From the NCBI GenBank assembly GCA_017436135.1, contig JAFSDQ010000017.1, positions 1-64,000 of the forward strand: a stretch of 64,000 nucleotides of DNA, given 5' to 3'. Position 1 is the first letter of the stretch, and each line of letters begins with the position of its first letter. Below, piece after piece: positions 1 to 64,000 of this stretch. The position numbers were made by a program, and so were the translations under genes. The notes beneath the pieces were generated by a model. It worked only from the letters and a program-made list of their open reading frames with translations. It was not told where the DNA came from and searched no databases. The stretch comes from Clostridia bacterium. Its GTDB lineage: Bacteria > Bacillota_A > Clostridia > Monoglobales > Monoglobaceae.

Positions 1-432
1 AGCATTTACAAATCTTATAGAATAGTTTGGCTTTTCAAACCTTCTTGACGAATGTCCTCTTACTCTGATCATAACTTCGCCCATACTTTTTGCATTATCC
101 GAAAGATGATTATATTCCTGCTTGTTGTCGATTACATCAAGCGATGCTCTTATGGTTGTAGTCCCATCTGCTGCAAGAGTATAATCTATAACATTATACT
201 CCTCATCGTAAATGGGTTTTCCCGGGATTTCCGTTCCGTTTGTATTGATACTTACAATGGGCAGGTGCGTACAAATAGAGTCGTTCGTATGGGTTTTGCA
301 CACCTCTTTTTCTTCTGCCATAATATGCTCTATATATCTTGTGCCGTTATCTTCCGGCATAATAAAACTTATACAAAGTACCGTGATCAGCACCAGGGCT
401 GTAACAGACATTCCTATTATTTTATATTTCAA
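1..432 (-). CDS. CotH-like kinase family protein (N-terminal part; runs off the window)
   Basis: This is the first 144 codons of a gene that continues beyond position 1. A TTG start at 432 is chosen because an AGGAGG ribosome site sits 8 bases upstream. A hydrophobic N-terminal segment (about residues 4-22) suggests a signal anchor. Near residues 125-144 the chain reads IRVRGHSSRRFEKPNYSIRF, which resembles the start of the CotH domain (RGNSS...KK.Y.I). CotH proteins are atypical kinases, and the Bacillus homologue phosphorylates spore coat protein. It is the last gene of a VTC-DUF4956-CotH operon headed by a c-di-GMP riboswitch, so a surface or coat modification role is inferred. The catalytic region lies outside the window. 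Confidence 0.72.
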   Translation of the reverse strand, partial: MKYKIIGMSVTALVLITVLCISFIMPEDNGTRYIEHIMAEEKEVCKTHTNDSICTHLPIVSINTNGTEIPGKPIYDEEYNVIDYTLAADGTTTIRASLDVIDNKQEYNHLSDNAKSMGEVMIRVRGHSSRRFEKPNYSIRFVNA

Positions 433-466
433 CCCCGGCACCTCCTTTTGCGGTCAGTTAATAGGT

Positions 467-1147
467 TTAATTTGAAACCTCATCATTTTGCATAACGGTA
501 TTTACATATTCGATATTACCGATTTTATAAATTTCATCGCAGATACCAATGTTATTTTTCCTTTCTGCCTGATAAAGAAGCTTTGTGGTAATTTCGTAAA
601 TAAATTCAATAGATTCCGTTGTTGAGTTTTTCACTCGGAGTACCGCTTTTGCACCGAAAAATTTAAACATTATGCCTTGTATTTGAGATTCTTTAGTCCT
701 GTCGCCTCTGATAATAACAAGCATACGGTTATTATTCTTGATTGCACCCAATATGAGAAAAAGAATAAACACAAATGCGCTTCCGATACTTGCAACGATA
801 AAGTCACCCACACCGCAGCAGATACCCACAATAATTGTCCAGAATATGTAAACGGTATCTCTTGAATCCTTAATTGCCGTTCTGAAACGAACAATAGAGA
901 GAGCACCCACCATACCAAGAGATAATGCCACATTGTTTCCGATAACCGTCATGACCATTGAGGTAAGAACTGTTAAAACAACAAGTGATACATTAAACTT
1001 TTTACTGTAAATAGTTCCTCGATGTGAAATCATATAGGATATAAAAATTAAAAATCCTAAAATTCCCGAAACTAAAATGTTGGCTGCAATCTGCTCCCAA
1101 GAAAGTGTTGATTGGTCTTTGATAAGATTAAAAATCTGACTTCTCAT
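467..1147 (-). CDS. DUF4956 family membrane protein
   Basis: A 226-residue protein with an N-terminal region of about four hydrophobic segments (roughly residues 20-40, 50-70, 75-90 and 103-135), followed by a soluble C-terminal domain of about 90 residues. The layout, and the motif RFRTAIKDSRDTVYIFW after the third segment, match the DUF4956 family. The start has an AGGAG site 8 bases upstream. Its molecular function is unknown. DUF4956 genes are commonly found beside VTC-domain and CotH genes, as here. Only 16 bases separate it from the VTC gene, and 34 bases from the CotH gene, so the three are probably co-transcribed. Confidence 0.8.
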   Translation of the reverse strand: MRSQIFNLIKDQSTLSWEQIAANILVSGILGFLIFISYMISHRGTIYSKKFNVSLVVLTVLTSMVMTVIGNNVALSLGMVGALSIVRFRTAIKDSRDTVYIFWTIIVGICCGVGDFIVASIGSAFVFILFLILGAIKNNNRMLVIIRGDRTKESQIQGIMFKFFGAKAVLRVKNSTTESIEFIYEITTKLLYQAERKNNIGICDEIYKIGNIEYVNTVMQNDEVSN

Positions 1148-1163
1148 TTAAAAATCTCCTTTT

Positions 1164-1856
1164 TTAAATTTCTGCATAGCTCTGCTGCCGAGCCAATGCG
1201 TATTTACTTACCGACAACTCACTTTTGTTGATACTGTTTATAAATTGCCTGATGTAATCAAGCAAAAATCCGTTGAACTTTACCTCAAGCACCACATTAA
1301 ACTTATCTAAAACAGGATACATCACAAGATTTTCTGAAAATAAATCAAAATTGGTTTCCGTTGCCACAATGTTATTATCAAAGGTAATCCTGATTTTATT
1401 TTCCTTTGCAATATACGCTTTTCTGTTGTATTGCACGATTGTCTTCGGGCGGTAGCACTTGTAATGCATAAGTCCGTAACATTCTGCTGCAAAGTCATCT
1501 TCATATTTCAAAAGCACTTCATATTTTCCTTTTATCAAATCCTCTGCATCTTTCTTTGTCATACGAAGGGAACGTTTCTTCTGATTAGCCCCTTGCTTTT
1601 GTTTCATTTCAAGCATTGCAAAATCATACTTTGGGTCATAAATACGAAGTCTTATTTTTCGCCTGGTCTCAACGCCGTCAAGCTTTTCAAAAAAATCATC
1701 ATCATAGACAGTATCAAAATAAAGGGACCTTATAATATATCCGTCTGTTCCGTTATGTTCATCTTGTATCATCAAACTGTCAAGATAATAAGATTTAGAA
1801 CGAAACTCATCAATATTTATTAAAAACTTCTTTTCTTCTCTTGTTACAACATTCAT
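1164..1856 (-). CDS. VTC-domain protein (polyphosphate polymerase-like)
   Basis: A 230-residue single-domain protein of the VTC / triphosphate-tunnel type. Visible family features are an N-terminal EKKFLI strand, the YFDT segment near residue 47, the basic RRKIRLRIYD strand, an EMKQK strand and a closing EVKFNG strand. In yeast this fold makes polyphosphate from ATP inside a basic tunnel; in bacteria the role of VTC proteins paired with DUF4956 and CotH is not settled. No transmembrane segment is seen, so it probably works with the adjacent DUF4956 membrane protein. The start has AGGAG just upstream, 15 bases beyond the riboswitch terminator. It is the first gene of the operon. Confidence 0.82.
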   Translation of the reverse strand: MNVVTREEKKFLINIDEFRSKSYYLDSLMIQDEHNGTDGYIIRSLYFDTVYDDDFFEKLDGVETRRKIRLRIYDPKYDFAMLEMKQKQGANQKKRSLRMTKKDAEDLIKGKYEVLLKYEDDFAAECYGLMHYKCYRPKTIVQYNRKAYIAKENKIRITFDNNIVATETNFDLFSENLVMYPVLDKFNVVLEVKFNGFLLDYIRQFINSINKSELSVSKYALARQQSYAEI

Positions 1857-1870
1857 AAAAATCTCCTATA

Positions 1871-1923
1871 AACAAAAAGCTGCAATAACATAAAGCCTTG
1901 AAAGGCCTTGTATCATTGCAGCT
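1871..1923 (-). terminator. Intrinsic terminator of the c-di-GMP riboswitch
   Basis: On the minus strand a long hairpin (AGCTGCAAT... paired with ...ATTGCAGCT, with an inner AAGGCC/GGCTT stem, 1878-1923) is followed by TTTTGTTT. Its 5' arm overlaps the 3' end of the aptamer, the usual design for ligand-controlled transcription termination. It lies 15 bases before the VTC start codon. Confidence 0.8.
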
Positions 1924-1998
1924 GGACTGGCATGGCATAAAGCTTTAGCCTCTTTGCTTTGCGTCACCGGCTTTCACCGATTTTGCTAAATATTAAAC
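1918..1998 (-). promoter_or_regulatory. Cyclic di-GMP-I (GEMM) riboswitch aptamer
   Basis: Read on the minus strand, the leader contains AGCAAAATCGGTGAAAGCCG directly followed by GTGACGCAAAGC, then GAGGCTAAAG and GCCATGCCAGTCCAGC. The GAAA tetraloop hairpin, the invariant GACGCAAAGC block and the GGCTAA block are the class I c-di-GMP aptamer signature. It begins a few bases after a sigma-A-type -10 and ends inside an intrinsic terminator, so it should control read-through into the VTC-DUF4956-CotH operon. Whether c-di-GMP turns the operon on or off cannot be decided by eye. Confidence 0.85.
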
Positions 1999-2005
1999 TT
2001 CTGTT

Positions 2006-2034
2006 ATTCTACCACAATGAACTGAATTTGTCAA
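2006..2034 (-). promoter_or_regulatory. Sigma-A-type promoter for the riboswitch operon
   Basis: Minus strand TTGACA, 17-base spacer, TAGAAT. The start point would fall near 1999, right at the beginning of the c-di-GMP aptamer. Confidence 0.75.
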
Positions 2035-2041
2035 ACAACTT

Positions 2042-4342
2042 TTAATCTCTGGCAAAAACCCAAAGAGTATTGTTTACGGCGATATCCTCATCACTTAACT
2101 TGTAAACACTTAATAACACAGTATCTCCGTTTGTCTTTTTATATGTTATTCTTGGTGTTTTACTTTCTAAAAGCTGTCTTTTTAACGCATCATAATTCAA
2201 AAAGCTCATCATTGCTCTGTGGAATTCAGGCGCAACAGAATCATCTATGTACTTGGTTAAAAGAGCAGAAAAATGTTCCTCGTTTTCGTTATATCCAAGA
2301 TAGGCAGGCATTAAAATACGATGTGCTCTGTCTGTATCCAGGTCCACACGATATATTCCGTTATATTTTTCCTTCATAACAGAAATCATTGTATCAATTT
2401 CTAAAATGCCCGTCTTTGTATGAACGTAACCATTATCATTCTCACTTAAAACCTTCTTTGTTTCTTTAGCTTGATAATACTGTGCTTTTGCCTCATACAT
2501 TCTGATCTCGGCTTCCCGCACCATTTCTTCAGTATTCATATTTTGTGTTCTGTACGACATACCAACCGCAACATGATAATCCATTGGTTCAAGCTGTTTA
2601 GAAAGCACGTCAATACCTCTTTTTATATCATCTTGAGAGGTTTTTTCGGCAAATACCAAGAACTCATCTCCGCCCATTCGATATATCTTGTGGCCGTAGA
2701 ACACTTCCTTTAGGGTATTGGCAACATACAAAAGCATTTCATCGCCGGCAGCATGACCGTATTTATTATTGCGAAGGTGAAGCTCATTAACATCAATATA
2801 AATGCATGAAAATTCATAAGGTTTTTCTGCATCAAACATCAAAAGGTCTTTTTTATATGTAACACGGTTTGAAACTCCTGTAAGTGAATCAGTCGTTGCT
2901 GCAATCTCTGTTTTACTTAAATACTTTTTGTTGTAAAATGCAATAGAAAAACAAACAGCGACATCTTCCAAAAGAAGTCTGGTCGTTCTGCCGTTTTTGG
3001 GATTTACAACACCAAGAATACCGATATGATTATTTTTATCAATAACTGTTGCAAAGGAAACCTCTGTGATTTTATGCTTTTTAAGAAAATCATAAAAAGC
3101 TTGGTTCGTTTTTACAAGGTGGTTGTTTGGAGTAATGCACATAAGGCTCACAGTGGCGTTATTCACCTTGTGAAGTTCTGCGGCATAACGAAGGATTTCT
3201 GATATAAAATATTTTCTGTCCTTACCCGAAAGTATCTCCTCGAGGCGGGCAGGTATGGCAAAATTGTAATCTTCTCCGTCCGCATCAAAGAATACCGCAG
3301 AGCGGGATTTTGCAAAGTCGGTAATTTCCTTTAAAGCTTCAGAAATATTATTCTGCTGCTGATTTATCTCCAAAAGCAATTTTCTGATTTTTGATGCACA
3401 GGCTGTGGCAAAGCTTCTTTGTTTTTCACTGCGCATCAAAATCATGATATACAAAGCCATAATGAGCAATATTATGATAAATGAAACAAGGAGGAGCCTT
3501 GATGTTATATGTGTTTTTGCAAACACTTGAGACTCGTATCTGGCAAGAGTTATCTTCCAGTCAATTTCTTCAAGTGCAGAAAAATGAACATAAAGGTCTT
3601 CATTTTTAAGCACCGATTGAAAAGATGTATAACCCTTTTCGCTATTTATCATTTCCTCATAGGAATAACCATCACGATATTTGCGATTTTTCAGGAAAGA
3701 AATATTTCCAAGCTTGTCATTAATGGTGTCGATAACAAGATTTCCTGTTTCTTTATCATAAACAAATAATTGTGCGTCAAGCTCTTTTGCCATATTGTTG
3801 TATTTTTTACCAATAACATCAAGCTTTATTACGCCGTACAAAATACCGACAGTGTTTCCGTTTGCTTTGACGGGAACAGCACTTCTTATAATTTCATAGT
3901 TATCTCTTGTGAGGTCCTTGACTCTTCCGCTTATGTATTCGCCTTTTAAATTCTCCTCTTCAAAGGATATTCGTCCGTTAAGGTCCAGAGTTCCTGCTTT
4001 TGTCACAAAAGTATTATCCGGCATAAGTATTCCTATATTTTCAATAAGACCAATAGGCTCAAAAGATTTAAACAGCAAATCAAAGCTCTCACCGTCCGAA
4101 TAAAGCTTTGCTGCAAAATTTGCCATGGTAGCAAGATTTTCGCGGTCGGATAATAGCTGAAGCTCCATATCGTCTTTAATTTGCTTGGTCTGGATATGCA
4201 AAGTTTCATACGCCTCATCTTCTGCCGCATAGTAAAAATAACTGACCATAGTTAAAAACACAACGCACAAAAGAATTGCTGCTATTATCGTATATAAAAT
4301 ATTGTTTTTCCTGTGTTGTTTTTTTCCGTACTTTATTGCCAT
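2042..4342 (-). CDS. Membrane diguanylate cyclase (Cache-GAF-like-GGDEF)
   Basis: A 766-residue sensor enzyme predicted to make c-di-GMP from two GTP. In order it has a transmembrane helix (about 15-37), an extracellular double-Cache-like sensor region (38-280), a second helix (283-303), a cytoplasmic GAF-like region (about 330-470), a GGDEF domain (about 485-625) with intact GGDEF at residues 557-561 and the upstream GHAAGDE segment, and a C-terminal region (about 645-766) that looks PAS-like. No RxxD inhibitory site sits five residues before GGDEF. It lies immediately upstream of the c-di-GMP riboswitch operon, on the same strand, with its own promoter. The Cache ligand cannot be predicted. 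Confidence 0.88.
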   Translation of the reverse strand: MAIKYGKKQHRKNNILYTIIAAILLCVVFLTMVSYFYYAAEDEAYETLHIQTKQIKDDMELQLLSDRENLATMANFAAKLYSDGESFDLLFKSFEPIGLIENIGILMPDNTFVTKAGTLDLNGRISFEEENLKGEYISGRVKDLTRDNYEIIRSAVPVKANGNTVGILYGVIKLDVIGKKYNNMAKELDAQLFVYDKETGNLVIDTINDKLGNISFLKNRKYRDGYSYEEMINSEKGYTSFQSVLKNEDLYVHFSALEEIDWKITLARYESQVFAKTHITSRLLLVSFIIILLIMALYIMILMRSEKQRSFATACASKIRKLLLEINQQQNNISEALKEITDFAKSRSAVFFDADGEDYNFAIPARLEEILSGKDRKYFISEILRYAAELHKVNNATVSLMCITPNNHLVKTNQAFYDFLKKHKITEVSFATVIDKNNHIGILGVVNPKNGRTTRLLLEDVAVCFSIAFYNKKYLSKTEIAATTDSLTGVSNRVTYKKDLLMFDAEKPYEFSCIYIDVNELHLRNNKYGHAAGDEMLLYVANTLKEVFYGHKIYRMGGDEFLVFAEKTSQDDIKRGIDVLSKQLEPMDYHVAVGMSYRTQNMNTEEMVREAEIRMYEAKAQYYQAKETKKVLSENDNGYVHTKTGILEIDTMISVMKEKYNGIYRVDLDTDRAHRILMPAYLGYNENEEHFSALLTKYIDDSVAPEFHRAMMSFLNYDALKRQLLESKTPRITYKKTNGDTVLLSVYKLSDEDIAVNNTLWVFARD

Positions 4343-4394
4343 TTCTATTCCTTCTTATCTGTAATTTTAATTGTTCAATTATATATACACTATA

Positions 4395-4423
4395 ATTATA
4401 CCACGTGAATCCAAATTTTTCAA
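4395..4423 (-). promoter_or_regulatory. Sigma-A-type promoter for the diguanylate cyclase
   Basis: Minus strand TTGAAA, 17-base spacer, TATAAT, about 50 bases before the start codon. The rest of the 4343-4591 gap shows no gene. Confidence 0.65.
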
Positions 4424-4542
4424 TAGTTGTACTGTTTTTATTATTTTTTTCTACAGACAATATTAATCCCAAAATCTTTAATAGTGATATAGCACCCATC
4501 AATTGCCCGTATCTATTTATCTTTCTATTTTTGTATTTGCTA

Positions 4543-4579
4543 TAAAAAAGTGCTGTAATCTCCGGGATTTACAGCACTT
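4543..4579 (-). terminator. Intrinsic terminator after the SLH/InlB-repeat gene
   Basis: Minus strand hairpin AAGTGCTGTAA / TTACAGCACTT (4548-4579) followed by a run of T, 12 bases beyond the stop codon at 4592. Confidence 0.85.
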
Positions 4580-4591
4580 ATATCTTATATT

Positions 4592-6889
4592 TTATTTGTT
4601 AGCTTCGATAAATCTGTGAAGCATAGCGGCGATTTCAACCCTTGTGGCAAAGTCATGAGGATCAAGAGTTTTTTCTGTTCTTCCTTTGATTATTCCCCTT
4701 CCCACAGCCCATTGCACAGAAGCTATTGCATATTCGGAAATATTGTCAAAATCATCATAAGAGAGAATGTTTGTGTTTTCTCCCACACTGACATCATAGC
4801 CCTTATACTGTGCGTATCTGTGCATAATAGCTGCAATCTCTTCTCTTAAAACAGGCTGCTCGGGTGCATATTCTGTCTCGGAATATCCTTTGATAATTCC
4901 CGTCTTCTGTCCCCACAAAACCGCCTTTGCATAATAAGCCTTTTCATCAATATCCTGGAAAGTAGCTTTGCCTGTAACCTCGGGCTCTCCCTCTGCACGA
5001 TAGAGAACTGTAATCATCATCCCTCTTGTAATATTGCCGTCAGGGGTAAATGTATTTTCCGTCGTACCCCTGAAAATATCATTTTCTATTACATAATCGG
5101 TGTCGTGATGATACCACTTTGTAATGTCAAGGTCATCAAATGCCAATGACGGACAATTATGTGTACCTCTGTCTGACTGTTCGTCATCGTGCTTATCCCA
5201 TTTAGCATAGAGGGTAAAGCTCTTTGTAACCTTTGTGTCAAAATCATAAGCCTCTGTAAGTTCTTCATCTGTGTACCAGCCATTAAATGTGTAACCATCC
5301 TTTGCGGGAGCTGTCGGCTCTGTAATTTTGGTATTTCTTGTTACATACTTGTTTGCAACAGCGGTTCCGCCGTTTGTTTCAAACTCAACTGTGCAGCGTG
5401 AAACTCCGCCACCGCCCCCTGAAGGTCTGCCCCCTGATTGTGTAATATACTGTGCCGTCACGGTAAGATCGCCTTTTACATTATCAAACGCCTTATCCCA
5501 ACCAATGAATGTCCAGCCGTCTCTTGTGGGATTTACGGGAGCAGTTGCAGAAGCGCCATCCCCTACAAACTGTTTATCAAGCTCACTTCCGTCCCAATTT
5601 TTGAATATTACAGTATATCCCTGTTGCTTGATGGTTATGGCATCTGTTGCAATAATATTTTCCGGATTATAGAGATAATATTTATAGTTTTCTTTCTTGA
5701 AGCTGTAGCCTTGAGGAAGCCACTGGTTGCTGATAAGCGCATCAAAGTCTTCATTATTATCCTCGCCTTCTTTATACAAAACACAGTCAACTCCGTTTCC
5801 GCCGATATAGATTTCTGACTTATCGCTGATATTTATTTCAGGATTACTATGGAAAGAAGCCGTTCCATCTATAATATTGAGCTTCGCTTCCTCCTCCATT
5901 ATAAGATACTGGAGCAGGGTTAAATCGTGCACCGTTAAAATTGAATCCTTAATAACAATTTTACTGTCCATTCCGCCACTTGCCCCGATAGACAGGTTCG
6001 AAGCAAAGGTTACATCAGTTTCAACGGTAAGAGTATCTCCCGAACCTGTAGCTGACATTTGATAAGCTTTCAAAGTGCCGCCACCCTTAATAGTCAGGTC
6101 GCCCCTATGGCTGCTGCCGAACAAGTCTGTGCCGCTTACAAAGGACAACGAGCCCTTTATCTCGCAATTGCCATCTACTGTAATTGTAGTCTTGTCATCA
6201 TTGGTAGCTGATGGGAAAATAACTCCCGCATAAAGGACTGCACCATTTTTCATTGTGAAGCTGTAGGGTGGGCTTGCGTTCCCTGACCATTCATAATCTC
6301 CATCAGAAAAGCTGTCATACTTGTTGAGAGGAAGTACCCACTGTGCGTAAAGGGTAATATCCTGGGTCACAGTCATATCTGCATCAGTATTATAGGCGCT
6401 GCCGCTTCCGTCCGCTTCTGTATTCCAGCTTTTAATTTCACACCTTCCATAGGTGAAAATATCATTAGCAAGCGTAAGAGAGCTTCCGTCTGCAAGGGTT
6501 TCACTGTCAGTTTCATTGGCCCCGTTGTTAGAATTAAATACAACAGTGTAAGTTTTTATAAACTCTGCTGTGAGGTTACGGTTTACTGTTACAGGAAAAG
6601 TGTAGCTTGCATCTGTGCTGACCTGGCTGCCGTCTTCTGTCCACTTAACAAACTTGTATCCGGAGTTTGCTGTTGCTGTAACTGTTAAAGAATAGTTTTC
6701 AGGATATGTACCGCCGCCAGTTACCGTTCCGCCCTCTGCAGAATTTGCAGATACGGTCACTGTGTAGGAGGTTGCCAAGAGGGCTATCTCTGTATCATCT
6801 GCACTTACTGTCAGTGTAAGGCTTGGTATAAATGTCATTAAAATAGCAATATTCAATGCCCATACCGTTAATTTGTGAAATCGTTTCAT
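4592..6889 (-). CDS. Secreted S-layer-homology protein with InlB-type repeats
   Basis: A 765-residue surface protein. It starts with a signal peptide (about 1-30, ending near VSA). Next come a divergent InlB B-repeat-type module (about 41-112), a classic Listeria-Bacteroides repeat (about 113-188), a beta-rich non-repeat region (about 190-425), two more InlB B-repeats (about 428-485 and 500-570) separated by a Gly-rich linker, and three SLH modules to the C-terminus. The SLH modules should anchor it to secondary cell-wall polymer, while the repeats suggest adhesion or ligand display. The start has GGAG 9 bases upstream. It is followed by a strong terminator and so is probably monocistronic. 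Confidence 0.88.
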   Translation of the reverse strand: MKRFHKLTVWALNIAILMTFIPSLTLTVSADDTEIALLATSYTVTVSANSAEGGTVTGGGTYPENYSLTVTATANSGYKFVKWTEDGSQVSTDASYTFPVTVNRNLTAEFIKTYTVVFNSNNGANETDSETLADGSSLTLANDIFTYGRCEIKSWNTEADGSGSAYNTDADMTVTQDITLYAQWVLPLNKYDSFSDGDYEWSGNASPPYSFTMKNGAVLYAGVIFPSATNDDKTTITVDGNCEIKGSLSFVSGTDLFGSSHRGDLTIKGGGTLKAYQMSATGSGDTLTVETDVTFASNLSIGASGGMDSKIVIKDSILTVHDLTLLQYLIMEEEAKLNIIDGTASFHSNPEINISDKSEIYIGGNGVDCVLYKEGEDNNEDFDALISNQWLPQGYSFKKENYKYYLYNPENIIATDAITIKQQGYTVIFKNWDGSELDKQFVGDGASATAPVNPTRDGWTFIGWDKAFDNVKGDLTVTAQYITQSGGRPSGGGGGVSRCTVEFETNGGTAVANKYVTRNTKITEPTAPAKDGYTFNGWYTDEELTEAYDFDTKVTKSFTLYAKWDKHDDEQSDRGTHNCPSLAFDDLDITKWYHHDTDYVIENDIFRGTTENTFTPDGNITRGMMITVLYRAEGEPEVTGKATFQDIDEKAYYAKAVLWGQKTGIIKGYSETEYAPEQPVLREEIAAIMHRYAQYKGYDVSVGENTNILSYDDFDNISEYAIASVQWAVGRGIIKGRTEKTLDPHDFATRVEIAAMLHRFIEANK

Positions 6890-6947
6890 AAAAAATCACT
6901 CCGTTCTTTTTTAAGTATATAATGTGAAATTATTTCTCATTTCTCAT

Positions 6948-7631
6948 TTAATTCAGTCTATTTACAAACTTACCAAACATTTCTTTGGCAATTTTTTTGC
7001 AGTCAAGGGAAATAACCTTTTCAATGGTTTCTTTACGGTCACCCTCCGGAATGTCATATATTTTCATCATAGAATCTAAAAACAAGGTGATTTTATCGTT
7101 CAATGAAAAATATCTGTTTTTAGGAGCAGTAAATGCTGCAAGCTCAATTCCGCCTGTGACATTTTCCACTGTTCTGAAATCTTCCTCCGACCAATCCGGC
7201 AACCTGTCCTTCAGCAGATGATAATTTTTCTTTGCAGCCCAATCTTTTATATAATCAAAGGTTGCAGGGTGGCTGTATGCCGAATAGTACAAATCATACG
7301 CCTTGTCATCTGTTTCGCATAGGGCAATCTGTACGGCAATCTCTATTGCATAAGAGAAAAGACCATTGTTTAGCTTTGCTTGGGAATCGTCAATAATATC
7401 CAGATGGAAGTCCATAAGCTCCTCAATAAGAACACGGAGCAAATCTTCTTTTACTTTATAATGGTATGTTATTGTTCCAAGTCCTATGCCCGACTCTTCT
7501 GCAATTTGCCTGTGTGTTGTTTTTGAAAAGCCCTGGGTCAAAAAAAGCTTTGTCGCACTTCTTATAATCTTAATTTCCGTATCAGACAAGGGGGTAATCT
7601 TACTATGTCTTTGAATAATGCTGTTCAGCAT
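6948..7631 (-). CDS. TetR/AcrR family transcriptional regulator
   Basis: A 227-residue regulator. The N-terminal helix-turn-helix (about residues 22-70) contains ATKLFLTQGFSKTTHRQIAE and GLGTITYHYKVKEDLL, the TetR pattern. The C-terminal ligand domain has no recognisable effector signature. The start codon has GGAG 10 bases upstream. A promoter with a GTAC-AA-GTAC element lies just ahead, so autoregulation is likely. It lies 58 bases upstream of the SLH/InlB-repeat gene on the same strand and could be co-transcribed with it or control it. Confidence 0.88.
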   Translation of the reverse strand: MLNSIIQRHSKITPLSDTEIKIIRSATKLFLTQGFSKTTHRQIAEESGIGLGTITYHYKVKEDLLRVLIEELMDFHLDIIDDSQAKLNNGLFSYAIEIAVQIALCETDDKAYDLYYSAYSHPATFDYIKDWAAKKNYHLLKDRLPDWSEEDFRTVENVTGGIELAAFTAPKNRYFSLNDKITLFLDSMMKIYDIPEGDRKETIEKVISLDCKKIAKEMFGKFVNRLN

Positions 7632-7660
7632 TTATAATCATCTCCTTGTTTTTTGTTTTA

Positions 7661-7700
7661 GTACAAGTACAATTATACAATAGTTTTCTAATAATGTCAA
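7661..7700 (-). promoter_or_regulatory. tetR promoter with candidate operator
   Basis: Minus strand TTGACA (7695-7700), 17-base spacer, TATAAT (7672-7677), followed at once by the symmetric GTAC-TT-GTAC (7661-7670). The palindrome at the start point is the expected place for a TetR operator, although the match is short. Confidence 0.6.
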
Positions 7701-7810
7701 TATAGTTGAGAAATTTTTTTGACTTTTTATGCTTTATTACATATTACTTCACTATTTTTTGCCGTTAATATAATAATTTTTATAAAAAATATAAAATCTT
7801 GCAAAAAAGC

Positions 7811-7839
7811 TTGAAATGTAACAAAAATTTTGATATAAT
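7811..7839 (+). promoter_or_regulatory. Sigma-A-type promoter for the glycine riboswitch transcript
   Basis: TTGAAA, 17-base spacer, TATAAT. The start point near 7846 precedes the glycine aptamers. Confidence 0.75.
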
Positions 7840-7867
7840 ATCTACTTGTAAATCTAAAGGGCTATAT

Positions 7868-8027
7868 GACGAATGCAGGAGATGTATTTTTACAACCGAA
7901 GGAGTAAAACTCTCAGGTGCCGATTCAGGCAAGTACTGTATTTTGATGGCACTCCGGAGAAGTCCCGAAAAGGATGCCGAAGGTGCAAGGCGCGAGGGCG
8001 CTAATCTCTCAGGCAAAAGGACGGAGT
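7868..8027 (+). promoter_or_regulatory. Tandem glycine riboswitch
   Basis: Two consecutive aptamers are visible. The first (about 7868-7955) has GCAGGAGA, ACCGAAGGAGTAAA and CTCTCAGG. The second (about 7956-8027) has GGAGAAG, GCCGAAGGTGCAAGG, CTCTCAGGCAAAAGGAC and a closing GGAG. These are the conserved blocks of the tandem glycine riboswitch. The next gene is an alanine/glycine:cation symporter and a terminator lies between, so glycine control of transport is well supported. Confidence 0.92.
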
Positions 8028-8082
8028 TAAATTGAGAAATAATGTGTTTTTGGCATATTATGTCTCTTTTTAGTATTTCTCG

Positions 8083-8112
8083 GAGTTAAACCCTTGCGTT
8101 TAGCTCTTTTTT
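8083..8112 (+). terminator. Expression-platform terminator of the glycine riboswitch
   Basis: Hairpin GAGTTAAAC / GTTTAGCTC (8083-8106) followed by TTTTTT. A GAGAAATA segment after the second aptamer can pair with TATTTCTC just before the hairpin and may belong to the switching helix. Confidence 0.75.
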
Positions 8113-8142
8113 ATTTTAATTTTTTATAGGAGGGGTTTTGAT

Positions 8143-9654
8143 ATGTGGAACAGCATTATCGAAACAATTACAAAGGTTAACGATACAGTTAACGGCTTTG
8201 TATGGGGCTGGCCCATGATTATTCTTATCTTGGGTACAGGTCTTTTGGTAACAATTCGTTTGCGTGCTTTGCAGGTAAGAAAGTTTGGGGAATCTATTAA
8301 CACCACAATTGTTCCTGCAGTAAAGAGCCTTGGCAAAAAGCACGAGGGCAAACCGGGGGAAAATTCCGTTTCTCAATTTGAGGCATTTTCTGCCGCAATC
8401 TCGGGTACAGTTGGTACAGGTAATATTATCGGTGTAACATCGGCTATACTTACGGGCGGTCCCGGTGCTGTTGTTTGGATGTGGATTTCCGCTTTCTTTG
8501 GTATGCTTACAAACTACGCAGAAAACGTCCTGGGTCTTTACTACAGAAAAAAGGATAAGGATGGTAATTTCTCGGGCGGTGCATTCTATTACATAGCTTA
8601 TGGTCTTAAGCAAAAGTGGCTGGGCTACATTGCTGCTATCTTCTGTCTTCTTGCAGCCGTTGGTATGAGCGGTGTGCAGACAAACAAAATCTCGGGTACA
8701 CTTACCTCTGTTATGAATCTTGACTCTACTGCTGCAAAGATTATCATTGGTGTAATTGTTGCGATTATAACTGCAATTGTTATTATTGGCGGTATCAAGA
8801 GAATAGGCAAGGTTGCATCAATGCTGGTGCCATTTATGTCCTTAATCTTTATCATTATGTCAATCGTTATTATACTTATTAACGTTACTGCAATTCCCGA
8901 AACATTTAAGCTTATCTTCTCAAGCATGTTCTCTGCAAAGGCAGTTGCAGGCGGTGTAGGAGGCTTTGTATTCTCTGAAATAATCAAGAAGGGTTTGGCT
9001 CGTGGTGTATTCTCCAACGAGGCAGGACTTGGTTCATCTGTTATTGCGCACTCTGCATCCGATGTTCGCGAGCCTGTAAAGCAAGGTCTTTGGGGTATAT
9101 TTGAAGTATTCTTTGACACCTTTGTAATCTGTACTCTTACAGCCTTGGTTGTTCTTACAACCAACATACACAGCGGGGCTTTCTTTGACGGTTCCTTCTA
9201 TGCTTTAAGTGATACCGCGGCGGCTCTTTCAGCATTCTCACAAAATCTGGGTGCTGTCGGAGCAATTATATTCTCTATATTTTTACCTTTGTTTGCCTTT
9301 ACTACAATTCTTGCATGGTCTTACTATGGAGAAAAAGCTGCCGAATTCTGCTTCCAGTGGCTTTCAGAAAAGGGCAGAAAGATTGCCGTAATCATATTTA
9401 AGATTATCTATGTTGTTTTAATCGTTGCTGCCGCTGTTATTGAAGGGGAGCTTCTTTGGGCGATTGATGATACCTTTAATGGTCTTATGGCTCTGCCCAA
9501 CCTGATTGCTGTTGTTCTTCTCAGCGGACAGATTGTAAAGATAACAAAGAACTACTATCAGAGAAAGAAGGGTGAGGATGTAGAACCTATGCTCTCTGCT
9601 TACCCTGAACAAAACGAAGAATTCAAAAAGGATATTGCATCCTTTGGTGAATAA
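8143..9654 (+). CDS. Alanine/glycine:cation symporter (AgcS family)
   Basis: A 503-residue polytopic membrane protein with about ten or eleven hydrophobic helices. It carries family motifs near the start (GWPMIILILGTGLLVTIRL), then SQFEAFSAAISGTVGTGNI and later GVFSNEAGLGSS, typical of sodium- or proton-coupled alanine/glycine symporters. It imports small neutral amino acids using an ion gradient. The start has AGGAGG 8 bases upstream. The tandem glycine riboswitch and terminator ahead of it argue for glycine as substrate or physiological signal. A strong hairpin terminator follows, so it stands alone. Confidence 0.95.
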   Translation: MWNSIIETITKVNDTVNGFVWGWPMIILILGTGLLVTIRLRALQVRKFGESINTTIVPAVKSLGKKHEGKPGENSVSQFEAFSAAISGTVGTGNIIGVTSAILTGGPGAVVWMWISAFFGMLTNYAENVLGLYYRKKDKDGNFSGGAFYYIAYGLKQKWLGYIAAIFCLLAAVGMSGVQTNKISGTLTSVMNLDSTAAKIIIGVIVAIITAIVIIGGIKRIGKVASMLVPFMSLIFIIMSIVIILINVTAIPETFKLIFSSMFSAKAVAGGVGGFVFSEIIKKGLARGVFSNEAGLGSSVIAHSASDVREPVKQGLWGIFEVFFDTFVICTLTALVVLTTNIHSGAFFDGSFYALSDTAAALSAFSQNLGAVGAIIFSIFLPLFAFTTILAWSYYGEKAAEFCFQWLSEKGRKIAVIIFKIIYVVLIVAAAVIEGELLWAIDDTFNGLMALPNLIAVVLLSGQIVKITKNYYQRKKGEDVEPMLSAYPEQNEEFKKDIASFGE

Positions 9655-9674
9655 TTCAATAACCTTATGCGATA

Positions 9675-9708
9675 AATGCCGATGTGAAATTCACATCGGC
9701 ATTTTGTT
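9675..9708 (+). terminator. Intrinsic terminator after the symporter gene
   Basis: Perfect 13-base hairpin AATGCCGATGTGA / TCACATCGGCATT (9675-9703) followed by TTGTTT. Confidence 0.88.
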
Positions 9709-9722
9709 TATAGTTGAAAATC

Positions 9723-9752
9723 TTGACGGATTTTCTGTTTATATGGTATACT
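9723..9752 (+). promoter_or_regulatory. Sigma-A-type promoter for the cobalamin riboswitch transcript
   Basis: TTGACG, 18-base spacer, TATACT. The start point would coincide with the first base of the riboswitch P1 stem near 9760. Confidence 0.65.
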
Positions 9753-9759
9753 ATATATG

Positions 9760-9907
9760 CTTGAAGAGGAAATAGGTGCAAATCCTATACGAGCCCGTCG
9801 CCGTAAGGCACATTTTTGTTTTTCTTGTTCGATGCCGCAAATCGAAGACAAGCCATTGGGAAACCGAGAAGGCGAAAAACATGTGCCAAGTCGGAATATT
9901 CTTCAAG
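9760..9907 (+). promoter_or_regulatory. Cobalamin (adenosylcobalamin-type) riboswitch
   Basis: The outer stem CTTGAAGA (9760-9767) pairs with TCTTCAAG (9900-9907). Inside are AATAGGTGCAAATCCTATAC, GAGCCCGTCGCCGTAAGGCAC, the B12-box-like AAGCCATTGGGAAACC, GAGAAGGCG and GTGCCAAGTCGG, all in the order of a cobalamin riboswitch. No T-rich terminator follows before the gene at 9978. A small CGTTG/CAACG hairpin near 9926-9945 may belong to a translational expression platform, but the switching helix was not resolved. Confidence 0.85.
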
Positions 9908-9977
9908 TAAAACTCTCTGTTATTCGTTGCGGGTACCAACGAGGAGAAAATAAAAACATAAAGGAGATTTGCAAGCT

Positions 9978-10427
9978 ATGCAAAAGACAAAATCAATTAA
10001 ATTTTTGTCTGTTTTCCTTTGCATTGTGCTTATTGCGGCCATGGCACTGTTTGTAAGCGGATGCACAGACAACAAAACAAATGTTGATTCCCAAATAACG
10101 GATAAAAATGACGCCGAGTCCTATACTGTTTTAGGGAAAGGGGCAACAACATTTAACTTTTCCGTAGTTGACAAAGAGGGAAATGAAACAAACTTTGTAA
10201 TCAATACCGACAAAAAAACTGTTGGGGATGCTTTGTCTGAACTGAATATGATTGACGGGGATATGGGGGCTTACGGTCTTTATGTAAAAACCGTGTATGA
10301 CATCACTGTCGATTTTGACAAGGACGGAAAATACTGGGCTTTTTATGTTGATGGAGAATATGCCACAAAAGGAGTCGAAAACACAGACATCACTCCGGGA
10401 GCAACATATTCTTTCAGGGTGGAATAA
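9978..10427 (+). CDS. B12-regulated lipoprotein with DUF4430 (transcobalamin-like C-terminal) domain
   Basis: A 149-residue lipoprotein. The signal peptide ends in a VSGC lipobox with Cys29 as the lipidation site. The mature part is one compact domain (about residues 55-149) with the DUF4430 pattern, including TVGDALSELNMI, GLYVKTV and a closing YWAFYVDGEYATKGVE segment. This fold is related to the C-terminal domain of transcobalamin and intrinsic factor. ATG 9978 is preferred over an in-frame TTG at 9969 because AAGGAG lies 11 bases away. The cobalamin riboswitch upstream and the ECF S component 3 bases downstream suggest a surface-tethered corrinoid-binding protein. Binding itself is inferred. 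Confidence 0.85.
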   Translation: MQKTKSIKFLSVFLCIVLIAAMALFVSGCTDNKTNVDSQITDKNDAESYTVLGKGATTFNFSVVDKEGNETNFVINTDKKTVGDALSELNMIDGDMGAYGLYVKTVYDITVDFDKDGKYWAFYVDGEYATKGVENTDITPGATYSFRVE

Positions 10428-10430
10428 CCA

Positions 10431-10934
10431 TTGAAGATAAAACCAAAGGAAATTGCCATTTTCGGTATGCTTGGCGCGCTGATGTATGCCTCCAAAATAC
10501 TTATGGAGGTGCTTCCAAATGTGCATTTGTTAGGCGTTTTTGTTATTTCTATAACAGTTGTTTACAGAAAATTGGCATTATATCCAATATACACTTATGT
10601 ATTATTGACGGGTATGTTTTCAGGATTTTCTGCATGGTGGGTTCCACACCTGTACTTGTGGACAGTTCTCTGGGGGGCAACTATGCTTCTTCCCAAAAAA
10701 ACATCACCCATTATATACATACTACTTTGCTCCCTCCACGGCTTTTTGTATGGCACTCTTTATGCCCCTGCCCAGGCTCTGTTGTTTGGACTTAATTTTA
10801 AGCAAACAATTTCCTGGATAGTAGCAGGTCTGCCATGGGATGTCACACATGGAATAAGCAACCTTTTTTGCGGTATTTTAATAGCTCCATTGATTAGAAT
10901 TTTACGAAAGTCTGAACAGTATTCAAAACAATAG
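10431..10934 (+). CDS. ECF transporter S component, B12-regulated
   Basis: A 167-residue membrane protein with about five or six hydrophobic helices and the N-terminal IAIFGMLGALMYASK segment typical of ECF substrate-specific subunits. A TTG start is used, 3 bases after the stop of the lipoprotein gene, with GGGTGG upstream. No ATPase or T gene adjoins, so it is an orphan S subunit that probably shares the EcfA1-EcfA2-EcfT module encoded at 37.3-39.8 kb. The cobalamin riboswitch ahead of the operon points to a corrinoid or a cobalamin precursor as substrate. A terminator follows. Confidence 0.8.
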   Translation: MKIKPKEIAIFGMLGALMYASKILMEVLPNVHLLGVFVISITVVYRKLALYPIYTYVLLTGMFSGFSAWWVPHLYLWTVLWGATMLLPKKTSPIIYILLCSLHGFLYGTLYAPAQALLFGLNFKQTISWIVAGLPWDVTHGISNLFCGILIAPLIRILRKSEQYSKQ

Positions 10935-10938
10935 TATA

Positions 10939-10976
10939 ATAGCCAGCCGATATTTTCGGCTGGCTATATATTTTTT
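10939..10976. terminator. Terminator between convergent ECF-S and atp operons
   Basis: Hairpin ATAGCCAGCCGA / TCGGCTGGCTAT (10939-10967) followed on the plus strand by a T-rich run. It lies a few bases from the atpC stop on the other strand, so it can serve both directions; the T tract is better on the plus strand. Confidence 0.82.
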
Positions 10977-11232
10977 ATTTCCATTTAAAGCTTCCTGACA
11001 GAAGAGTTGTTTTATCACCTGCAACGGTCAAAAGTCCGCCTTCAACTTCTGCAAGTTTTTCCTCTCCGTCATACTCTATTTTACATTCCCCGGGCTTTAC
11101 CGAGGTAATAAATGGTATGTGTCCCGCCATAACAGCAAGGTCACCATTTGCGCCCCTTAAAGAAATATTGGTTATATCCCTGTCAAAAATTGTTCCGTCA
11201 GGGGAGGAAATTACAAGTCTGAACTCCTTCAT
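10975..11232 (-). CDS. atpC: F1F0 ATP synthase epsilon subunit, short form
   Basis: Only 85 residues, against the usual 130-140. The N-terminal beta-sandwich is complete (FRLVISSPDGTIFDRDI, GANGDLAVMAGHIPFIT, LAEVEGGLLTVAGDKTTLL), but the chain stops at SFKWK before the two-helix C-terminal domain. That missing domain normally binds ATP and can insert into F1 as an inhibitor. It is the last gene of the atp operon, 3 bases after atpD, and is followed at once by a terminator, so no lost second half is visible. It should still link the central stalk to the c ring. Confidence 0.9.
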   Translation of the reverse strand: MKEFRLVISSPDGTIFDRDITNISLRGANGDLAVMAGHIPFITSVKPGECKIEYDGEEKLAEVEGGLLTVAGDKTTLLSGSFKWK

Positions 11233-11235
11233 ATT

Positions 11236-13445
<2,210 letters not shown>

Positions 13446-13450
13446 TTACA

Positions 13451-15467
<2,017 letters not shown>

Positions 15468-15471
<4 letters not shown>

Positions 15472-15971
15472 TTGTCATCACCTATGCTTTCAATAACAGA
15501 ATCTATCATACTTCTATGGTCGTCAATATTTATCTCACGGGAGAGTATCTTCTGTGCAAGCTGGGCTGAAACATCAACAATTTCACGCTTGATGGTGTCT
15601 TCTGCCTTTTCAAGCTCAAGCTCTGCCTCGGTCCTGGCGTTGCGAACAATTCCTTCCGCCTTTTCCTTTGCCTCGTCCACGATTTTTTCACTACGCTTTT
15701 TGGCGGTATCTGTTGCCGATTGAATAATTGAATCTGCCTCCGCCTCTACTCTCTCTTTCTTTTCTTTCCAATACTGTTCATCCATATTTGCACGCTTAAC
15801 TGCATCATCTGCAGCCTTGTACTTGTTATCCAGCTCCTCCTGTCTGTTTGCCAGCATTTTTTGTACGGGCTTAAAGAGGAACTTTTTTATAATCAGAAAC
15901 AGTATAAGAAGATTTAAAAGAGAAATTATAATCTGCCAAAGATTTACAGATATAACATCCAAAGATTGCAT
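15468..15971 (-). CDS. atpF: F1F0 ATP synthase b subunit
   Basis: A 167-residue stator subunit with one N-terminal membrane helix (about 10-30, including ILFLIIKKFLFKP), followed by a long charged coiled coil with regularly placed Glu, Lys and Ala. A C-terminal AQKILSREINIDDHR segment contacts delta. It overlaps atpH by 4 bases. Confidence 0.95.
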
Positions 15972-16006
15972 TGTTTCCTCACTCCTAAAAAGATTTGTTA
16001 CAGCTA

Positions 16007-17191
<1,185 letters not shown>

Positions 17192-17202
<11 letters not shown>

Positions 17203-17602
17203 GCTTTGGCACCTCCTTTTCTTCTTTATTCTTCCACAAAGGTCTTGCGAAAATGGCTATTCTCGTAAAGAACAAAGGGATAATTGTGGCAAGGACCGAG
17301 AAACAGGGCACTGTTACCCCGATTACCGCCACAATAAATATAAACATAGTCCGAAGAGATTGGGATGTTTTCATTATTTTTCTGGCTTCCTTTTCATCGG
17401 CAGCCACCGCTTTTTGCACCGCCAGCCCCATAAAGTAGAAGTTCAGCACCATGGCAGTACCGCTCAAAACATTACCAAGTAAAACCTTATAGCTCCATTT
17501 TGACAGCAATACGAAAACAAGCTCCATTAAAATACTTAAAATAATTATACTAACGGCAATATATTTTGTTTCTCTTATAACTGTTTTATCCGCTTTTTGC
17601 AT
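17192..17602 (-). CDS. atpI: ATP synthase accessory protein AtpI
   Basis: A 136-residue membrane protein with four hydrophobic helices (about 15-35, 38-58, 80-100 and 103-122), in the first position of the atp operon where AtpI is expected. AtpI helps c-ring assembly and possibly divalent ion supply. Start 17602 is chosen because GGTGG lies 8 bases upstream; an upstream in-frame extension has no ribosome site. The sequence is poorly conserved in this family, so position carries much of the call. Confidence 0.75.
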
Positions 17603-17664
17603 AATTATTACCACCTTTGATATTATAAAATGAAATATTTCAAACATTCTCCCATTTTATAGAA

Positions 17665-17693
17665 ATTATATCACATTTTGCCACAAATTACAA
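17665..17693 (-). promoter_or_regulatory. Sigma-A-type promoter of the atp operon
   Basis: Minus strand TTGTAA, 17-base spacer, TATAAT, about 60 bases ahead of atpI. Confidence 0.6.
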
Positions 17694-17716
17694 TAGAAAT
17701 TTATAATATATACAAG

Positions 17717-17762
17717 AAAACTCTCTTATTTTGTTTAAGTCTTCTTTAACAAAATAAGAGAG
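17717..17762 (-). terminator. Intrinsic terminator after nagB
   Basis: Perfect 15-base hairpin CTCTCTTATTTTGTT / AACAAAATAAGAGAG (17721-17762) followed on the minus strand by TTTTCTTG. It separates nagB from the atp promoter. Confidence 0.85.
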
Positions 17763-17788
17763 TCTGCTGCTTTTGCAGAATTATTGGT

Positions 17789-18520
17789 TTACAATGCAGT
17801 ATTTCCTGCAGAGTTTTCGTCAAGAAATAAATACATTTCTTTATGCTCTTTAAGGAGGGTTGCCGGAATCATAGGAGTTGTTTCTTTGGCTTCAAGAGTC
17901 ATTTTTATTGCGTTTTCTTTTACCTTATGAGGAACAGCGGAAATTATAACCTCACTCTGCATAATTCTGTAAGGGGTCATAGATATCGCCTGTTTGGGAA
18001 CATCCTCTATTCCATTAAACCAGCCCTCTCCCACCTGCTGCTTTCTGCACTTTTCATCAAGGGTTACAACAATGTATGATTCCTTTGTATCAAAGTCTGC
18101 AGGAGGGTCGTTAAATGCGATGTGTCCGTTTTCGCCTATTCCGATCAGAGCCACATCAATAGGTGCCTCGCAGATTTTCTCTGTAAGATACGCAATGCTC
18201 TCTTCAGGGTTATTGCCGTCAACAAGATATGCAATTTTGGGATTTACCTTATTGATAAATCTCTCTTTAAGGTACTTTCTGAAGCTTGCAGGATGCTCCT
18301 CTGAAATATTTACATATTCGTCAAGGTGGAACATTTCAACCTTGCTCCAATCAACGTCTGCGCTCACAAGAGCTTCTAATGTTTCAAACTGTGACGCTCC
18401 TGTAGAGAGGATAATTCTTGCTCTTCCTTTTTTTGCAATTGCCTCATTTATCTTATCCGCCGCAAGGCTGCCTGCCTTTTCGCCTAATTCTTTTGCTGTC
18501 AGACTTTTTATAATTTCCAT
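17789..18520 (-). CDS. nagB: Glucosamine-6-phosphate deaminase family protein
   Basis: A 243-residue NagB-type enzyme that converts glucosamine-6-phosphate to fructose-6-phosphate and ammonia. Diagnostic segments are ARIILSTGASQFETLEAL, EMFHLDEYV near residue 83 (active-site Asp and Glu), and ALIGIGENGHIAFNDPP with the catalytic His near residue 135. The length is normal. It is divergent from an AraC regulator with 157 bases between, and lies at the edge of a glycan-utilisation locus. This fits the last step of amino-sugar breakdown. A 6-phosphogluconolactonase-like role is less likely given the HLDEY and GHIAFNDP motifs. Confidence 0.92.
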   Translation of the reverse strand: MEIIKSLTAKELGEKAGSLAADKINEAIAKKGRARIILSTGASQFETLEALVSADVDWSKVEMFHLDEYVNISEEHPASFRKYLKERFINKVNPKIAYLVDGNNPEESIAYLTEKICEAPIDVALIGIGENGHIAFNDPPADFDTKESYIVVTLDEKCRKQQVGEGWFNGIEDVPKQAISMTPYRIMQSEVIISAVPHKVKENAIKMTLEAKETTPMIPATLLKEHKEMYLFLDENSAGNTAL

Positions 18521-18677
18521 TTTTAAAAATTCCTTTCCTTATTTTATACACATATTATACTGCAAAATTTGCGGATTTTCTATTTCCTTTTTTGCTTTTT
18601 TGAAAAAACTATTCCATTTTTTACTTTTTTGTTATATACTGTATCTGTTATTGTTTTATCAATAGGAGGGGATTTTA

Positions 18678-19469
18678 TTGTTAGATTTAAAAAGCAGCGG
18701 CTTTCGGATAGAGGACCACTTTGGAGAAAGCCCGAACTCACGTCAGCACTTTCACAGCTTTGTGGAATTTTATTATTTAAAAAGCGGAAGAATTTCATAC
18801 TTTACCGACAACAAAACCTTCTCTGTCGAAAAAGGTGATTTTCTTATAATTCCGCCCAACACCATACATAATTCCCTTCCCGGCGGAACGCAAAAACGCC
18901 ATAGGATTCTGATATACTTAAACGAAAGCTTTATAACATCATTTGCCGAAATTTCTTCTTTAACGAAAACGGGACCTCTTCTTTTTCATCTGGAGGATAC
19001 AGAGCGTGCCTCTCAAATTATCTTTCAGCTTTTAGAAGAGGATAAAAACCAACGCAACGAGAATATGCTTGTTGCCTTGCTTATAGAGCTTCTCATTACG
19101 CTGTCAAGAAAGACCTCTGTTTCCGTTCTGCCGAAAATGCAGCCTGTAGTATCGTCACGTCTGTCGGATATATTAGACTACATTAACGCCAACTACTCAT
19201 CAAGCATATCACTCTCTTCGGTGGCAAAAAAATTTTACCTCAATTCATCATATTTAAGCCGATTATTCAGGGAAAAAACAGGACTTACCTTTACAGCATA
19301 TCTCAATAAACAAAGAGTAATAAATGCTATAAAGATGCTTTCCTCCACTGATAAAACCATTACTGATATCGCCCTTTTAAACGGCTTTGCCTCCTCCAAC
19401 TCTTTTTGCAAAGTCTTTAAAGCGAACTTGGGCATGTCGCCCCTTAAATATCGAAAGGGAATGAAATAA
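18678..19469 (+). CDS. AraC family regulator with cupin sensor domain
   Basis: A 263-residue regulator. The N-terminal cupin (about 1-95) has HFHSFVEFYYLKSG and FLIIPPNTIHN, typical of sugar-sensing AraC proteins. The C-terminal double helix-turn-helix (about 165-263) contains SISLSSVAKKFYLNSSYLSR and TITDIALLNGFASSNSFCKV. A TTG start is chosen because AGGAGGGG lies 6 bases upstream. It is divergent from nagB and probably controls it or the nearby glycosidase genes. Confidence 0.9.
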   Translation: MLDLKSSGFRIEDHFGESPNSRQHFHSFVEFYYLKSGRISYFTDNKTFSVEKGDFLIIPPNTIHNSLPGGTQKRHRILIYLNESFITSFAEISSLTKTGPLLFHLEDTERASQIIFQLLEEDKNQRNENMLVALLIELLITLSRKTSVSVLPKMQPVVSSRLSDILDYINANYSSSISLSSVAKKFYLNSSYLSRLFREKTGLTFTAYLNKQRVINAIKMLSSTDKTITDIALLNGFASSNSFCKVFKANLGMSPLKYRKGMK

Positions 19470-19482
19470 ATTTTATAAACTC

Positions 19483-19515
19483 ACAGGGGCAGGGAATTTA
19501 TTTCCCTGCCCCTGT
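19483..19515. terminator. Hairpin terminator between convergent araC-type gene and glycosidase gene
   Basis: GC-rich 14-base stem ACAGGGGCAGGGAA / TTCCCTGCCCCTGT lying 13 bases after one stop codon and 6 bases before the other. No strong T run follows on either strand. Confidence 0.6.
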
Positions 19516-19521
19516 CTGTGA

Positions 19522-21666
19522 TTATCTTTGCTCTGCCGTGGATGCTTTCCGAAGAACAGCTACCTGCTCCTCTCTTACTGCCTTTCTAAAGCGTGCAATC
19601 TCCACTTCTATAACATATTCCACCTGTTTTATCTTCCAGTTCAAATGCTCCTCGTCTGTCATATATTCCATAGACGGCTCCCAGCCAAGACGGGAATCCA
19701 CCCTTACAATGGGGATTGTCTTTTCAGCGTTTTCCTTTTCCTCTGTAAGAAGTTCTTCCATTTCGTCAAGGGTTTGCATTATAACGTCCTTGTCCTTTAC
19801 ATAATATAGCTTCTTTTTAAGCAAGTACCAGCTCGTTGCGTTTATTCCCGTAATTATGGCACGGTAAATAAACCATCCCATATTTATAAGCTTTAAGAGT
19901 TTGTCATTCTTGTCCGCTATTTTCTCCATAAGAGCAAGACCCTCTTCTATAAGGTTCTTCATTTTTTCAAGGGCTGCTCTCTCCTTGGGAACACGCATAT
20001 TCAAAAATTCTCTCTCGGGTCCGATATATTCACCATATACAGGGTTATGTATGCGATTCCCGAACATACTGTAGCTTGCATCAGGAATTTTAAATGTAAT
20101 ATCAAGGCAAAATGGGTGAGACGGTCCAACCCGAAAAGCTCCGTATTGATTGTTATCAGTAGCAGGATAAAATTCGATTGCCTCACTCCAAAGCTTCAGC
20201 GCCCGATTTACTGTATCTCCGTTTTCATCCCCATATTCACTTTTTAAAATCCTTAAAAGAATGCTCTCCATATCCTCATGCTCTTCACAAAATGCCCATT
20301 TTGAAAGCTTGCTGATAAAGGAGGGGTAGAAGCCGTAGTGATGACTCTCCATCAATCCGCAAAGGCCCCATTCCTTATGAGCTTTTTCCATAGCTTTGTA
20401 TCTTTTTATCCATTGATAAGGAAAAGGCTCGTAGGGGATTACACCCAAATCCCATGTAAGTCCCCCTGTATTTGTCATTGAATACATCCGTATTCCACGC
20501 TTCTTTGCGGCAATCGCCTCGTTTGTAAAATACTTGCCGGGACCCTCAAAGGACAGACTGTAGTCGTCACAGGTGCGGATAAGGCCATCTTTTTCAAATG
20601 CCTCAAACATTTCAAATGTTGCCTGAAGGCTTATATCTGTAGGCAGACTTTCTATAAGCTTTATACGCTCCTCCTCGGGTCTGCTTCCCCAATTATATGT
20701 CCAGAATACAATATCTGCATCCTTGTTGTACTTTCTTATAACCTTTTTCAGCATGTTCAGCCACTGGGGATAGTCACAACAGGGCCACCAACCCGGGTGA
20801 ATCTTTTCTTCCTTGCTTGGAATATCGCTTCTTACAGGCTGTCCGCCTTTGGGTCCCCACTCTGTATGGGGGTCGTGACTTGGAAAAGCCACGGATTCGC
20901 CCACAAGGGTAACCCCCTTGAGCCCCGGGCATTCCCTGAACAATCTGCCGTAGGATGCCTCATAATATTCCTCTGCGCCCGGATCCTCGGGATGAACCCC
21001 GCTCTTTAAATAGCTGTAAGCATATACATCTATACCATACTTTGATGCACGATAAATAAGCTCGTTAAAATCAAGATAACCGTAAGGGGTGATATGCACA
21101 TCCTTAACAAAAACCAATATGGCATCTCTGCCCTCATGGGCAACTGCCGCAAGATATTCATCGGGGTATTCATCAAGTCCGTAACCCGAATGTACCATCT
21201 GTGGACCATACATAGGCTTTTTTCTTATAATCTTTTTTTCAAGATAGGGTGCCTTTTTGAATGTCATTAAGTCCTCTAAAAAATACAGTCCCTGTGCCAC
21301 ACCTCTGCTGTCAAAGCCGTGAACTGTAAGTTTTTCATCAGCAACATCAATAAGACAACCTCTGTACCCTGCCGCTATGCCCATTTTATCCTTATCATCA
21401 CAAAGACAAAGCTCCATCTCGTTGCCGCCGCCCTCTGCCTTGCCAAAGCGAAGCTGTGCAGATACCCCCATAGATATAAAAAGAAAGTCTGCAAAATCCT
21501 TTGCGGCAGTCAATATAACCTCATCATCTTGGGGAATGTTTATAACAAACCCGTTTTTAATTTCAAATTCCGTGGTGCTTGGCAAAAGAGCCTTGTTGCG
21601 AATATCCTTTTCGTGCACCTGAAGCATTTCTTTTCTGAATTCGTAATTTTTCTCCGTTTTCAGCAT
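19522..21666 (-). CDS. Putative glycoside hydrolase with GH20/GH67-like N-terminal domain
   Basis: A 714-residue cytoplasmic protein with no signal peptide. The N-terminal domain (about 25-150) ends in SRGVAQGLYFLEDLM, the pattern of the zincin-like domain that precedes GH20, GH67 and GH84 barrels. A probable TIM barrel follows (about 160-500) with HSGYGLDEYPDEY, LVGESVAFPSHDP and DIVFWTYNWGSRP segments, then a helical C-terminal region (about 590-714). The catalytic acids cannot be assigned by eye and it matches none of the three families cleanly. It is the third gene of a YesN-YesM-hydrolase operon, 55 bases after yesM, so a glycan substrate that is imported intact is likely. Confidence 0.65.
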   Translation of the reverse strand: MLKTEKNYEFRKEMLQVHEKDIRNKALLPSTTEFEIKNGFVINIPQDDEVILTAAKDFADFLFISMGVSAQLRFGKAEGGGNEMELCLCDDKDKMGIAAGYRGCLIDVADEKLTVHGFDSRGVAQGLYFLEDLMTFKKAPYLEKKIIRKKPMYGPQMVHSGYGLDEYPDEYLAAVAHEGRDAILVFVKDVHITPYGYLDFNELIYRASKYGIDVYAYSYLKSGVHPEDPGAEEYYEASYGRLFRECPGLKGVTLVGESVAFPSHDPHTEWGPKGGQPVRSDIPSKEEKIHPGWWPCCDYPQWLNMLKKVIRKYNKDADIVFWTYNWGSRPEEERIKLIESLPTDISLQATFEMFEAFEKDGLIRTCDDYSLSFEGPGKYFTNEAIAAKKRGIRMYSMTNTGGLTWDLGVIPYEPFPYQWIKRYKAMEKAHKEWGLCGLMESHHYGFYPSFISKLSKWAFCEEHEDMESILLRILKSEYGDENGDTVNRALKLWSEAIEFYPATDNNQYGAFRVGPSHPFCLDITFKIPDASYSMFGNRIHNPVYGEYIGPEREFLNMRVPKERAALEKMKNLIEEGLALMEKIADKNDKLLKLINMGWFIYRAIITGINATSWYLLKKKLYYVKDKDVIMQTLDEMEELLTEEKENAEKTIPIVRVDSRLGWEPSMEYMTDEEHLNWKIKQVEYVIEVEIARFRKAVREEQVAVLRKASTAEQR

Positions 21667-21721
21667 AGCTATTCTCCTGACATTTATATATTTGTATCTA
21701 TTTGTATAAAAGTAAGGTGCC

Positions 21722-23521
21722 TTATTCTTCTATAATGGGCAGCTTCACATAAATCTCTGTGTATTCCCCTTCTTTGGATTTTACATCTATTCCATATCCC
21801 TCTCCAAAGAGCATTGTAACTCTTCTGTGAATATTACGAAGACCTATGTGCTTATTTTCCTCTGCCTCCTCTGATTCAAGCCGAGTCCGAAGAAAAGCAA
21901 TCTCTTCTCTTGTCATACCCTTTCCGTTGTCGTATACAATAATAAAGATATTGTCTTCCGTCTTTTTTACGTCTATTTTAAGCTCCGCCGGTTTATCGCT
22001 GTCAAATTGGTCATTTAATCCATGCATAATCGCGTTTTCTAAAATTGGCTGAATAAGCATTCCGGGAATTTTATATTCCTTTGCCTCTTCATCAACATTG
22101 ACAGAGATTTGAATCTGATTTTTATAACGAAGCTGCATCAGGGACAAATAATCATTTATATTGCTTATTTCTTCATCAATTGTAGTAAGCTCTGTTCCTC
22201 TGACTATTGTATTTCTCAAAAACCGCCCAAGTATAAGAAGCATCTTATCAATATTATGTTGCTTATTCATAATAGCCTCCACACGGATTGCAGCCAGAGT
22301 GTTATAGAGAAAATGGGGATTCATTTGATACTGGAGCATAAGCACGTCGGATTCTTTGCGTTTTTTCTCTTCGTTTCTTACCCTCTCCAGCAGATTTTTT
22401 ATGGTGGCAAGCATCTTGTTAAATTGCTTGCTGATTATTCCAAACTCATCATTGGAACGCACCTTTAAAGACACATTCAGGTTTTCTCCCTCTACCTCTT
22501 TCATGGCATCAACAATCTCCCGCATGGGCATCGTTATCCGTCTTACAACCAGATAATTTATTACCCACCATAAAACGAACAAGCCAAAAAGACACAGTAA
22601 TATAATATAAGCAATATCCTGATAATTTTCATCATATCTGCTGTGTGGTACAACTCTTATATATTTATTTCCGTTATCAATAGCCGTATAAAAAACTGCG
22701 GAATAGTGTATGTTGTCCAGTATAAGGTCTACTCTTCCCCTGTCACTTCCATAAATTTTTTCCGCATCTCCCATAGATAGCCGTTCAAGAAGGTTTCCCA
22801 CTTTTTCTGCACCTACAGAATATATCATTTCTGTTCCGCCGCTTTTATAAACATAGGTTATCTCCTCTGATGGCGTGTGGGAGATTACATCATTTTCTTC
22901 AGCATCACTTAATTTGCTTTTTTCCGTATCCTCAAAAATATCCTCGGAAAAAACAAAATATATATTGCCTAAAAGCTCCTGGTCCTTTAAATATCCGTTA
23001 TCCCGAAGCATGGTTCCTGCAACAACCTTTTGCTCCTCCTTGCCGTCTACAAGGCTTGGCTTTACTCCTTGCCAGGATATTACTCCTGCTGTTTCGGATA
23101 TTCGTCCGTATTCCATAACAAATCGTGCAGGGGAGGTGTCTCCAAAGGATTTTCCTCCTGCATATACCCCTCCGCTCTTTGGGAACAGCACTATGGTTTC
23201 AAGCTTACGCTCTACCCGAAACATTTTATCAAAGTACAAATCTATCTCGGGATATACTTCTCTTCCCTCCGACAGATTTAGCTCTCTTAACAATTTTTGA
23301 AACTCCAGGTCACTGAATAAAATATCTGCCGCATTTTGCAAACTTGTAGTTTTTTCAGATATTTTGGTTTCAAGTCTTTCCAAAACACTGTATGATTCTG
23401 AATTTAATTTTTCATCTGCCTTTTCAGATGCAAAACGATAGTAGATGCTTCCCATAAAAATCATGGGAATTACCCCCACCAATATTATATATACAAGAAT
23501 TTTCTTCTGTAAGGACCTCAT
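21722..23521 (-). CDS. YesM-type sensor histidine kinase
   Basis: A 599-residue two-component kinase. It has a transmembrane helix at about 8-28, a large extracellular sensor domain, a second helix at 302-324, a HAMP domain (about 325-378), a His_kinase domain with the phospho-acceptor His403 in QMNPHFLYN, and a HATPase domain with NAIMHGLND and DNGKGM motifs. Such kinases usually respond to extracellular glycans or peptides. It lies 8 bases after its partner regulator and upstream of a putative glycosidase. Confidence 0.93.
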   Translation of the reverse strand: MRSLQKKILVYIILVGVIPMIFMGSIYYRFASEKADEKLNSESYSVLERLETKISEKTTSLQNAADILFSDLEFQKLLRELNLSEGREVYPEIDLYFDKMFRVERKLETIVLFPKSGGVYAGGKSFGDTSPARFVMEYGRISETAGVISWQGVKPSLVDGKEEQKVVAGTMLRDNGYLKDQELLGNIYFVFSEDIFEDTEKSKLSDAEENDVISHTPSEEITYVYKSGGTEMIYSVGAEKVGNLLERLSMGDAEKIYGSDRGRVDLILDNIHYSAVFYTAIDNGNKYIRVVPHSRYDENYQDIAYIILLCLFGLFVLWWVINYLVVRRITMPMREIVDAMKEVEGENLNVSLKVRSNDEFGIISKQFNKMLATIKNLLERVRNEEKKRKESDVLMLQYQMNPHFLYNTLAAIRVEAIMNKQHNIDKMLLILGRFLRNTIVRGTELTTIDEEISNINDYLSLMQLRYKNQIQISVNVDEEAKEYKIPGMLIQPILENAIMHGLNDQFDSDKPAELKIDVKKTEDNIFIIVYDNGKGMTREEIAFLRTRLESEEAEENKHIGLRNIHRRVTMLFGEGYGIDVKSKEGEYTEIYVKLPIIEE

Positions 23522-23529
23522 TTTTTCAC

Positions 23530-25125
23530 CTACTTATTTAGAAACGCTTTAGGGGAGCTTCCCACAACCTTTTTAAACATTCTGCTGAATTGCTCTGAAT
23601 TAGTATAACCAACCTCTTTTGCAATTTCGTATATCTTCATATTTGAAACACGCAAAAGCTCTATTGCCGCGTTCATTCTTGTTCTCTGCAGGTATTGGCT
23701 GAAGCTCTCCTTTTGCATCTTTGCAAAAAGTCGGCTCAAATGGCTTTCGCTGACCTGAAGCATCTCCGCAATCATAGAAAGGGTAATTTGCTCTCTGTAA
23801 TGATTTTTTATGTATATCTTCGCCTTAACTATAATATGTTCCCCTGTCATTATTTCAGAAATTCTGCCCAAAACCCTTACAATCCAGCTGTTCATATCGC
23901 TCAAGCTGCCATTTTGTCTTGCTGTCTTATACTCCTCAAACTCATTTTTAAGCTCTTCTCTTATGTTCTCGGCTTCTGTAAAATTAACTATCTCGCTGTA
24001 GTATAAATAGAAAAGATTTTTCACTTCGTCTATTTGTTCGCATCCAATAGCCGTAGGCTCTATCCGAAGCTTTTCCGCCACATCAATTATGTCGTCATGA
24101 TTCATAGACCCCAAGGCTCTTTTAAGCATTATCAGCTTTTCAGAAGCATCTATTGTACCATTGATTTTTCTTATATCGCTATATACAAGCAATTCCCGCT
24201 TCCCTGCCGCAAAGCTGTATCCATCGGCAAGCTTTGCATTGCGATACATATTTTTCAGCTCTCCAAAGCTTTTACATGCATCGCTTATACCGCAGCTGCA
24301 TTCAAGGGAAAAGCATTCCGACAATGCCAGACGTATCTCTTCAAAAATACTGTGGGCGCAGTTTCCGTCAGAGGTAACTATAACATATTCGTTAAGGAGG
24401 TTGCAAAATACATAGCAATTTTCTCTCTTTTGGCAAATTTCCTCCAGCACGTTTAAAATGGCATACTTAAACAGCTCGTGCTCCCCATTCCATTCTTGTT
24501 CTTCCTTGTCGGAATATCCGTAGAGGGTAAGCACCATAATACAATTTGATTTTTCATCCAGGATAATTCCGCAGCTACGCATTTTTTCAGCAATTTCATT
24601 GCTGTTGGGGCTCCAGAGAAGCTCCTTTAGCAATTTTTCACGTATTACATAGTTTGAAGAGCTGACCAGTTTTTCAAGACCCCGAAGCCTCTCCAACTCT
24701 TCTATTTCCTTGATTTGCTTTTGTATTTTATTCTTTTCTTCCCGAATTTCGTTTCCAAGGGCAATCAGCTTTTCAAGAATTACATCAGGCTCTATTTCAA
24801 ACTTCAGGAAATAATCCTTTGCCCCAAGAGAATAGGCCTCCTTTACCAAGGGGAAATCATCAAAGCCGCTCACAACAACAAATTTTATATCGGGAAATTC
24901 CGACCTGGCGGCAGAAATCAACTCAAGACCTGTCATAACGGGCATTTTAAGGTCGGTTATGACAATCTCTGCCCCTTTTTCCCCTATTATTTCAAGAGCA
25001 TCCCTGCCGTTTCTGGCACAGCCTACAAGGCAAAATCCGTTTTCTTCCCATTGGATAAGTGAGGGATAGGCACTTCGCATCATAGGCTCATCATCTACAA
25101 CCAAAACTTTAATTTTGTCTTCCAT
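23530..25125 (-). CDS. YesN-type response regulator with AraC DNA-binding domain
   Basis: A 531-residue regulator. The N-terminal receiver domain (about 1-120) has acidic residues in VVDDEP and the phospho-acceptor Asp in VITDLKMP. A coiled coil and a variable middle region follow, then a C-terminal AraC domain (about 430-531) with ITLSMIAEMLQVSESHLSR and KIYEIAKEVGYTNSEQFSRM. ATG at 25125 is preferred over a GTG at 25134 because the GGGTGG site is then 5 bases away. It pairs with the YesM kinase and probably controls the permease and hydrolase genes nearby. Confidence 0.92.
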   Translation of the reverse strand: MEDKIKVLVVDDEPMMRSAYPSLIQWEENGFCLVGCARNGRDALEIIGEKGAEIVITDLKMPVMTGLELISAARSEFPDIKFVVVSGFDDFPLVKEAYSLGAKDYFLKFEIEPDVILEKLIALGNEIREEKNKIQKQIKEIEELERLRGLEKLVSSSNYVIREKLLKELLWSPNSNEIAEKMRSCGIILDEKSNCIMVLTLYGYSDKEEQEWNGEHELFKYAILNVLEEICQKRENCYVFCNLLNEYVIVTSDGNCAHSIFEEIRLALSECFSLECSCGISDACKSFGELKNMYRNAKLADGYSFAAGKRELLVYSDIRKINGTIDASEKLIMLKRALGSMNHDDIIDVAEKLRIEPTAIGCEQIDEVKNLFYLYYSEIVNFTEAENIREELKNEFEEYKTARQNGSLSDMNSWIVRVLGRISEIMTGEHIIVKAKIYIKNHYREQITLSMIAEMLQVSESHLSRLFAKMQKESFSQYLQRTRMNAAIELLRVSNMKIYEIAKEVGYTNSEQFSRMFKKVVGSSPKAFLNK

Positions 25126-25240
25126 ATCCTCCACCCTTTCTCCAAAAATACTGTACTTTTATCATGTTTCAGTATACTATTCTTTATTTCCCCAGTCAAG
25201 ATATTTTAGAAAAATCAACCCCAAAAATCTCTCACTTTAC

Positions 25241-25272
25241 ACAAAAAACCCGACAGCAAAACTGTCGGGTTT
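25241..25272 (-). terminator. Intrinsic terminator after the sugar permease pair
   Basis: Perfect 11-base hairpin AAACCCGACAG / CTGTCGGGTTT (25246-25272) with TTTTTTGT on the minus strand, 25 bases after the permease stop. Confidence 0.9.
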
Positions 25273-25297
25273 AAAATCAGTATTAAAATATAGTATC

Positions 25298-26194
25298 TTA
25301 TTTAACAGCACCAAGGGTAACGCCCTTAACAAAGTATTTCTGAATCCAGGGGTAAACCATAACGATAGGCAATACCGTAACGATAACCTGTGCTGACATA
25401 AGAGATTCAGGTGTTGTCTTAACCTCGTCTGTAATAATCTCACCTGTGAGCTGTGCCTGCTGCAAGAGCTGCTGTAAACGTTCAGACTCTTTAACAACCT
25501 GCATCAACTTATATTGGAGAGTAAACAGCTTGTCGTTTGTAATATAGTACATTGTTGTTGACCAGTCATTCCAGTTTGCAACTGCAATCCAAAGTGCAAC
25601 AGTTGCAAGAACAGGCTTTGAAAGGGGAAGAACAATACTAACCAGTACCTTGATTATGCTTGCACCGTCAAGCTGTGCAGCCTCGCTCAAGCTGACAGGA
25701 ATTGAACCCTCTATGTAAGAACGCAAAATCATTACATTATAGAAGGAGAACATTCCCGGAACAAAGTATACCCAGAAGGTGTTGAGTAACTTCAGGTTTA
25801 CAAACAAAATGTATGTAGGAATCATACCTGCGCCAATAAAGGTTGGTATAATCGTAAAGAGCAAAATCTTGCTGCGTCCCGGCAAATCAACGTGGCTCAA
25901 AGCAAACGCCGCCATAAACTGTACCGCAAGCTGTGTCAATACTGCACAAGCAACACGAACAACAGAAACAAGTGCAGCCCAATACAGAGATGTATCAGCA
26001 AGCAAAATCTTGAAGTTCTGCAAGGTAGGCACACGAGGGAATATTGTGATTCCGCCCTTCATTGTGTCATTACCATCATTGAGCGCCTTTGCAAGGGTGT
26101 GAAGGAATGGTGTAAGACACACAATTATAATAAGGAACATAAATATGTAGTTAAATACTGTAAATACTTTATAGCTTTTTGAAACTTTATTCAT
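25298..26194 (-). CDS. Carbohydrate ABC transporter permease (CUT1, LplC/YtcP type)
   Basis: A 298-residue inner-membrane permease with six hydrophobic helices. The ATPase-contacting loop reads EAAQLDGASIIKVLVSIVLP (about residue 200), the EAA motif of the CUT1 family. A characteristic ending (YPWIQKYFVKGVTLGAVK) is shared by permeases linked to YesMN systems. GGAGG lies 8 bases ahead of the ATG. It is co-transcribed with the other permease, 13 bases upstream. No ATPase or binding protein gene adjoins. Confidence 0.93.
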   Translation of the reverse strand: MNKVSKSYKVFTVFNYIFMFLIIIVCLTPFLHTLAKALNDGNDTMKGGITIFPRVPTLQNFKILLADTSLYWAALVSVVRVACAVLTQLAVQFMAAFALSHVDLPGRSKILLFTIIPTFIGAGMIPTYILFVNLKLLNTFWVYFVPGMFSFYNVMILRSYIEGSIPVSLSEAAQLDGASIIKVLVSIVLPLSKPVLATVALWIAVANWNDWSTTMYYITNDKLFTLQYKLMQVVKESERLQQLLQQAQLTGEIITDEVKTTPESLMSAQVIVTVLPIVMVYPWIQKYFVKGVTLGAVK

Positions 26195-26207
26195 ATCTTA
26201 TCCCTCC

Positions 26208-27167
26208 TTACCACAACGCTACATCGTTAACCTTCTTGGAAATCGTGTTTGCAATAGTTACAAGAATAAATCCTGCAACACCCTGGAACAAACCAAGAGC
26301 GGTAGCAACAGAATAGTTACCTGCCTGAATACCTTGCTTATACACAACTGTCGAAATAGTTTCGTAATCGATATAAGCGTTTTGCAAACCGTAAACCATA
26401 TCAAAGTTATCGCTGAATACTCTACCGATAGCCATAATAAACAACATCAAGAATGTAGGCAAAATGCTTGGAATTGTAATGTGCAAGCACTGCTTAAATT
26501 TGTTTGCACCATCAACACTTGCAGCCTCATAGAGTTCAGGGTCAATACCCGAAATCGCTGAAAGATAAATAATGGAGTTCCAACCAAAGCCCTGCCAGAT
26601 ACCGATTGTAATAATGTTCGGCACAAACAAGTGCTGTTGAGCAAGGAACTTAATTCTCTCTGTTCCCTCACCAAGCAAAAGTACGCGAGCATCGTTGAAG
26701 ATACCGTATGTTGACATAAGAGCGTGAACCATACCGATTACAGCCATTGATGACAAGAAGTGAGGCAAATAGCTGATTGTCTGAACAATTCTCTTATATT
26801 TTCTTGCCTTAACCTCATTGAGGAGCAACGCAAATATAATCGGAACAGGCTGTGTAAACAGCAAGTTTATAAAACTGAGTGTAAGGGTATGTACTATTGC
26901 CGTTGAGAAAGCAGGCAGGGTAAATATTTCTTTAAAATGTTTAAATCCAACAAAGGGACTTCCCCACATACCGCGGAACATATCATAGTCCTCAAACGCC
27001 ATTACAACACCGGGCATAGGACAGTACTGAAAAATAATTACTGCTATCATGCCGGGAATAAGAAGTGCATACAAAGAAAGGTATTTTTTTGTAAGCTTGA
27101 ACTTCTTTTTCGGAACCTTTGCCACTTCTACTGCGGCAGTTTCGGTTTCTTTTTTCTTCACATTCAT
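26208..27167 (-). CDS. Carbohydrate ABC transporter permease (CUT1, LplB type)
   Basis: A 319-residue permease with six hydrophobic helices and a basic cytoplasmic N-terminus. It shows the family segment MPGVVMAFEDYDMFRGMWG and the EAA loop LYEAASVDGANKFKQCLHIT (about residue 220). It forms the heterodimeric membrane channel with the next gene. In LplABC-type systems a lipoprotein binding protein gene normally adjoins, but here a GH20-like gene lies on the far side, so the binding protein must be elsewhere. Confidence 0.93.
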   Translation of the reverse strand: MNVKKKETETAAVEVAKVPKKKFKLTKKYLSLYALLIPGMIAVIIFQYCPMPGVVMAFEDYDMFRGMWGSPFVGFKHFKEIFTLPAFSTAIVHTLTLSFINLLFTQPVPIIFALLLNEVKARKYKRIVQTISYLPHFLSSMAVIGMVHALMSTYGIFNDARVLLLGEGTERIKFLAQQHLFVPNIITIGIWQGFGWNSIIYLSAISGIDPELYEAASVDGANKFKQCLHITIPSILPTFLMLFIMAIGRVFSDNFDMVYGLQNAYIDYETISTVVYKQGIQAGNYSVATALGLFQGVAGFILVTIANTISKKVNDVALW

Positions 27168-27245
27168 TCTCTCCTTTTCTTCGGGCCAACCAAAACCCTA
27201 TAATGTCATACATTTCAATACTGTTTATTTTTATGTATCTATGTA

Positions 27246-27274
27246 ATTATATCAAATTATTTGGAAAATTTCAA
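27246..27274 (-). promoter_or_regulatory. Sigma-A-type promoter of the permease operon
   Basis: Minus strand TTGAAA, 17-base spacer, TATAAT, about 80 bases ahead of the first permease. Confidence 0.65.
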
Positions 27275-27333
27275 TGAGCATTTATGCTATTTTATGTGTT
27301 TTTTTGATATTTGTCGAGCATAAAAGCTCATTT

Positions 27334-28344
27334 TTATTTATAGAACTTTTCTTTAGCTTCTTTCATAAGCTTTATAGCTCTGTCCACCTCACCCTTATAC
27401 TTTGGAATGGTGGGTTTCCAAACAGTCATAACATATCCCGGAATCTGCTCTTCCGGAGCTCTTTCTTTAAAGTACTCTACCATCTCTATTATATTATAAT
27501 CACAACGGTTGCAAACAGAACCCGCAGGAGCATATTTGTATCCCTCTGCTTTAAGAAGAGGAACAGCAAGCTCTCTGAACCTTACAAGAAACGGGTCATC
27601 TTCTATATATTTTATATCCATACCCTTGTATTCAGGTTGCTTATAATAATCAATATACAGCTGTTTTGATGCAACAGGTGTATAATGCTCTTCTCTGAAA
27701 GCATTATAGTACCAGGGGGAAAGTATTGCCTCGTCAGCATCGATATGCTTTTTATATTCTTCGGGATTATCAAAAAGCGGACAGGACCACATCCATGGCG
27801 TTGCGCCTGTGTCCTTTACGCAATCGATAAGGAAACGAACATCGTGCCAGTAAAGCTCTCCCTGTCTGTAAATTGCAAGCTCCTCTGTCTTGGCATGCTT
27901 TGCATCCTCTTCGTCCATGCCGAGATGAATATACTTCGGATGCTCAAAAAGCTCATACGCCTCTTTTATGAGGTCATTGCAAACCTGATAATATTCAGGG
28001 GTAGAAATCATTCTTGAATATTTTTTCAGCCATTTGCTGTGAACGGTTGCAAAGTTAAGCTTTGGAATCAAGGTTAAACCCTTTTCTCTGCACTTTGCAA
28101 TCTCATCTCTGAGTCTTTTTCTTGTCCAGGCTCCCTTAACCGTGATTTCCGGATGACTTGCAAAATCAATACCTCCGCAAATATCTATAATAAGGGTATT
28201 CAGCCCTGCCGCTGCAACCTCGTCAACTATATAGTTCCACGAATCATCATCAAAAAGCAGGGAATCGTAATTCATTTCCTGGCTTCCGCCGCCGCCCCAA
28301 TTGCCAAGATGAACCAGTATAGCCCACATTTTTTCTTTGTTCAT
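27334..28344 (-). CDS. GH20-like single-domain glycoside hydrolase, paralogue 1
   Basis: A 336-residue cytoplasmic protein forming a lone TIM-barrel-like domain. The segment YIHLGMDEED (about residues 138-147) resembles the GH20 H-x-G-x-D-E catalytic motif, with Asp-Glu as the likely catalytic pair. Other barrel strands include GLNTLIIDICGGIDFASHPE and LTLIPKLNFATVHS. It lacks the N-terminal domain of standard beta-hexosaminidases and any signal peptide. It is closely related to the next gene. Its setting beside nagB, YesMN and sugar permeases suggests cleavage of imported amino-sugar oligosaccharides. The activity is inferred. Confidence 0.72.
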   Translation of the reverse strand: MNKEKMWAILVHLGNWGGGGSQEMNYDSLLFDDDSWNYIVDEVAAAGLNTLIIDICGGIDFASHPEITVKGAWTRKRLRDEIAKCREKGLTLIPKLNFATVHSKWLKKYSRMISTPEYYQVCNDLIKEAYELFEHPKYIHLGMDEEDAKHAKTEELAIYRQGELYWHDVRFLIDCVKDTGATPWMWSCPLFDNPEEYKKHIDADEAILSPWYYNAFREEHYTPVASKQLYIDYYKQPEYKGMDIKYIEDDPFLVRFRELAVPLLKAEGYKYAPAGSVCNRCDYNIIEMVEYFKERAPEEQIPGYVMTVWKPTIPKYKGEVDRAIKLMKEAKEKFYK

Positions 28345-28378
28345 AACATTTATCCTCCTTTAAACGCCATTTTTCATT

Positions 28379-28407
28379 ATTTTATCATATATTTTGTCAA
28401 ATTTCAA
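28379..28407 (-). promoter_or_regulatory. Sigma-A-type promoter for GH20-like paralogue 1
   Basis: Minus strand TTGAAA, 17-base spacer, TAAAAT. Confidence 0.55.
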
Positions 28408-28461
28408 TAATTCTTCCAATAATTTTTTAATACTTTATACAAATTTTGCAGAAACACCCCA

Positions 28462-28493
28462 TACAAAAACGGACAAAAAATCTTGTCCGTTTT
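28462..28493 (-). terminator. Intrinsic terminator after GH20-like paralogue 2
   Basis: Hairpin AAAACGGACAA / TTGTCCGTTTT (28466-28493) continuing into T residues on the minus strand, 4 bases past the stop codon. It makes the two paralogues separate transcription units. Confidence 0.8.
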
Positions 28494-28497
28494 AATA

Positions 28498-29502
28498 TTA
28501 TTCACCATAAATTTTTGCTCTTGCTTCTTTCAACAGTCTGAAGGATCTTTCAAACTTCTCCTTATGCTCCATAAGAGTAAGCTTCCAGGGGGCTGTAATA
28601 TAGCCCAGAATCTGATCATCCCGACCGCTTTCCTTAAAGTACAGCATCAGCTCTTCTGCATTAAGGTCGTTTTCGTTTGCAGTAGATGTACAGGGTACAT
28701 ATTCATATCCCTCTTCCATAAGAGGAAGAGCAACCTTTCTGAACTTCACATTAAAGGGGTCTTCTTCCACATATTGAATGTTAAGGGCTGCATAGTCCTC
28801 CTGTCTGTAATAATCAACATATACCTGACGCTTTGTAATGTGTGTCCAATTTTCTCTTCTGAAAGCATCGTAATACCATGGAGAAAGTATTGCTTCGTCA
28901 GCGTCAATATGCGCCTTGTATTCTTCCGGGTGTTCAAACAAGGGGCAAGACCATATCCAGGGCTTGGCACCCGTATCCTTTACGCTGTCAATAAAAAATC
29001 TTAAATCGTGCCAGAAAAGCTCTCCCTTTCTATAGACAGCAAGCCCCTCTGCAGACCGTCTGGCGTGCATTTCGTCTTCTTCATCCATACCAAGATGGAT
29101 ATACTCCGGATGGTCAAAAAGCTCATAGGCTTCCTTTATCAAATCATTGCATACCTGATAATATTTTGGAGTGGATACCATATAGTGATATTCCCCAAGC
29201 CATACATCGTGGATTGTTGCAAAGTTAAGCTTTGGTATAAGAGTAATTCCCTTTTCCCTGCAGCGGTTAAGCTCTTTTCTTAATTTTGTTCTTGTCCACG
29301 CACCCTCAAGCGTAATTTCGGGGTGACTTGCAAAATCAATGCCTCCGCAAATATCCAGCACAATTGTATTGAGCCCTGTGTTGGCAGCTTCCTCCACTAT
29401 GTAATCCCACAACTCTTCATCAAATCTGAAATCCTTAAAGCCCTTTGCGCCCCAGGGACCCATGTGAACCAATAATGCCCACATTTTTTCCTTGTTTTTC
29501 AT
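28498..29502 (-). CDS. GH20-like single-domain glycoside hydrolase, paralogue 2
   Basis: A 334-residue homologue of the gene at 27334-28344, aligned end to end without large gaps. Shared segments include DICGGIDFASHPEIT, TLIPKLNFAT, YYQVCNDLIKEAYELF and YIHLGMDEED with the putative catalytic Asp-Glu. Differences cluster in the loop after the first strand and in the C-terminal third, so substrate preference may differ. GGAGG lies upstream of the ATG. A terminator separates it from its paralogue, which has its own promoter. Confidence 0.72.
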   Translation of the reverse strand: MKNKEKMWALLVHMGPWGAKGFKDFRFDEELWDYIVEEAANTGLNTIVLDICGGIDFASHPEITLEGAWTRTKLRKELNRCREKGITLIPKLNFATIHDVWLGEYHYMVSTPKYYQVCNDLIKEAYELFDHPEYIHLGMDEEDEMHARRSAEGLAVYRKGELFWHDLRFFIDSVKDTGAKPWIWSCPLFEHPEEYKAHIDADEAILSPWYYDAFRRENWTHITKRQVYVDYYRQEDYAALNIQYVEEDPFNVKFRKVALPLMEEGYEYVPCTSTANENDLNAEELMLYFKESGRDDQILGYITAPWKLTLMEHKEKFERSFRLLKEARAKIYGE

Positions 29503-29566
29503 TTTCTTCTCCTCCTTTTATTCGGCTTTATCATACCAACAATCAAAGTCAATGCACTTTTTGACT

Positions 29567-30436
29567 TTAGTCTCCTATAATTGAGGAGAGGTTTGCCATT
29601 ATACTGCCTGCAATCTTTGGATTATTCATACTATAAATATGTACATTGTTTATTCCGTTTGCAAAAAGGTCTATTATCTGCTCTGTAGCATAGGCTATTC
29701 CCGCCTGTCGCATAGCATCGGGGTTATCCCCAAACCTTTCCACTATTGCACGGAATTCCCGCGGAAGCTGTGCTCCTGACAGCTGACACATTCTCTTTAT
29801 CTGTCTGGCATTTGTAACAGGCATAATTCCTGCAGTTACAGGAATGGTTATCCCTGCACGAAGAAGCTTGTACATAAAACTGTAAAATGCATCATTGTCA
29901 AAAAACATCTGTGATGTGAGAAATTCACAGCCACACTCTTCCTTCAGCTTAAGATATTCTATATCCTTATCAAGAGATTTTGCCTCGGGATGTCCCTCGG
30001 GGTAACAGGCTCCTCCTATACAAAAACCGCCAAAATCTCTTATTTCTTTCATTAAATCGCAGGCATGGGAAAAGCTTTTGGAGGGGATACCGCTCCCGTC
30101 GGAGGGCATATCTCCCCGAAGGGCAAGGATGTTCCTTATTCCATAGCCTTTAAGCTGGGTCAGCACCTGCCGGATTTTATCTTTTTCCGATGCAACACAA
30201 GTTAAATGCGCCAGGGCGGTTACGCCGTTTATATTCTGTACCTCGTTTGCAACATCAATAAAGTTATCGCAATTTGTCCCTCCTGCACCATAGGTGACAC
30301 TCATATAATCAGGGGAAAGCTTTGCCATTTCAGCTACAATCTGTTTAGCAGCCGTAAGCTCACTTCCGCTCTTTGGCGGAAACAATTCACAGGACAGAGT
30401 TATTTTCTTACTATTTAACAATTCCGCAACATTCAT
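29567..30436 (-). CDS. metF: Methylenetetrahydrofolate reductase
   Basis: A 289-residue FAD-type TIM barrel of normal length. It shows the N-terminal SCELFPPK segment with the catalytic Glu, MSVTYGAGG, ALAHLTCVA, NILALRGDMP and CGCEFLTSQMFFDN, all MetF signatures. It reduces methylene-THF to methyl-THF for methionine synthesis. It is 19 bases downstream of murC on the same strand, which is probably incidental. No terminator with a T tract was seen after it. Confidence 0.95.
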   Translation of the reverse strand: MNVAELLNSKKITLSCELFPPKSGSELTAAKQIVAEMAKLSPDYMSVTYGAGGTNCDNFIDVANEVQNINGVTALAHLTCVASEKDKIRQVLTQLKGYGIRNILALRGDMPSDGSGIPSKSFSHACDLMKEIRDFGGFCIGGACYPEGHPEAKSLDKDIEYLKLKEECGCEFLTSQMFFDNDAFYSFMYKLLRAGITIPVTAGIMPVTNARQIKRMCQLSGAQLPREFRAIVERFGDNPDAMRQAGIAYATEQIIDLFANGINNVHIYSMNNPKIAGSIMANLSSIIGD

Positions 30437-30455
30437 TTGCTTTATTTTCCTTTCT

Positions 30456-31835
30456 TTATTGTTTTCCGCACAGCTTATAACCTATCTTATATACATCTCC
30501 TGCTCCCATTGTTATAAGCATATCTCCGTCCTCGGTGTTTTCTTTGAGATATTCCCCTGCGGCATCCAGGTCCCCTATATACACTGCATCGGGGATTTTA
30601 TCTGCCAAATCCCTTGAATGTATACTGCCATCGTCCTTCTCTCTCGCAGGGAAAATGTCACATATAACAACCTTGTCTGCCACAGGAAGCGCCTCTGCAA
30701 ATCCATCAAGCAACGACTTTGTACGGCTGTATGTGTGGGGCTGAAAAACAACCCACACCCTCTTTTTGCCCATTTTCCTTGCCGCCTCAAGGGTAGTTTT
30801 AATTTCCGTGGGATGATGGGCATAATCATCAATTACCTCGCAGCCCCCAAAGGAGCCTATTCTCTCGAACCGTCTTCTGGCACCGCCAAAGGCTTCAAGC
30901 CCTGCCTTTATGGCATCTGCGCCGATTCCCAGAAAATCTGCCGCCGCAGTAACCGCCAGGGCATTGCACACATTATGCTCCCCGGGGACATTCAGTTTTA
31001 CAGACAGCAAAATTTTTCCGTCCTTTACTATATCAAATTCTCCAAAACCTTTGTCATTAAACTTTAAATTTTTTGCAGAAATTTCTGCATCTTCGCTTTT
31101 AATTCCATATTTTATTACTTTTTTATCTACATTTTGCACAACTTCCTGGGCATATTTATCGTCAGAACAAACAATAATGCATCCAAGGGGTGATGTTAGG
31201 CTTGCAAATTTTTTAAAAGATGATATAATATGGTTAATACCACTAAAATAATCCAAGTGGTCTTCTTCTACATTTGTTATAATAGACAAAAATGGATTGA
31301 AATGAAGAAAGCTTTCTACATATTCGCAGGCTTCAAAGGACAAATAATCCCGTTTGCCTATTCTGTGGTTTCCTCCTATTTGAGGAAGCTCTCCGCCAAC
31401 TAAAATGGTGGGATCTGTTTTTGCTTCAAGCAAAACCAGGGACAGCATAGAGGTTACGGTTGTTTTTCCATGTGTTCCGGCTACAGCCAGGGGATACTTG
31501 TAGAGAGTCATCAATTCGCCAAGAAGCTCTGCTCGCTCTATTGTTGGTATTTTGGCGTCTATTGCAGCAACAAGTTCAGGGTTATCCTTTTGTATTGCTG
31601 CTGTATAACACACCAAATCAGGATTGGTTATATTTTCTGCTCGCTGACCGATGTAAATTTCTGCACCCTTTGCCATGAGCTCCTCTAACACTTCAGAGGA
31701 TTTAGCATCAGAGCCTGAAACCTTATAACCAAAGTGGATAAGCATTGACGCTATACCGCTCATGCTTACTCCGCCTATTCCTATCATGTGAATTTTGGCA
31801 TCCTTGGGTAGTTGATTGATTGAAAAATCACTCAT
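30456..31835 (-). CDS. murC: UDP-N-acetylmuramate--L-alanine ligase
   Basis: A 459-residue Mur ligase. It has the N-terminal Rossmann motif IHMIGIGGVSMSGIA, the ATP loop AGTHGKTTVTSML, and the C-terminal RRFERIGSFGGCEVIDDYAHHPTEI region. It adds L-alanine to UDP-MurNAc in peptidoglycan synthesis. ATG 31835 is used because GAAGG lies just upstream; the longer frame would begin before that site. It is divergent from spoVG. Confidence 0.96.
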   Translation of the reverse strand: MSDFSINQLPKDAKIHMIGIGGVSMSGIASMLIHFGYKVSGSDAKSSEVLEELMAKGAEIYIGQRAENITNPDLVCYTAAIQKDNPELVAAIDAKIPTIERAELLGELMTLYKYPLAVAGTHGKTTVTSMLSLVLLEAKTDPTILVGGELPQIGGNHRIGKRDYLSFEACEYVESFLHFNPFLSIITNVEEDHLDYFSGINHIISSFKKFASLTSPLGCIIVCSDDKYAQEVVQNVDKKVIKYGIKSEDAEISAKNLKFNDKGFGEFDIVKDGKILLSVKLNVPGEHNVCNALAVTAAADFLGIGADAIKAGLEAFGGARRRFERIGSFGGCEVIDDYAHHPTEIKTTLEAARKMGKKRVWVVFQPHTYSRTKSLLDGFAEALPVADKVVICDIFPAREKDDGSIHSRDLADKIPDAVYIGDLDAAGEYLKENTEDGDMLITMGAGDVYKIGYKLCGKQ

Positions 31836-31921
31836 CTTTTGACCTTCTTTCAATTATAATTATGTAAAATAATAATTAACAATATTTATAAGAAGCCGCT
31901 TATGCGGCGAGGGGGAAAATT

Positions 31922-32200
31922 ATGCAAATTACTGACATCAGAGTTCGTAAAATCAATTCAGAGGGACGTATGAAGGCTGTCGTTTCTGTTACTTTTGATG
32001 ACGCTTTCGTAATCCACGACATTAAGGTTATCGAGGGACAGGATAAATTGTTCATCGCTATGCCCAGTCGCAAAACTCCGGATGGGGAGTTCAAGGATAT
32101 TGCTCATCCCATCAATGCGGAAACAAGAGAAGCTCTTCACAGCAGTATTCTCGCAAAGTATCAGGAAGTAGCTGACGCTCCTGATGAAGAAGTTCTTTAA
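31922..32200 (+). CDS. spoVG: Septation/sporulation regulator SpoVG
   Basis: A 92-residue protein almost entirely covered by the SpoVG domain, beginning [20 protein letters not shown] and containing [23 protein letters not shown]. SpoVG binds nucleic acid and modulates sporulation, division and envelope functions. A GAGGGGG ribosome site is 8 bases upstream. A small GCCGC/GCGGC hairpin (31896-31909) precedes it. No clear sigma-H promoter was found in the short divergent gap to murC. A terminator follows. Confidence 0.97.
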
Positions 32201-32212
32201 CAGAACGCTCTC

Positions 32213-32249
32213 GGCGGACATACCCAAAAGGTATTGTCCGCCTTTTTTT
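32213..32249 (+). terminator. Intrinsic terminator after spoVG
   Basis: Hairpin GGCGGACA-TACC / GGTATTGTCCGCC (32213-32242) followed by seven T. It abuts the stop codon of the convergent deacetylase gene. Confidence 0.9.
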
Positions 32250-33186
32250 ATTCGGGAATAACTTTTTTGTTGATAGTGTTTCTTATTATATCTATTACAT
32301 TAACATTTGCCATGCTTCCTGCAATGGTCATCCTTGTTATTCCCTCTACACCCTCCGAGGGAATGTTTACATCATAGGCATCCTCGGTTAGCTTATTGTC
32401 CACCAATATCTGCATTTTATATCCTGCATTTTTTGCGGCAATTCTTATTGCATCGTTATAATCACCAAAGGGATATGCAATCATATCGCATTCGTGTCCC
32501 AAATTTTTCTCTATATCATATTTGGATTTTCGAAGCTGTCTTATCATTTCCCCCGAGGGTATTCCTGACATTCTGGGATGGCTTACCGTATGGGAATGAA
32601 TTTCTACAAGTCCGCTCTCCTCCATCTCCTTTGCCTGTTCCCATGTAAAATGGGTGTTGTTTACTTTTCCCTCGCCGGCAACCGCACCTACTGTATCTGT
32701 AACAATAAATATTGTGGCGGGAATATTCAACTCCTTCAATATGGGAAAAGCAATTTCGTAATTACTTAAATACCCGTCATCAAAGGTAACAACTATAGGC
32801 TTCTCCGGAATGTCTATACTTCCGTCATCACACATTACATAATCATAATACTGTCTGAGGCTGATTGGATTAAAGTTCACCTTTATAGCCGTCATGTGAA
32901 GTCGAAAATCAGTGGGAGAAATCAGGGAAACCGACTCTTCGCTGGTAAATTCATCAGTTGTAATATGATGATACAGCAAAATCGGAACCTTCATGTTTTT
33001 CTTCTTTTCTCTCCATTTTTCCAGCTCTTCCTGCTTTTGCTGTTCTTCGGGAGATACTACAGGTCTTTGATAGCCCTCCACACGATTAACCCAATCAGGC
33101 ACTTGAGGAGTAGCCCCTGCCGTAGCTGACACCGTCATAACAGCAATCATAGCTAAAACTAAAATTTTAAGAATTCTTTTTACCAT
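32248..33186 (-). CDS. Secreted polysaccharide deacetylase (CE4/NodB)
   Basis: A 312-residue exported enzyme with a signal peptide (about 1-25) beginning [11 protein letters not shown], a charged coiled-coil-like linker, then a NodB domain. Metal ligands are seen in TFDDG (Asp136-Asp137) and HSHTVSH (His199, His203). Such enzymes remove acetyl groups from peptidoglycan or surface glycan. Start 33186 gives a clean signal peptide. It overlaps the end of rho by 20 bases, so its ribosome site lies inside rho. Longer in-frame starts exist, but would put extra residues before the signal. Confidence 0.9.
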
Positions 33187-34552
33187 AATCTCCAAAAACC
33201 TTTCCTGCATTTTCAATAAATTCACGGTTTGTTTTGGTTGTTACAATCCAGTTTATAACATTTTCTGCCACGTCTGCAGCAGGTCTGTCCGACAAAGCTC
33301 TTCTCATCCGCCATATAGTTTCAAGCTCTGCCCCATCTACAAGAAGCTCTTCTCTTCGGGTTCCTGATTTAACAATATCTATAGCAGGGAAAATTCTCTT
33401 TTCCTGAAGTCCCCTGTCAAGATGAACTTCCATATTTCCTGTTCCCTTAAATTCCTCAAAAATAACATCATCCATTCGGCTTCCTGTTTCTATAAGTGCC
33501 GTTGCAAGAATGGTAAGGCTTCCGCCCTCTTCTACATTTCTTGCCGCACCAAAAAACCTCTTGGGCTTATACAGAGCGCCGGGGTCAAGTCCCCCCGACA
33601 AGGTTCTGCCCGAGGGTGCAACAACCAGATTGTATGCCCTGGCAAGTCTTGTTATACTGTCAAGCAGTATAACAACATCCTTTTTGTGTTCCACAAGGCG
33701 TTTCGCCCTCTCCATAACAATCTCTGCCACTTTTGCGTGGTTTTGAGGTTCTTCATCAAAGGTAGAGAATATAACATCGCCTTTAATGCTTCGTTGCATA
33801 TCAGTAACCTCTTCAGGTCGCTCGTCAATTAAAAGTACAATAAGAGAAACCTCGGGATTATTTTGAGTAATACTGTTTGCAATATTTTTAAGAAGAGTGG
33901 TTTTTCCCGCCTTTGGAGGAGCAACAATCAACCCTCTTTGTCCCTTGCCTATCGGTGCCACAAGGTCAATGAAACGCATTGAATAATCCTTTGTCCCTGT
34001 TTCCATTTTAAGTCTTTCATCAGGATAAACAGGGGTTAAATCATCAAACGCCTTTCTGCGGATAGACACATCTACAGGGTCGCCGTTTACGCTTTGCACA
34101 TACAAAAGAGCCTGATACTTTTCCCCCTCATGCTGCATACGGCTGTTTCCTATTATAAAATCCCCTGTTTTTAAATTAAATCTGCGAATCATATTCTGGG
34201 GAACATATACATCATTTTCTCCCGACTGATAGTTATCGCTTCGCAAAAATCCATATCCGTCTGCCAATATCTCAAGGACACCGCTCATAAGATTTGTTCT
34301 TCTGACAGGGTCGCTGTACTCTTGTTTTTTATCATTTGTTACATCTTTCCCTGCCTTGTTATTTTTCCAATCGGGCAAGGTATTATCCTCAAAATTTTTA
34401 TCTGAAGCAATTTCTGCCACACTTGCTTCAATAATTTTGTCAATCAATTCCTGTTTTTTCAGGCTCCCAATGCCTGTTATCCCTGCCTCTTTTGCCATTT
34501 CCTTCAGCTCTGCTATCTTAAGCTTTTCCAGCTGTTGCTTCTCCATACTCAT
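33167..34552 (-). CDS. rho: Transcription termination factor Rho
   Basis: A 461-residue hexameric RNA helicase. The N-terminal Rho-N/SAP-like region (about 1-45), a cold-shock-type RNA-binding domain with [14 protein letters not shown], the P-loop [17 protein letters not shown] (about residue 220), and the [13 protein letters not shown] and [14 protein letters not shown] motifs are all present. The first ATG overlaps the cvpA stop as ATGA. An in-frame ATG two codons later is better spaced from GGAG and may be the real start. Confidence 0.97.
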
Positions 34553-35235
34553 TCTCCATTCACTATTTCTTCCGTCTTTACTTCCTCTGTTTCTTCCGAA
34601 ACAAAAATTTTAATTATGGGGTTTTCCTTATATATTTCTCCTGCAAACATTGATTGCTCCATTGCGTTGTTTAAGCTTTTATTCTCCTGCAAAGGTATTA
34701 TACCATATATCAACGCAAACAACAAGAGCACCACCAAAGAGCCTTGCAAAAACCCAAACACCATTCCTGCCAAGCGGTTAAAGAAGCTTATTACAGGCAT
34801 CTCTGCCAAAACAATCAGCAGCTTTTGGGCAACCCATATTATTATTCTTGCCAAAATCAGAACAATCACAAAGGACAAAATATTAAGAATAATCACCGTT
34901 GCATTTTCTGATGCCGACTGTACCGCCGCCTGCATTCCGCTCTCTGCTGCCTCACGCAGAAACACAGGAATACCGCTTAAATCCCCTGTGCCGTTCATAT
35001 ACGCCCCAACAGAGCTTTGTATTTTTTCAAACACAACACCTTTGAGTCCAACAGCTACAAGGAGGTCAGACACTACAGGGTACAGTACCCACGCCAAGAC
35101 AAAGGATGCTCCCAGGGAAAGAATTCCCACAATAGAGCGAATAAATCCTTTCTTAAAGCCTATAACGGCAAACACAAGCACTATTGCCGCAACAATTATA
35201 TCCATATAACTGAAACCAACCCGGGCAAAATCCAT
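34549..35235 (-). CDS. CvpA family membrane protein
   Basis: A 228-residue protein with four hydrophobic helices in the first 195 residues and the family opening [20 protein letters not shown] followed by [17 protein letters not shown]. CvpA family members are linked to colicin V production and to envelope stress and peptidoglycan remodelling; the exact role in Clostridia is unclear. Start 35235 is chosen because GGAGG lies 5 bases upstream. It overlaps rho by 4 bases. Confidence 0.87.
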
Positions 35236-35299
35236 AACTACCTCCATAAGGAGAAATTACGCCGTTTAAGGCGTGGTTCGAATATCTCCTGTCACCCTA

Positions 35300-36487
35300 T
35301 TATTTTATTTTTATCACTTCTGCTTCTCCTGACCCGATGGCAAGAACCTTTTTATCGCCGTCAAAACAGCCTATACTTTTTATATCATGAGAAATGCTTA
35401 TTATCTTCTTTTCTTTTCCCCTGGAGCTGATTCTGGTAAGTCCTTTTTGTTGTGCCACTACCGCACCCTTACCTCTTACGGAAAGGGCTCTGATATCCCC
35501 TGTCGCCGTATATGCTCCACGCAGCTTACCTGTGGTTGAATATAGCTCAAGAACAGAATTTCCTCTTCCGCCTTGGGTTACTACCCCAATTGTGTTGTCA
35601 CCGTCAAGGTTATAAAGAGTGGGACTTTTGCCTATAAGAGAAATATGAAACTTTTCTTTCCCCTGCATATTGTAGCCCGAAATACCTTTATCTGTTACCA
35701 CAACAAGTCTGTCCCTTGCCACAGCCTTAAGGCACACTGCTATTTCCCCTGTACGCTCTGCCGTGGCAACAACCCGGTCATGTCTTGTGTCTATAAACTG
35801 AACTTTTGTATTTGCAACCTCACCGTCACTGATGAGCTGTGCAACCGCCAGATATCTTCCGTTTTCCGTAAGCTCAACATCTGTAATATATCCGCTTCCG
35901 CTGTACCATTCGTAAATCTGATTTCCATGTCGGTTATAAACAGCCACCTTGCCCTTATAGCCGTCTGTGTCTGTTGCAAAAACCGAATAGCCCCTGCCTG
36001 TTACCTTTGCAGATATTATATCATTCTCTGTCTTAATTTCCCTGTAGGGCTTGCCGTTTTTATAAATGGCAGCAAAATGTTTCCCCGCAAGGTCCGCAAG
36101 CAAAATATAGCTTCCCTTTGCTTCCACAAAAGGCTCTGACAGGGTTTCTTTTATTTCCCATTCCGTTTCTCCTCCGGAATTTATTGCCCATACTCCCCTG
36201 TTATTATACATAATTACATTATCTTTAAAGGGTTTTGTCTTATACTCGTTTCCCCCTTCAAAGGTCACATTCAGCGTCTTGTGTCCTCCAAACAGAGAAA
36301 CCACTGATAAAATCAGGGACAACACCACTATAACCGCTATTGTGCTTACTGCAATCTTAAATGGGTGCAGGGTTTGTTTTCTGCCTCCGATTTTTACCGT
36401 TGCTTTTTTGCTTAAAAGCCCCGAAATATAAGTACAAGCTTGCTCAAATATTTTTCTGCACTTTTCTATATACATATTTGACTTCAT
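35300..36487 (-). CDS. Membrane-anchored beta-propeller protein (DUF5711-like)
   Basis: A 395-residue protein with a basic cytoplasmic N-terminus (about 1-42), one transmembrane helix (about 45-68) and a large extracytoplasmic domain of repeated four-stranded blades, for example GVWAINSGGETEWEI, GKVAVYNRHGNQIYEW and GKLRGAYTATGDIRALSV. The layout matches DUF5711 proteins found next to cvpA in Clostridia. No catalytic residues are evident, so a scaffold or sensor role is likely. It is 64 bases upstream of cvpA on the same strand; a short ACGCC/GGCGT palindrome lies in that gap. Confidence 0.72.
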   Translation of the reverse strand: MKSNMYIEKCRKIFEQACTYISGLLSKKATVKIGGRKQTLHPFKIAVSTIAVIVVLSLILSVVSLFGGHKTLNVTFEGGNEYKTKPFKDNVIMYNNRGVWAINSGGETEWEIKETLSEPFVEAKGSYILLADLAGKHFAAIYKNGKPYREIKTENDIISAKVTGRGYSVFATDTDGYKGKVAVYNRHGNQIYEWYSGSGYITDVELTENGRYLAVAQLISDGEVANTKVQFIDTRHDRVVATAERTGEIAVCLKAVARDRLVVVTDKGISGYNMQGKEKFHISLIGKSPTLYNLDGDNTIGVVTQGGRGNSVLELYSTTGKLRGAYTATGDIRALSVRGKGAVVAQQKGLTRISSRGKEKKIISISHDIKSIGCFDGDKKVLAIGSGEAEVIKIK

Positions 36488-36511
36488 GCTTGTTCATTCC
36501 TTTCTTGTGTA

Positions 36512-37255
36512 TCAATAAAATACTTTTTTAAGAAAAAGTCCCTGGGGAGGTGCTGTAATACCGCCTCGTCTGCGATCACCGCTTTCGATAATTCCCGGGA
36601 TTTCCTCCGGCTTTATTTTCCCAAGTCCAACCTCTGCTATTGTTCCCGTTATTATTCTTACCATATTATATAAAAAAGCATCTGCCTCTACCGCAACGGT
36701 TATCAGCTCTGCACTTTCATCACTTTCCGTCACAGAACAATCCCGAATTGTCCGAATGGTGGTCTTTTGGCTTCCCCCTGCCGCCATAAATGCAGAAAAA
36801 TCGTGTTTTCCCACAAAATACTCTGCGGCTTTCTTCATATTTTCTCTGTCAAGCTTGTAGGGGAAATACCAGCTGTATCCCGCATAAAAAGGATTTCGCA
36901 TTTTTCCGTTCCAGATTTTATACTCGTACCTTTTTCCCTGTGCCGAAAATCTGGCATTAAAATCATCAGCTTCTTCCCATGCCTCCAAAACTGTTATATC
37001 ATTATTCAGGCTGTAGTTTACTGCGTATGGCAGCTTTTCTGCAGGGATTGTTGTGTCTGTTTTAAAATTCAAAACATAGTCCAGGGCATGGACCCCCGCA
37101 TCTGTGCGGCTGCAGCCCGTAACCTTTATTTCTTCTCCTGTAAGTGCCGACAGAGCCTCTTCCATAGTTTGCTGAACACTTATACCATTTTTCTGGTATT
37201 GCCAGCCATGGTAGCGGCTTCCGTCAAAAATTATCCGCATTGCTATATTTTTCAT
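36512..37255 (-). CDS. truA: tRNA pseudouridine synthase A
   Basis: A 247-residue TruA enzyme that isomerises uridines in the tRNA anticodon arm. The catalytic aspartate lies in CSRTDAGVHAL (about residue 52), preceded by FDGSRYHGWQYQKNG. The later FLYNMVRIITGTIAEVGLGK segment is also typical. It has 15 bases to ecfT, in the common Firmicutes order ecfA1-ecfA2-ecfT-truA. Confidence 0.96.
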   Translation of the reverse strand: MKNIAMRIIFDGSRYHGWQYQKNGISVQQTMEEALSALTGEEIKVTGCSRTDAGVHALDYVLNFKTDTTIPAEKLPYAVNYSLNNDITVLEAWEEADDFNARFSAQGKRYEYKIWNGKMRNPFYAGYSWYFPYKLDRENMKKAAEYFVGKHDFSAFMAAGGSQKTTIRTIRDCSVTESDESAELITVAVEADAFLYNMVRIITGTIAEVGLGKIKPEEIPGIIESGDRRRGGITAPPQGLFLKKVFY

Positions 37256-37270
37256 AACACTATCCTTATT

Positions 37271-38077
37271 TTACCAAGCTAAAAATAAATTCAGAAAAAC
37301 CACAACTCCTGTCAGGGCAAGAACAACTATTGCCGCTCCTATATCCCGTCGTTTAAAGGACAGCTCGTTAAGGCTTGTTCTGCCGCCGCCTCCATGATAG
37401 CATCGGCATTCCATAGCCGTCGCCAGCTCATCTGCCCGCCTGAATGCACTTATAAAAAGAGGAACAAGTATGGGAATCATTGCCTTTGCCCTTTGCAAAA
37501 GGCTTCCCGACTCAAAATCCGCCCCTCTTGCCGCCTGCGCCTTCATTATCTTGTCTGTTTCCTCCATAAGCGTAGGAATAAAGCGAAGGGCAATTGACAT
37601 CATCATTGACAATTCGTGGGCAGGAAGCCCGATTTTTGCAAAGGGAGCCAAGAGATGCTCCATTCCGTCTGTCAGTGATATTGGTGATGTGGTAAGGGTC
37701 AGAAGAGAGGTGCCCAAAATCAAAAAGGTCAGCCTCAATACCATAAACGCCGCAAATCTTATTCCCTCTCGGGTAATTTTAAGAAAGCCCCACTGCCATA
37801 CAACCTCACCGCTTGTCAAAAACAAGTTAAAAAGTCCTGTTATAATAATGAAAACCAATATGGGCTTGAGTCCTTTTACCACATACACAGGCGGCACCTT
37901 TGATACCGCTATGCATGTCACAATAAATATTCCAAGAGCAATATATCCTGCAAAGCTTTTCACGCAAAAGGTAATTACAATATATGCAATCATTGCAAGA
38001 ATCTTTGTTCTGGGGTCCATTTTATGAATAGCAGTTTCCCCGGGGAAATACTGACCAAGAGTTATATCCTTCAGCAT
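37271..38077 (-). CDS. ecfT: ECF transporter transmembrane T component
   Basis: A 268-residue membrane protein with about five or six helices. It carries the two coupling-helix signatures of EcfT, AAQAARGADF and the CRCYHGGGGRT segment, which contact the ATPases. It is the scaffold that joins the two ATPases to many different S components. Its start overlaps the end of ecfA2 by 7 bases. No S gene is adjacent, so it is a shared, group II-type module that could serve the S component at 10.4 kb. Confidence 0.95.
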   Translation of the reverse strand: MLKDITLGQYFPGETAIHKMDPRTKILAMIAYIVITFCVKSFAGYIALGIFIVTCIAVSKVPPVYVVKGLKPILVFIIITGLFNLFLTSGEVVWQWGFLKITREGIRFAAFMVLRLTFLILGTSLLTLTTSPISLTDGMEHLLAPFAKIGLPAHELSMMMSIALRFIPTLMEETDKIMKAQAARGADFESGSLLQRAKAMIPILVPLFISAFRRADELATAMECRCYHGGGGRTSLNELSFKRRDIGAAIVVLALTGVVVFLNLFLAW

Positions 38078-38934
38078 ATAGCTCCCCCCTTTTCCTCTAA
38101 AGCTTTTTTAATACTTTCAATAGCATCCTCTACAGTATAAATTCCCTTTTTTAAAGGAAGCCCTCTCTCCCGCAGCTTATCTGTAATTTCTGTTATCTGG
38201 GGAACATTCAAGCCAATACTGCTCAATCTCTCTGCCCGTGAGAACACTTTTTCGGGAGTATCAAACATCTCCACTTTGCCGCCATTCATTACAAGAATCC
38301 TGTCAGCAAGCTTTGCCACATCTTCCATACTGTGAGAAACAAGAATAACCGTAAGATTTCTTTTTCTGTGCATATCCTTTATTTTTGACAGTATCTCATC
38401 ACGGCCTGCAGGGTCAAGCCCTGCTGTAGGCTCGTCAAGAATAAGTATCTTTGGCTCCATTGCAAGGACGCCTGCTATTGCAACTCTTCTCTTTTGTCCT
38501 CCTGACAAATCAAAGGGTGATTTGTTCAACAATTTTTCGGACAAGCCAACAAGCTTTGCCGCATCTTCTACTCTTTGTTTTATTTCCTCTTCCGAAAGAC
38601 CCATATTAGAGGGACCAAAGGCAATGTCCTTATATACTGTTTCTTCAAAAAGCTGATATTCCGGATATTGCATAACAAGCCCTACGCAAAACCTCACATC
38701 ACGCATTTTGGTCTTTTTGTCTGTTAAATCAAAGCCATTTACAACTATGCTTCCCTCGCTGGGCTTGGAAAGTCCGTTTAAAAGCTGGGTTAAGGTAGAC
38801 TTTCCCGAGCCTGTATGCCCGATAAGTCCGATAAATTCCCCCTCTTTTATTTCAAGGCTTACATTATCAATGGCAACCTTTTCAAAGGGACCGCCCTTCA
38901 TATATACGCAACTTACATCCTTTAGATTTATCAT
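38071..38934 (-). CDS. ecfA2: ECF transporter ATPase EcfA2
   Basis: A 287-residue ABC ATPase with Walker A GHTGSGKSTL (about residue 40), Q-loop VMQYPEYQLF, signature LSGGQKRRVAIAG and Walker B ILILDEPTAGLDP. Q-loop wording and C-terminal length fit EcfA2 (EcfA-prime). Start 38934 is chosen because GGTGG lies 5 bases upstream. It is 10 bases downstream of ecfA1. Confidence 0.95.
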   Translation of the reverse strand: MINLKDVSCVYMKGGPFEKVAIDNVSLEIKEGEFIGLIGHTGSGKSTLTQLLNGLSKPSEGSIVVNGFDLTDKKTKMRDVRFCVGLVMQYPEYQLFEETVYKDIAFGPSNMGLSEEEIKQRVEDAAKLVGLSEKLLNKSPFDLSGGQKRRVAIAGVLAMEPKILILDEPTAGLDPAGRDEILSKIKDMHRKRNLTVILVSHSMEDVAKLADRILVMNGGKVEMFDTPEKVFSRAERLSSIGLNVPQITEITDKLRERGLPLKKGIYTVEDAIESIKKALEEKGGAIC

Positions 38935-38944
38935 GAAAACCACC

Positions 38945-39802
38945 CTATTGCTTCGCAAACTCCATAATTTTTTCTACACATTCTTCCACATCAAGAGCCT
39001 CGCCTTTTATATCAAAGCCGCATTTTCTCAACTGATATATCAGCTCCGTTGATTGAGGCGTATCAAGTCCCAACGCCTTTAATCGTTCCACTTGAGGGAA
39101 AATCTCCATAGGAGTCCCCTCCATCTCAATTTTACCGCTGTCTATAACAATTACTCTGTCTGCAAACACTGCCTCTTCCATATAATGAGTAATCAGGACA
39201 ACCGTCATACCCTTCTCCTTGTTAAGGCGTCTTACGGTATCTATTATGTCCTGTCTTCCAACAGGGTCAAGCATAGCTGTAGGCTCATCCAAAACAAGTA
39301 TTTCAGGCTCCATGGCAAGAACCCCTGCTATTGCAACTCTCTGTTTCTGTCCCCCTGACAGCATGTGAGGAGCATAAGCCGCAAATTTTTTCATATTTAC
39401 TGCATCAAGGGCAGCGTCTACGCGTCTTCTTATTTCTTCCCTTGGAACGCCCAGATTTTCGGGGGCAAAAGCCACATCCTCTTCCACAATATTTGCAACC
39501 ATTTGGTTGTCAGGATTTTGAAACACCATACCTACTTTTTTTCGTATGTCAAAAAGCTTGTCCTCGTCGGCTGTGGATATCCCATCTATGGTTACCTTGC
39601 CGGAGGTAGGCAGCAAAATAGCGTTTAAATGCTTTGCGAGAGTGGATTTTCCGGAGCCATTATGCCCCAGTACCGCTAAAAATTCCCCTCGCTTTATATT
39701 CATATTTATTCCGTTTATAACCTGAAAAACAGTTTCTTTTTCTTCGTTCCTGTACTCAAAGGACAAGTCCTCTATTGTAATAATGTTTTCTGTTGTATTC
39801 AC
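38945..39802 (-). CDS. ecfA1: ECF transporter ATPase EcfA1
   Basis: A 285-residue ABC ATPase with Walker A GHNGSGKSTLAKHLN, Q-loop VFQNPDNQMVANIVEEDVAF (a marker of EcfA1), signature LSGGQKQRVAIAG and Walker B ILVLDEPTAMLDP. A GTG start at 39802 is preferred; the longer frame to 39883 would run 56 bases into the upstream methyltransferase gene and adds a Cys- and Arg-rich stretch not seen in the family. The GTG lacks a strong ribosome site, so the start is not certain. Confidence 0.94.
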   Translation of the reverse strand: MNTTENIITIEDLSFEYRNEEKETVFQVINGINMNIKRGEFLAVLGHNGSGKSTLAKHLNAILLPTSGKVTIDGISTADEDKLFDIRKKVGMVFQNPDNQMVANIVEEDVAFAPENLGVPREEIRRRVDAALDAVNMKKFAAYAPHMLSGGQKQRVAIAGVLAMEPEILVLDEPTAMLDPVGRQDIIDTVRRLNKEKGMTVVLITHYMEEAVFADRVIVIDSGKIEMEGTPMEIFPQVERLKALGLDTPQSTELIYQLRKCGFDIKGEALDVEECVEKIMEFAKQ

Positions 39803-39827
39803 GCAGCTGCACCGCCTTCTCTGTTTG

Positions 39828-40694
39828 TTATCTCTGCCACCTTGTGCTGTATCCGCAAGGCAACACCAGGTTACTGTTTTCAATGGGCAAGCCCACTTCG
39901 TCAGAGGTCACTCTGCCTCCGAATTTACTCTCAATCGTAAGCTTACAAATATTTGTGATTACGCTTCCCGACAGCCCTGTTGTATAGGAATTAACCAGGA
40001 AAAACAAGGGCTTTTCTGACATAATATTTGTGCATAGCTCTATCAGGTCAAAAATTTCGTCCTCTATTTTCCAAACTTCCCCTCCGGGGCCTCTGCCATA
40101 AGAGGGTGGGTCCATTATAATTCCGTCATATTTGTTTCCACGTCTTATTTCGCGCTGAACAAACTTCTTCACATCGTCCACAATGTAACGAATGGGTCTC
40201 TCCGACAGTCCCGAGAGTGCCGCATTCTCCTTTGCCCATGCCACCATTCCCTTTGCAGCATCCACATGGCAAACCTTTGCCCCGGCAGCCGCCGCCGCAA
40301 CTGTTGCCCCTCCTGTGTAGGCAAACAGGTTAAGTACATTGATTTCTCTGTCCTTTTCCTCTTTTATAAGCTCCGAAAACCAATCCCAGTTTGCCGCCTG
40401 TTCGGGGAAGAGTCCTGTGTGCTTAAACCCCATAGGCTTTATGCCAAAGGTTAAATCCTTGTATTTCACCGTCCAGGTATCAGGCAGCTTTTTATAGCAT
40501 TGCCAGCTTCCGCCGCCGCTTTTGCTGCGGTTATATCTGGCATCTGCCCCTGTCCACTCCTTTTGGATTTTTGGGGTTTTCCATACAACTTGAGGGTCGG
40601 GGCGTATCAATATCTTGTTTGCCCATGCCTCCAGCTTTTCACCCTCTGAACAATCTATTATTTTGTAATCCTTCCAGCCATCAGCAAGAAACAT
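39828..40694 (-). CDS. Class I SAM-dependent RNA methyltransferase (RlmI-like, no PUA domain)
   Basis: A 288-residue methyltransferase. The SAM-binding loop is NLFAYTGGATVAAAAAGAK (about residue 120) and the catalytic-region motif is GIIMDPPSYGRG (about residue 195). The fold resembles RlmI/RlmK rRNA cytosine methyltransferases, but there is no N-terminal PUA domain and no obvious second catalytic Cys was pinned. The substrate is therefore left open. It is 25 bases upstream of ecfA1. Confidence 0.85.
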   Translation of the reverse strand: MFLADGWKDYKIIDCSEGEKLEAWANKILIRPDPQVVWKTPKIQKEWTGADARYNRSKSGGGSWQCYKKLPDTWTVKYKDLTFGIKPMGFKHTGLFPEQAANWDWFSELIKEEKDREINVLNLFAYTGGATVAAAAAGAKVCHVDAAKGMVAWAKENAALSGLSERPIRYIVDDVKKFVQREIRRGNKYDGIIMDPPSYGRGPGGEVWKIEDEIFDLIELCTNIMSEKPLFFLVNSYTTGLSGSVITNICKLTIESKFGGRVTSDEVGLPIENSNLVLPCGYSTRWQR

Positions 40695-40715
40695 TACTAT
40701 CCACCGCCTTGTATA

Positions 40716-41213
40716 TTATTTTTCTTCGCTGACACCAATGGAATATACTGTGCTCCAGCATTCAGAATACTTTGTATGAATCCCCACAGAGGAGCCTACT
40801 GCCAAATATTTGTTTGCCGCTGTGTAGAATCCCCCGTCATTAACCTTTCCGTCAAATTCTATAGTAACATATACATTATACCGCTCTTCAGGAACGACTT
40901 TTTTAAAGCTTCCGTCAGCCATATTTACCTGATACAAGCCTTCCTCCCATTTGACATCTGTTACTTCGCCCATATACTCTTTGGAGGTCTTTTCGTATAA
41001 TGCCCCTCCCTTTTTAAGGGCATCCACTGTGTACATACGAACATTTTCTACCAAAAATGTACAGGTTATTTTTTCACTATTTGTAGAAATATTTTCTGTT
41101 TCTCCCGCAAAACGAAGATAAATACCTACGGCAAGAACCACTATTATAAGCACTACTGCTATGTCAACAACGCTTATTTTACCAAAAAGCTTTCCTTTTT
41201 TATCAATAATCAC
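40716..41213 (-). CDS. DUF4330-type membrane-anchored protein (second of a pair)
   Basis: A 165-residue protein with one N-terminal transmembrane helix (about 14-34) after a short cytoplasmic KKGKLFGKISVVD segment, which is the DUF4330 opening. The rest is an extracytoplasmic beta-rich domain. A GTG start is used with GGGGGG upstream. Function is unknown. It is the last gene of the surface polysaccharide operon, 18 bases after a similar gene. Confidence 0.7.
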   Translation of the reverse strand: MIIDKKGKLFGKISVVDIAVVLIIVVLAVGIYLRFAGETENISTNSEKITCTFLVENVRMYTVDALKKGGALYEKTSKEYMGEVTDVKWEEGLYQVNMADGSFKKVVPEERYNVYVTIEFDGKVNDGGFYTAANKYLAVGSSVGIHTKYSECWSTVYSIGVSEEK

Positions 41214-41231
41214 AAGCCATACCCCCCTCTT

Positions 41232-41720
41232 TTAATTCTTTTCCTCTGTGCCAACTTCGACTATATAACCATAGCCTGCCCAATTCTTGCTGTTGAGTAC
41301 GGCATTTTGTCCCACCTTGAACACATTATCTCCGATTTTTATTTTATCCTCGCTCTCTGTTCCGTCCCCCACAAGGGTTACTGTTACATCATATTCTCCC
41401 GGGATTTCCGAACGCAAAACCTTTCCGCCCACAATATCATAGCCTGTGTTCTTTGCGGTAGCTACATCCACTTTTTCAACAACTGCGTGGCTTTTGTTCT
41501 TTTCTCCGATTTCTACCTTATCTCCGCTCTTTACTACATCAACAAAGTTCTGCTCCTGTGCTACAATCTCTACCTTTATCATAGCCTTAACCTCCCGGTC
41601 AGAGCTTACCGAAACACCGCTGTCACCAAAGAGAAGATATGCACCCACCGCCAGAATTGCAACTGCAACAATTATGATTAAAAAATCCATGCCGTTTAAT
41701 CTGATTTTTTTCTTTTCCAT
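41232..41720 (-). CDS. DUF4330-type membrane-anchored protein (first of a pair)
   Basis: A 162-residue protein laid out like its neighbour: a short basic N-terminus, one transmembrane helix (about 12-32), then a beta-rich external domain with a VGDGTESEDKIKIGDNVFKV segment. The two probably arose by duplication although they have diverged strongly. It is 6 bases downstream of the GT4 gene. The ribosome site is weak, suggesting translational coupling to that gene. Confidence 0.65.
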   Translation of the reverse strand: MEKKKIRLNGMDFLIIIVAVAILAVGAYLLFGDSGVSVSSDREVKAMIKVEIVAQEQNFVDVVKSGDKVEIGEKNKSHAVVEKVDVATAKNTGYDIVGGKVLRSEIPGEYDVTVTLVGDGTESEDKIKIGDNVFKVGQNAVLNSKNWAGYGYIVEVGTEEKN

Positions 41721-41726
41721 CTGTAA

Positions 41727-42845
41727 TCAGCCCTTTCTGTTTAAAGTTCTTATATAAACATCTTCTATTCGCCTTGTATTTACTTCAGCCGTAAACTTTT
41801 CGCTGTATATTTTTTTACAATCCTCGCTCATCTTGTTGTATAAAGCATCATCACAAAACAGCTTTTCCAGAGCATCTGCCAAAGCTGCGGGATCGTGAGT
41901 CGGGGTAAGGAAGCCGTTTTTACCATCTGCAATAACCCCCGGGTTTCCGCCAAAATCAGTCACTACTGCAGGCTTGCCAAGGCTCATTCCCTCAAGCAAA
42001 GCAAGGCTTGTTGCCTCTGTCCCGAAAGAACAGTTTACCTGAACGTCCATTATGTTCATTAAAGGCTCTACATTATTTAAAAAGCCCAGCATCAACACTC
42101 TGTCCTCAAGTCCCTCTGCCTTTATCTGTGCTTTCAAATCCTCTTCCACGTCACCTGTTCCCGCAATCAGGAATTTGGCGTCTACTCCCCGCTCCTTGAG
42201 AATTTTTGCAGCCTCTACAAAATATTTATGGCCCTTTACCACATTCAGCCTTGCCGCCATAACAGCAACCTTCTCTTCAGGCTTTATGTTGTATTCTGCC
42301 TTTATTCTGTCAATTTCTTCTTTTTTGTACGGCACAAGAGTTTCTACTCCGTTTAAAATTACCTCAATCTTTCTCTGGTCGATTCCCGTATCCGTAAGGT
42401 TATCCTTTGCCGCTTCCGCAACAGCTATTATGCTGTCGGCAGTATGGTTATTGACATATCCGTTTATTACCTTTCCCAAACCTCTGGAGATTTTAGGAGA
42501 GGGAGGAAACACGCTGTGCCTTGTATAAACCGTTTTTATTCCGCAAAGCTTTGCCGCAATTCTTGCAGACATACTTGCGTGAGTATGGACAATATCAGGC
42601 TTAATTTCAGCAAACAGTTTTTTAAGAACCGATATTGCCGAAAAATCAAGGGATTTCTCCGCCAGATGCTCTGCCTCATAAATCTTTACATTATATTTCT
42701 CTGCTTCAGGCCGAAGCAGACTGTTTTTGGGAAGAATTACAGAAACCTCAAATTTTTCTCTGTCAAAATTTTTCAAAAAAGTGAGTATACACTTTCCCGC
42801 TCCCCCAATATTTGAATCCGAGGATACTTCAACTACTTTTATCAT
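41727..42845 (-). CDS. GT4 family glycosyltransferase
   Basis: A 372-residue GT-B glycosyltransferase that uses a nucleotide sugar. It has the N-terminal glycine-rich SNIGGAGKCILTFLK, the HTHASMSARIAAK segment, a linker LNGVET, and the C-terminal donor-site motif EATSLALLEGMSLGKPAVV with the conserved Glu pair (EX7E). The acceptor is unknown. The ATG overlaps the stop of the ligase gene as ATGA, and GGAGAG lies upstream. It likely builds a surface polysaccharide. Confidence 0.92.
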   Translation of the reverse strand: MIKVVEVSSDSNIGGAGKCILTFLKNFDREKFEVSVILPKNSLLRPEAEKYNVKIYEAEHLAEKSLDFSAISVLKKLFAEIKPDIVHTHASMSARIAAKLCGIKTVYTRHSVFPPSPKISRGLGKVINGYVNNHTADSIIAVAEAAKDNLTDTGIDQRKIEVILNGVETLVPYKKEEIDRIKAEYNIKPEEKVAVMAARLNVVKGHKYFVEAAKILKERGVDAKFLIAGTGDVEEDLKAQIKAEGLEDRVLMLGFLNNVEPLMNIMDVQVNCSFGTEATSLALLEGMSLGKPAVVTDFGGNPGVIADGKNGFLTPTHDPAALADALEKLFCDDALYNKMSEDCKKIYSEKFTAEVNTRRIEDVYIRTLNRKG

Positions 42846-44719
42846 TTACTTCTCTCCTTTGCTACATATACACACGCCCTGCCCATAGCAAGTACGCACC
42901 AGAATACCAGCATAACCCTGTAATTATAGAAACAGTTATCAAACATTCCCTGTACTAAAAATCCGCATATACCCGCCGTTATCGCCGTCATCAGAGTAGA
43001 CAAACTGTCGCCCTTTCCTCCATACTGATAACCTGCAGCAACCTTTTTTATAAACAGAAAAATTATTACAAGAAATACGGCTATTCCTGCAACTCCTGAC
43101 TCCACAAGCATCTGCAGAAAAAGATTGTGGGAATGAGGTGCTACAATTCCGCTGTAGGAATAAAAGGGGTATACCTGGGTAAACGCCTCTTGTCCCATTC
43201 CTATTCCCGAAACCCAGAAATCCTTTACCATTGCCAGAGTACCCATCCAAATATATACTCTGTAGGATGTGGAGGAATCTTCCATATCTCCTATACTTGA
43301 GAAACGATTTATTATGCTCTCGGGCAGCACCATTGGGATAATGGGAAGAGCAATAAGCCCCAGTCCCCACAGCTTTCCTGCCGCAAAGGTGATAAATATT
43401 GCCGCCGCAACTATGATTCCAATCCAGCAGCCCCTTGAAAAAGTCAATATAAGAGCTGCAAACATCAATCCCGATATTGCGGCATAGGTTATTTTGGTTG
43501 CCGCTCCTTTTCCTGTCCACATAAGACCTATTGACACAGGAAGAACGAGAAGTATATATTCCCCGAGGACATTGGGATTACCAAGAGTTGAGTATATTCT
43601 CATCTTGATATCCTCAAACATTCCCTCGTCCATCCATGCCTGGGCTGTGTCCCAGCCAAACAAATACTGGGCTATTCCGTAGGCACAAACTAAAAATCCC
43701 GAAAGGGTAAATACTGTCAATATACCCTTGAGCAATTTCTCTTTGTTCACAGAATTTATTATAACAAAATACATTGTCATAAAAGCAAAGTATATTGCCC
43801 AGATGCTTAAGCTTTTTATCATTACAAATGAAGTTATTCCTGCTACAAGATATACGCAGATAAAGATAACTATAAAAAATGCAACTCCGTCAAACTTAAA
43901 CCGAAAGCCCTCTGTAATCACAGCATGGATAAGCATGGACGCCAGGCAGAGCATGGACAGCCCCACCATTGCCATAGTCGGCGCAATGGGTGCCGCAAAA
44001 ACAAGGAAAAACGCCCCCGCAGAGGGTTTTTGTATAATCAGGAAAACAACTGCAATTCCCACTGCCACAAGGGGTGCAAGAAGAGGGTTTGTAAGACCGC
44101 CCACCAGACCGAGAACCAACCCTGCCACGCCTCCGAGGACAAGTCTTGTCCGACCACAGGTGTACTTTAAATCAAACCAGTTAAAATCAGGCTCTATTCC
44201 AAGGAGTCTGCAGACTAATCTGATAAGAGCCGAATCCTTTAAATATTCCGTAACATTTACATTAAAGAAAAACAAAACAACACCTATTACCAATGTCACA
44301 AAAGGAACATAGCTAAAGGAGCCTCCTCCAAGATGACTTCCCACCATTATACCAATGGACATTGTTGACATCATTTTTCCTATAAAACGAAGATTAAGTC
44401 CGAGAATGTTGGCAAGATAGCTTTTGCAAAGGCCTATTATAATACTTTTATCAAATGTATCAGCAAGCTTTTTGCCAAACTTCTTCTGCAGAAACTCTAT
44501 AAAGGTAAATGGACTTCTCACTATCCGCCCCGCTCTGCTGTCAGAAATAACATTCTCTTCAAAGTGAGCCCGCCTGAACCAGCCTGCAATTTTGCTATTC
44601 TTCCAGCTGTTTGAAATACGGTCATATATTCCTCGAATAATCTTATAGGTGGTACTGTTCTTTATAACGCTCCATATAAACAGCCATAAGGCTTCAAATA
44701 AACCGCTTTTATCGCCCAT
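42842..44719 (-). CDS. O-antigen ligase / polymerase family membrane protein
   Basis: A 625-residue polytopic protein. The Wzy/WaaL-type core (about 230-610) has about ten helices and the periplasmic-loop motif APHSHNLFLQMLVESGV (about residue 535). An extra N-terminal part of about 160 residues, rich in basic and aromatic residues, makes it longer than the usual 400-450. It probably polymerises or ligates an undecaprenyl-linked glycan. It overlaps murJ by 11 bases and the GT4 gene by 4, giving tight coupling. Confidence 0.87.
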   Translation of the reverse strand: MGDKSGLFEALWLFIWSVIKNSTTYKIIRGIYDRISNSWKNSKIAGWFRRAHFEENVISDSRAGRIVRSPFTFIEFLQKKFGKKLADTFDKSIIIGLCKSYLANILGLNLRFIGKMMSTMSIGIMVGSHLGGGSFSYVPFVTLVIGVVLFFFNVNVTEYLKDSALIRLVCRLLGIEPDFNWFDLKYTCGRTRLVLGGVAGLVLGLVGGLTNPLLAPLVAVGIAVVFLIIQKPSAGAFFLVFAAPIAPTMAMVGLSMLCLASMLIHAVITEGFRFKFDGVAFFIVIFICVYLVAGITSFVMIKSLSIWAIYFAFMTMYFVIINSVNKEKLLKGILTVFTLSGFLVCAYGIAQYLFGWDTAQAWMDEGMFEDIKMRIYSTLGNPNVLGEYILLVLPVSIGLMWTGKGAATKITYAAISGLMFAALILTFSRGCWIGIIVAAAIFITFAAGKLWGLGLIALPIIPMVLPESIINRFSSIGDMEDSSTSYRVYIWMGTLAMVKDFWVSGIGMGQEAFTQVYPFYSYSGIVAPHSHNLFLQMLVESGVAGIAVFLVIIFLFIKKVAAGYQYGGKGDSLSTLMTAITAGICGFLVQGMFDNCFYNYRVMLVFWCVLAMGRACVYVAKERSK

Positions 44720-46295
44720 TTCTATACCTCCCTCTTTTTACAAAGCCTGCAGCAACACAAGCTTCTTTAACTTTTATAACATAAGACAGTGCCAGATACA
44801 CCAAAAGGCTTGGCACTCCGCATATGCAAAGTCTTAAAAATGTCATAAGTGTACCTGTGCCAATTCCCGACACAAATCCGTCCGTTAGCTTTGCCACAAG
44901 AAAGGCGACTCCGCCGCAAGCCAATATTTTAACAGTATTTATAATAAAATCTCTGTTAATTACCCCCGCTCTTCGTTTGTTAATCATAAATCCAAGGCAG
45001 AGGGCAATTGCAATGGAGCTGACAGCGCTTGCCAATGCAAGACCGCCTACACCCATTTTCAGCACCAACACAAAGAGAGCGGCTGCACCAAGATTTACCA
45101 TTACACCGATTATTGATGTAACCATAGGAGTTTTTCCGTCAGACAGGGCATAAAAGCTCTTGTTGAGAACCTCGCATACGGCATATCCTATCATTCCGAA
45201 AGAATAGAAGAACAAGGCTTCCCCCGTAATTGCCGAGGCCTCGGCATCAAAAGCGCCTCTTTCAAACACAATGCTTATAATGGGTCTGGAAAGCGCCAGA
45301 AACATAGCACAAACAAAGGCGATTATATACACAATATATCCAACCGACATTCTTGTTGTTTCGGCAAACTCCTCACCTTTATCTTCTCCGCTGATTCTTG
45401 ATAATTTAGGGAAAATAAAGTTTGTGATTGCATAAGCAAAAACCCCAACCATTATAATATAAATCTTGTTTGCCCAATTAAGCGCCGATACGGCACCGTC
45501 ACCCATTCCCGAGCCAAAGGACATATTTATCACATTGCAAAAGGGCTGAACCCAGGAGCTTATCAAAACAGGCAGGGCAACCTTTGCCGCCTCAATTATA
45601 TCTCCGTCTTTAAAGTTCATAATAAATTTGTATCTGTAGCCAAACTTTTTCAGGTGAGGTATTTGAACCAATAACTGCATAATCCATGCTATCAGCATAG
45701 ATACCGCAACCCCCACAAGCCCCATCTTGTTTCCAAAAATCACAAGATATATTATCATTACACCGTTTGAAACAACGCTGATAAGTGAGGGAACAGTAAA
45801 TTCACCAAAGGATTGCAGTATTCCCACCGCAATATATGCCATTGCCGTAAAGGTAATCGAGGGGAAGAGTATCCGCAGAAGAGCTGCCGTTTGCTCTGTC
45901 TTTCCCGGGATCTCTGCATATCCGGGAACCATCAAATGAACTATTGGCTCTGCAAAGATTATCCCAAGCACTGCGGCGCCTGTGGCAATAAGTCCCACTA
46001 TTGCCGCAAAATTATTGGCAAAAGCCATTGCTGCCTCTTTACCTTTATGCTCTAAATTCTTGTTAAAAATGGGGACAAACGTAGATAATATGGCAACACC
46101 AAGTACCATATCAAAAAATAAAAGCGGAATCTGCGTGGCAGTATTGAGCATATCTGACTCCATGCCCTGACCATATATGTTTGCAACAAGCATTTCACGG
46201 ACTAAACCCATAACCTTGGCAAGCATAATTATTATCGCCATAACGCCTATGGTCTTTGCAGCCTTTCCGTTGTTTTGCTTTTTTTCTTTAGTCAT
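44709..46295 (-). CDS. murJ: MurJ/MviN family lipid flippase
   Basis: A 528-residue membrane protein with about fourteen helices, starting GVMAIIIMLAKVMGLVREML, the MurJ opening. Basic and polar residues in the early helices fit the lipid II-binding cavity. MurJ flips lipid II for peptidoglycan synthesis. Here it heads an operon with an O-antigen-ligase-like protein and a GT4 enzyme, so a Wzx-like role for another lipid-linked glycan is also possible. Confidence 0.9.
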   Translation of the reverse strand: MTKEKKQNNGKAAKTIGVMAIIIMLAKVMGLVREMLVANIYGQGMESDMLNTATQIPLLFFDMVLGVAILSTFVPIFNKNLEHKGKEAAMAFANNFAAIVGLIATGAAVLGIIFAEPIVHLMVPGYAEIPGKTEQTAALLRILFPSITFTAMAYIAVGILQSFGEFTVPSLISVVSNGVMIIYLVIFGNKMGLVGVAVSMLIAWIMQLLVQIPHLKKFGYRYKFIMNFKDGDIIEAAKVALPVLISSWVQPFCNVINMSFGSGMGDGAVSALNWANKIYIIMVGVFAYAITNFIFPKLSRISGEDKGEEFAETTRMSVGYIVYIIAFVCAMFLALSRPIISIVFERGAFDAEASAITGEALFFYSFGMIGYAVCEVLNKSFYALSDGKTPMVTSIIGVMVNLGAAALFVLVLKMGVGGLALASAVSSIAIALCLGFMINKRRAGVINRDFIINTVKILACGGVAFLVAKLTDGFVSGIGTGTLMTFLRLCICGVPSLLVYLALSYVIKVKEACVAAGFVKRGRYRNGR

Positions 46296-46462
46296 TTGTC
46301 AAACCGACCTTCCTGCCCCAATGGGACACAACTTACGTCATTATACAATATACTTATTATATATTACTTTATATGAAAAGTAAACAAGATACCATAAAAT
46401 TAACACAAATTTAAAATAAGATTATATTTTTGTAAATTTTCTCCCTCCCTCTTTTTTGCCAT

Positions 46463-46490
46463 AAAAAAACAGCGAGTGAAACACTCGCCG
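46463..46490 (-). terminator. Intrinsic terminator after DUF1292/ruvX genes
   Basis: Minus strand hairpin CGGCGAGTG / CACTCGCTG (46470-46490) followed by TTTTTTT, 36 bases after the DUF1292 stop. The remaining gap up to the murJ start (46296-46462) shows no gene. Confidence 0.85.
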
Positions 46491-46526
46491 TAATTTTTTG
46501 TAAAATATGCCAAGGTCTGTCCCTTA

Positions 46527-46814
46527 TTATTCTTCAAATTCAAACATTTCCTCGTTACGCTCTCTGAATATTTCGTAAACAGGAGCCATAATGTCAGGCT
46601 CGAAAATCTGTGACAGAATTTCTTCTCCCTCTTCATCCTCGTCAATGCGGAAAATCACAACCTCTGTAACCTCTTCCTCATCATCGTCATAGGGGATACA
46701 AATAACAAACTCCCTGTCCTGATATTTTACTGTGTCAAGATGTTCGAAAACCACCTTGTTCCCATCCTCATCATACAAATCTATAAGATGTGGATTTTCC
46801 TGTATCTCTGCCAT
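46527..46814 (-). CDS. DUF1292 family protein
   Basis: A 95-residue, very acidic protein opening with IDLYDEDGNKVVFEHLDTV and YVICIPYDD-like strands, the DUF1292 (YrzB) pattern. The C-terminal half is rich in Glu. Function is unknown. It follows ruvX at 29 bases, the usual Firmicutes neighbourhood, and has GGAAG upstream. Confidence 0.87.
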   Translation of the reverse strand: MAEIQENPHLIDLYDEDGNKVVFEHLDTVKYQDREFVICIPYDDDEEEVTEVVIFRIDEDEEGEEILSQIFEPDIMAPVYEIFRERNEEMFEFEE

Positions 46815-46843
46815 ATTATTCTTCCTTTCCGCCCTTGGGCAAA

Positions 46844-47254
46844 TTATCTTATACTGTCGAGATAACCCTGCAAAATATATGCCGCAGAAATACTGTCCAC
46901 CTCTGCTTTGCGTTTGGCACCTCTGACATTTGTTTCGTTCATCAAATTATGGGCAGAAACCGTAGTCAGCCTCTCGTCCCACAAAATTACAGGAATATCA
47001 ATCATATTCTCCAGCATACCTTTAAGTGCTTCGGTTTTTTGTGCCCTGGGTCCCAGGGTCCCGTTCATATTCTTGGGATAGCCAAGGATAATCTTCTCTG
47101 CACCCAATTCCTCTGCAAGTGCCGATATATGCTCTGCCACATTTTTCATACTTTTGCTTTTGTATGCTTCAAGGACATTCGCCCCAAAGCCTATGGCATC
47201 GGATACAGCAAGTCCTGTACGGCTGTCCCCAAAATCAACACCAAGTATTTTCAT
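46844..47254 (-). CDS. ruvX: Holliday junction resolvase-like protein RuvX/YqgF
   Basis: A 136-residue RNase H-fold protein. It has KILGVDFGDSRTGLAVSD with the first catalytic Asp, GYPKNMNGTLGPRA, WDERLTT and a C-terminal EVDSISAAYILQGYL segment carrying the last acidic residue. The family is linked to 16S rRNA 5' processing and Holliday junction cleavage. Start 47254 is chosen because GGTG lies 6 bases upstream. Confidence 0.94.
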   Translation of the reverse strand: MKILGVDFGDSRTGLAVSDAIGFGANVLEAYKSKSMKNVAEHISALAEELGAEKIILGYPKNMNGTLGPRAQKTEALKGMLENMIDIPVILWDERLTTVSAHNLMNETNVRGAKRKAEVDSISAAYILQGYLDSIR

Positions 47255-47414
47255 AAATATCACCAATATTCTTCTGATTCTTGTATAATTGTATCATTTA
47301 GCCTTTAATATGTCAAGTCGCATTTATGCCTTATCTTGGGGGAAAATCCTTTGTTTTTAACTTTTTTCGTATATTACATTTTGTAAACAAAAAGTAAACA
47401 AAATAAAGTAAAGA

Positions 47415-47443
47415 TTGAAATTTTTTCAATTTTGTGGTAAAAT
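47415..47443 (+). promoter_or_regulatory. Sigma-A-type promoter for the SLH-M15 gene
   Basis: TTGAAA, 17-base spacer, TAAAAT, 46 bases before the start codon. Two copies of a GTAAACAAAA-like unit lie just upstream (about 47385-47405). Confidence 0.65.
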
Positions 47444-47489
47444 AACATTGATTCGTCCAAAAAATAAAAGTTTTGAGGTGAAAAACTAT

Positions 47490-48872
47490 ATGAGAAAGAT
47501 AACAAAAAGCCTAACCGGTCTGGTTGCAGCATTGCTTCTTTTTACACAACTTTCTGCTTCTGCTTACGAACCGGATTTTTGGGCAGAGGATGCAGTTAAA
47601 AATGCAACTGCACTCAGTATTATATCAGAGCAATTTGCTGAAAAACCATTTAATCTTGCAATTTCAAGAAATGACTTTGTTAATGTAGCCGTTAATCTTT
47701 ATGCTACCCTTACTTCGGAAAATGTTTCTACCCACTCAACACAGCCCTTTACAGACACATCGGAGCCTTTCCCGAATATGGCATATTATGCAGGCATTGT
47801 CAGCGGTGACGGCGAAGGCCATTTCTTCCCCCAGGGGACTCTTACCAGACAGGAAATGTGTAAAATAATCACAAGCTTGCTGGATTCTGCAGGGGTCCTG
47901 GGTCCCTATTATCCGTCAGAGAATGTCTTCAGCGACATTCTGGATGCTGACCAAATTGCTCCCTGGGCAAAAAACCATGTTGCATTTATGCTTGACAATC
48001 ACCTTATGGCAGGTGATGATGTTGGAACCTTCCGTCCCACCGACCCTGTTACAAGACAGGAGGCAGCCATAATTGCATATCGTTGTTATGTTTTGTATGG
48101 CAAGAATCTGGAGGGACAAATCAAAACCACTCTTCGGGAAACAAAGGATATAAACGGAGCTACAATCTGCACCCTTTATAAAACCATTACTCTCCCATCG
48201 GGTGCAACTGTTGAACTTCGTTATGCAGATAACCCTGATGCGGCAGGCGAAAATAATTCATGGATTGCAGATTCCGCTACCGCTCCCAGCGGTACACCGC
48301 TGCAAATTAAGGGTGCTGACGGTCTTTATCGTTTAAAGACATATACCGAAACCCTTTCATCAGGCGAGGCTGCTGAAAAAGCAGCACGCATCTTCCCCGA
48401 CGGCAAATACTACACTTCCCAGGAAGAGGCAGACGCAAATATGACTGAAGTTACAGTAAACGTTTGGATGTTGAACGAAAATAACGAAAAGTATGCCTCT
48501 ACCCTTACCTTTAGAATAAATACTGCGTTAAAGGACGATATTTACGCAATCTTTGAAGAGATATTCTATTCCGACGACAAGCCTCCTATCAAGAATGCTA
48601 CTGCTTATGCCTGGAGGAACGCAATGTCAAGCGGTGTATACTCCGACCACAACTACGGTACGGCAATAGACCTTAACTACAACGAAAACTATTGTGTATA
48701 TAAGAGCGGTACCACCATTGGAAGCTTCTATGACCCTGAAAGCTCTGTATACTCATTCCCCCCTGACGGCACAGTTATACAAACCTTTACAAAATACGGC
48801 TGGCTCTGGGGCGGAGATGCATGGATAAACGGAACCCGTGACCACATGCACTTCTCATATTTGGGTAAATAA
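47490..48872 (+). CDS. SLH-anchored M15 family D-Ala-D-Ala carboxypeptidase
   Basis: A 460-residue secreted protein. The signal peptide (about 1-25) is followed by three SLH modules (about 26-205), a linker domain, and a C-terminal M15/VanY-type peptidase domain. Zinc ligands are visible as His387 and Asp394 in SDHNYGTAIDLN and His454 in HMHFSY. It should cleave peptidoglycan stem peptides while bound to the cell wall. Start 47490 is chosen because GAGGTG lies 9 bases upstream. SLH fused to M15 at the opposite end is a sensible wall hydrolase layout. Confidence 0.9.
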   Translation: MRKITKSLTGLVAALLLFTQLSASAYEPDFWAEDAVKNATALSIISEQFAEKPFNLAISRNDFVNVAVNLYATLTSENVSTHSTQPFTDTSEPFPNMAYYAGIVSGDGEGHFFPQGTLTRQEMCKIITSLLDSAGVLGPYYPSENVFSDILDADQIAPWAKNHVAFMLDNHLMAGDDVGTFRPTDPVTRQEAAIIAYRCYVLYGKNLEGQIKTTLRETKDINGATICTLYKTITLPSGATVELRYADNPDAAGENNSWIADSATAPSGTPLQIKGADGLYRLKTYTETLSSGEAAEKAARIFPDGKYYTSQEEADANMTEVTVNVWMLNENNEKYASTLTFRINTALKDDIYAIFEEIFYSDDKPPIKNATAYAWRNAMSSGVYSDHNYGTAIDLNYNENYCVYKSGTTIGSFYDPESSVYSFPPDGTVIQTFTKYGWLWGGDAWINGTRDHMHFSYLGK

Positions 48873-48876
48873 TTTC

Positions 48877-48908
48877 AAAAAGCAGAAACGATTTCGTTTC
48901 TGCTTTTT
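48877..48908. terminator. Terminator between SLH-M15 gene and phage terminase gene
   Basis: Perfect 15-base hairpin AAAAAGCAGAAACGA / TCGTTTCTGCTTTTT with runs of A and T at its ends, so it can work on both strands. The convergent terminase stop codon touches its edge. Confidence 0.88.
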
Positions 48909-50307
48909 ATACTATAAACCGTGAATATTTTTCTATTGGCGCAGTATCAAGGGGACTGTACTCCTTTTGCTGTGCCTTTTCGTTATATCTGACAGCTATT
49001 GGGTCAGACATCAGGAAATACTTCATTGCATCATATAAATGGTCCTCCTGACCTGTATTTACATCCTCGGGGCGGGTGGGGTCGTATCCAAGCTGGGGAA
49101 GAGTCCTTATCATATTTTTACAGGTATCAAAAAAATATATCATAGGAAGCCCCTCTTCATCAAAGGCAAGTCTGTTATGTACCTGCATTTTCCCTGCAAG
49201 GCGGTCATTGTTGCCCTTTTCAAAAAACACCCCTCTTTTTTCCATTATATCAGCTATGCTTCCCTCTGTTGAGCCTGTGCTGTTCCATATAGCAGGGTCA
49301 GCATACCCTGTTATATGGCAACCCTTATCCTCTTTTTCTTCAATTTTTCTTATCTCCTCCGCAATTTTGGAGGCAGTCCACTTTATCCCCTCGTCAGGAC
49401 GGCCCGTACACCCGTACAGTTCTCTGTAATTATAAGCTCTTCCGTCGTTATCCACCGCAAACCAAGCCACTGCAAAGGGCTTGGAATAACCAAAATCAAA
49501 GGCACGGAATCTGCGCCACTCCTTTGGAATATCAAAGGGCAAAATCACATGTGACCATCTTCTGGTTTTTGCCCCAAGGGGGGAATTTCGCCACTCGGTA
49601 AAAACCTGTCCGTCAAATATATCCCACTCTCCCTGAAGAAGAGCCTTCCTCTCGTTGAGGGGAAGCTGTTCAAGTCTTTTTACATACCCCTTGTCCGCTT
49701 CCATCAAAAACACATTATCCGTCACAAAGGAGGGAATAAAAAGCCTTTTCATTCCTGTTTCTTTATCAATATGAACAACATTTGGCTCAAAGCCGTCTAT
49801 AAATCTTCTCTTCACCCAGGAATGTCCGATTCCCCCGGGGTTTGTGCTTGACTTTACCATTTTGGGATATGGATTTACCCCTCTTATTCTTGAAATAAGA
49901 TAGGTATATTGCTCCTCGGTAAAGTGGGTCAGCTCATCAAATCTTATTACATCATACTCTGCCCCCTGATACCTCAAAACATCTGTTTTTGTGGCACAAT
50001 AGCCAAACTCTATCACCGAGCCGTTCACAAACATCCACTTCCTGACAGTGGACAAATATTTACATACACCTTTGGGATAAAATCCAAGAGAGGTGAAAAT
50101 TAGAGAATGCTCCAGCTCGGGAAAGGTTTTTCTTAAAATAAGCTGTCGGCTGCCCGAATATTTAAGGGCATACAGGAGGGCATCCACCAGCTGTCCGTAC
50201 GATTTACCGCCTCCTGCCGCACCCCCGAACAATACCTCATCCGCATCTGCTTCCATAAATGCCCGCTGGGTTTTCGTAAGTTCTAAATTAAGCTGCATTT
50301 TCTTCAT
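48907..50307 (-). CDS. terL: Phage terminase large subunit
   Basis: A 466-residue DNA-packaging motor. The ATPase domain has the P-loop FGGAAGGGKSYGQLVDAL (about residue 30) and Walker B YDVIRFDELTHF (about residue 124). The nuclease domain has FRAFDFGYSKPFAVAWF, TGYADPAIWN and a C-terminal DHLYDAMKYFLM, so the acidic triad appears intact. Length is complete for the family and no frameshift is seen. It is the last gene of the minus-strand phage transcript. Confidence 0.95.
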   Translation of the reverse strand: MKKMQLNLELTKTQRAFMEADADEVLFGGAAGGGKSYGQLVDALLYALKYSGSRQLILRKTFPELEHSLIFTSLGFYPKGVCKYLSTVRKWMFVNGSVIEFGYCATKTDVLRYQGAEYDVIRFDELTHFTEEQYTYLISRIRGVNPYPKMVKSSTNPGGIGHSWVKRRFIDGFEPNVVHIDKETGMKRLFIPSFVTDNVFLMEADKGYVKRLEQLPLNERKALLQGEWDIFDGQVFTEWRNSPLGAKTRRWSHVILPFDIPKEWRRFRAFDFGYSKPFAVAWFAVDNDGRAYNYRELYGCTGRPDEGIKWTASKIAEEIRKIEEKEDKGCHITGYADPAIWNSTGSTEGSIADIMEKRGVFFEKGNNDRLAGKMQVHNRLAFDEEGLPMIYFFDTCKNMIRTLPQLGYDPTRPEDVNTGQEDHLYDAMKYFLMSDPIAVRYNEKAQQKEYSPLDTAPIEKYSRFIV

Positions 50308-50317
50308 TTTTATCCCC

Positions 50318-50503
50318 CTATTCCTTAATTACAATGTTGGCATCAAGGGTTATCTCTCTGTCGTCCTCTTCTGCGGATTTACCATATATAGCCATAAGCT
50401 CCTTTGCTGCCGCCAGCTCTACCCTTTCGTTTCCGCAGGTCAGCAGCTCTGTCAGCTTATTCTGTGCATCATCAGACAGCTTCATCTCGTAATCATTGGA
50501 CAT
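50318..50503 (-). CDS. Small phage protein, possible terminase-associated
   Basis: A 61-residue mostly helical, acidic protein (starting MSNDYEMKLSDDAQNKLTEL) with no recognised domain. Its position, 10 bases before terL, is where a small terminase subunit is expected, but it is far too short for a full TerS. Start 50503 is chosen because GGGAG lies 8 bases upstream. It overlaps the preceding gene by 11 bases. Confidence 0.55.
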   Translation of the reverse strand: MSNDYEMKLSDDAQNKLTELLTCGNERVELAAAKELMAIYGKSAEEDDREITLDANIVIKE

Positions 50504-50885
50504 CTTCATCACTCCCAACACTTTGTCCCACAAGCTTTAAAAGGCATTTATCATGTACTCTTATTGCCTGACGCCTGCTGTAGAACACCTTAAACTCTAT
50601 ATAATCCCATTTTATCAGATTTATGTATCTTGCAGTCAATACCGTTCTTTCGCTTTCATCAAGGAGAGAAAACAGTCTTTCTATGTCCTTCTCCTGTCTG
50701 TCCAGGCTGTTTTTAAGCTTATCTATTCTTTCTCTGTACTCGTCCCGATATTTTTCAAGTCCCTCTGCCTTTGCAAAATCATCTTCCAGCTCTTTGTAAA
50801 ACTCTATCTTCAGCTGGAGCTCCTTTTTTACCACCTCAAGATTTCTTAACCACTTTTTTACCTCTTGTACATTTTTAAGCTTCAT
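50493..50885 (-). CDS. Phage sigma-70 region 4-like regulator
   Basis: A 130-residue protein with an N-terminal coiled coil (about 1-75, heptad-like Lys/Glu/Leu) and a C-terminal helix-turn-helix resembling sigma-70 region 4 (LDESERTVLTARYINLIKWD, then YSRRQAIRVHDKCLLKL). Proteins of this layout (ArpU/DUF1492-like) sit ahead of terminase genes in Firmicutes phages and probably drive late transcription. GGAG lies 10 bases upstream. Confidence 0.72.
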   Translation of the reverse strand: MKLKNVQEVKKWLRNLEVVKKELQLKIEFYKELEDDFAKAEGLEKYRDEYRERIDKLKNSLDRQEKDIERLFSLLDESERTVLTARYINLIKWDYIEFKVFYSRRQAIRVHDKCLLKLVGQSVGSDEDVQ

Positions 50886-50909
50886 ATAATATCTCCTTTC
50901 TTTTGTTCT

Positions 50910-51101
50910 TTAAACTCCTCTTATCTCGTAGTATTCGCAGCAACAATCCATATTGCAAAACATTCCGTCTGTGCTCTCTATGGCATCGCCGTTATCATTA
51001 TATATGTCAGCTTCGCAATACTGACACTCTCCTATTTTTTGGGCAATTACCTCCGTTATGCCCCCAAATATTTCCGTAGCCTGTATGTGGGGATGAGTCA
51101 T
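50910..51101 (-). CDS. Small Cys-rich protein, probable zinc ribbon
   Basis: A 63-residue protein with a CQYC pair at residues 26 and 29 and a second cluster at Cys49, Cys53, Cys54 and Cys55, spaced like a zinc ribbon. GGAGG lies 9 bases ahead of the ATG. It is the first gene after the strong minus-strand phage promoter. Function unknown. Confidence 0.6.
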   Translation of the reverse strand: MTHPHIQATEIFGGITEVIAQKIGECQYCEADIYNDNGDAIESTDGMFCNMDCCCEYYEIRGV

Positions 51102-51181
51102 TCCTCTTTCCTCCTTTATAAAAAAATTTACACACCCTTTTTCTCCCTCACAAACTAAACGAATTATTTGTTATATTAAAC

Positions 51182-51209
51182 ATTATATATCATATTTTTC
51201 GTTTGTCAA
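51182..51209 (-). promoter_or_regulatory. Strong minus-strand phage promoter
   Basis: TTGACA, 16-base spacer, TATAAT, both boxes at consensus. It would drive the zinc-ribbon, sigma-like, small and terL genes. Confidence 0.75.
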
Positions 51210-51240
51210 GGAAAATTTATGGAATTTTTCGTTGTTTCTG

Positions 51241-51269
51241 TTGACAAATAACATTGTATATGTTATTAT
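51241..51269 (+). promoter_or_regulatory. Promoter of the S24 repressor gene
   Basis: TTGACA, 17-base spacer, TATTAT. It is back to back with the minus-strand phage promoter, with 31 bases between the two -35 boxes. The leader from here to the start codon at 51391 shows no other gene. Confidence 0.72.
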
Positions 51270-51274
51270 ACAAT
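51248..51274. promoter_or_regulatory. Overlapping inverted repeats, candidate repressor operator
   Basis: Two perfect palindromes overlap in the repressor promoter: ATAACAT-N5-ATGTTAT (51248-51266) and ATTGTATA-N6-TATACAAT (51253-51274). They cover the spacer and -10 box, where binding would block transcription. The adjacent S24 repressor is the obvious candidate ligand. Confidence 0.55.
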
Positions 51275-51390
51275 AGAGATATAGTCTATCGTAAAAATAG
51301 CTTTTTATTATTTTTTACTGACAAAAGTCAGAGAACGGAGATTATACATTACTATTTGTGTCGACGCAGAGCGGCGGAATGGAGATTATT

Positions 51391-52089
51391 ATGGCGGATA
51401 TGAATATAAGCAACAAACTTAAAAAAGCAAGAAAGGATGCAGGGCTTACTCAAAAAGAGATTTATGATTGGCTGGGCATAAATCAGTCCACCTTCAGCTC
51501 CTGGGAAACAGGAAAGTCAGAGCCATCTGTCTTTACCTTTCTTCAGCTTTGTGCAAAATACCAAATAGAGGATATCTGCGAGTACTTTTTATACGACAAG
51601 GCTGCTCCCAAAAGGGTTTTGGACAACAAAATGCTTTTAAAGCTGTCCTCTCTTCCCCCAAGGAGCCTTGCCGCAGTTTACAACTGTATTGACTTTGAGT
51701 ACAACAATATTGCTATGCAACAAGCAGGCAAAAAACGTACTATCCCTATATATATGCAGCCCGCCGCTGCAGGTCTTGGCAATTATCTTGACCTCCCGGA
51801 TTACGAAGAGGCAGAGCTGGAAGCCCCCGAAAATACAGATGCGGGAATCCGTATTTCAGGGGACAGCATGGAGCCTGTAATTCAAAACGGAGAAATTGTA
51901 TTTGTAAAATTTCAGCCCCAAATTCTGGGGGACCAGGTTGGCATATTTGTCCTCAACGGTGAGGCCTATTGCAAACGCCTTGAGTACAGGGCGGGAGAGC
52001 CTTATTTATGCTCTTTCAACCCCAGGTACTCCCCCATCCGAATTCTGCCCACCGACAACCTCCGTGTCATTGGAAAGGTCTTGCTGTGA
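51391..52089 (+). CDS. Phage-type repressor with S24 (LexA-like) peptidase domain
   Basis: A 232-residue regulator. The N-terminal XRE helix-turn-helix (about 6-60) contains KKARKDAGLTQKEI and NQSTFSSWETGKSEPS. The C-terminal S24 domain has the nucleophile Ser159 in SGDSM and the general base Lys195, with a plausible self-cleavage bond Ala127-Gly128. All catalytic parts are intact, so DNA damage could inactivate it through RecA. ATG 51391 is preferred, with GGAG 6 bases upstream. The last 84 bases overlap the portal gene on the opposite strand. Confidence 0.9.
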   Translation: MADMNISNKLKKARKDAGLTQKEIYDWLGINQSTFSSWETGKSEPSVFTFLQLCAKYQIEDICEYFLYDKAAPKRVLDNKMLLKLSSLPPRSLAAVYNCIDFEYNNIAMQQAGKKRTIPIYMQPAAAGLGNYLDLPDYEEAELEAPENTDAGIRISGDSMEPVIQNGEIVFVKFQPQILGDQVGIFVLNGEAYCKRLEYRAGEPYLCSFNPRYSPIRILPTDNLRVIGKVLL

Positions 52090-53655
52090 TAACATTCCTT
52101 TCAGGGCTTCTATAAGCTTTTCTTTGCCGTCTAAATGCATGCTCTCCAGCATCATTATAGACTCGCTTGCAGTTTCCTTGCGGAAAAGCCCCATTTTCCA
52201 TAAATCCGTCAGCGTCTGATTTTGTGTAATACGGCTGTACGGATTATTTTTTTCGGCACTTATGGTTATGTCAAACTCCTGGGGAATATCTCCGTTTTTG
52301 CCAAGCTCCTTGTTGGAAAAGGCTATATATTCGCATTTGCCGTCACTGCCTCCTACTCTGTAAGTACGTGGTTCGTCATAAAACTGCCGTATTAGCTCTA
52401 TGCACAAATAGATGATTTTGCGATACGCCTCATAGCTCTCGGCTATCATATCACGGGAAAGCTTTTCTCCCGCCTGCTGAAGTGCCACAATAGCAGAATA
52501 TGCCGTTACCCCTCCTGTGGTGTTTCCCTGCTGAAAATCCATATTCCCGGAAACTTCTTTCATCTCGTCTATTTTGTTCTGTCTGTGTTGAATTATAAAG
52601 GAGTGAAGGGGCTTTGTTTGCAGCTCTCTTATGTTTTCATCTCCCACCGAGCCTGCCACATGAATAACATCCTTTGACAAATCTGTCAGCTCATACTCAT
52701 TTAAACCTCCGTTATCCTTTATCATAAATCTGGTTTTTCCCGAAATCATTGCATTTTTACTTATAATTCCGTCTAATTTGTCAATATACATCTGCGGATT
52801 TTTTATTATGTCAACCAAACCAAAGCCTACCGGAGAGTCCTCGTCAGGATAAAGCACGTCTAAAACGAAGGGATATTCACCATGGTCATATAGGCCATTG
52901 TCGCCTCTGTCCTCGGATGCATCGAGAATAGTATCATCAATAAACTTGATAAGCTCTACTGTTTGTCGGCTCCCACGCTGTTTTTTGTAATAACAGTCTA
53001 TAACAAGGCTTTTATCCTTTAAAACATCACGGGGAGAGGTTCCCTCCAAATCATCATATACCCTTGCATCCATAGAGCTGTCCCCTGAAAAACAGTCTGC
53101 GAATTGAGGATACTTTTCTTTCATTGTGTCATTATCGCAAAGAGCAGTTACAAACAAAAATTTGCTGTCCTGAATATCTGTTATCCCCGGCTCCCAGAAC
53201 ATATTCAGCAAGTCTATTTTTCTTATATCTATCTCCCCTCTTCCTGATTTAAGAGTCGGATTAAAGAAAACGCCATAACAGGATGCTCCGTTTTTAAGCT
53301 TATACCACCAGGCACGGCTGTAGGTATTTTTAAATCCGCATAAGTCCAGCTGATGAGGCAGAATTTTAGTAAAGGTTTCTGCAATCTTACGGCTTTTTTC
53401 CTCCCTCTCAAGTATGCTTGGTGCAGGATAGTTATCCATTGCGTCTGCGTGTTTATTCGCTATTACGTTAAACAAATACGGAGTTGTGGGCTCGGGCATT
53501 TCCCCATTGCCAAAATCGTATCTTGACTTAAACCACCTGTTGTTCTCTATTATTCGTCTGTCAAATGTCTTTTTGTGCTCCTTATACAAAGTGTAGCACT
53601 CTGTTACCTTTGAAAAAAATTCCGGCTTTATTTTGCCGCTGTATGAAGTATTCAT
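52006..53655 (-). CDS. Phage portal protein (P22-like)
   Basis: A 549-residue protein consistent with a portal, the dodecameric ring through which DNA enters the head. Typical features are the N-terminal NNRWFKSRYDFGNG segment, the central LYPDEDSPVGFGLVDIIKNPQ and DGIISKNAMISGKTRF, and the helical ITQNQTLTDLWKMGLF with a downstream ALKGMLSQQ. The gene is full-length and open. Its 3' end overlaps the repressor gene by 84 bases in antisense. It is 18 bases after the tail-type gene rather than after terL. Confidence 0.85.
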   Translation of the reverse strand: MNTSYSGKIKPEFFSKVTECYTLYKEHKKTFDRRIIENNRWFKSRYDFGNGEMPEPTTPYLFNVIANKHADAMDNYPAPSILEREEKSRKIAETFTKILPHQLDLCGFKNTYSRAWWYKLKNGASCYGVFFNPTLKSGRGEIDIRKIDLLNMFWEPGITDIQDSKFLFVTALCDNDTMKEKYPQFADCFSGDSSMDARVYDDLEGTSPRDVLKDKSLVIDCYYKKQRGSRQTVELIKFIDDTILDASEDRGDNGLYDHGEYPFVLDVLYPDEDSPVGFGLVDIIKNPQMYIDKLDGIISKNAMISGKTRFMIKDNGGLNEYELTDLSKDVIHVAGSVGDENIRELQTKPLHSFIIQHRQNKIDEMKEVSGNMDFQQGNTTGGVTAYSAIVALQQAGEKLSRDMIAESYEAYRKIIYLCIELIRQFYDEPRTYRVGGSDGKCEYIAFSNKELGKNGDIPQEFDITISAEKNNPYSRITQNQTLTDLWKMGLFRKETASESIMMLESMHLDGKEKLIEALKGMLSQQDLSNDTEVVGGQNSDGGVPGVERA

Positions 53656-53673
53656 TATTTAATCATCCTTTCT

Positions 53674-54600
53674 TTATTCTGTTTCTGTTGAATTTATGGT
53701 TGCCCATATACGATTTATTTCTTTTTTTATGTCCTGTATGTCCGATTCTGCATCCTCTACATTGGTCTGCAAATCTCTTCCGTTTATCAATACCCTGTTA
53801 CCGTTGAGCCACAGCTCTCCTGTATCCTCCCAGAAGTGAATAAATGGTGCTTTTCCCACAATTCCCATGTTGGTATAGCTTTCATTTTTTTCAATCTTAA
53901 ATGCCCCGTTGGTATAAACAACACCATTTATGTTGCTTCCGCCACTTCCGTCCCCTGCTCCTAAAATCATATATGCCGTACCGTCGTCTGATACGGACAT
54001 TCCTATTTTTTGCTGTCTTATACCATTGTCATCCTGCATAATCTTTATACCTGTCTGGTCTATGTCCGCAAAAACTCCCCCATCTACACTTTTGTAAGAA
54101 CCGCTGTCTGTTCCTATAATGGTTGATGCGTACATCTCTGCCCCCTCCAGCACCCCTTTAAACAAAGCATTTCCTCGGCTGTCAATATGTACTGTCGGTT
54201 CTCCGTTTTTGTTATACAGCTCAAACCTGAAAGTATTGGTGCTCTTATCAAAGGATGCAACAAACCGCTCTCTCTCCCTGTCGCTGATTACGATTTCGGA
54301 ACCGCTGATTGAAAGCAGTCCGTCCTTGTCCTCCACATCTACAAGCCCTGTGTTTATCTTTCCTGTCACAAGCTTTTCCGCAGATAAGTTGCCTATCTGC
54401 GCATTGGAGATTTTTGCATCTTTGGTTTCAATGTTTTCCGCCTTTACAGACCTTGCCTCTACCACATTGCTTGCATCAAGATTGTTGAAGAGATAGCTCA
54501 ACTCGTCCACAAGAGCCGTACCCCATCTCTTTAGTGCATTTATGTCTTCCCTGGTGTCGCCCGATAACTTTGGAGGTATCGGGGTTGTTAAATTTGGCAT
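53674..54600 (-). CDS. Phage tail / host-specificity-like structural protein
   Basis: A 308-residue protein. The short N-terminal part (PNLTTPIPPKLSGDTREDIN) resembles tail-attachment segments. A repeated SAEKLVTGKINTGLVDVED and EGAEMYASTII region is typical of phage tail or central fibre proteins, and the C-terminus ends in a helix (DAESDIQDIKKEINRIWATI). Start 54600 is chosen because GGAAG lies 8 bases upstream. An open frame extends further upstream, but without a ribosome site. No depolymerase motif was recognised. Confidence 0.7.
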   Translation of the reverse strand: MPNLTTPIPPKLSGDTREDINALKRWGTALVDELSYLFNNLDASNVVEARSVKAENIETKDAKISNAQIGNLSAEKLVTGKINTGLVDVEDKDGLLSISGSEIVISDRERERFVASFDKSTNTFRFELYNKNGEPTVHIDSRGNALFKGVLEGAEMYASTIIGTDSGSYKSVDGGVFADIDQTGIKIMQDDNGIRQQKIGMSVSDDGTAYMILGAGDGSGGSNINGVVYTNGAFKIEKNESYTNMGIVGKAPFIHFWEDTGELWLNGNRVLINGRDLQTNVEDAESDIQDIKKEINRIWATINSTETE

Positions 54601-54761
54601 ACGCCACACTTCCTTTCTTTTGGTTTTAATCTGAATTAAGCTTTCCAAACCCCTTAAATTTACGGATACTGCAATTTTGACTTGGAGAACTTTTTTCATG
54701 TTACTTTTATTGTACTCGCAAAAAAGTGTCATATCGTGCCTTCGCTGATAAGTGTATCCTA

Positions 54762-54790
54762 TGGACAAAAAAGCAACTTTGTGTTATTAT
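54762..54790 (+). promoter_or_regulatory. Promoter of the DD-carboxypeptidase operon
   Basis: TGGACA, 17-base spacer, TATTAT, 34 bases before the start codon. Confidence 0.6.
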
Positions 54791-54824
54791 AGTTTTTGAG
54801 CTTACTTAAAAAGGAGTGGTTTTT

Positions 54825-56072
54825 ATGAAACACAAAAGAATAGTTTCTGTTATAACAGTTTTGCTTTTGCTGGCAAATTGCACCTGTGCCTTTGCTCTCA
54901 CATCCTCGGGTGCCTGTGCAATAGATGCATCCACAAACCAAGTTTTGTTTGAGCATAACGCGCACCTGCCACTCACCCCCGCAAGCATGACAAAGGTTAT
55001 GACAGCTTACATAATTTATGACAAAATGGATCAGGGTCTTTTTGATAAATCAACCCTGATAACCTGCAGTAAAAACGCCGCTACCCTTTCTATGGATAGC
55101 GACGCAACCAACGTTCCCCTTGTTGAGGGAGAGCAATATTCAATTGATGAGCTCATCGGTGCCATTATGCTTCCGTCTGCCTGTGCAAGCTGTACCCTGA
55201 TGGGAGAATATATCTCGGGCAGCGAGGAAGCCTTTGCACAACTGATGAATGAATATGCCGCCTCTTTAGGTCTTGACGCCTATTTTGAGGACGCCTCGGG
55301 GCTTTCCGATAACAATTGGATAACCCCCTATTCTATGGCTCTTCTGGGTTCAAAATTTATTCAGGAATATCCTGATATTCTGAATTATACCTCTCTTCCC
55401 TATTTTACCTTCAGGGGCAAAAAATACAACAACACCAATCTGCTTCTGTCGGGAAAAAGCTACGAATATTCAGGGGCAGACGGACTTAAGACGGGTACAA
55501 CAACAAAGGCGGGGAAATGTCTTGTTGCAACAGCAAAGCGGGACGGGCACCGCATTGTAGGCGTAACAATGCACTCCACTACAACCAAATCCAGATATAC
55601 AGATATTACCGAAATCCTAAATACAGGTTTTTGGGAAATAGATAACCGTTACTACAGCCTTTTTGCAGACAATATAAAGATTTTTATTGACAATGCAGAA
55701 ATTCCGGGCTTTCATTACAGAGGCGGGCTTGGGGAAGAAATTATTTTTGCAGAAACTTTAGCAAACTATGGCTTTGATATTCATTATGACGGAAACAGCC
55801 GAACCGTCTATGTTATAAGAGATAAGCAAAAACCAATATCCCCTGTTCCCGACACCCTTTACAGGGAATATGCCACAGGTCAAAAGGTTGCAAGCATTAT
55901 TAAAAACAGCGACCTGAAGGTGGTTTTAGATGACGACGGCTACCTGTATGAATTTGAAATGGTCCTTGATTTAGGGGGATATGCAGGGATTTCTGTAGAC
56001 GAATTAAAAAAAGTATACAATTACCAATGGATTTCCGCTGATATGAGCGGTTACTTTAAAATAAACAATTAA
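54825..56072 (+). CDS. Serine-type D-Ala-D-Ala carboxypeptidase homologue (DacF-like) with altered SxN motif
   Basis: A 415-residue S11-type penicillin-binding protein with a signal peptide (about 1-25). The nucleophile motif is SMTK (Ser54, Lys57) and the third motif KTG is at 222-224. The second motif, normally SxN, reads Ser118-Ala119-Cys120. After the transpeptidase-like domain come about 150 residues with a copper-amine-oxidase-like GFDIHYDGNSRTVYVI segment. Start 54825 is chosen because GGAG lies 8 bases upstream. The Asn to Cys change may reduce or alter activity. The next gene follows at 31 bases. Confidence 0.88.
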   Translation: MKHKRIVSVITVLLLLANCTCAFALTSSGACAIDASTNQVLFEHNAHLPLTPASMTKVMTAYIIYDKMDQGLFDKSTLITCSKNAATLSMDSDATNVPLVEGEQYSIDELIGAIMLPSACASCTLMGEYISGSEEAFAQLMNEYAASLGLDAYFEDASGLSDNNWITPYSMALLGSKFIQEYPDILNYTSLPYFTFRGKKYNNTNLLLSGKSYEYSGADGLKTGTTTKAGKCLVATAKRDGHRIVGVTMHSTTTKSRYTDITEILNTGFWEIDNRYYSLFADNIKIFIDNAEIPGFHYRGGLGEEIIFAETLANYGFDIHYDGNSRTVYVIRDKQKPISPVPDTLYREYATGQKVASIIKNSDLKVVLDDDGYLYEFEMVLDLGGYAGISVDELKKVYNYQWISADMSGYFKINN

Positions 56073-56103
56073 GTAAAACAATTATGACAAAAGGAGAACA
56101 ATT

Positions 56104-56559
56104 ATGACAAAGGGAGAAATTGCAAAGAGTTTGTTTGAAGAGGGCTACAACTGTGCTCAATCGGTTGTTGCGGCTTTCTGTGATGAGATAGGTATGAGTA
56201 AAGCTGATGCATTAAAGCTCTCCTCCTCATTTGGAGGCGGAATGGGCAGACTTCGGGAAGTATGCGGTGCTGTCAGCGGAATGTTTATGGTAGCAGGGGC
56301 AGTAAAGGGTTACACAAGTCCCACAGATGAAGAAGCAAAGAAAAACCATTATGCACTTATTCAAAAAATGGCAAAAATGTTTTCTGACCAATGCGGCTCC
56401 ATTGTATGCAGAGAGCTTTTAAATCTTGGAAAAGACCTGGAGGGTCCCGCTCCCACACCGCGGACAGAACAATTCTATAAAAAACGTCCTTGCGGCGAAT
56501 ATGTTCAGCTTGCTGCAGATATTACGCAAAAAATTATTTTTGAAGAATCTGTTAAATAA
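56104..56559 (+). CDS. C_GCAxxG_C_C family redox-type protein
   Basis: A 151-residue cytoplasmic protein with the family cysteines at YNCAQSV (Cys17), VCGAVSGM (Cys58), DQCGSIVCREL (Cys98, Cys103) and RPCGEYV (Cys130). The spacing matches the C_GCAxxG_C_C family, thought to have a redox role in anaerobes. GGAG lies 8 bases upstream. It shares the strand and probably the transcript with the DD-carboxypeptidase homologue. Confidence 0.9.
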   Translation: MTKGEIAKSLFEEGYNCAQSVVAAFCDEIGMSKADALKLSSSFGGGMGRLREVCGAVSGMFMVAGAVKGYTSPTDEEAKKNHYALIQKMAKMFSDQCGSIVCRELLNLGKDLEGPAPTPRTEQFYKKRPCGEYVQLAADITQKIIFEESVK

Positions 56560-56628
56560 TCACCATTTTTTATTCTGAATATTTATTCAAAATTGCACTA
56601 AAATAATAAACGAGGAGTTGGTGCATTT

Positions 56629-56910
56629 ATGAATAAATCAAAATCAAAGAATAAAAACAACCCCGAAATTCTTCGTGAAAAAAAAGAACAACAAGGCTAT
56701 GACCGTATGTATAATGAAAATAATGATGGCGAATATCCCGACTATTCTTTCGGCTCTACTCTTTTCCCTGACTATTTTCATTCCAATGCGGCTTCCTCCA
56801 CAGAGGCAACGGGATTGATGCAGTCAATTCCCACTGACAATGCAGAGCTTGAATCCTATTACGCTTTGTATAATTATTGCCTCACAGAGCCTGTTGTCCC
56901 CGAAGAGTAA
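56629..56910 (+). CDS. Small hypothetical protein
   Basis: A 93-residue protein. It has a Lys/Asn-rich start, an acidic tyrosine-rich middle (NDGEYPDYSFGSTLFPDYF) and no membrane segment or known domain. GAGGAG lies 11 bases ahead of the ATG and a terminator follows within 4 bases, which supports it as a real gene. Function unknown. Confidence 0.6.
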   Translation: MNKSKSKNKNNPEILREKKEQQGYDRMYNENNDGEYPDYSFGSTLFPDYFHSNAASSTEATGLMQSIPTDNAELESYYALYNYCLTEPVVPEE

Positions 56911-56913
56911 CAG

Positions 56914-56958
56914 AAAAAGGGTGCCGCTGCAAGCTCCGCTTACAGTGACACCCTTTTT
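56914..56958. terminator. Terminator between convergent genes
   Basis: Hairpin AAAAAGGGTGCCGCTG... with CAGTGACACCCTTTTT, one mismatch in the middle, and A and T runs at the two ends. It can serve the small gene on plus and the SLH/YcdB gene on minus. Confidence 0.88.
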
Positions 56959-56966
56959 GTTTTTTA

Positions 56967-59084
56967 TTATCTTGCAAGATAATTATAAATCATAATTGCA
57001 GCATCGGCACGGGTAAGACTCTCTCCTCCGTTAAAATTGCCGTTTTCGTCGCCTTTGATTATTCCAAGGCCCTTTGCTATAGCAACATATCCGGCTATAT
57101 CCTCTGAAATCATATCTGCATCTGAAAAATCCTGATTGAATATATGTGATAATTCAGCAACCTCTCCATAGCCCAGCAAACGAATTATGTATACAGGTCC
57201 GTCTGCCCGGGTTGCAGGCTTATCAGCCTGAAAAGCTTCATCACCTTTTATAAGGTTGTTGTTTCTTGCAAAGGACTCTATTGCCGAAATGTCCCATATT
57301 TGGTTTCTGTAGGTTATTTTAGATACCATCGCTACAAGCTCTCTCAAGGTTATTCCCTCATCAGGAGAAAATACAGCGTCCTCACCACATTCAACGACTC
57401 CTGACGAAATCAAAGCCTTTATTTGTTCTTCTGCGTAATGTCCCGATATATCCGTGGGAATTACCTTTTCTTTTTTCTCATAAGAGTTAAGTACTTCTCC
57501 GCTTTTCCCGTCTATAACGGTACCTTTGTTTGTATAAAGCCCATAAGCAAGAGCTATAACAGGCTGATTGCTGTTATTCTCTATCGGGTAGGAATTTATA
57601 TAGGCTTTTTCCATCCCGATATTTTCCATAAACTTTTCTTCTGCAGCTTTTATTTCCATTATATTGTCAGGGTCCTGGAAGATAATATCTTCATCCCATA
57701 CAGGCTGATAACGGGAAACCTTTCCGCTGCGTCCGTCAATCTCCACACATACATAATTCCTGGGGAAAGGAATATCGTTTTGATAACGGATAAAGTCTAC
57801 TGTATATGTGTTTATACCCCTTATATCAGTTGAGTTCGGAGCTTTTACAGCAGATGCCATATCCCCTGCATTTTTGTCCAGGAAGCTTTTTGCTGTTTCA
57901 AGTGCGGCAGAGCTGTCTATCAGCTCTTCGTCCTCTTTCTTTTCGTTATACCTTGTATAATCATAGGAATAAAAGCTCTTTAACTCTCCTGTTTGAGCGT
58001 CAAAGGTGATGTATGCTAAATATTCGTTCTTCTGGTCAGCATTCATTGCAAAGGTAAGCTCTGCATTATAAAGAGCCTTTTCTTCCTCGTCTTTATAGGA
58101 CCTTGCCCTGACGTAAGAGCAGCTTTTAAAGCTTGCCGAATCAAGACCTGTATTTTCTATTCCTCTTGCAAGCTCAATGAGTTTTTCCTGAGGAATAAGA
58201 TTTTCAATCTCTTCCAGGTTTTTTAATTCACTGTCGGTAAAGTCATATCTGTTTCCGCCGCCGCCTGCACTGTTTAACGACGCACTTGGCGCCTCCTCTT
58301 CCATGGCTTCCTTATCTGCGTAAACACGCTCAAGCTGTACTTGTTTTCCGCTTTTTGCATCTATTTTCAAATAAGGATTTTCAGGAGTATAAACAAGTTG
58401 GGCATTTTTATCATCAAAGGTCATATACTCAAGCTTTAACGGGCTTATTTCAAAAAACTTCTCCCCTGCAGCCTCTTCATCAATTATCCCATCCGGCCCC
58501 GGAATATCTTTATTGTATGTCCAGGTAGAATACATCTCCTTAACTGTTCCGTCAGAATTGCTTACCCTGACAGACACTCCGTCATACAAAAATTTTATTC
58601 CGTTTACATACCTGTCAAAGGTAATTGTGGTATTGTCTGAATATATATTTACCTCTGCTCTTTCGTAGTCAGTATTCAACACAAGCTCCGATAACCAGTG
58701 GGGATTAACCCTTTCAATCCATTTTTTTGCAGTTTCAGTCTGCTGCTCATAATTAAATTTGGGAAACCTTGGGGTATACCTGTCATATTCCTCACGATAT
58801 ATTGAGTAACTTGTCACATCCCCAAAGCTGTTTGCCGTGGCATTTACCCACATGGTTTCATCCTTGTCAAACCACCTTACATAATAAGAAGAGCTCTCCT
58901 CTGACCGATTTATGTTACTGTCAAATTCAGTAAGCTCCTTTGGAATGTCAAGCTTTGTCCTTATAGTAACAATGGCTTCCCCCAGCCCCTTTGAATCGGT
59001 TGCAAAGGCAGGGGTAATCACAGAAGTCGCCAAAAGTACACAGGAAACAATAGCCGTAATAATTTTTCTTGTTACAAATAACAT
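56967..59084 (-). CDS. Secreted YcdB/YcdC-type protein with SLH modules
   Basis: A 705-residue exported protein. The signal peptide (about 1-28) is followed by two YcdB/YcdC-type PepSY-like domains (about 35-255 and 285-535), each with repeated beta strands such as FDRYVNGIKFLYDGVSVRVS and YNAELTFAMNADQKNEYLAY. At least two SLH modules fill the C-terminal 150 residues (ISGHYAEEQIKALISSGVVE and ADMISEDIAGYVAIAKGLGI). It is anchored to the cell wall. The PepSY-like domains suggest control of an envelope peptidase, but that is inference. Confidence 0.85.
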   Translation of the reverse strand: MLFVTRKIITAIVSCVLLATSVITPAFATDSKGLGEAIVTIRTKLDIPKELTEFDSNINRSEESSSYYVRWFDKDETMWVNATANSFGDVTSYSIYREEYDRYTPRFPKFNYEQQTETAKKWIERVNPHWLSELVLNTDYERAEVNIYSDNTTITFDRYVNGIKFLYDGVSVRVSNSDGTVKEMYSTWTYNKDIPGPDGIIDEEAAGEKFFEISPLKLEYMTFDDKNAQLVYTPENPYLKIDAKSGKQVQLERVYADKEAMEEEAPSASLNSAGGGGNRYDFTDSELKNLEEIENLIPQEKLIELARGIENTGLDSASFKSCSYVRARSYKDEEEKALYNAELTFAMNADQKNEYLAYITFDAQTGELKSFYSYDYTRYNEKKEDEELIDSSAALETAKSFLDKNAGDMASAVKAPNSTDIRGINTYTVDFIRYQNDIPFPRNYVCVEIDGRSGKVSRYQPVWDEDIIFQDPDNIMEIKAAEEKFMENIGMEKAYINSYPIENNSNQPVIALAYGLYTNKGTVIDGKSGEVLNSYEKKEKVIPTDISGHYAEEQIKALISSGVVECGEDAVFSPDEGITLRELVAMVSKITYRNQIWDISAIESFARNNNLIKGDEAFQADKPATRADGPVYIIRLLGYGEVAELSHIFNQDFSDADMISEDIAGYVAIAKGLGIIKGDENGNFNGGESLTRADAAIMIYNYLAR

Positions 59085-59152
59085 ATAAAACCATTCCTCT
59101 CTGCATTTTTATTTTTTTGACGCCTTAACTTTCTAAAATGTTCCAAAAATTT

Positions 59153-59401
59153 TTAAATTTCTTCCATCTTTGCAATGCATTCTCTGCAAACCCTTTTGTC
59201 AAGAAAAGTAACTACGTCCGAGGCACTGCCGCAGAAAATGCAGGCAGGCTCATACTTTTTTATAATTATAGAGTCATCCTCAACATAAATTTCCATAGGG
59301 TCTTTGCAATTTATTTTTAAGGTCCCCCTCAACTCTTTAGGCAAAACAATTCTGCCTAATTCGTCAATTTTTCTTACAATTCCCGTAGATTTTATAGCCA
59401 T
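59153..59401 (-). CDS. AbrB/SpoVT family transition-state regulator
   Basis: An 82-residue DNA-binding protein. The N-terminal swapped-hairpin domain reads STGIVRKIDELGRIVLPKEL, the AbrB signature. The C-terminal part has CIFCG and CRECI pairs, which could bind zinc. AbrB proteins repress stationary-phase and sporulation genes. Start 59401 is chosen because AAGGAG lies 10 bases upstream. Confidence 0.92.
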   Translation of the reverse strand: MAIKSTGIVRKIDELGRIVLPKELRGTLKINCKDPMEIYVEDDSIIIKKYEPACIFCGSASDVVTFLDKRVCRECIAKMEEI

Positions 59402-59522
59402 ATCAATTTTTCTCCTTTTCATTTCCTGATTTTTGTCATAATAATAACATAAGAGAAAATTGATGTCAAGAAAATTTTGGAAAATTTTTAAAAAATTGTA
59501 AAAAAATTGAATTGTTTGGAAA

Positions 59523-61463
59523 TTATAGTAAAATTTTTACATTAAAATTACAGTTTGAGAATGTTTTGTCCCAATTAAAGTCCTCCCATTGCCTTTGAGT
59601 TATGCAGCTTAATTTAAAGTGTCTGCCAATGCCTAAAATATCGCAATTCTGGTATGCAGTCTTATAAAGAAAGGCTTCTGCCCTTGCCTCCAGCATTTCC
59701 TCAAAGCCATGGGGAATTTGGGGTGAGTCGGATTTAAGGTAAACAGAAAATTCTATCAAAGGAGACTTTTCTGTTATCCGCATTTCGGGCTTGCCTTTGC
59801 TTGAAACCACATAGCTTTTTCCCATATATTCTATTGCAACACCATGCAAATCTCCCTGAAGAAGCTTGTATGTGACTCCATCCTCGGCATTTACAATCTC
59901 TTTCATAATTCCATTTGAAAAAATTCCCATTCCCGAAAGTCCGTCAGCATTTACAACAGGGATAACCCCATCGTAAGAGGAATCAAGGCTTCTCCCCACA
60001 AACTCCCGCAATTCAGTTATGGGAGCAGATGGCACATCCCGATTTCTGAAAAAGAGCTCATAATACCTTACCGTACTTTCCTCCAAGGTAGGATTTACCG
60101 AAAGGAGGTAGCCCATTGCAGACTCGGATAGGCAAAGGTTTGTCCCGGGTCGGATTTCCCTTTCGTGGAGCAATAACTCTCCATGCTTTAAAGCATCCTC
60201 CTTTGCCACATCAAAGGATAATACAATTACCTTAAGGTGAGTCATCATAACATCCTTGCTAATCAGCTGTTTAAGCTTATCCCGGGCAAGGAAATAATCC
60301 TCTGCTTCTACCACTATATTATCAACAGTTTTGTTCTTCTCATCAGAAGATGTGGAATTTTCCTGTGCCTTTTCTTCTGCACCTATGCTTCCCCCCGATT
60401 CAAGAGGGTTTGATACCTGAAAGGTATATTTATAAGCTTCAGCCTCTCCTTTATCTATCCCTATAGCAATAACATAGGCATTCTCCTCTATCTCACTGCT
60501 GTCATAGCATCCGCAAAGAGAAAAACACAAAACCAGGCATAAAACAGATGCTGTCACTCCTTTAGACTTTAAAGCAAGGGACTTTATGTTTTTCACTAAA
60601 ATACTCAAAACCAGTGACATAAACAGTATCCCTGAAACAATGGTTGCTGTATGGTACAAGGTGTCAAGGCGAAGAGATACCTTTCCAAAATTTGCTGTTT
60701 TGGTAAGAGGATATATGGGAAGACTCATTTTCTGTGCCAGCTCCCAGGGGGAATTAAGCGCCATTGCCGTCACTACAATTACATTTACTGCCGCCCCAAG
60801 TATTGCGGAGAGCATTACCGTTTTCTTAAAAGAAAAATTGTTGTTGTGCTTTGGAAGAAAAAATATAACCAAAATATCCGAATACAAAAACAACGTCTGC
60901 AAGCCCTTGCCGAAAACTCTCCCGACTCCTGTTCCTAAAATCGGCGTAAGGTTAAATATGTCAGAATACCTTAAGCTCAATACCGCAATCAATGTAAGCA
61001 CAACCCCAACACCGATTGCAAAAAGGGAATGAAGCCTCCTTACAGCCTTTTCGCCGCAAACAAGAATTACCACACTTCCAAGGAGAAGAAAAAAACCTAT
61101 AAACCACATGGGAGAGGTGATATACGAAACCGTTTTCAGGGCTTTGCAAACAGCGTAAAGTCCGTAGCAAAGAGAAAATCCGAAATATATAGCCGCCAAT
61201 GCAGAAACCCCTTTGGCAGGAGCGCTTCCATACTTTTCCTTTATTACCTCCATAAGTCCAACCTGGGAATAGGGGGAATAGAGCTTGAGTAAAACCCACA
61301 AAATTCCCAAAAAAATCAATGCTGTAAATATAGCCGTCACCCAAGAAGCAGAACCGCTGTTTTTGGCAAACACTGCAGGATAGTGAGTAAAAATTTTATA
61401 TACAACAGAATTAAAAACCATACATCCAAGTTCTAATCTGCCCATTGAATATTTTGTGTCCAT
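59523..61463 (-). CDS. Fused GerAB-GerAC spore germination protein
   Basis: A 646-residue single open frame that joins two subunits of a germinant receptor. Residues about 1-300 form a polytopic GerAB-type permease with at least eight visible helices, opening YSMGRLELGCMVFNSVVYK. Residues about 305-646 form a GerAC-type domain. At the junction a hydrophobic stretch ends in LCGC (Cys319), exactly like the lipobox of free GerAC, followed by YDSSEIEENAYVIAIGIDKG, the GerAC opening. Start 61463 is chosen because GGAAG lies 6 bases upstream; the stop of gerAA is 20 bases away. In most spore formers B and C are separate genes. Confidence 0.87.
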   Translation of the reverse strand: MDTKYSMGRLELGCMVFNSVVYKIFTHYPAVFAKNSGSASWVTAIFTALIFLGILWVLLKLYSPYSQVGLMEVIKEKYGSAPAKGVSALAAIYFGFSLCYGLYAVCKALKTVSYITSPMWFIGFFLLLGSVVILVCGEKAVRRLHSLFAIGVGVVLTLIAVLSLRYSDIFNLTPILGTGVGRVFGKGLQTLFLYSDILVIFFLPKHNNNFSFKKTVMLSAILGAAVNVIVVTAMALNSPWELAQKMSLPIYPLTKTANFGKVSLRLDTLYHTATIVSGILFMSLVLSILVKNIKSLALKSKGVTASVLCLVLCFSLCGCYDSSEIEENAYVIAIGIDKGEAEAYKYTFQVSNPLESGGSIGAEEKAQENSTSSDEKNKTVDNIVVEAEDYFLARDKLKQLISKDVMMTHLKVIVLSFDVAKEDALKHGELLLHEREIRPGTNLCLSESAMGYLLSVNPTLEESTVRYYELFFRNRDVPSAPITELREFVGRSLDSSYDGVIPVVNADGLSGMGIFSNGIMKEIVNAEDGVTYKLLQGDLHGVAIEYMGKSYVVSSKGKPEMRITEKSPLIEFSVYLKSDSPQIPHGFEEMLEARAEAFLYKTAYQNCDILGIGRHFKLSCITQRQWEDFNWDKTFSNCNFNVKILL

Positions 61464-61483
61464 AGATTTCTTCCTTTCAAAAA

Positions 61484-63004
61484 TTATTCCATCCATTTTC
61501 TGCTGATGCGTGGTTGCTTAATGGGGTTTTGAGTTTTAAGATTTCGGGGTCTGGTTTCCTTTTTCCAGATTGGTTTCACAAGGAGAGCATCTATGCTTCC
61601 ATCACCGTCTTTAGGTGTAATCGGGGACAAAAAAGGTACTCCGTAGGTGGAAGAACAGGAAAGGAAAGCAAGGGTAATAAAAGATGCACACACTATCCCC
61701 AAAAGCCCTGCAAGACTTCCGAAAATAATAAATATAAATTTCATCAAAGATACCGAGCGGGAAAGTGCCACCGATGGATTAGCATACGCCCCAAGCCCTG
61801 CCACTGATACAATTATAATAGAAATAGGGCTTACAATATTTGCCTCAACAGCCGCCTGTCCTAAAATAAGACCCCCGATTATACCCAAGGTAGAACCCAC
61901 AGGGCTTGGGATTCGAATAGACGCTTCTTTTATAAGCTCAAAGGCAAGCTCCATCAGAACAAGCTCTATTACCAAGGGAAACGGCACAACCTCCCGACTT
62001 GCCTCTATGGCAAGCAAAAGGTCTGTGGGAAGTATTTCATGATGAAAAAGCATAATTGCCACAAAAAGCCCCGGAAGAAGCAGAGAAAGTCCAATTCCCG
62101 CAAGCCTTATAAGACGCATAAAGTTTGCCTCGGGCACTCTTACATAGTTATCTTCTGATGCCTCTATCAAATCAGCTGCTGTGGTTGGAAGAACAAGAAC
62201 AAAGGGGCTTCCCTGAACAATTATCACAACCTTGCCCTCTGCAAGCATGGATGCCGCCCTGTCAGGCCGTTCTGTCTTGAGGGTATGGGTTATGGGATAA
62301 AAGGTTTTTGTTTCAAGAAGCATCTCTATATCACTTGAAGAAAAAATATAATCTGTATCTATATTCGAAAGCCTGTACCTGACCTGGGAAACAAGGTCCT
62401 TGTTTGTTATGCCTTTGATATAAAGCATTGCACAGGGAGTGTTGCTTTTTGTCCCAACCTTTATGTTTTCGGCAATTAGATTGGGGTCTTTTAAGATTTT
62501 GCGTATAAGAGCAAGGTTATTCATTATAACCTCGTTAAACGCCTCCTGGGGACCTGAAAGACTGGCTTCCCGTATAGGCTGATTTACGCCTCTGCTCCCC
62601 CAGCCTTTTACATCTGCCGAAAAGCAACAATCACACCCGTCAATAAAAATAAGGCAATGTCCAAATGTGACATCCTCGGCTATTTCTTCAAAGGTTGTCT
62701 TCATTGACAAGGGCGCAAGTGTAATAAGTTTTTTATAAAATATATTATTAAGACTTTCTCCCTCCGGCATAGGTCCGTTTTTTTGAATAAGCCCCCGCAT
62801 AATGTCACGGTTTATAAAGGTCTTGTTTACAAGGCCGTCATAAAACACCAAAAAGCCCTGAAAAGTCCGTTTGTCAAAGGTAACCTCAAATTCACGCATA
62901 ATAAAGTCAAAATTGCCCGGCACCCCAAAGCGCTCTTTTACTGTTTTTAAATTTTGGGAAATATCCGTGCTTATCGGAGTTTTTGTGTTCTTTCCATCTT
63001 CCAT
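61484..63004 (-). CDS. gerAA: GerA family spore germination protein (A subunit)
   Basis: A 506-residue protein of the GerAA family. It has an N-terminal soluble domain (about 1-270, with CLIFIDGCDCCFSADVKGW and REASLSGPQEAFNE), then about five membrane segments (about 290-440, including GLSLLLPGLFVAIMLFHHEI and GSTLGIIGGLILGQAAVEAN) and a basic C-terminal tail. It forms the nutrient-sensing channel of the germinant receptor with the B and C subunits. Start 63004 is chosen because GGTGG lies 7 bases upstream. The fused GerAB-AC gene follows directly. Confidence 0.95.
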   Translation of the reverse strand: MEDGKNTKTPISTDISQNLKTVKERFGVPGNFDFIMREFEVTFDKRTFQGFLVFYDGLVNKTFINRDIMRGLIQKNGPMPEGESLNNIFYKKLITLAPLSMKTTFEEIAEDVTFGHCLIFIDGCDCCFSADVKGWGSRGVNQPIREASLSGPQEAFNEVIMNNLALIRKILKDPNLIAENIKVGTKSNTPCAMLYIKGITNKDLVSQVRYRLSNIDTDYIFSSSDIEMLLETKTFYPITHTLKTERPDRAASMLAEGKVVIIVQGSPFVLVLPTTAADLIEASEDNYVRVPEANFMRLIRLAGIGLSLLLPGLFVAIMLFHHEILPTDLLLAIEASREVVPFPLVIELVLMELAFELIKEASIRIPSPVGSTLGIIGGLILGQAAVEANIVSPISIIIVSVAGLGAYANPSVALSRSVSLMKFIFIIFGSLAGLLGIVCASFITLAFLSCSSTYGVPFLSPITPKDGDGSIDALLVKPIWKKETRPRNLKTQNPIKQPRISRKWME

Positions 63005-63034
63005 ATCTGCACCACCTTTTATTATCATAAAAAG

Positions 63035-63064
63035 TATTATTTCCCTTTTTTGTATATATATTCA
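63035..63064 (-). promoter_or_regulatory. Candidate sigma-G-type promoter of the ger operon
   Basis: Minus strand TGAATA, 17-base spacer, AATAATA. This is close to the forespore sigma-G consensus (a TGAATA-like -35 and CATACTA-like -10), and it lies in the only gap ahead of gerAA. The match is partial and the region is AT-rich. Confidence 0.4.
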
Positions 63065-63071
63065 GAAACGC

Positions 63072-63105
63072 AAAAATCCCCCTCCCGAACTTTTTCGGGA
63101 GGGGG
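63072..63105 (-). terminator. Intrinsic terminator after metY
   Basis: Perfect 12-base GC-rich hairpin CCCCCTCCCGAA / TTCGGGAGGGGG (63078-63105) with TTTTT on the minus strand, 13 bases after the stop codon. Confidence 0.9.
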
Positions 63106-63118
63106 CTTATCTTCTTTT

Positions 63119-64000
63119 TTATACGTTTTGGAGAGCTTGCTCGATATCCTCGATTATATCATCAATATTTTCTATACCTACAGAAAATCTTATTAAATCG
63201 GGAGTTACGCCTGCTGCTGCAAGCTCCTCATCATTGAGCTGTCTGTGGGTATGGCTTGCAGGGTGAAGAACTGATGTCCTTGCATCGGCAACGTGTGTCA
63301 CAATTGCCGCAAGCTTTAAGCTGTCCATAAATCTTACAGCCGCTTCTCTGCCGCCCTTTACTCCAAAGGAGATAACTCCGCAGGAGCCATTTGGCAGATA
63401 CTTTTGTGCAAGCTCATAATACTTATCGCCCTTAAGTCCGCAATAATTTACCCAGGAGATTTTATCGTTATCTTTAAGGTATTCCGCTACCTTTTGGGCA
63501 TTCTCGCAATGGCGCGCCATACGAAGAGGCAGGGTTTCAAGCCCAAGATTGAGAAGAAAAGCATTATGGGGTGACGGAATGGAGCCAAGGTCACGCATAA
63601 CCTGTGCCGTAAGCTTTGTCACATAAGCCGCCTTACCAAACTTTTCTGTATAGGTAATTCCATGGTATGATGCATCAGGAGTTGTAAGTCCGGGGAATTT
63701 ACCGCTTGCCTCCCAGTCGAAGTTTCCGCTGTCAACCACAACACCGCCAACGCTTGTTGCGTGACCGTCCATATACTTTGTTGTAGAATGAACAACAATG
63801 TCTGCGCCCCACTCAAAAGGACGGCAGTTTACAGGTGTTGCAAAGGTATTATCTATAATAAGAGGAACCTGATGTGCATGTGCAATCTTTGCCCATTTTT
63901 CTATATCAAGAACAACAAGGGCAGGGTTTGCAATTGTTTCTCCAAACATTGCCTTTGTATTTTCCCTGAATGCGGCATTTATTGTTTCCTCATCTGCATC
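63119..64000 (-). CDS. metY: O-acetylhomoserine sulfhydrylase (C-terminal part; runs off the window)
   Basis: The last 293 residues of a PLP-dependent Cys/Met metabolism enzyme; the frame is open to position 64000, so the start is outside. The PLP lysine is in HSTTKYMDGH, and the segments MFGETIANPALVVLDIE, LETLPLRMARHCENAQKVAEY and DARTSVLHPASHTHRQL are typical of MetY. It makes homocysteine from O-acetylhomoserine and sulfide. Cystathionine gamma-synthase-type relatives are less likely, because the DARTSVLHPA-SHTHRQL ending fits MetY best. Confidence 0.93.
   Translation of the reverse strand, partial: DADEETINAAFRENTKAMFGETIANPALVVLDIEKWAKIAHAHQVPLIIDNTFATPVNCRPFEWGADIVVHSTTKYMDGHATSVGGVVVDSGNFDWEASGKFPGLTTPDASYHGITYTEKFGKAAYVTKLTAQVMRDLGSIPSPHNAFLLNLGLETLPLRMARHCENAQKVAEYLKDNDKISWVNYCGLKGDKYYELAQKYLPNGSCGVISFGVKGGREAAVRFMDSLKLAAIVTHVADARTSVLHPASHTHRQLNDEELAAAGVTPDLIRFSVGIENIDDIIEDIEQALQNV

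Follow-up and report, generated by a model that had tools for sequence, protein, structure and literature searches.

Does a single open frame really join two subunits of a germinant receptor, the permease GerAB and the lipoprotein GerAC, and what would then become of the lipoprotein signal that lies inside the chain? The question is raised by a locus in a 64,000-nucleotide stretch of contig JAFSDQ010000017.1 from a Clostridia bacterium, here called the window. An earlier note, made from the letters of the window, had described one frame running from a GerAB-like permease into GerAC, a GerAB part shorter than usual, the lipobox LCGC retained at the joint (Cys319) and an unusual receptor architecture. 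These observations were borne out: the frame has 646 codons and three Pfam domains above their cut-offs, the cysteine is encoded by TGC at 60507-60509, the GerAB part ends after TM8, and two genes, one of them a fused AB-AC gene, take the place of three. That note had not foreseen the loss of TM9 and TM10, the clade-wide occurrence of the fusion or the existence of unfused relatives with a shortened GerAB. The features are as follows.

59523..61463, minus strand: gerAB-gerAC fusion gene of 646 codons and a stop (open frame; Pfam)
60567..61463, minus strand: residues 1-299, permease part of GerAB type with the APC-fold helices TM1-TM8 (Pfam, AlphaFold2, alignment with AdiC and ApcT)
60510..60596, minus strand: joint, residues 290-318, a basic stretch followed by a hydrophobic, signal-like helix that stands where TM9 would be and closes with the lipobox (alignments, sequence)
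60507..60509, minus strand: Cys319 codon TGC, predicted diacylation site with a predicted LspA cut just before it (cysteine in 106 of 106 fused rows)
59526..60509, minus strand: GerAC part, residues 319-646, with GerAC_N at 321-505 and the C-terminal domain at 510-644 (Pfam, Foldseek)
61470..61477, minus strand: ribosome-binding-like AAAGGAAG just before the ATG of the fused gene at 61463 (sequence)
61484..63004, minus strand: gerAA, directly upstream of the fused gene (Pfam GerA, PF03323)
63035..63064, minus strand: sigma-G-like promoter TGAATA-17-AATAATA before gerAA
63078..63105, minus strand: terminator-like hairpin with 12 pairs, 9 of which are G-C, separating the operon from the next gene upstream

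The operon and its genome context

The PF03323 match (501.1 bits, 61484-63028) adjoins the fusion on the same strand, and 20 nt separate the gerAA stop from the ATG at 61463. According to the open-frame list, an alternative in-frame ATG at 61496 would lengthen the fused gene to 657 codons; the gerAA start at 63004 is preceded by AAAGGTGGTG, and a start at 63028 is also possible. The sigma-G-like pattern occurs once in the whole window against 0.24 expected occurrences, with at least one match in 21 of 100 shuffles, and terminator-like sites in the region number 7 compared with 5.2 in shuffles. Because a full GerAA, AAAGGAAG, the sigma-G-like promoter and the terminator-like hairpin lie upstream of the fusion, the locus reads as an ordinary GerA operon, but one of two genes instead of the usual three. 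The fused gene is best explained as the second gene of a two-gene operon for a GerA-type germinant receptor. Downstream on the same strand (59153-59422) lies a frame for an AbrB/SpoVT-N-like protein of 89 amino acids whose tail carries two CxxC pairs.

Of the 12 genomes searched, 11 have SpoVA genes and 10 have the gene for the spore protease Gpr (9 and 8, respectively, among the ten with the fusion). Every fused genome counted has a single GerA gene, namely G001-G006 and the 14 fused members of a set of 26 genomes from the order of G003 (Ructibacterium). The fused receptor is therefore likely to be the sole GerA-type receptor of the organism that carries it, with the proviso that genes can be missing from draft and metagenome assemblies. 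A Ruminiclostridium genome (G008) has seven GerA matches. That a sole receptor is a consequence of the fusion was rejected, as all 12 unfused genomes of the 26-genome set likewise have one GerA gene.

The permease half

Pfam Spore_permease (PF03845) covers residues 15-313 with 63.7 bits (cut-off 23.4), and the match to NCBIfam TIGR00912 (endospore germination permease) stays below its cut-off (88.7 versus 139.55 bits). In the AlphaFold2 model of the fused protein the permease helices lie between residues 9 and 295, the last being TM8, whereas an unfused control relative has confidently predicted helices at 310-329 and 332-367, corresponding to TM9 and TM10. The matches to bacterial transporters end correspondingly early: the fused protein covers residues 3..320 of ApcT and 5..313 of AdiC compared with 3..370 and 5..383 for the unfused control. 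Several VIA rows on SLC7 chains run far past TM8 (for instance to 487 in 8wnt_B); since such ranges give just the first and last aligned residue, our reading of the fold rests on the bacterial transporters instead.

Instead of the ten helices of an APC-fold GerAB, the fusion thus has TM1-8 followed by a signal-like helix. Judged from alignments and models, the GerAB half lacks TM9 and TM10, the GerAC signal sequence occupies the place of TM9, and there is no eleventh helix. The earlier note had offered the old signal sequence as the last membrane helix; the predicted topology fits, the helix replacing TM9 rather than being added to a complete set. A study of GerAB (PMC8038838) describes ten helices and suggests that TM9 and TM10 have little influence on the model structure.

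Shortened permeases also occur in unfused form. In two relatives (L040 in G019 and L041 in G020) a GerAB of about 300 amino acids ends right after TM8, and gerAC has an apparent ATT start that lies behind GGGGGTGA and overlaps the gerAB stop. Two others (L042 in G032 and L043 in G033) have a GerAB of 304 amino acids that ends after TM9, without TM10, and is overlapped by gerAC. A further fused protein (L044 in G034) carries about 29 extra residues between TM6 and TM7, where the profile match breaks between model positions 204 and 218.

The joint and the GerAC half

The basic n-region, short hydrophobic region and lipobox of GerAC are all present in the fused proteins. Over the 12 residues that precede the hydrophobic stretch the median net charge is +4, and the median distance from the last charged residue to the cysteine is 16 residues, as it is in 28 unfused GerACs. 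The lipobox was counted in 106 fused rows, which represent 97 distinct joints because some genes were counted both as protein and as locus; L016-L039 and six near-duplicates (L014, L061, L071, L072, L077, L078) were left aside. The cysteine is present in all 106 rows, position -1 is glycine in 103 and serine in 3, and position -3 is leucine in 104, valine in 1 and methionine in 1. In the window protein (L-C-G-C) position -2 is cysteine, as it is in 51 of the 106 fused and 7 of the 28 unfused rows. The standard lipobox has [ASTVI] at -2 (PMC8048626), which excludes this residue.

In a 56-row alignment (55 of the 90 homologue matches described below plus the window protein), with 41% as the median pairwise identity, 20 of the 646 columns are invariant, C319 among them. 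No column between residues 291 and 315 reaches 90%, which leaves the lipobox as the sole strongly conserved part of residues 291-319. On this evidence the lipobox is under selection, with the rest of the signal helix variable.

Within the signal-like helix, cysteines recur on one helix face at positions -10, -6 and -2 (60%, 69% and 44% of the 97 distinct joints, compared with 7%, 14% and 25% of the 28 unfused GerACs). The extra conserved cysteines at -10 and -6 mean that the helix may serve a structural function as well, and they hint that it packs against something.

Beyond the joint, Pfam recognizes Spore_GerAC_N (PF25198) at 321-505 (91.5 bits, cut-off 27) and Spore_GerAC (PF05504) at 510-644 (44.6 bits, cut-off 23.6); the NCBIfam Ger(x)C model TIGR02887 remains below its cut-off (131.9 versus 163.25 bits). 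GerBC (3n54) ranks first in Foldseek with the GerAC part (E 7.4e-08, TM-score 0.56 by target, rmsd 11.4). A single-sequence search of the PDB with the fused protein gave no match, and a profile search gave weak matches only, GerBC among them at E 0.09. In place of the N-terminal signal sequence of GerAC, the fused protein has its signal after eight helices.

Conservation and distribution

As the earlier note had proposed, the same two-domain architecture was sought in relatives, along with the stop codon at the joint that would have exposed an error. The four best homologues (98%, 88%, 63% and 60% identity) are all full-length fusions, and no such stop was seen; where one stop each was counted, in G003 and G006, its coordinates show it to be the gene's own. 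Half-profiles found both parts in 85 of the 90 homologue matches, although in P0077 the permease is represented by its later part only. The five others are P0087-P0090 and P0020, a protein of 360 amino acids that lacks the permease and matches 55% of the query, namely the GerAC part, at 92% identity; it may be a contig-end fragment, the longest contig having 2,331 bases. A second search with a distant fused member returned 20 matches; 15 of these were new, and 13 of the new ones are fused. Three homologues bear a name in their source, in each case that of a plain GerAB/ArcD/ProY transporter; annotation can thus hide the architecture.

A first scan of genome contigs found no relative. Fifteen loci were obtained from a genome collection: nine are fused (L001-L009; eight from metagenome assemblies and one, L005, from the isolate Ructibacterium gallinarum DSM 107454), and six (L010-L015) have separate gerAB and gerAC genes whose frames overlap when called from the first start codon. 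The fusion is also present on a contig of 2.76 Mb (G022). Within the order of Ructibacterium it occurs in 20 of 51 genomes, 19 of them with continuous matches and G034 with a fused frame of 655 residues that was matched in two pieces. Of the remainder, 24 match unfused or partly and 7 show no match, so that 44 match overall. In 391 genomes sampled evenly from the class and searched at E <= 1e-60, a threshold that weaker, independent fusions would escape, continuous matches occurred in 11 and a part match in G034, all within the order set, and no fusion was found outside the order; in G156, G070 and G007 the match covered GerAC only. GerAA was found beside the fusion in 21 of 24 fused loci (L001-L009, L044, L060-L072 and the window, near-duplicates counted), and in the other three (L004, L062, L072) the contig ends there. 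By these comparisons the fusion is a conserved feature shared within one clade of bacteria and not confined to a single genome.

Origin of the fusion

Nineteen fused loci form one clade both in a GerAA tree of 43 rows (support 100/98) and in a three-protein tree of 35 rows (100/100), which points to one origin of the fusion. The GerAA tree omits L004, L062, L072 and L073, for which no GerAA was found, duplicates, and L011, L057, L059 and L075; the three-protein tree additionally omits eight distant rows (L010, L015, L055, L056, L058, L074, L076, L079). The window groups in the GerAA tree with four assemblies labelled uncultured Ruminococcus, and its GerAA is 74% identical to that of L001.

The GerAA tree, with weak support (86/66), makes the unfused pair with TM1-8 only (L040/L041) the sister group of the fused loci. 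In the three-protein tree the pair falls outside that position (92/88), the sister placement not being rejected (p-AU 0.18). Given these conflicting placements, TM9-TM10 may have been lost before or after the fusion. Grouping the TM10-less L042/L043 with the fused clade was rejected (p-AU 0.003), and GerAB was therefore probably shortened more than once.

Proposed maturation of the fused chain

By sequence and models, the fused protein consists of TM1-8, a positive linker, the signal helix, the lipobox and a complete GerAC, in this order, and the signal helix runs from inside to outside, as a signal sequence must after an even number of helices. We lean slightly towards reading the fused protein as a GerA-family subunit made as a membrane polyprotein that would be diacylated on Cys319 and probably cut there by LspA. 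The chain would be inserted co-translationally, Lgt would diacylate Cys319, and LspA would then cut before this residue. The signal helix would stay behind as the ninth, C-terminal helix of GerAB, with GerAC left beside it as a lipoprotein in a 1:1 ratio, and both parts may assemble with GerAA into a nutrient-gated channel. Nutrient binding would take place in the TM1/TM6 pocket of the permease half, the site that has been argued for in B. subtilis GerAB. Somewhat more tentatively, and with a shade less than an even chance, we propose that the lipoprotein pathway in this way releases an APC-type sensor that keeps the cut helix as its ninth, together with a lipoprotein partner in a 1:1 ratio, and that this sensor works without TM9-TM10.

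The earlier note had offered two fates for the joint, a fixed single chain or lipidation and cleavage at Cys319; on balance, processing is the likelier. On a chain already anchored by several membrane helices a lipid would add nothing, and the retention of the whole lipobox thus speaks for processing, as does the invariance of its cysteine (106 of 106). Since the cut signal helix would remain on GerAB, a ninth helix and cleavage are compatible. Lgt and LspA genes were present in all ten genomes searched, nine of them fused, and in 9 and 10 of 14 control genomes, respectively; as both enzymes are common in bacteria, their presence is weak evidence. In the standard pathway, as set out in PMC8048626, Lgt modifies the lipobox cysteine and LspA cuts before it. 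According to a review (PMC11841064), signal peptidase II is presumably kept from cutting C subunits once diacylglycerol has been added to them; this contradicts that pathway and counts against an LspA cut. A search of the open-licence literature found no published report of Lgt or LspA acting on an internal signal or lipobox.

The main rival, to which we assign an appreciable probability well short of even, is that no cut takes place: the former signal helix would serve as TM9 and tether GerAC covalently to the permease, whether or not Cys319 bears a lipid, in a layout like that of mammalian heteromeric amino acid transporters, where a single-span heavy chain rests on the light chain. The topology would fit, and the helix is conserved beyond the lipobox in its cysteines at -10 and -6. 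The top VIA row places model residues 2..318 on AdiC 5..344, and residue 344 presumably lies as far along as TM9 of AdiC. In the literature GerAC-GerAB is likened to heteromeric amino acid transporters (PMC8617281), and lipidated C subunits are said to be able to retain their signal peptide (PMC11841064). Against this stand the AlphaFold helix at the joint, which comprises just 12 residues (304-315) at low confidence (block means 55 pLDDT versus 86-92 for TM9 of the control), and the length of the helix with its lipobox, which resembles unfused lipoprotein signals and not a span of 20 residues. Moreover, the unfused GerAB of L040/L041 has nothing in place of TM9 after TM8, so that TM9 need not be replaced.

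The other explanations fare worse. It is highly improbable that the cell still produces a short GerAB and a separate GerAC through internal initiation or frameshifting near the joint: the gerAB and gerAC frames do overlap in unfused relatives, and an in-frame ATG, GTG or TTG precedes the cysteine in 12 of 21 fused loci, but the frame is continuous and none of these starts, searched from 34 to 12 codons before the cysteine, has any of the ribosome-binding-like motifs sought, for which reason an internal start near the joint was rejected. Very unlikely, too, is that the fusion is a relic and its owners no longer germinate through it. Eight of the nine loci L001-L009 do come from metagenome assemblies, with R. 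gallinarum as the one isolate, but 20 columns are invariant despite pairwise identities down to 22%, each genome has a single GerA gene, and SpoVA and Gpr persist in 9 and 8 of the ten fused genomes searched. The chance that a sequencing or assembly error removed a stop is negligible: nothing was found in its favour, and for the family it is refuted by the recurrence of the architecture in many assemblies, including the isolate DSM 107454 and the 2.76 Mb contig.

Relation to known systems

GerAB with its APC fold and GerAC are already known, as is the acylation of C subunits by GerF (Lgt), mentioned in PMC11841064. A search of the open-licence literature met no report of a GerAB-GerAC fusion. 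PMC8617281 describes the function of GerAC as not established. A natural AB-AC fusion indicates that both can be made in a 1:1 ratio and where their ends meet, and a two-gene receptor that is the sole GerA-type receptor of a genome offers a simpler object for structural work. Were the joint processed, it would also serve as a test case for the action of Lgt and LspA on internal signals.

Compared with GerAB of the Spore_permease family (PF03845, APC superfamily), the fusion lacks TM9-TM10, runs on into GerAC and scores below TIGR00912. With GerAC/Ger(x)C proteins (PF25198, PF05504; GerBC 3n54) it shares both domains and the lipobox, and 3n54 is its best Foldseek match; by contrast, its signal is internal, after eight helices, and it scores below TIGR02887. 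The GerA receptor of B. subtilis is described in PMC11841064 as made of AA-AB-AC trimers, with pentamer versus hexamer being disputed. Like that receptor, the present one has GerAA and the other two parts in one operon with a sigma-G-like promoter; unlike it, it is encoded by two genes and not three, with AB and AC at 1:1 by construction.

In layout, the fusion may be compared with the heteromeric amino acid transporter LAT1-4F2hc, in which an APC permease has an ectodomain partner with a single span, and chains of heteromeric transporters occur among the fold matches of the fused protein. LAT1 and 4F2hc come from two genes and are linked by a disulfide, whereas the fusion needs one gene. A likeness of another kind is offered by FbcH, the cytochrome b/c1 polyprotein of Bradyrhizobium, in which a single chain with a signal inside it likewise comprises a membrane protein and an exported protein. 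The proteins are unrelated, FbcH being a substrate of type I signal peptidase and the fusion carrying a type II lipoprotein signal.
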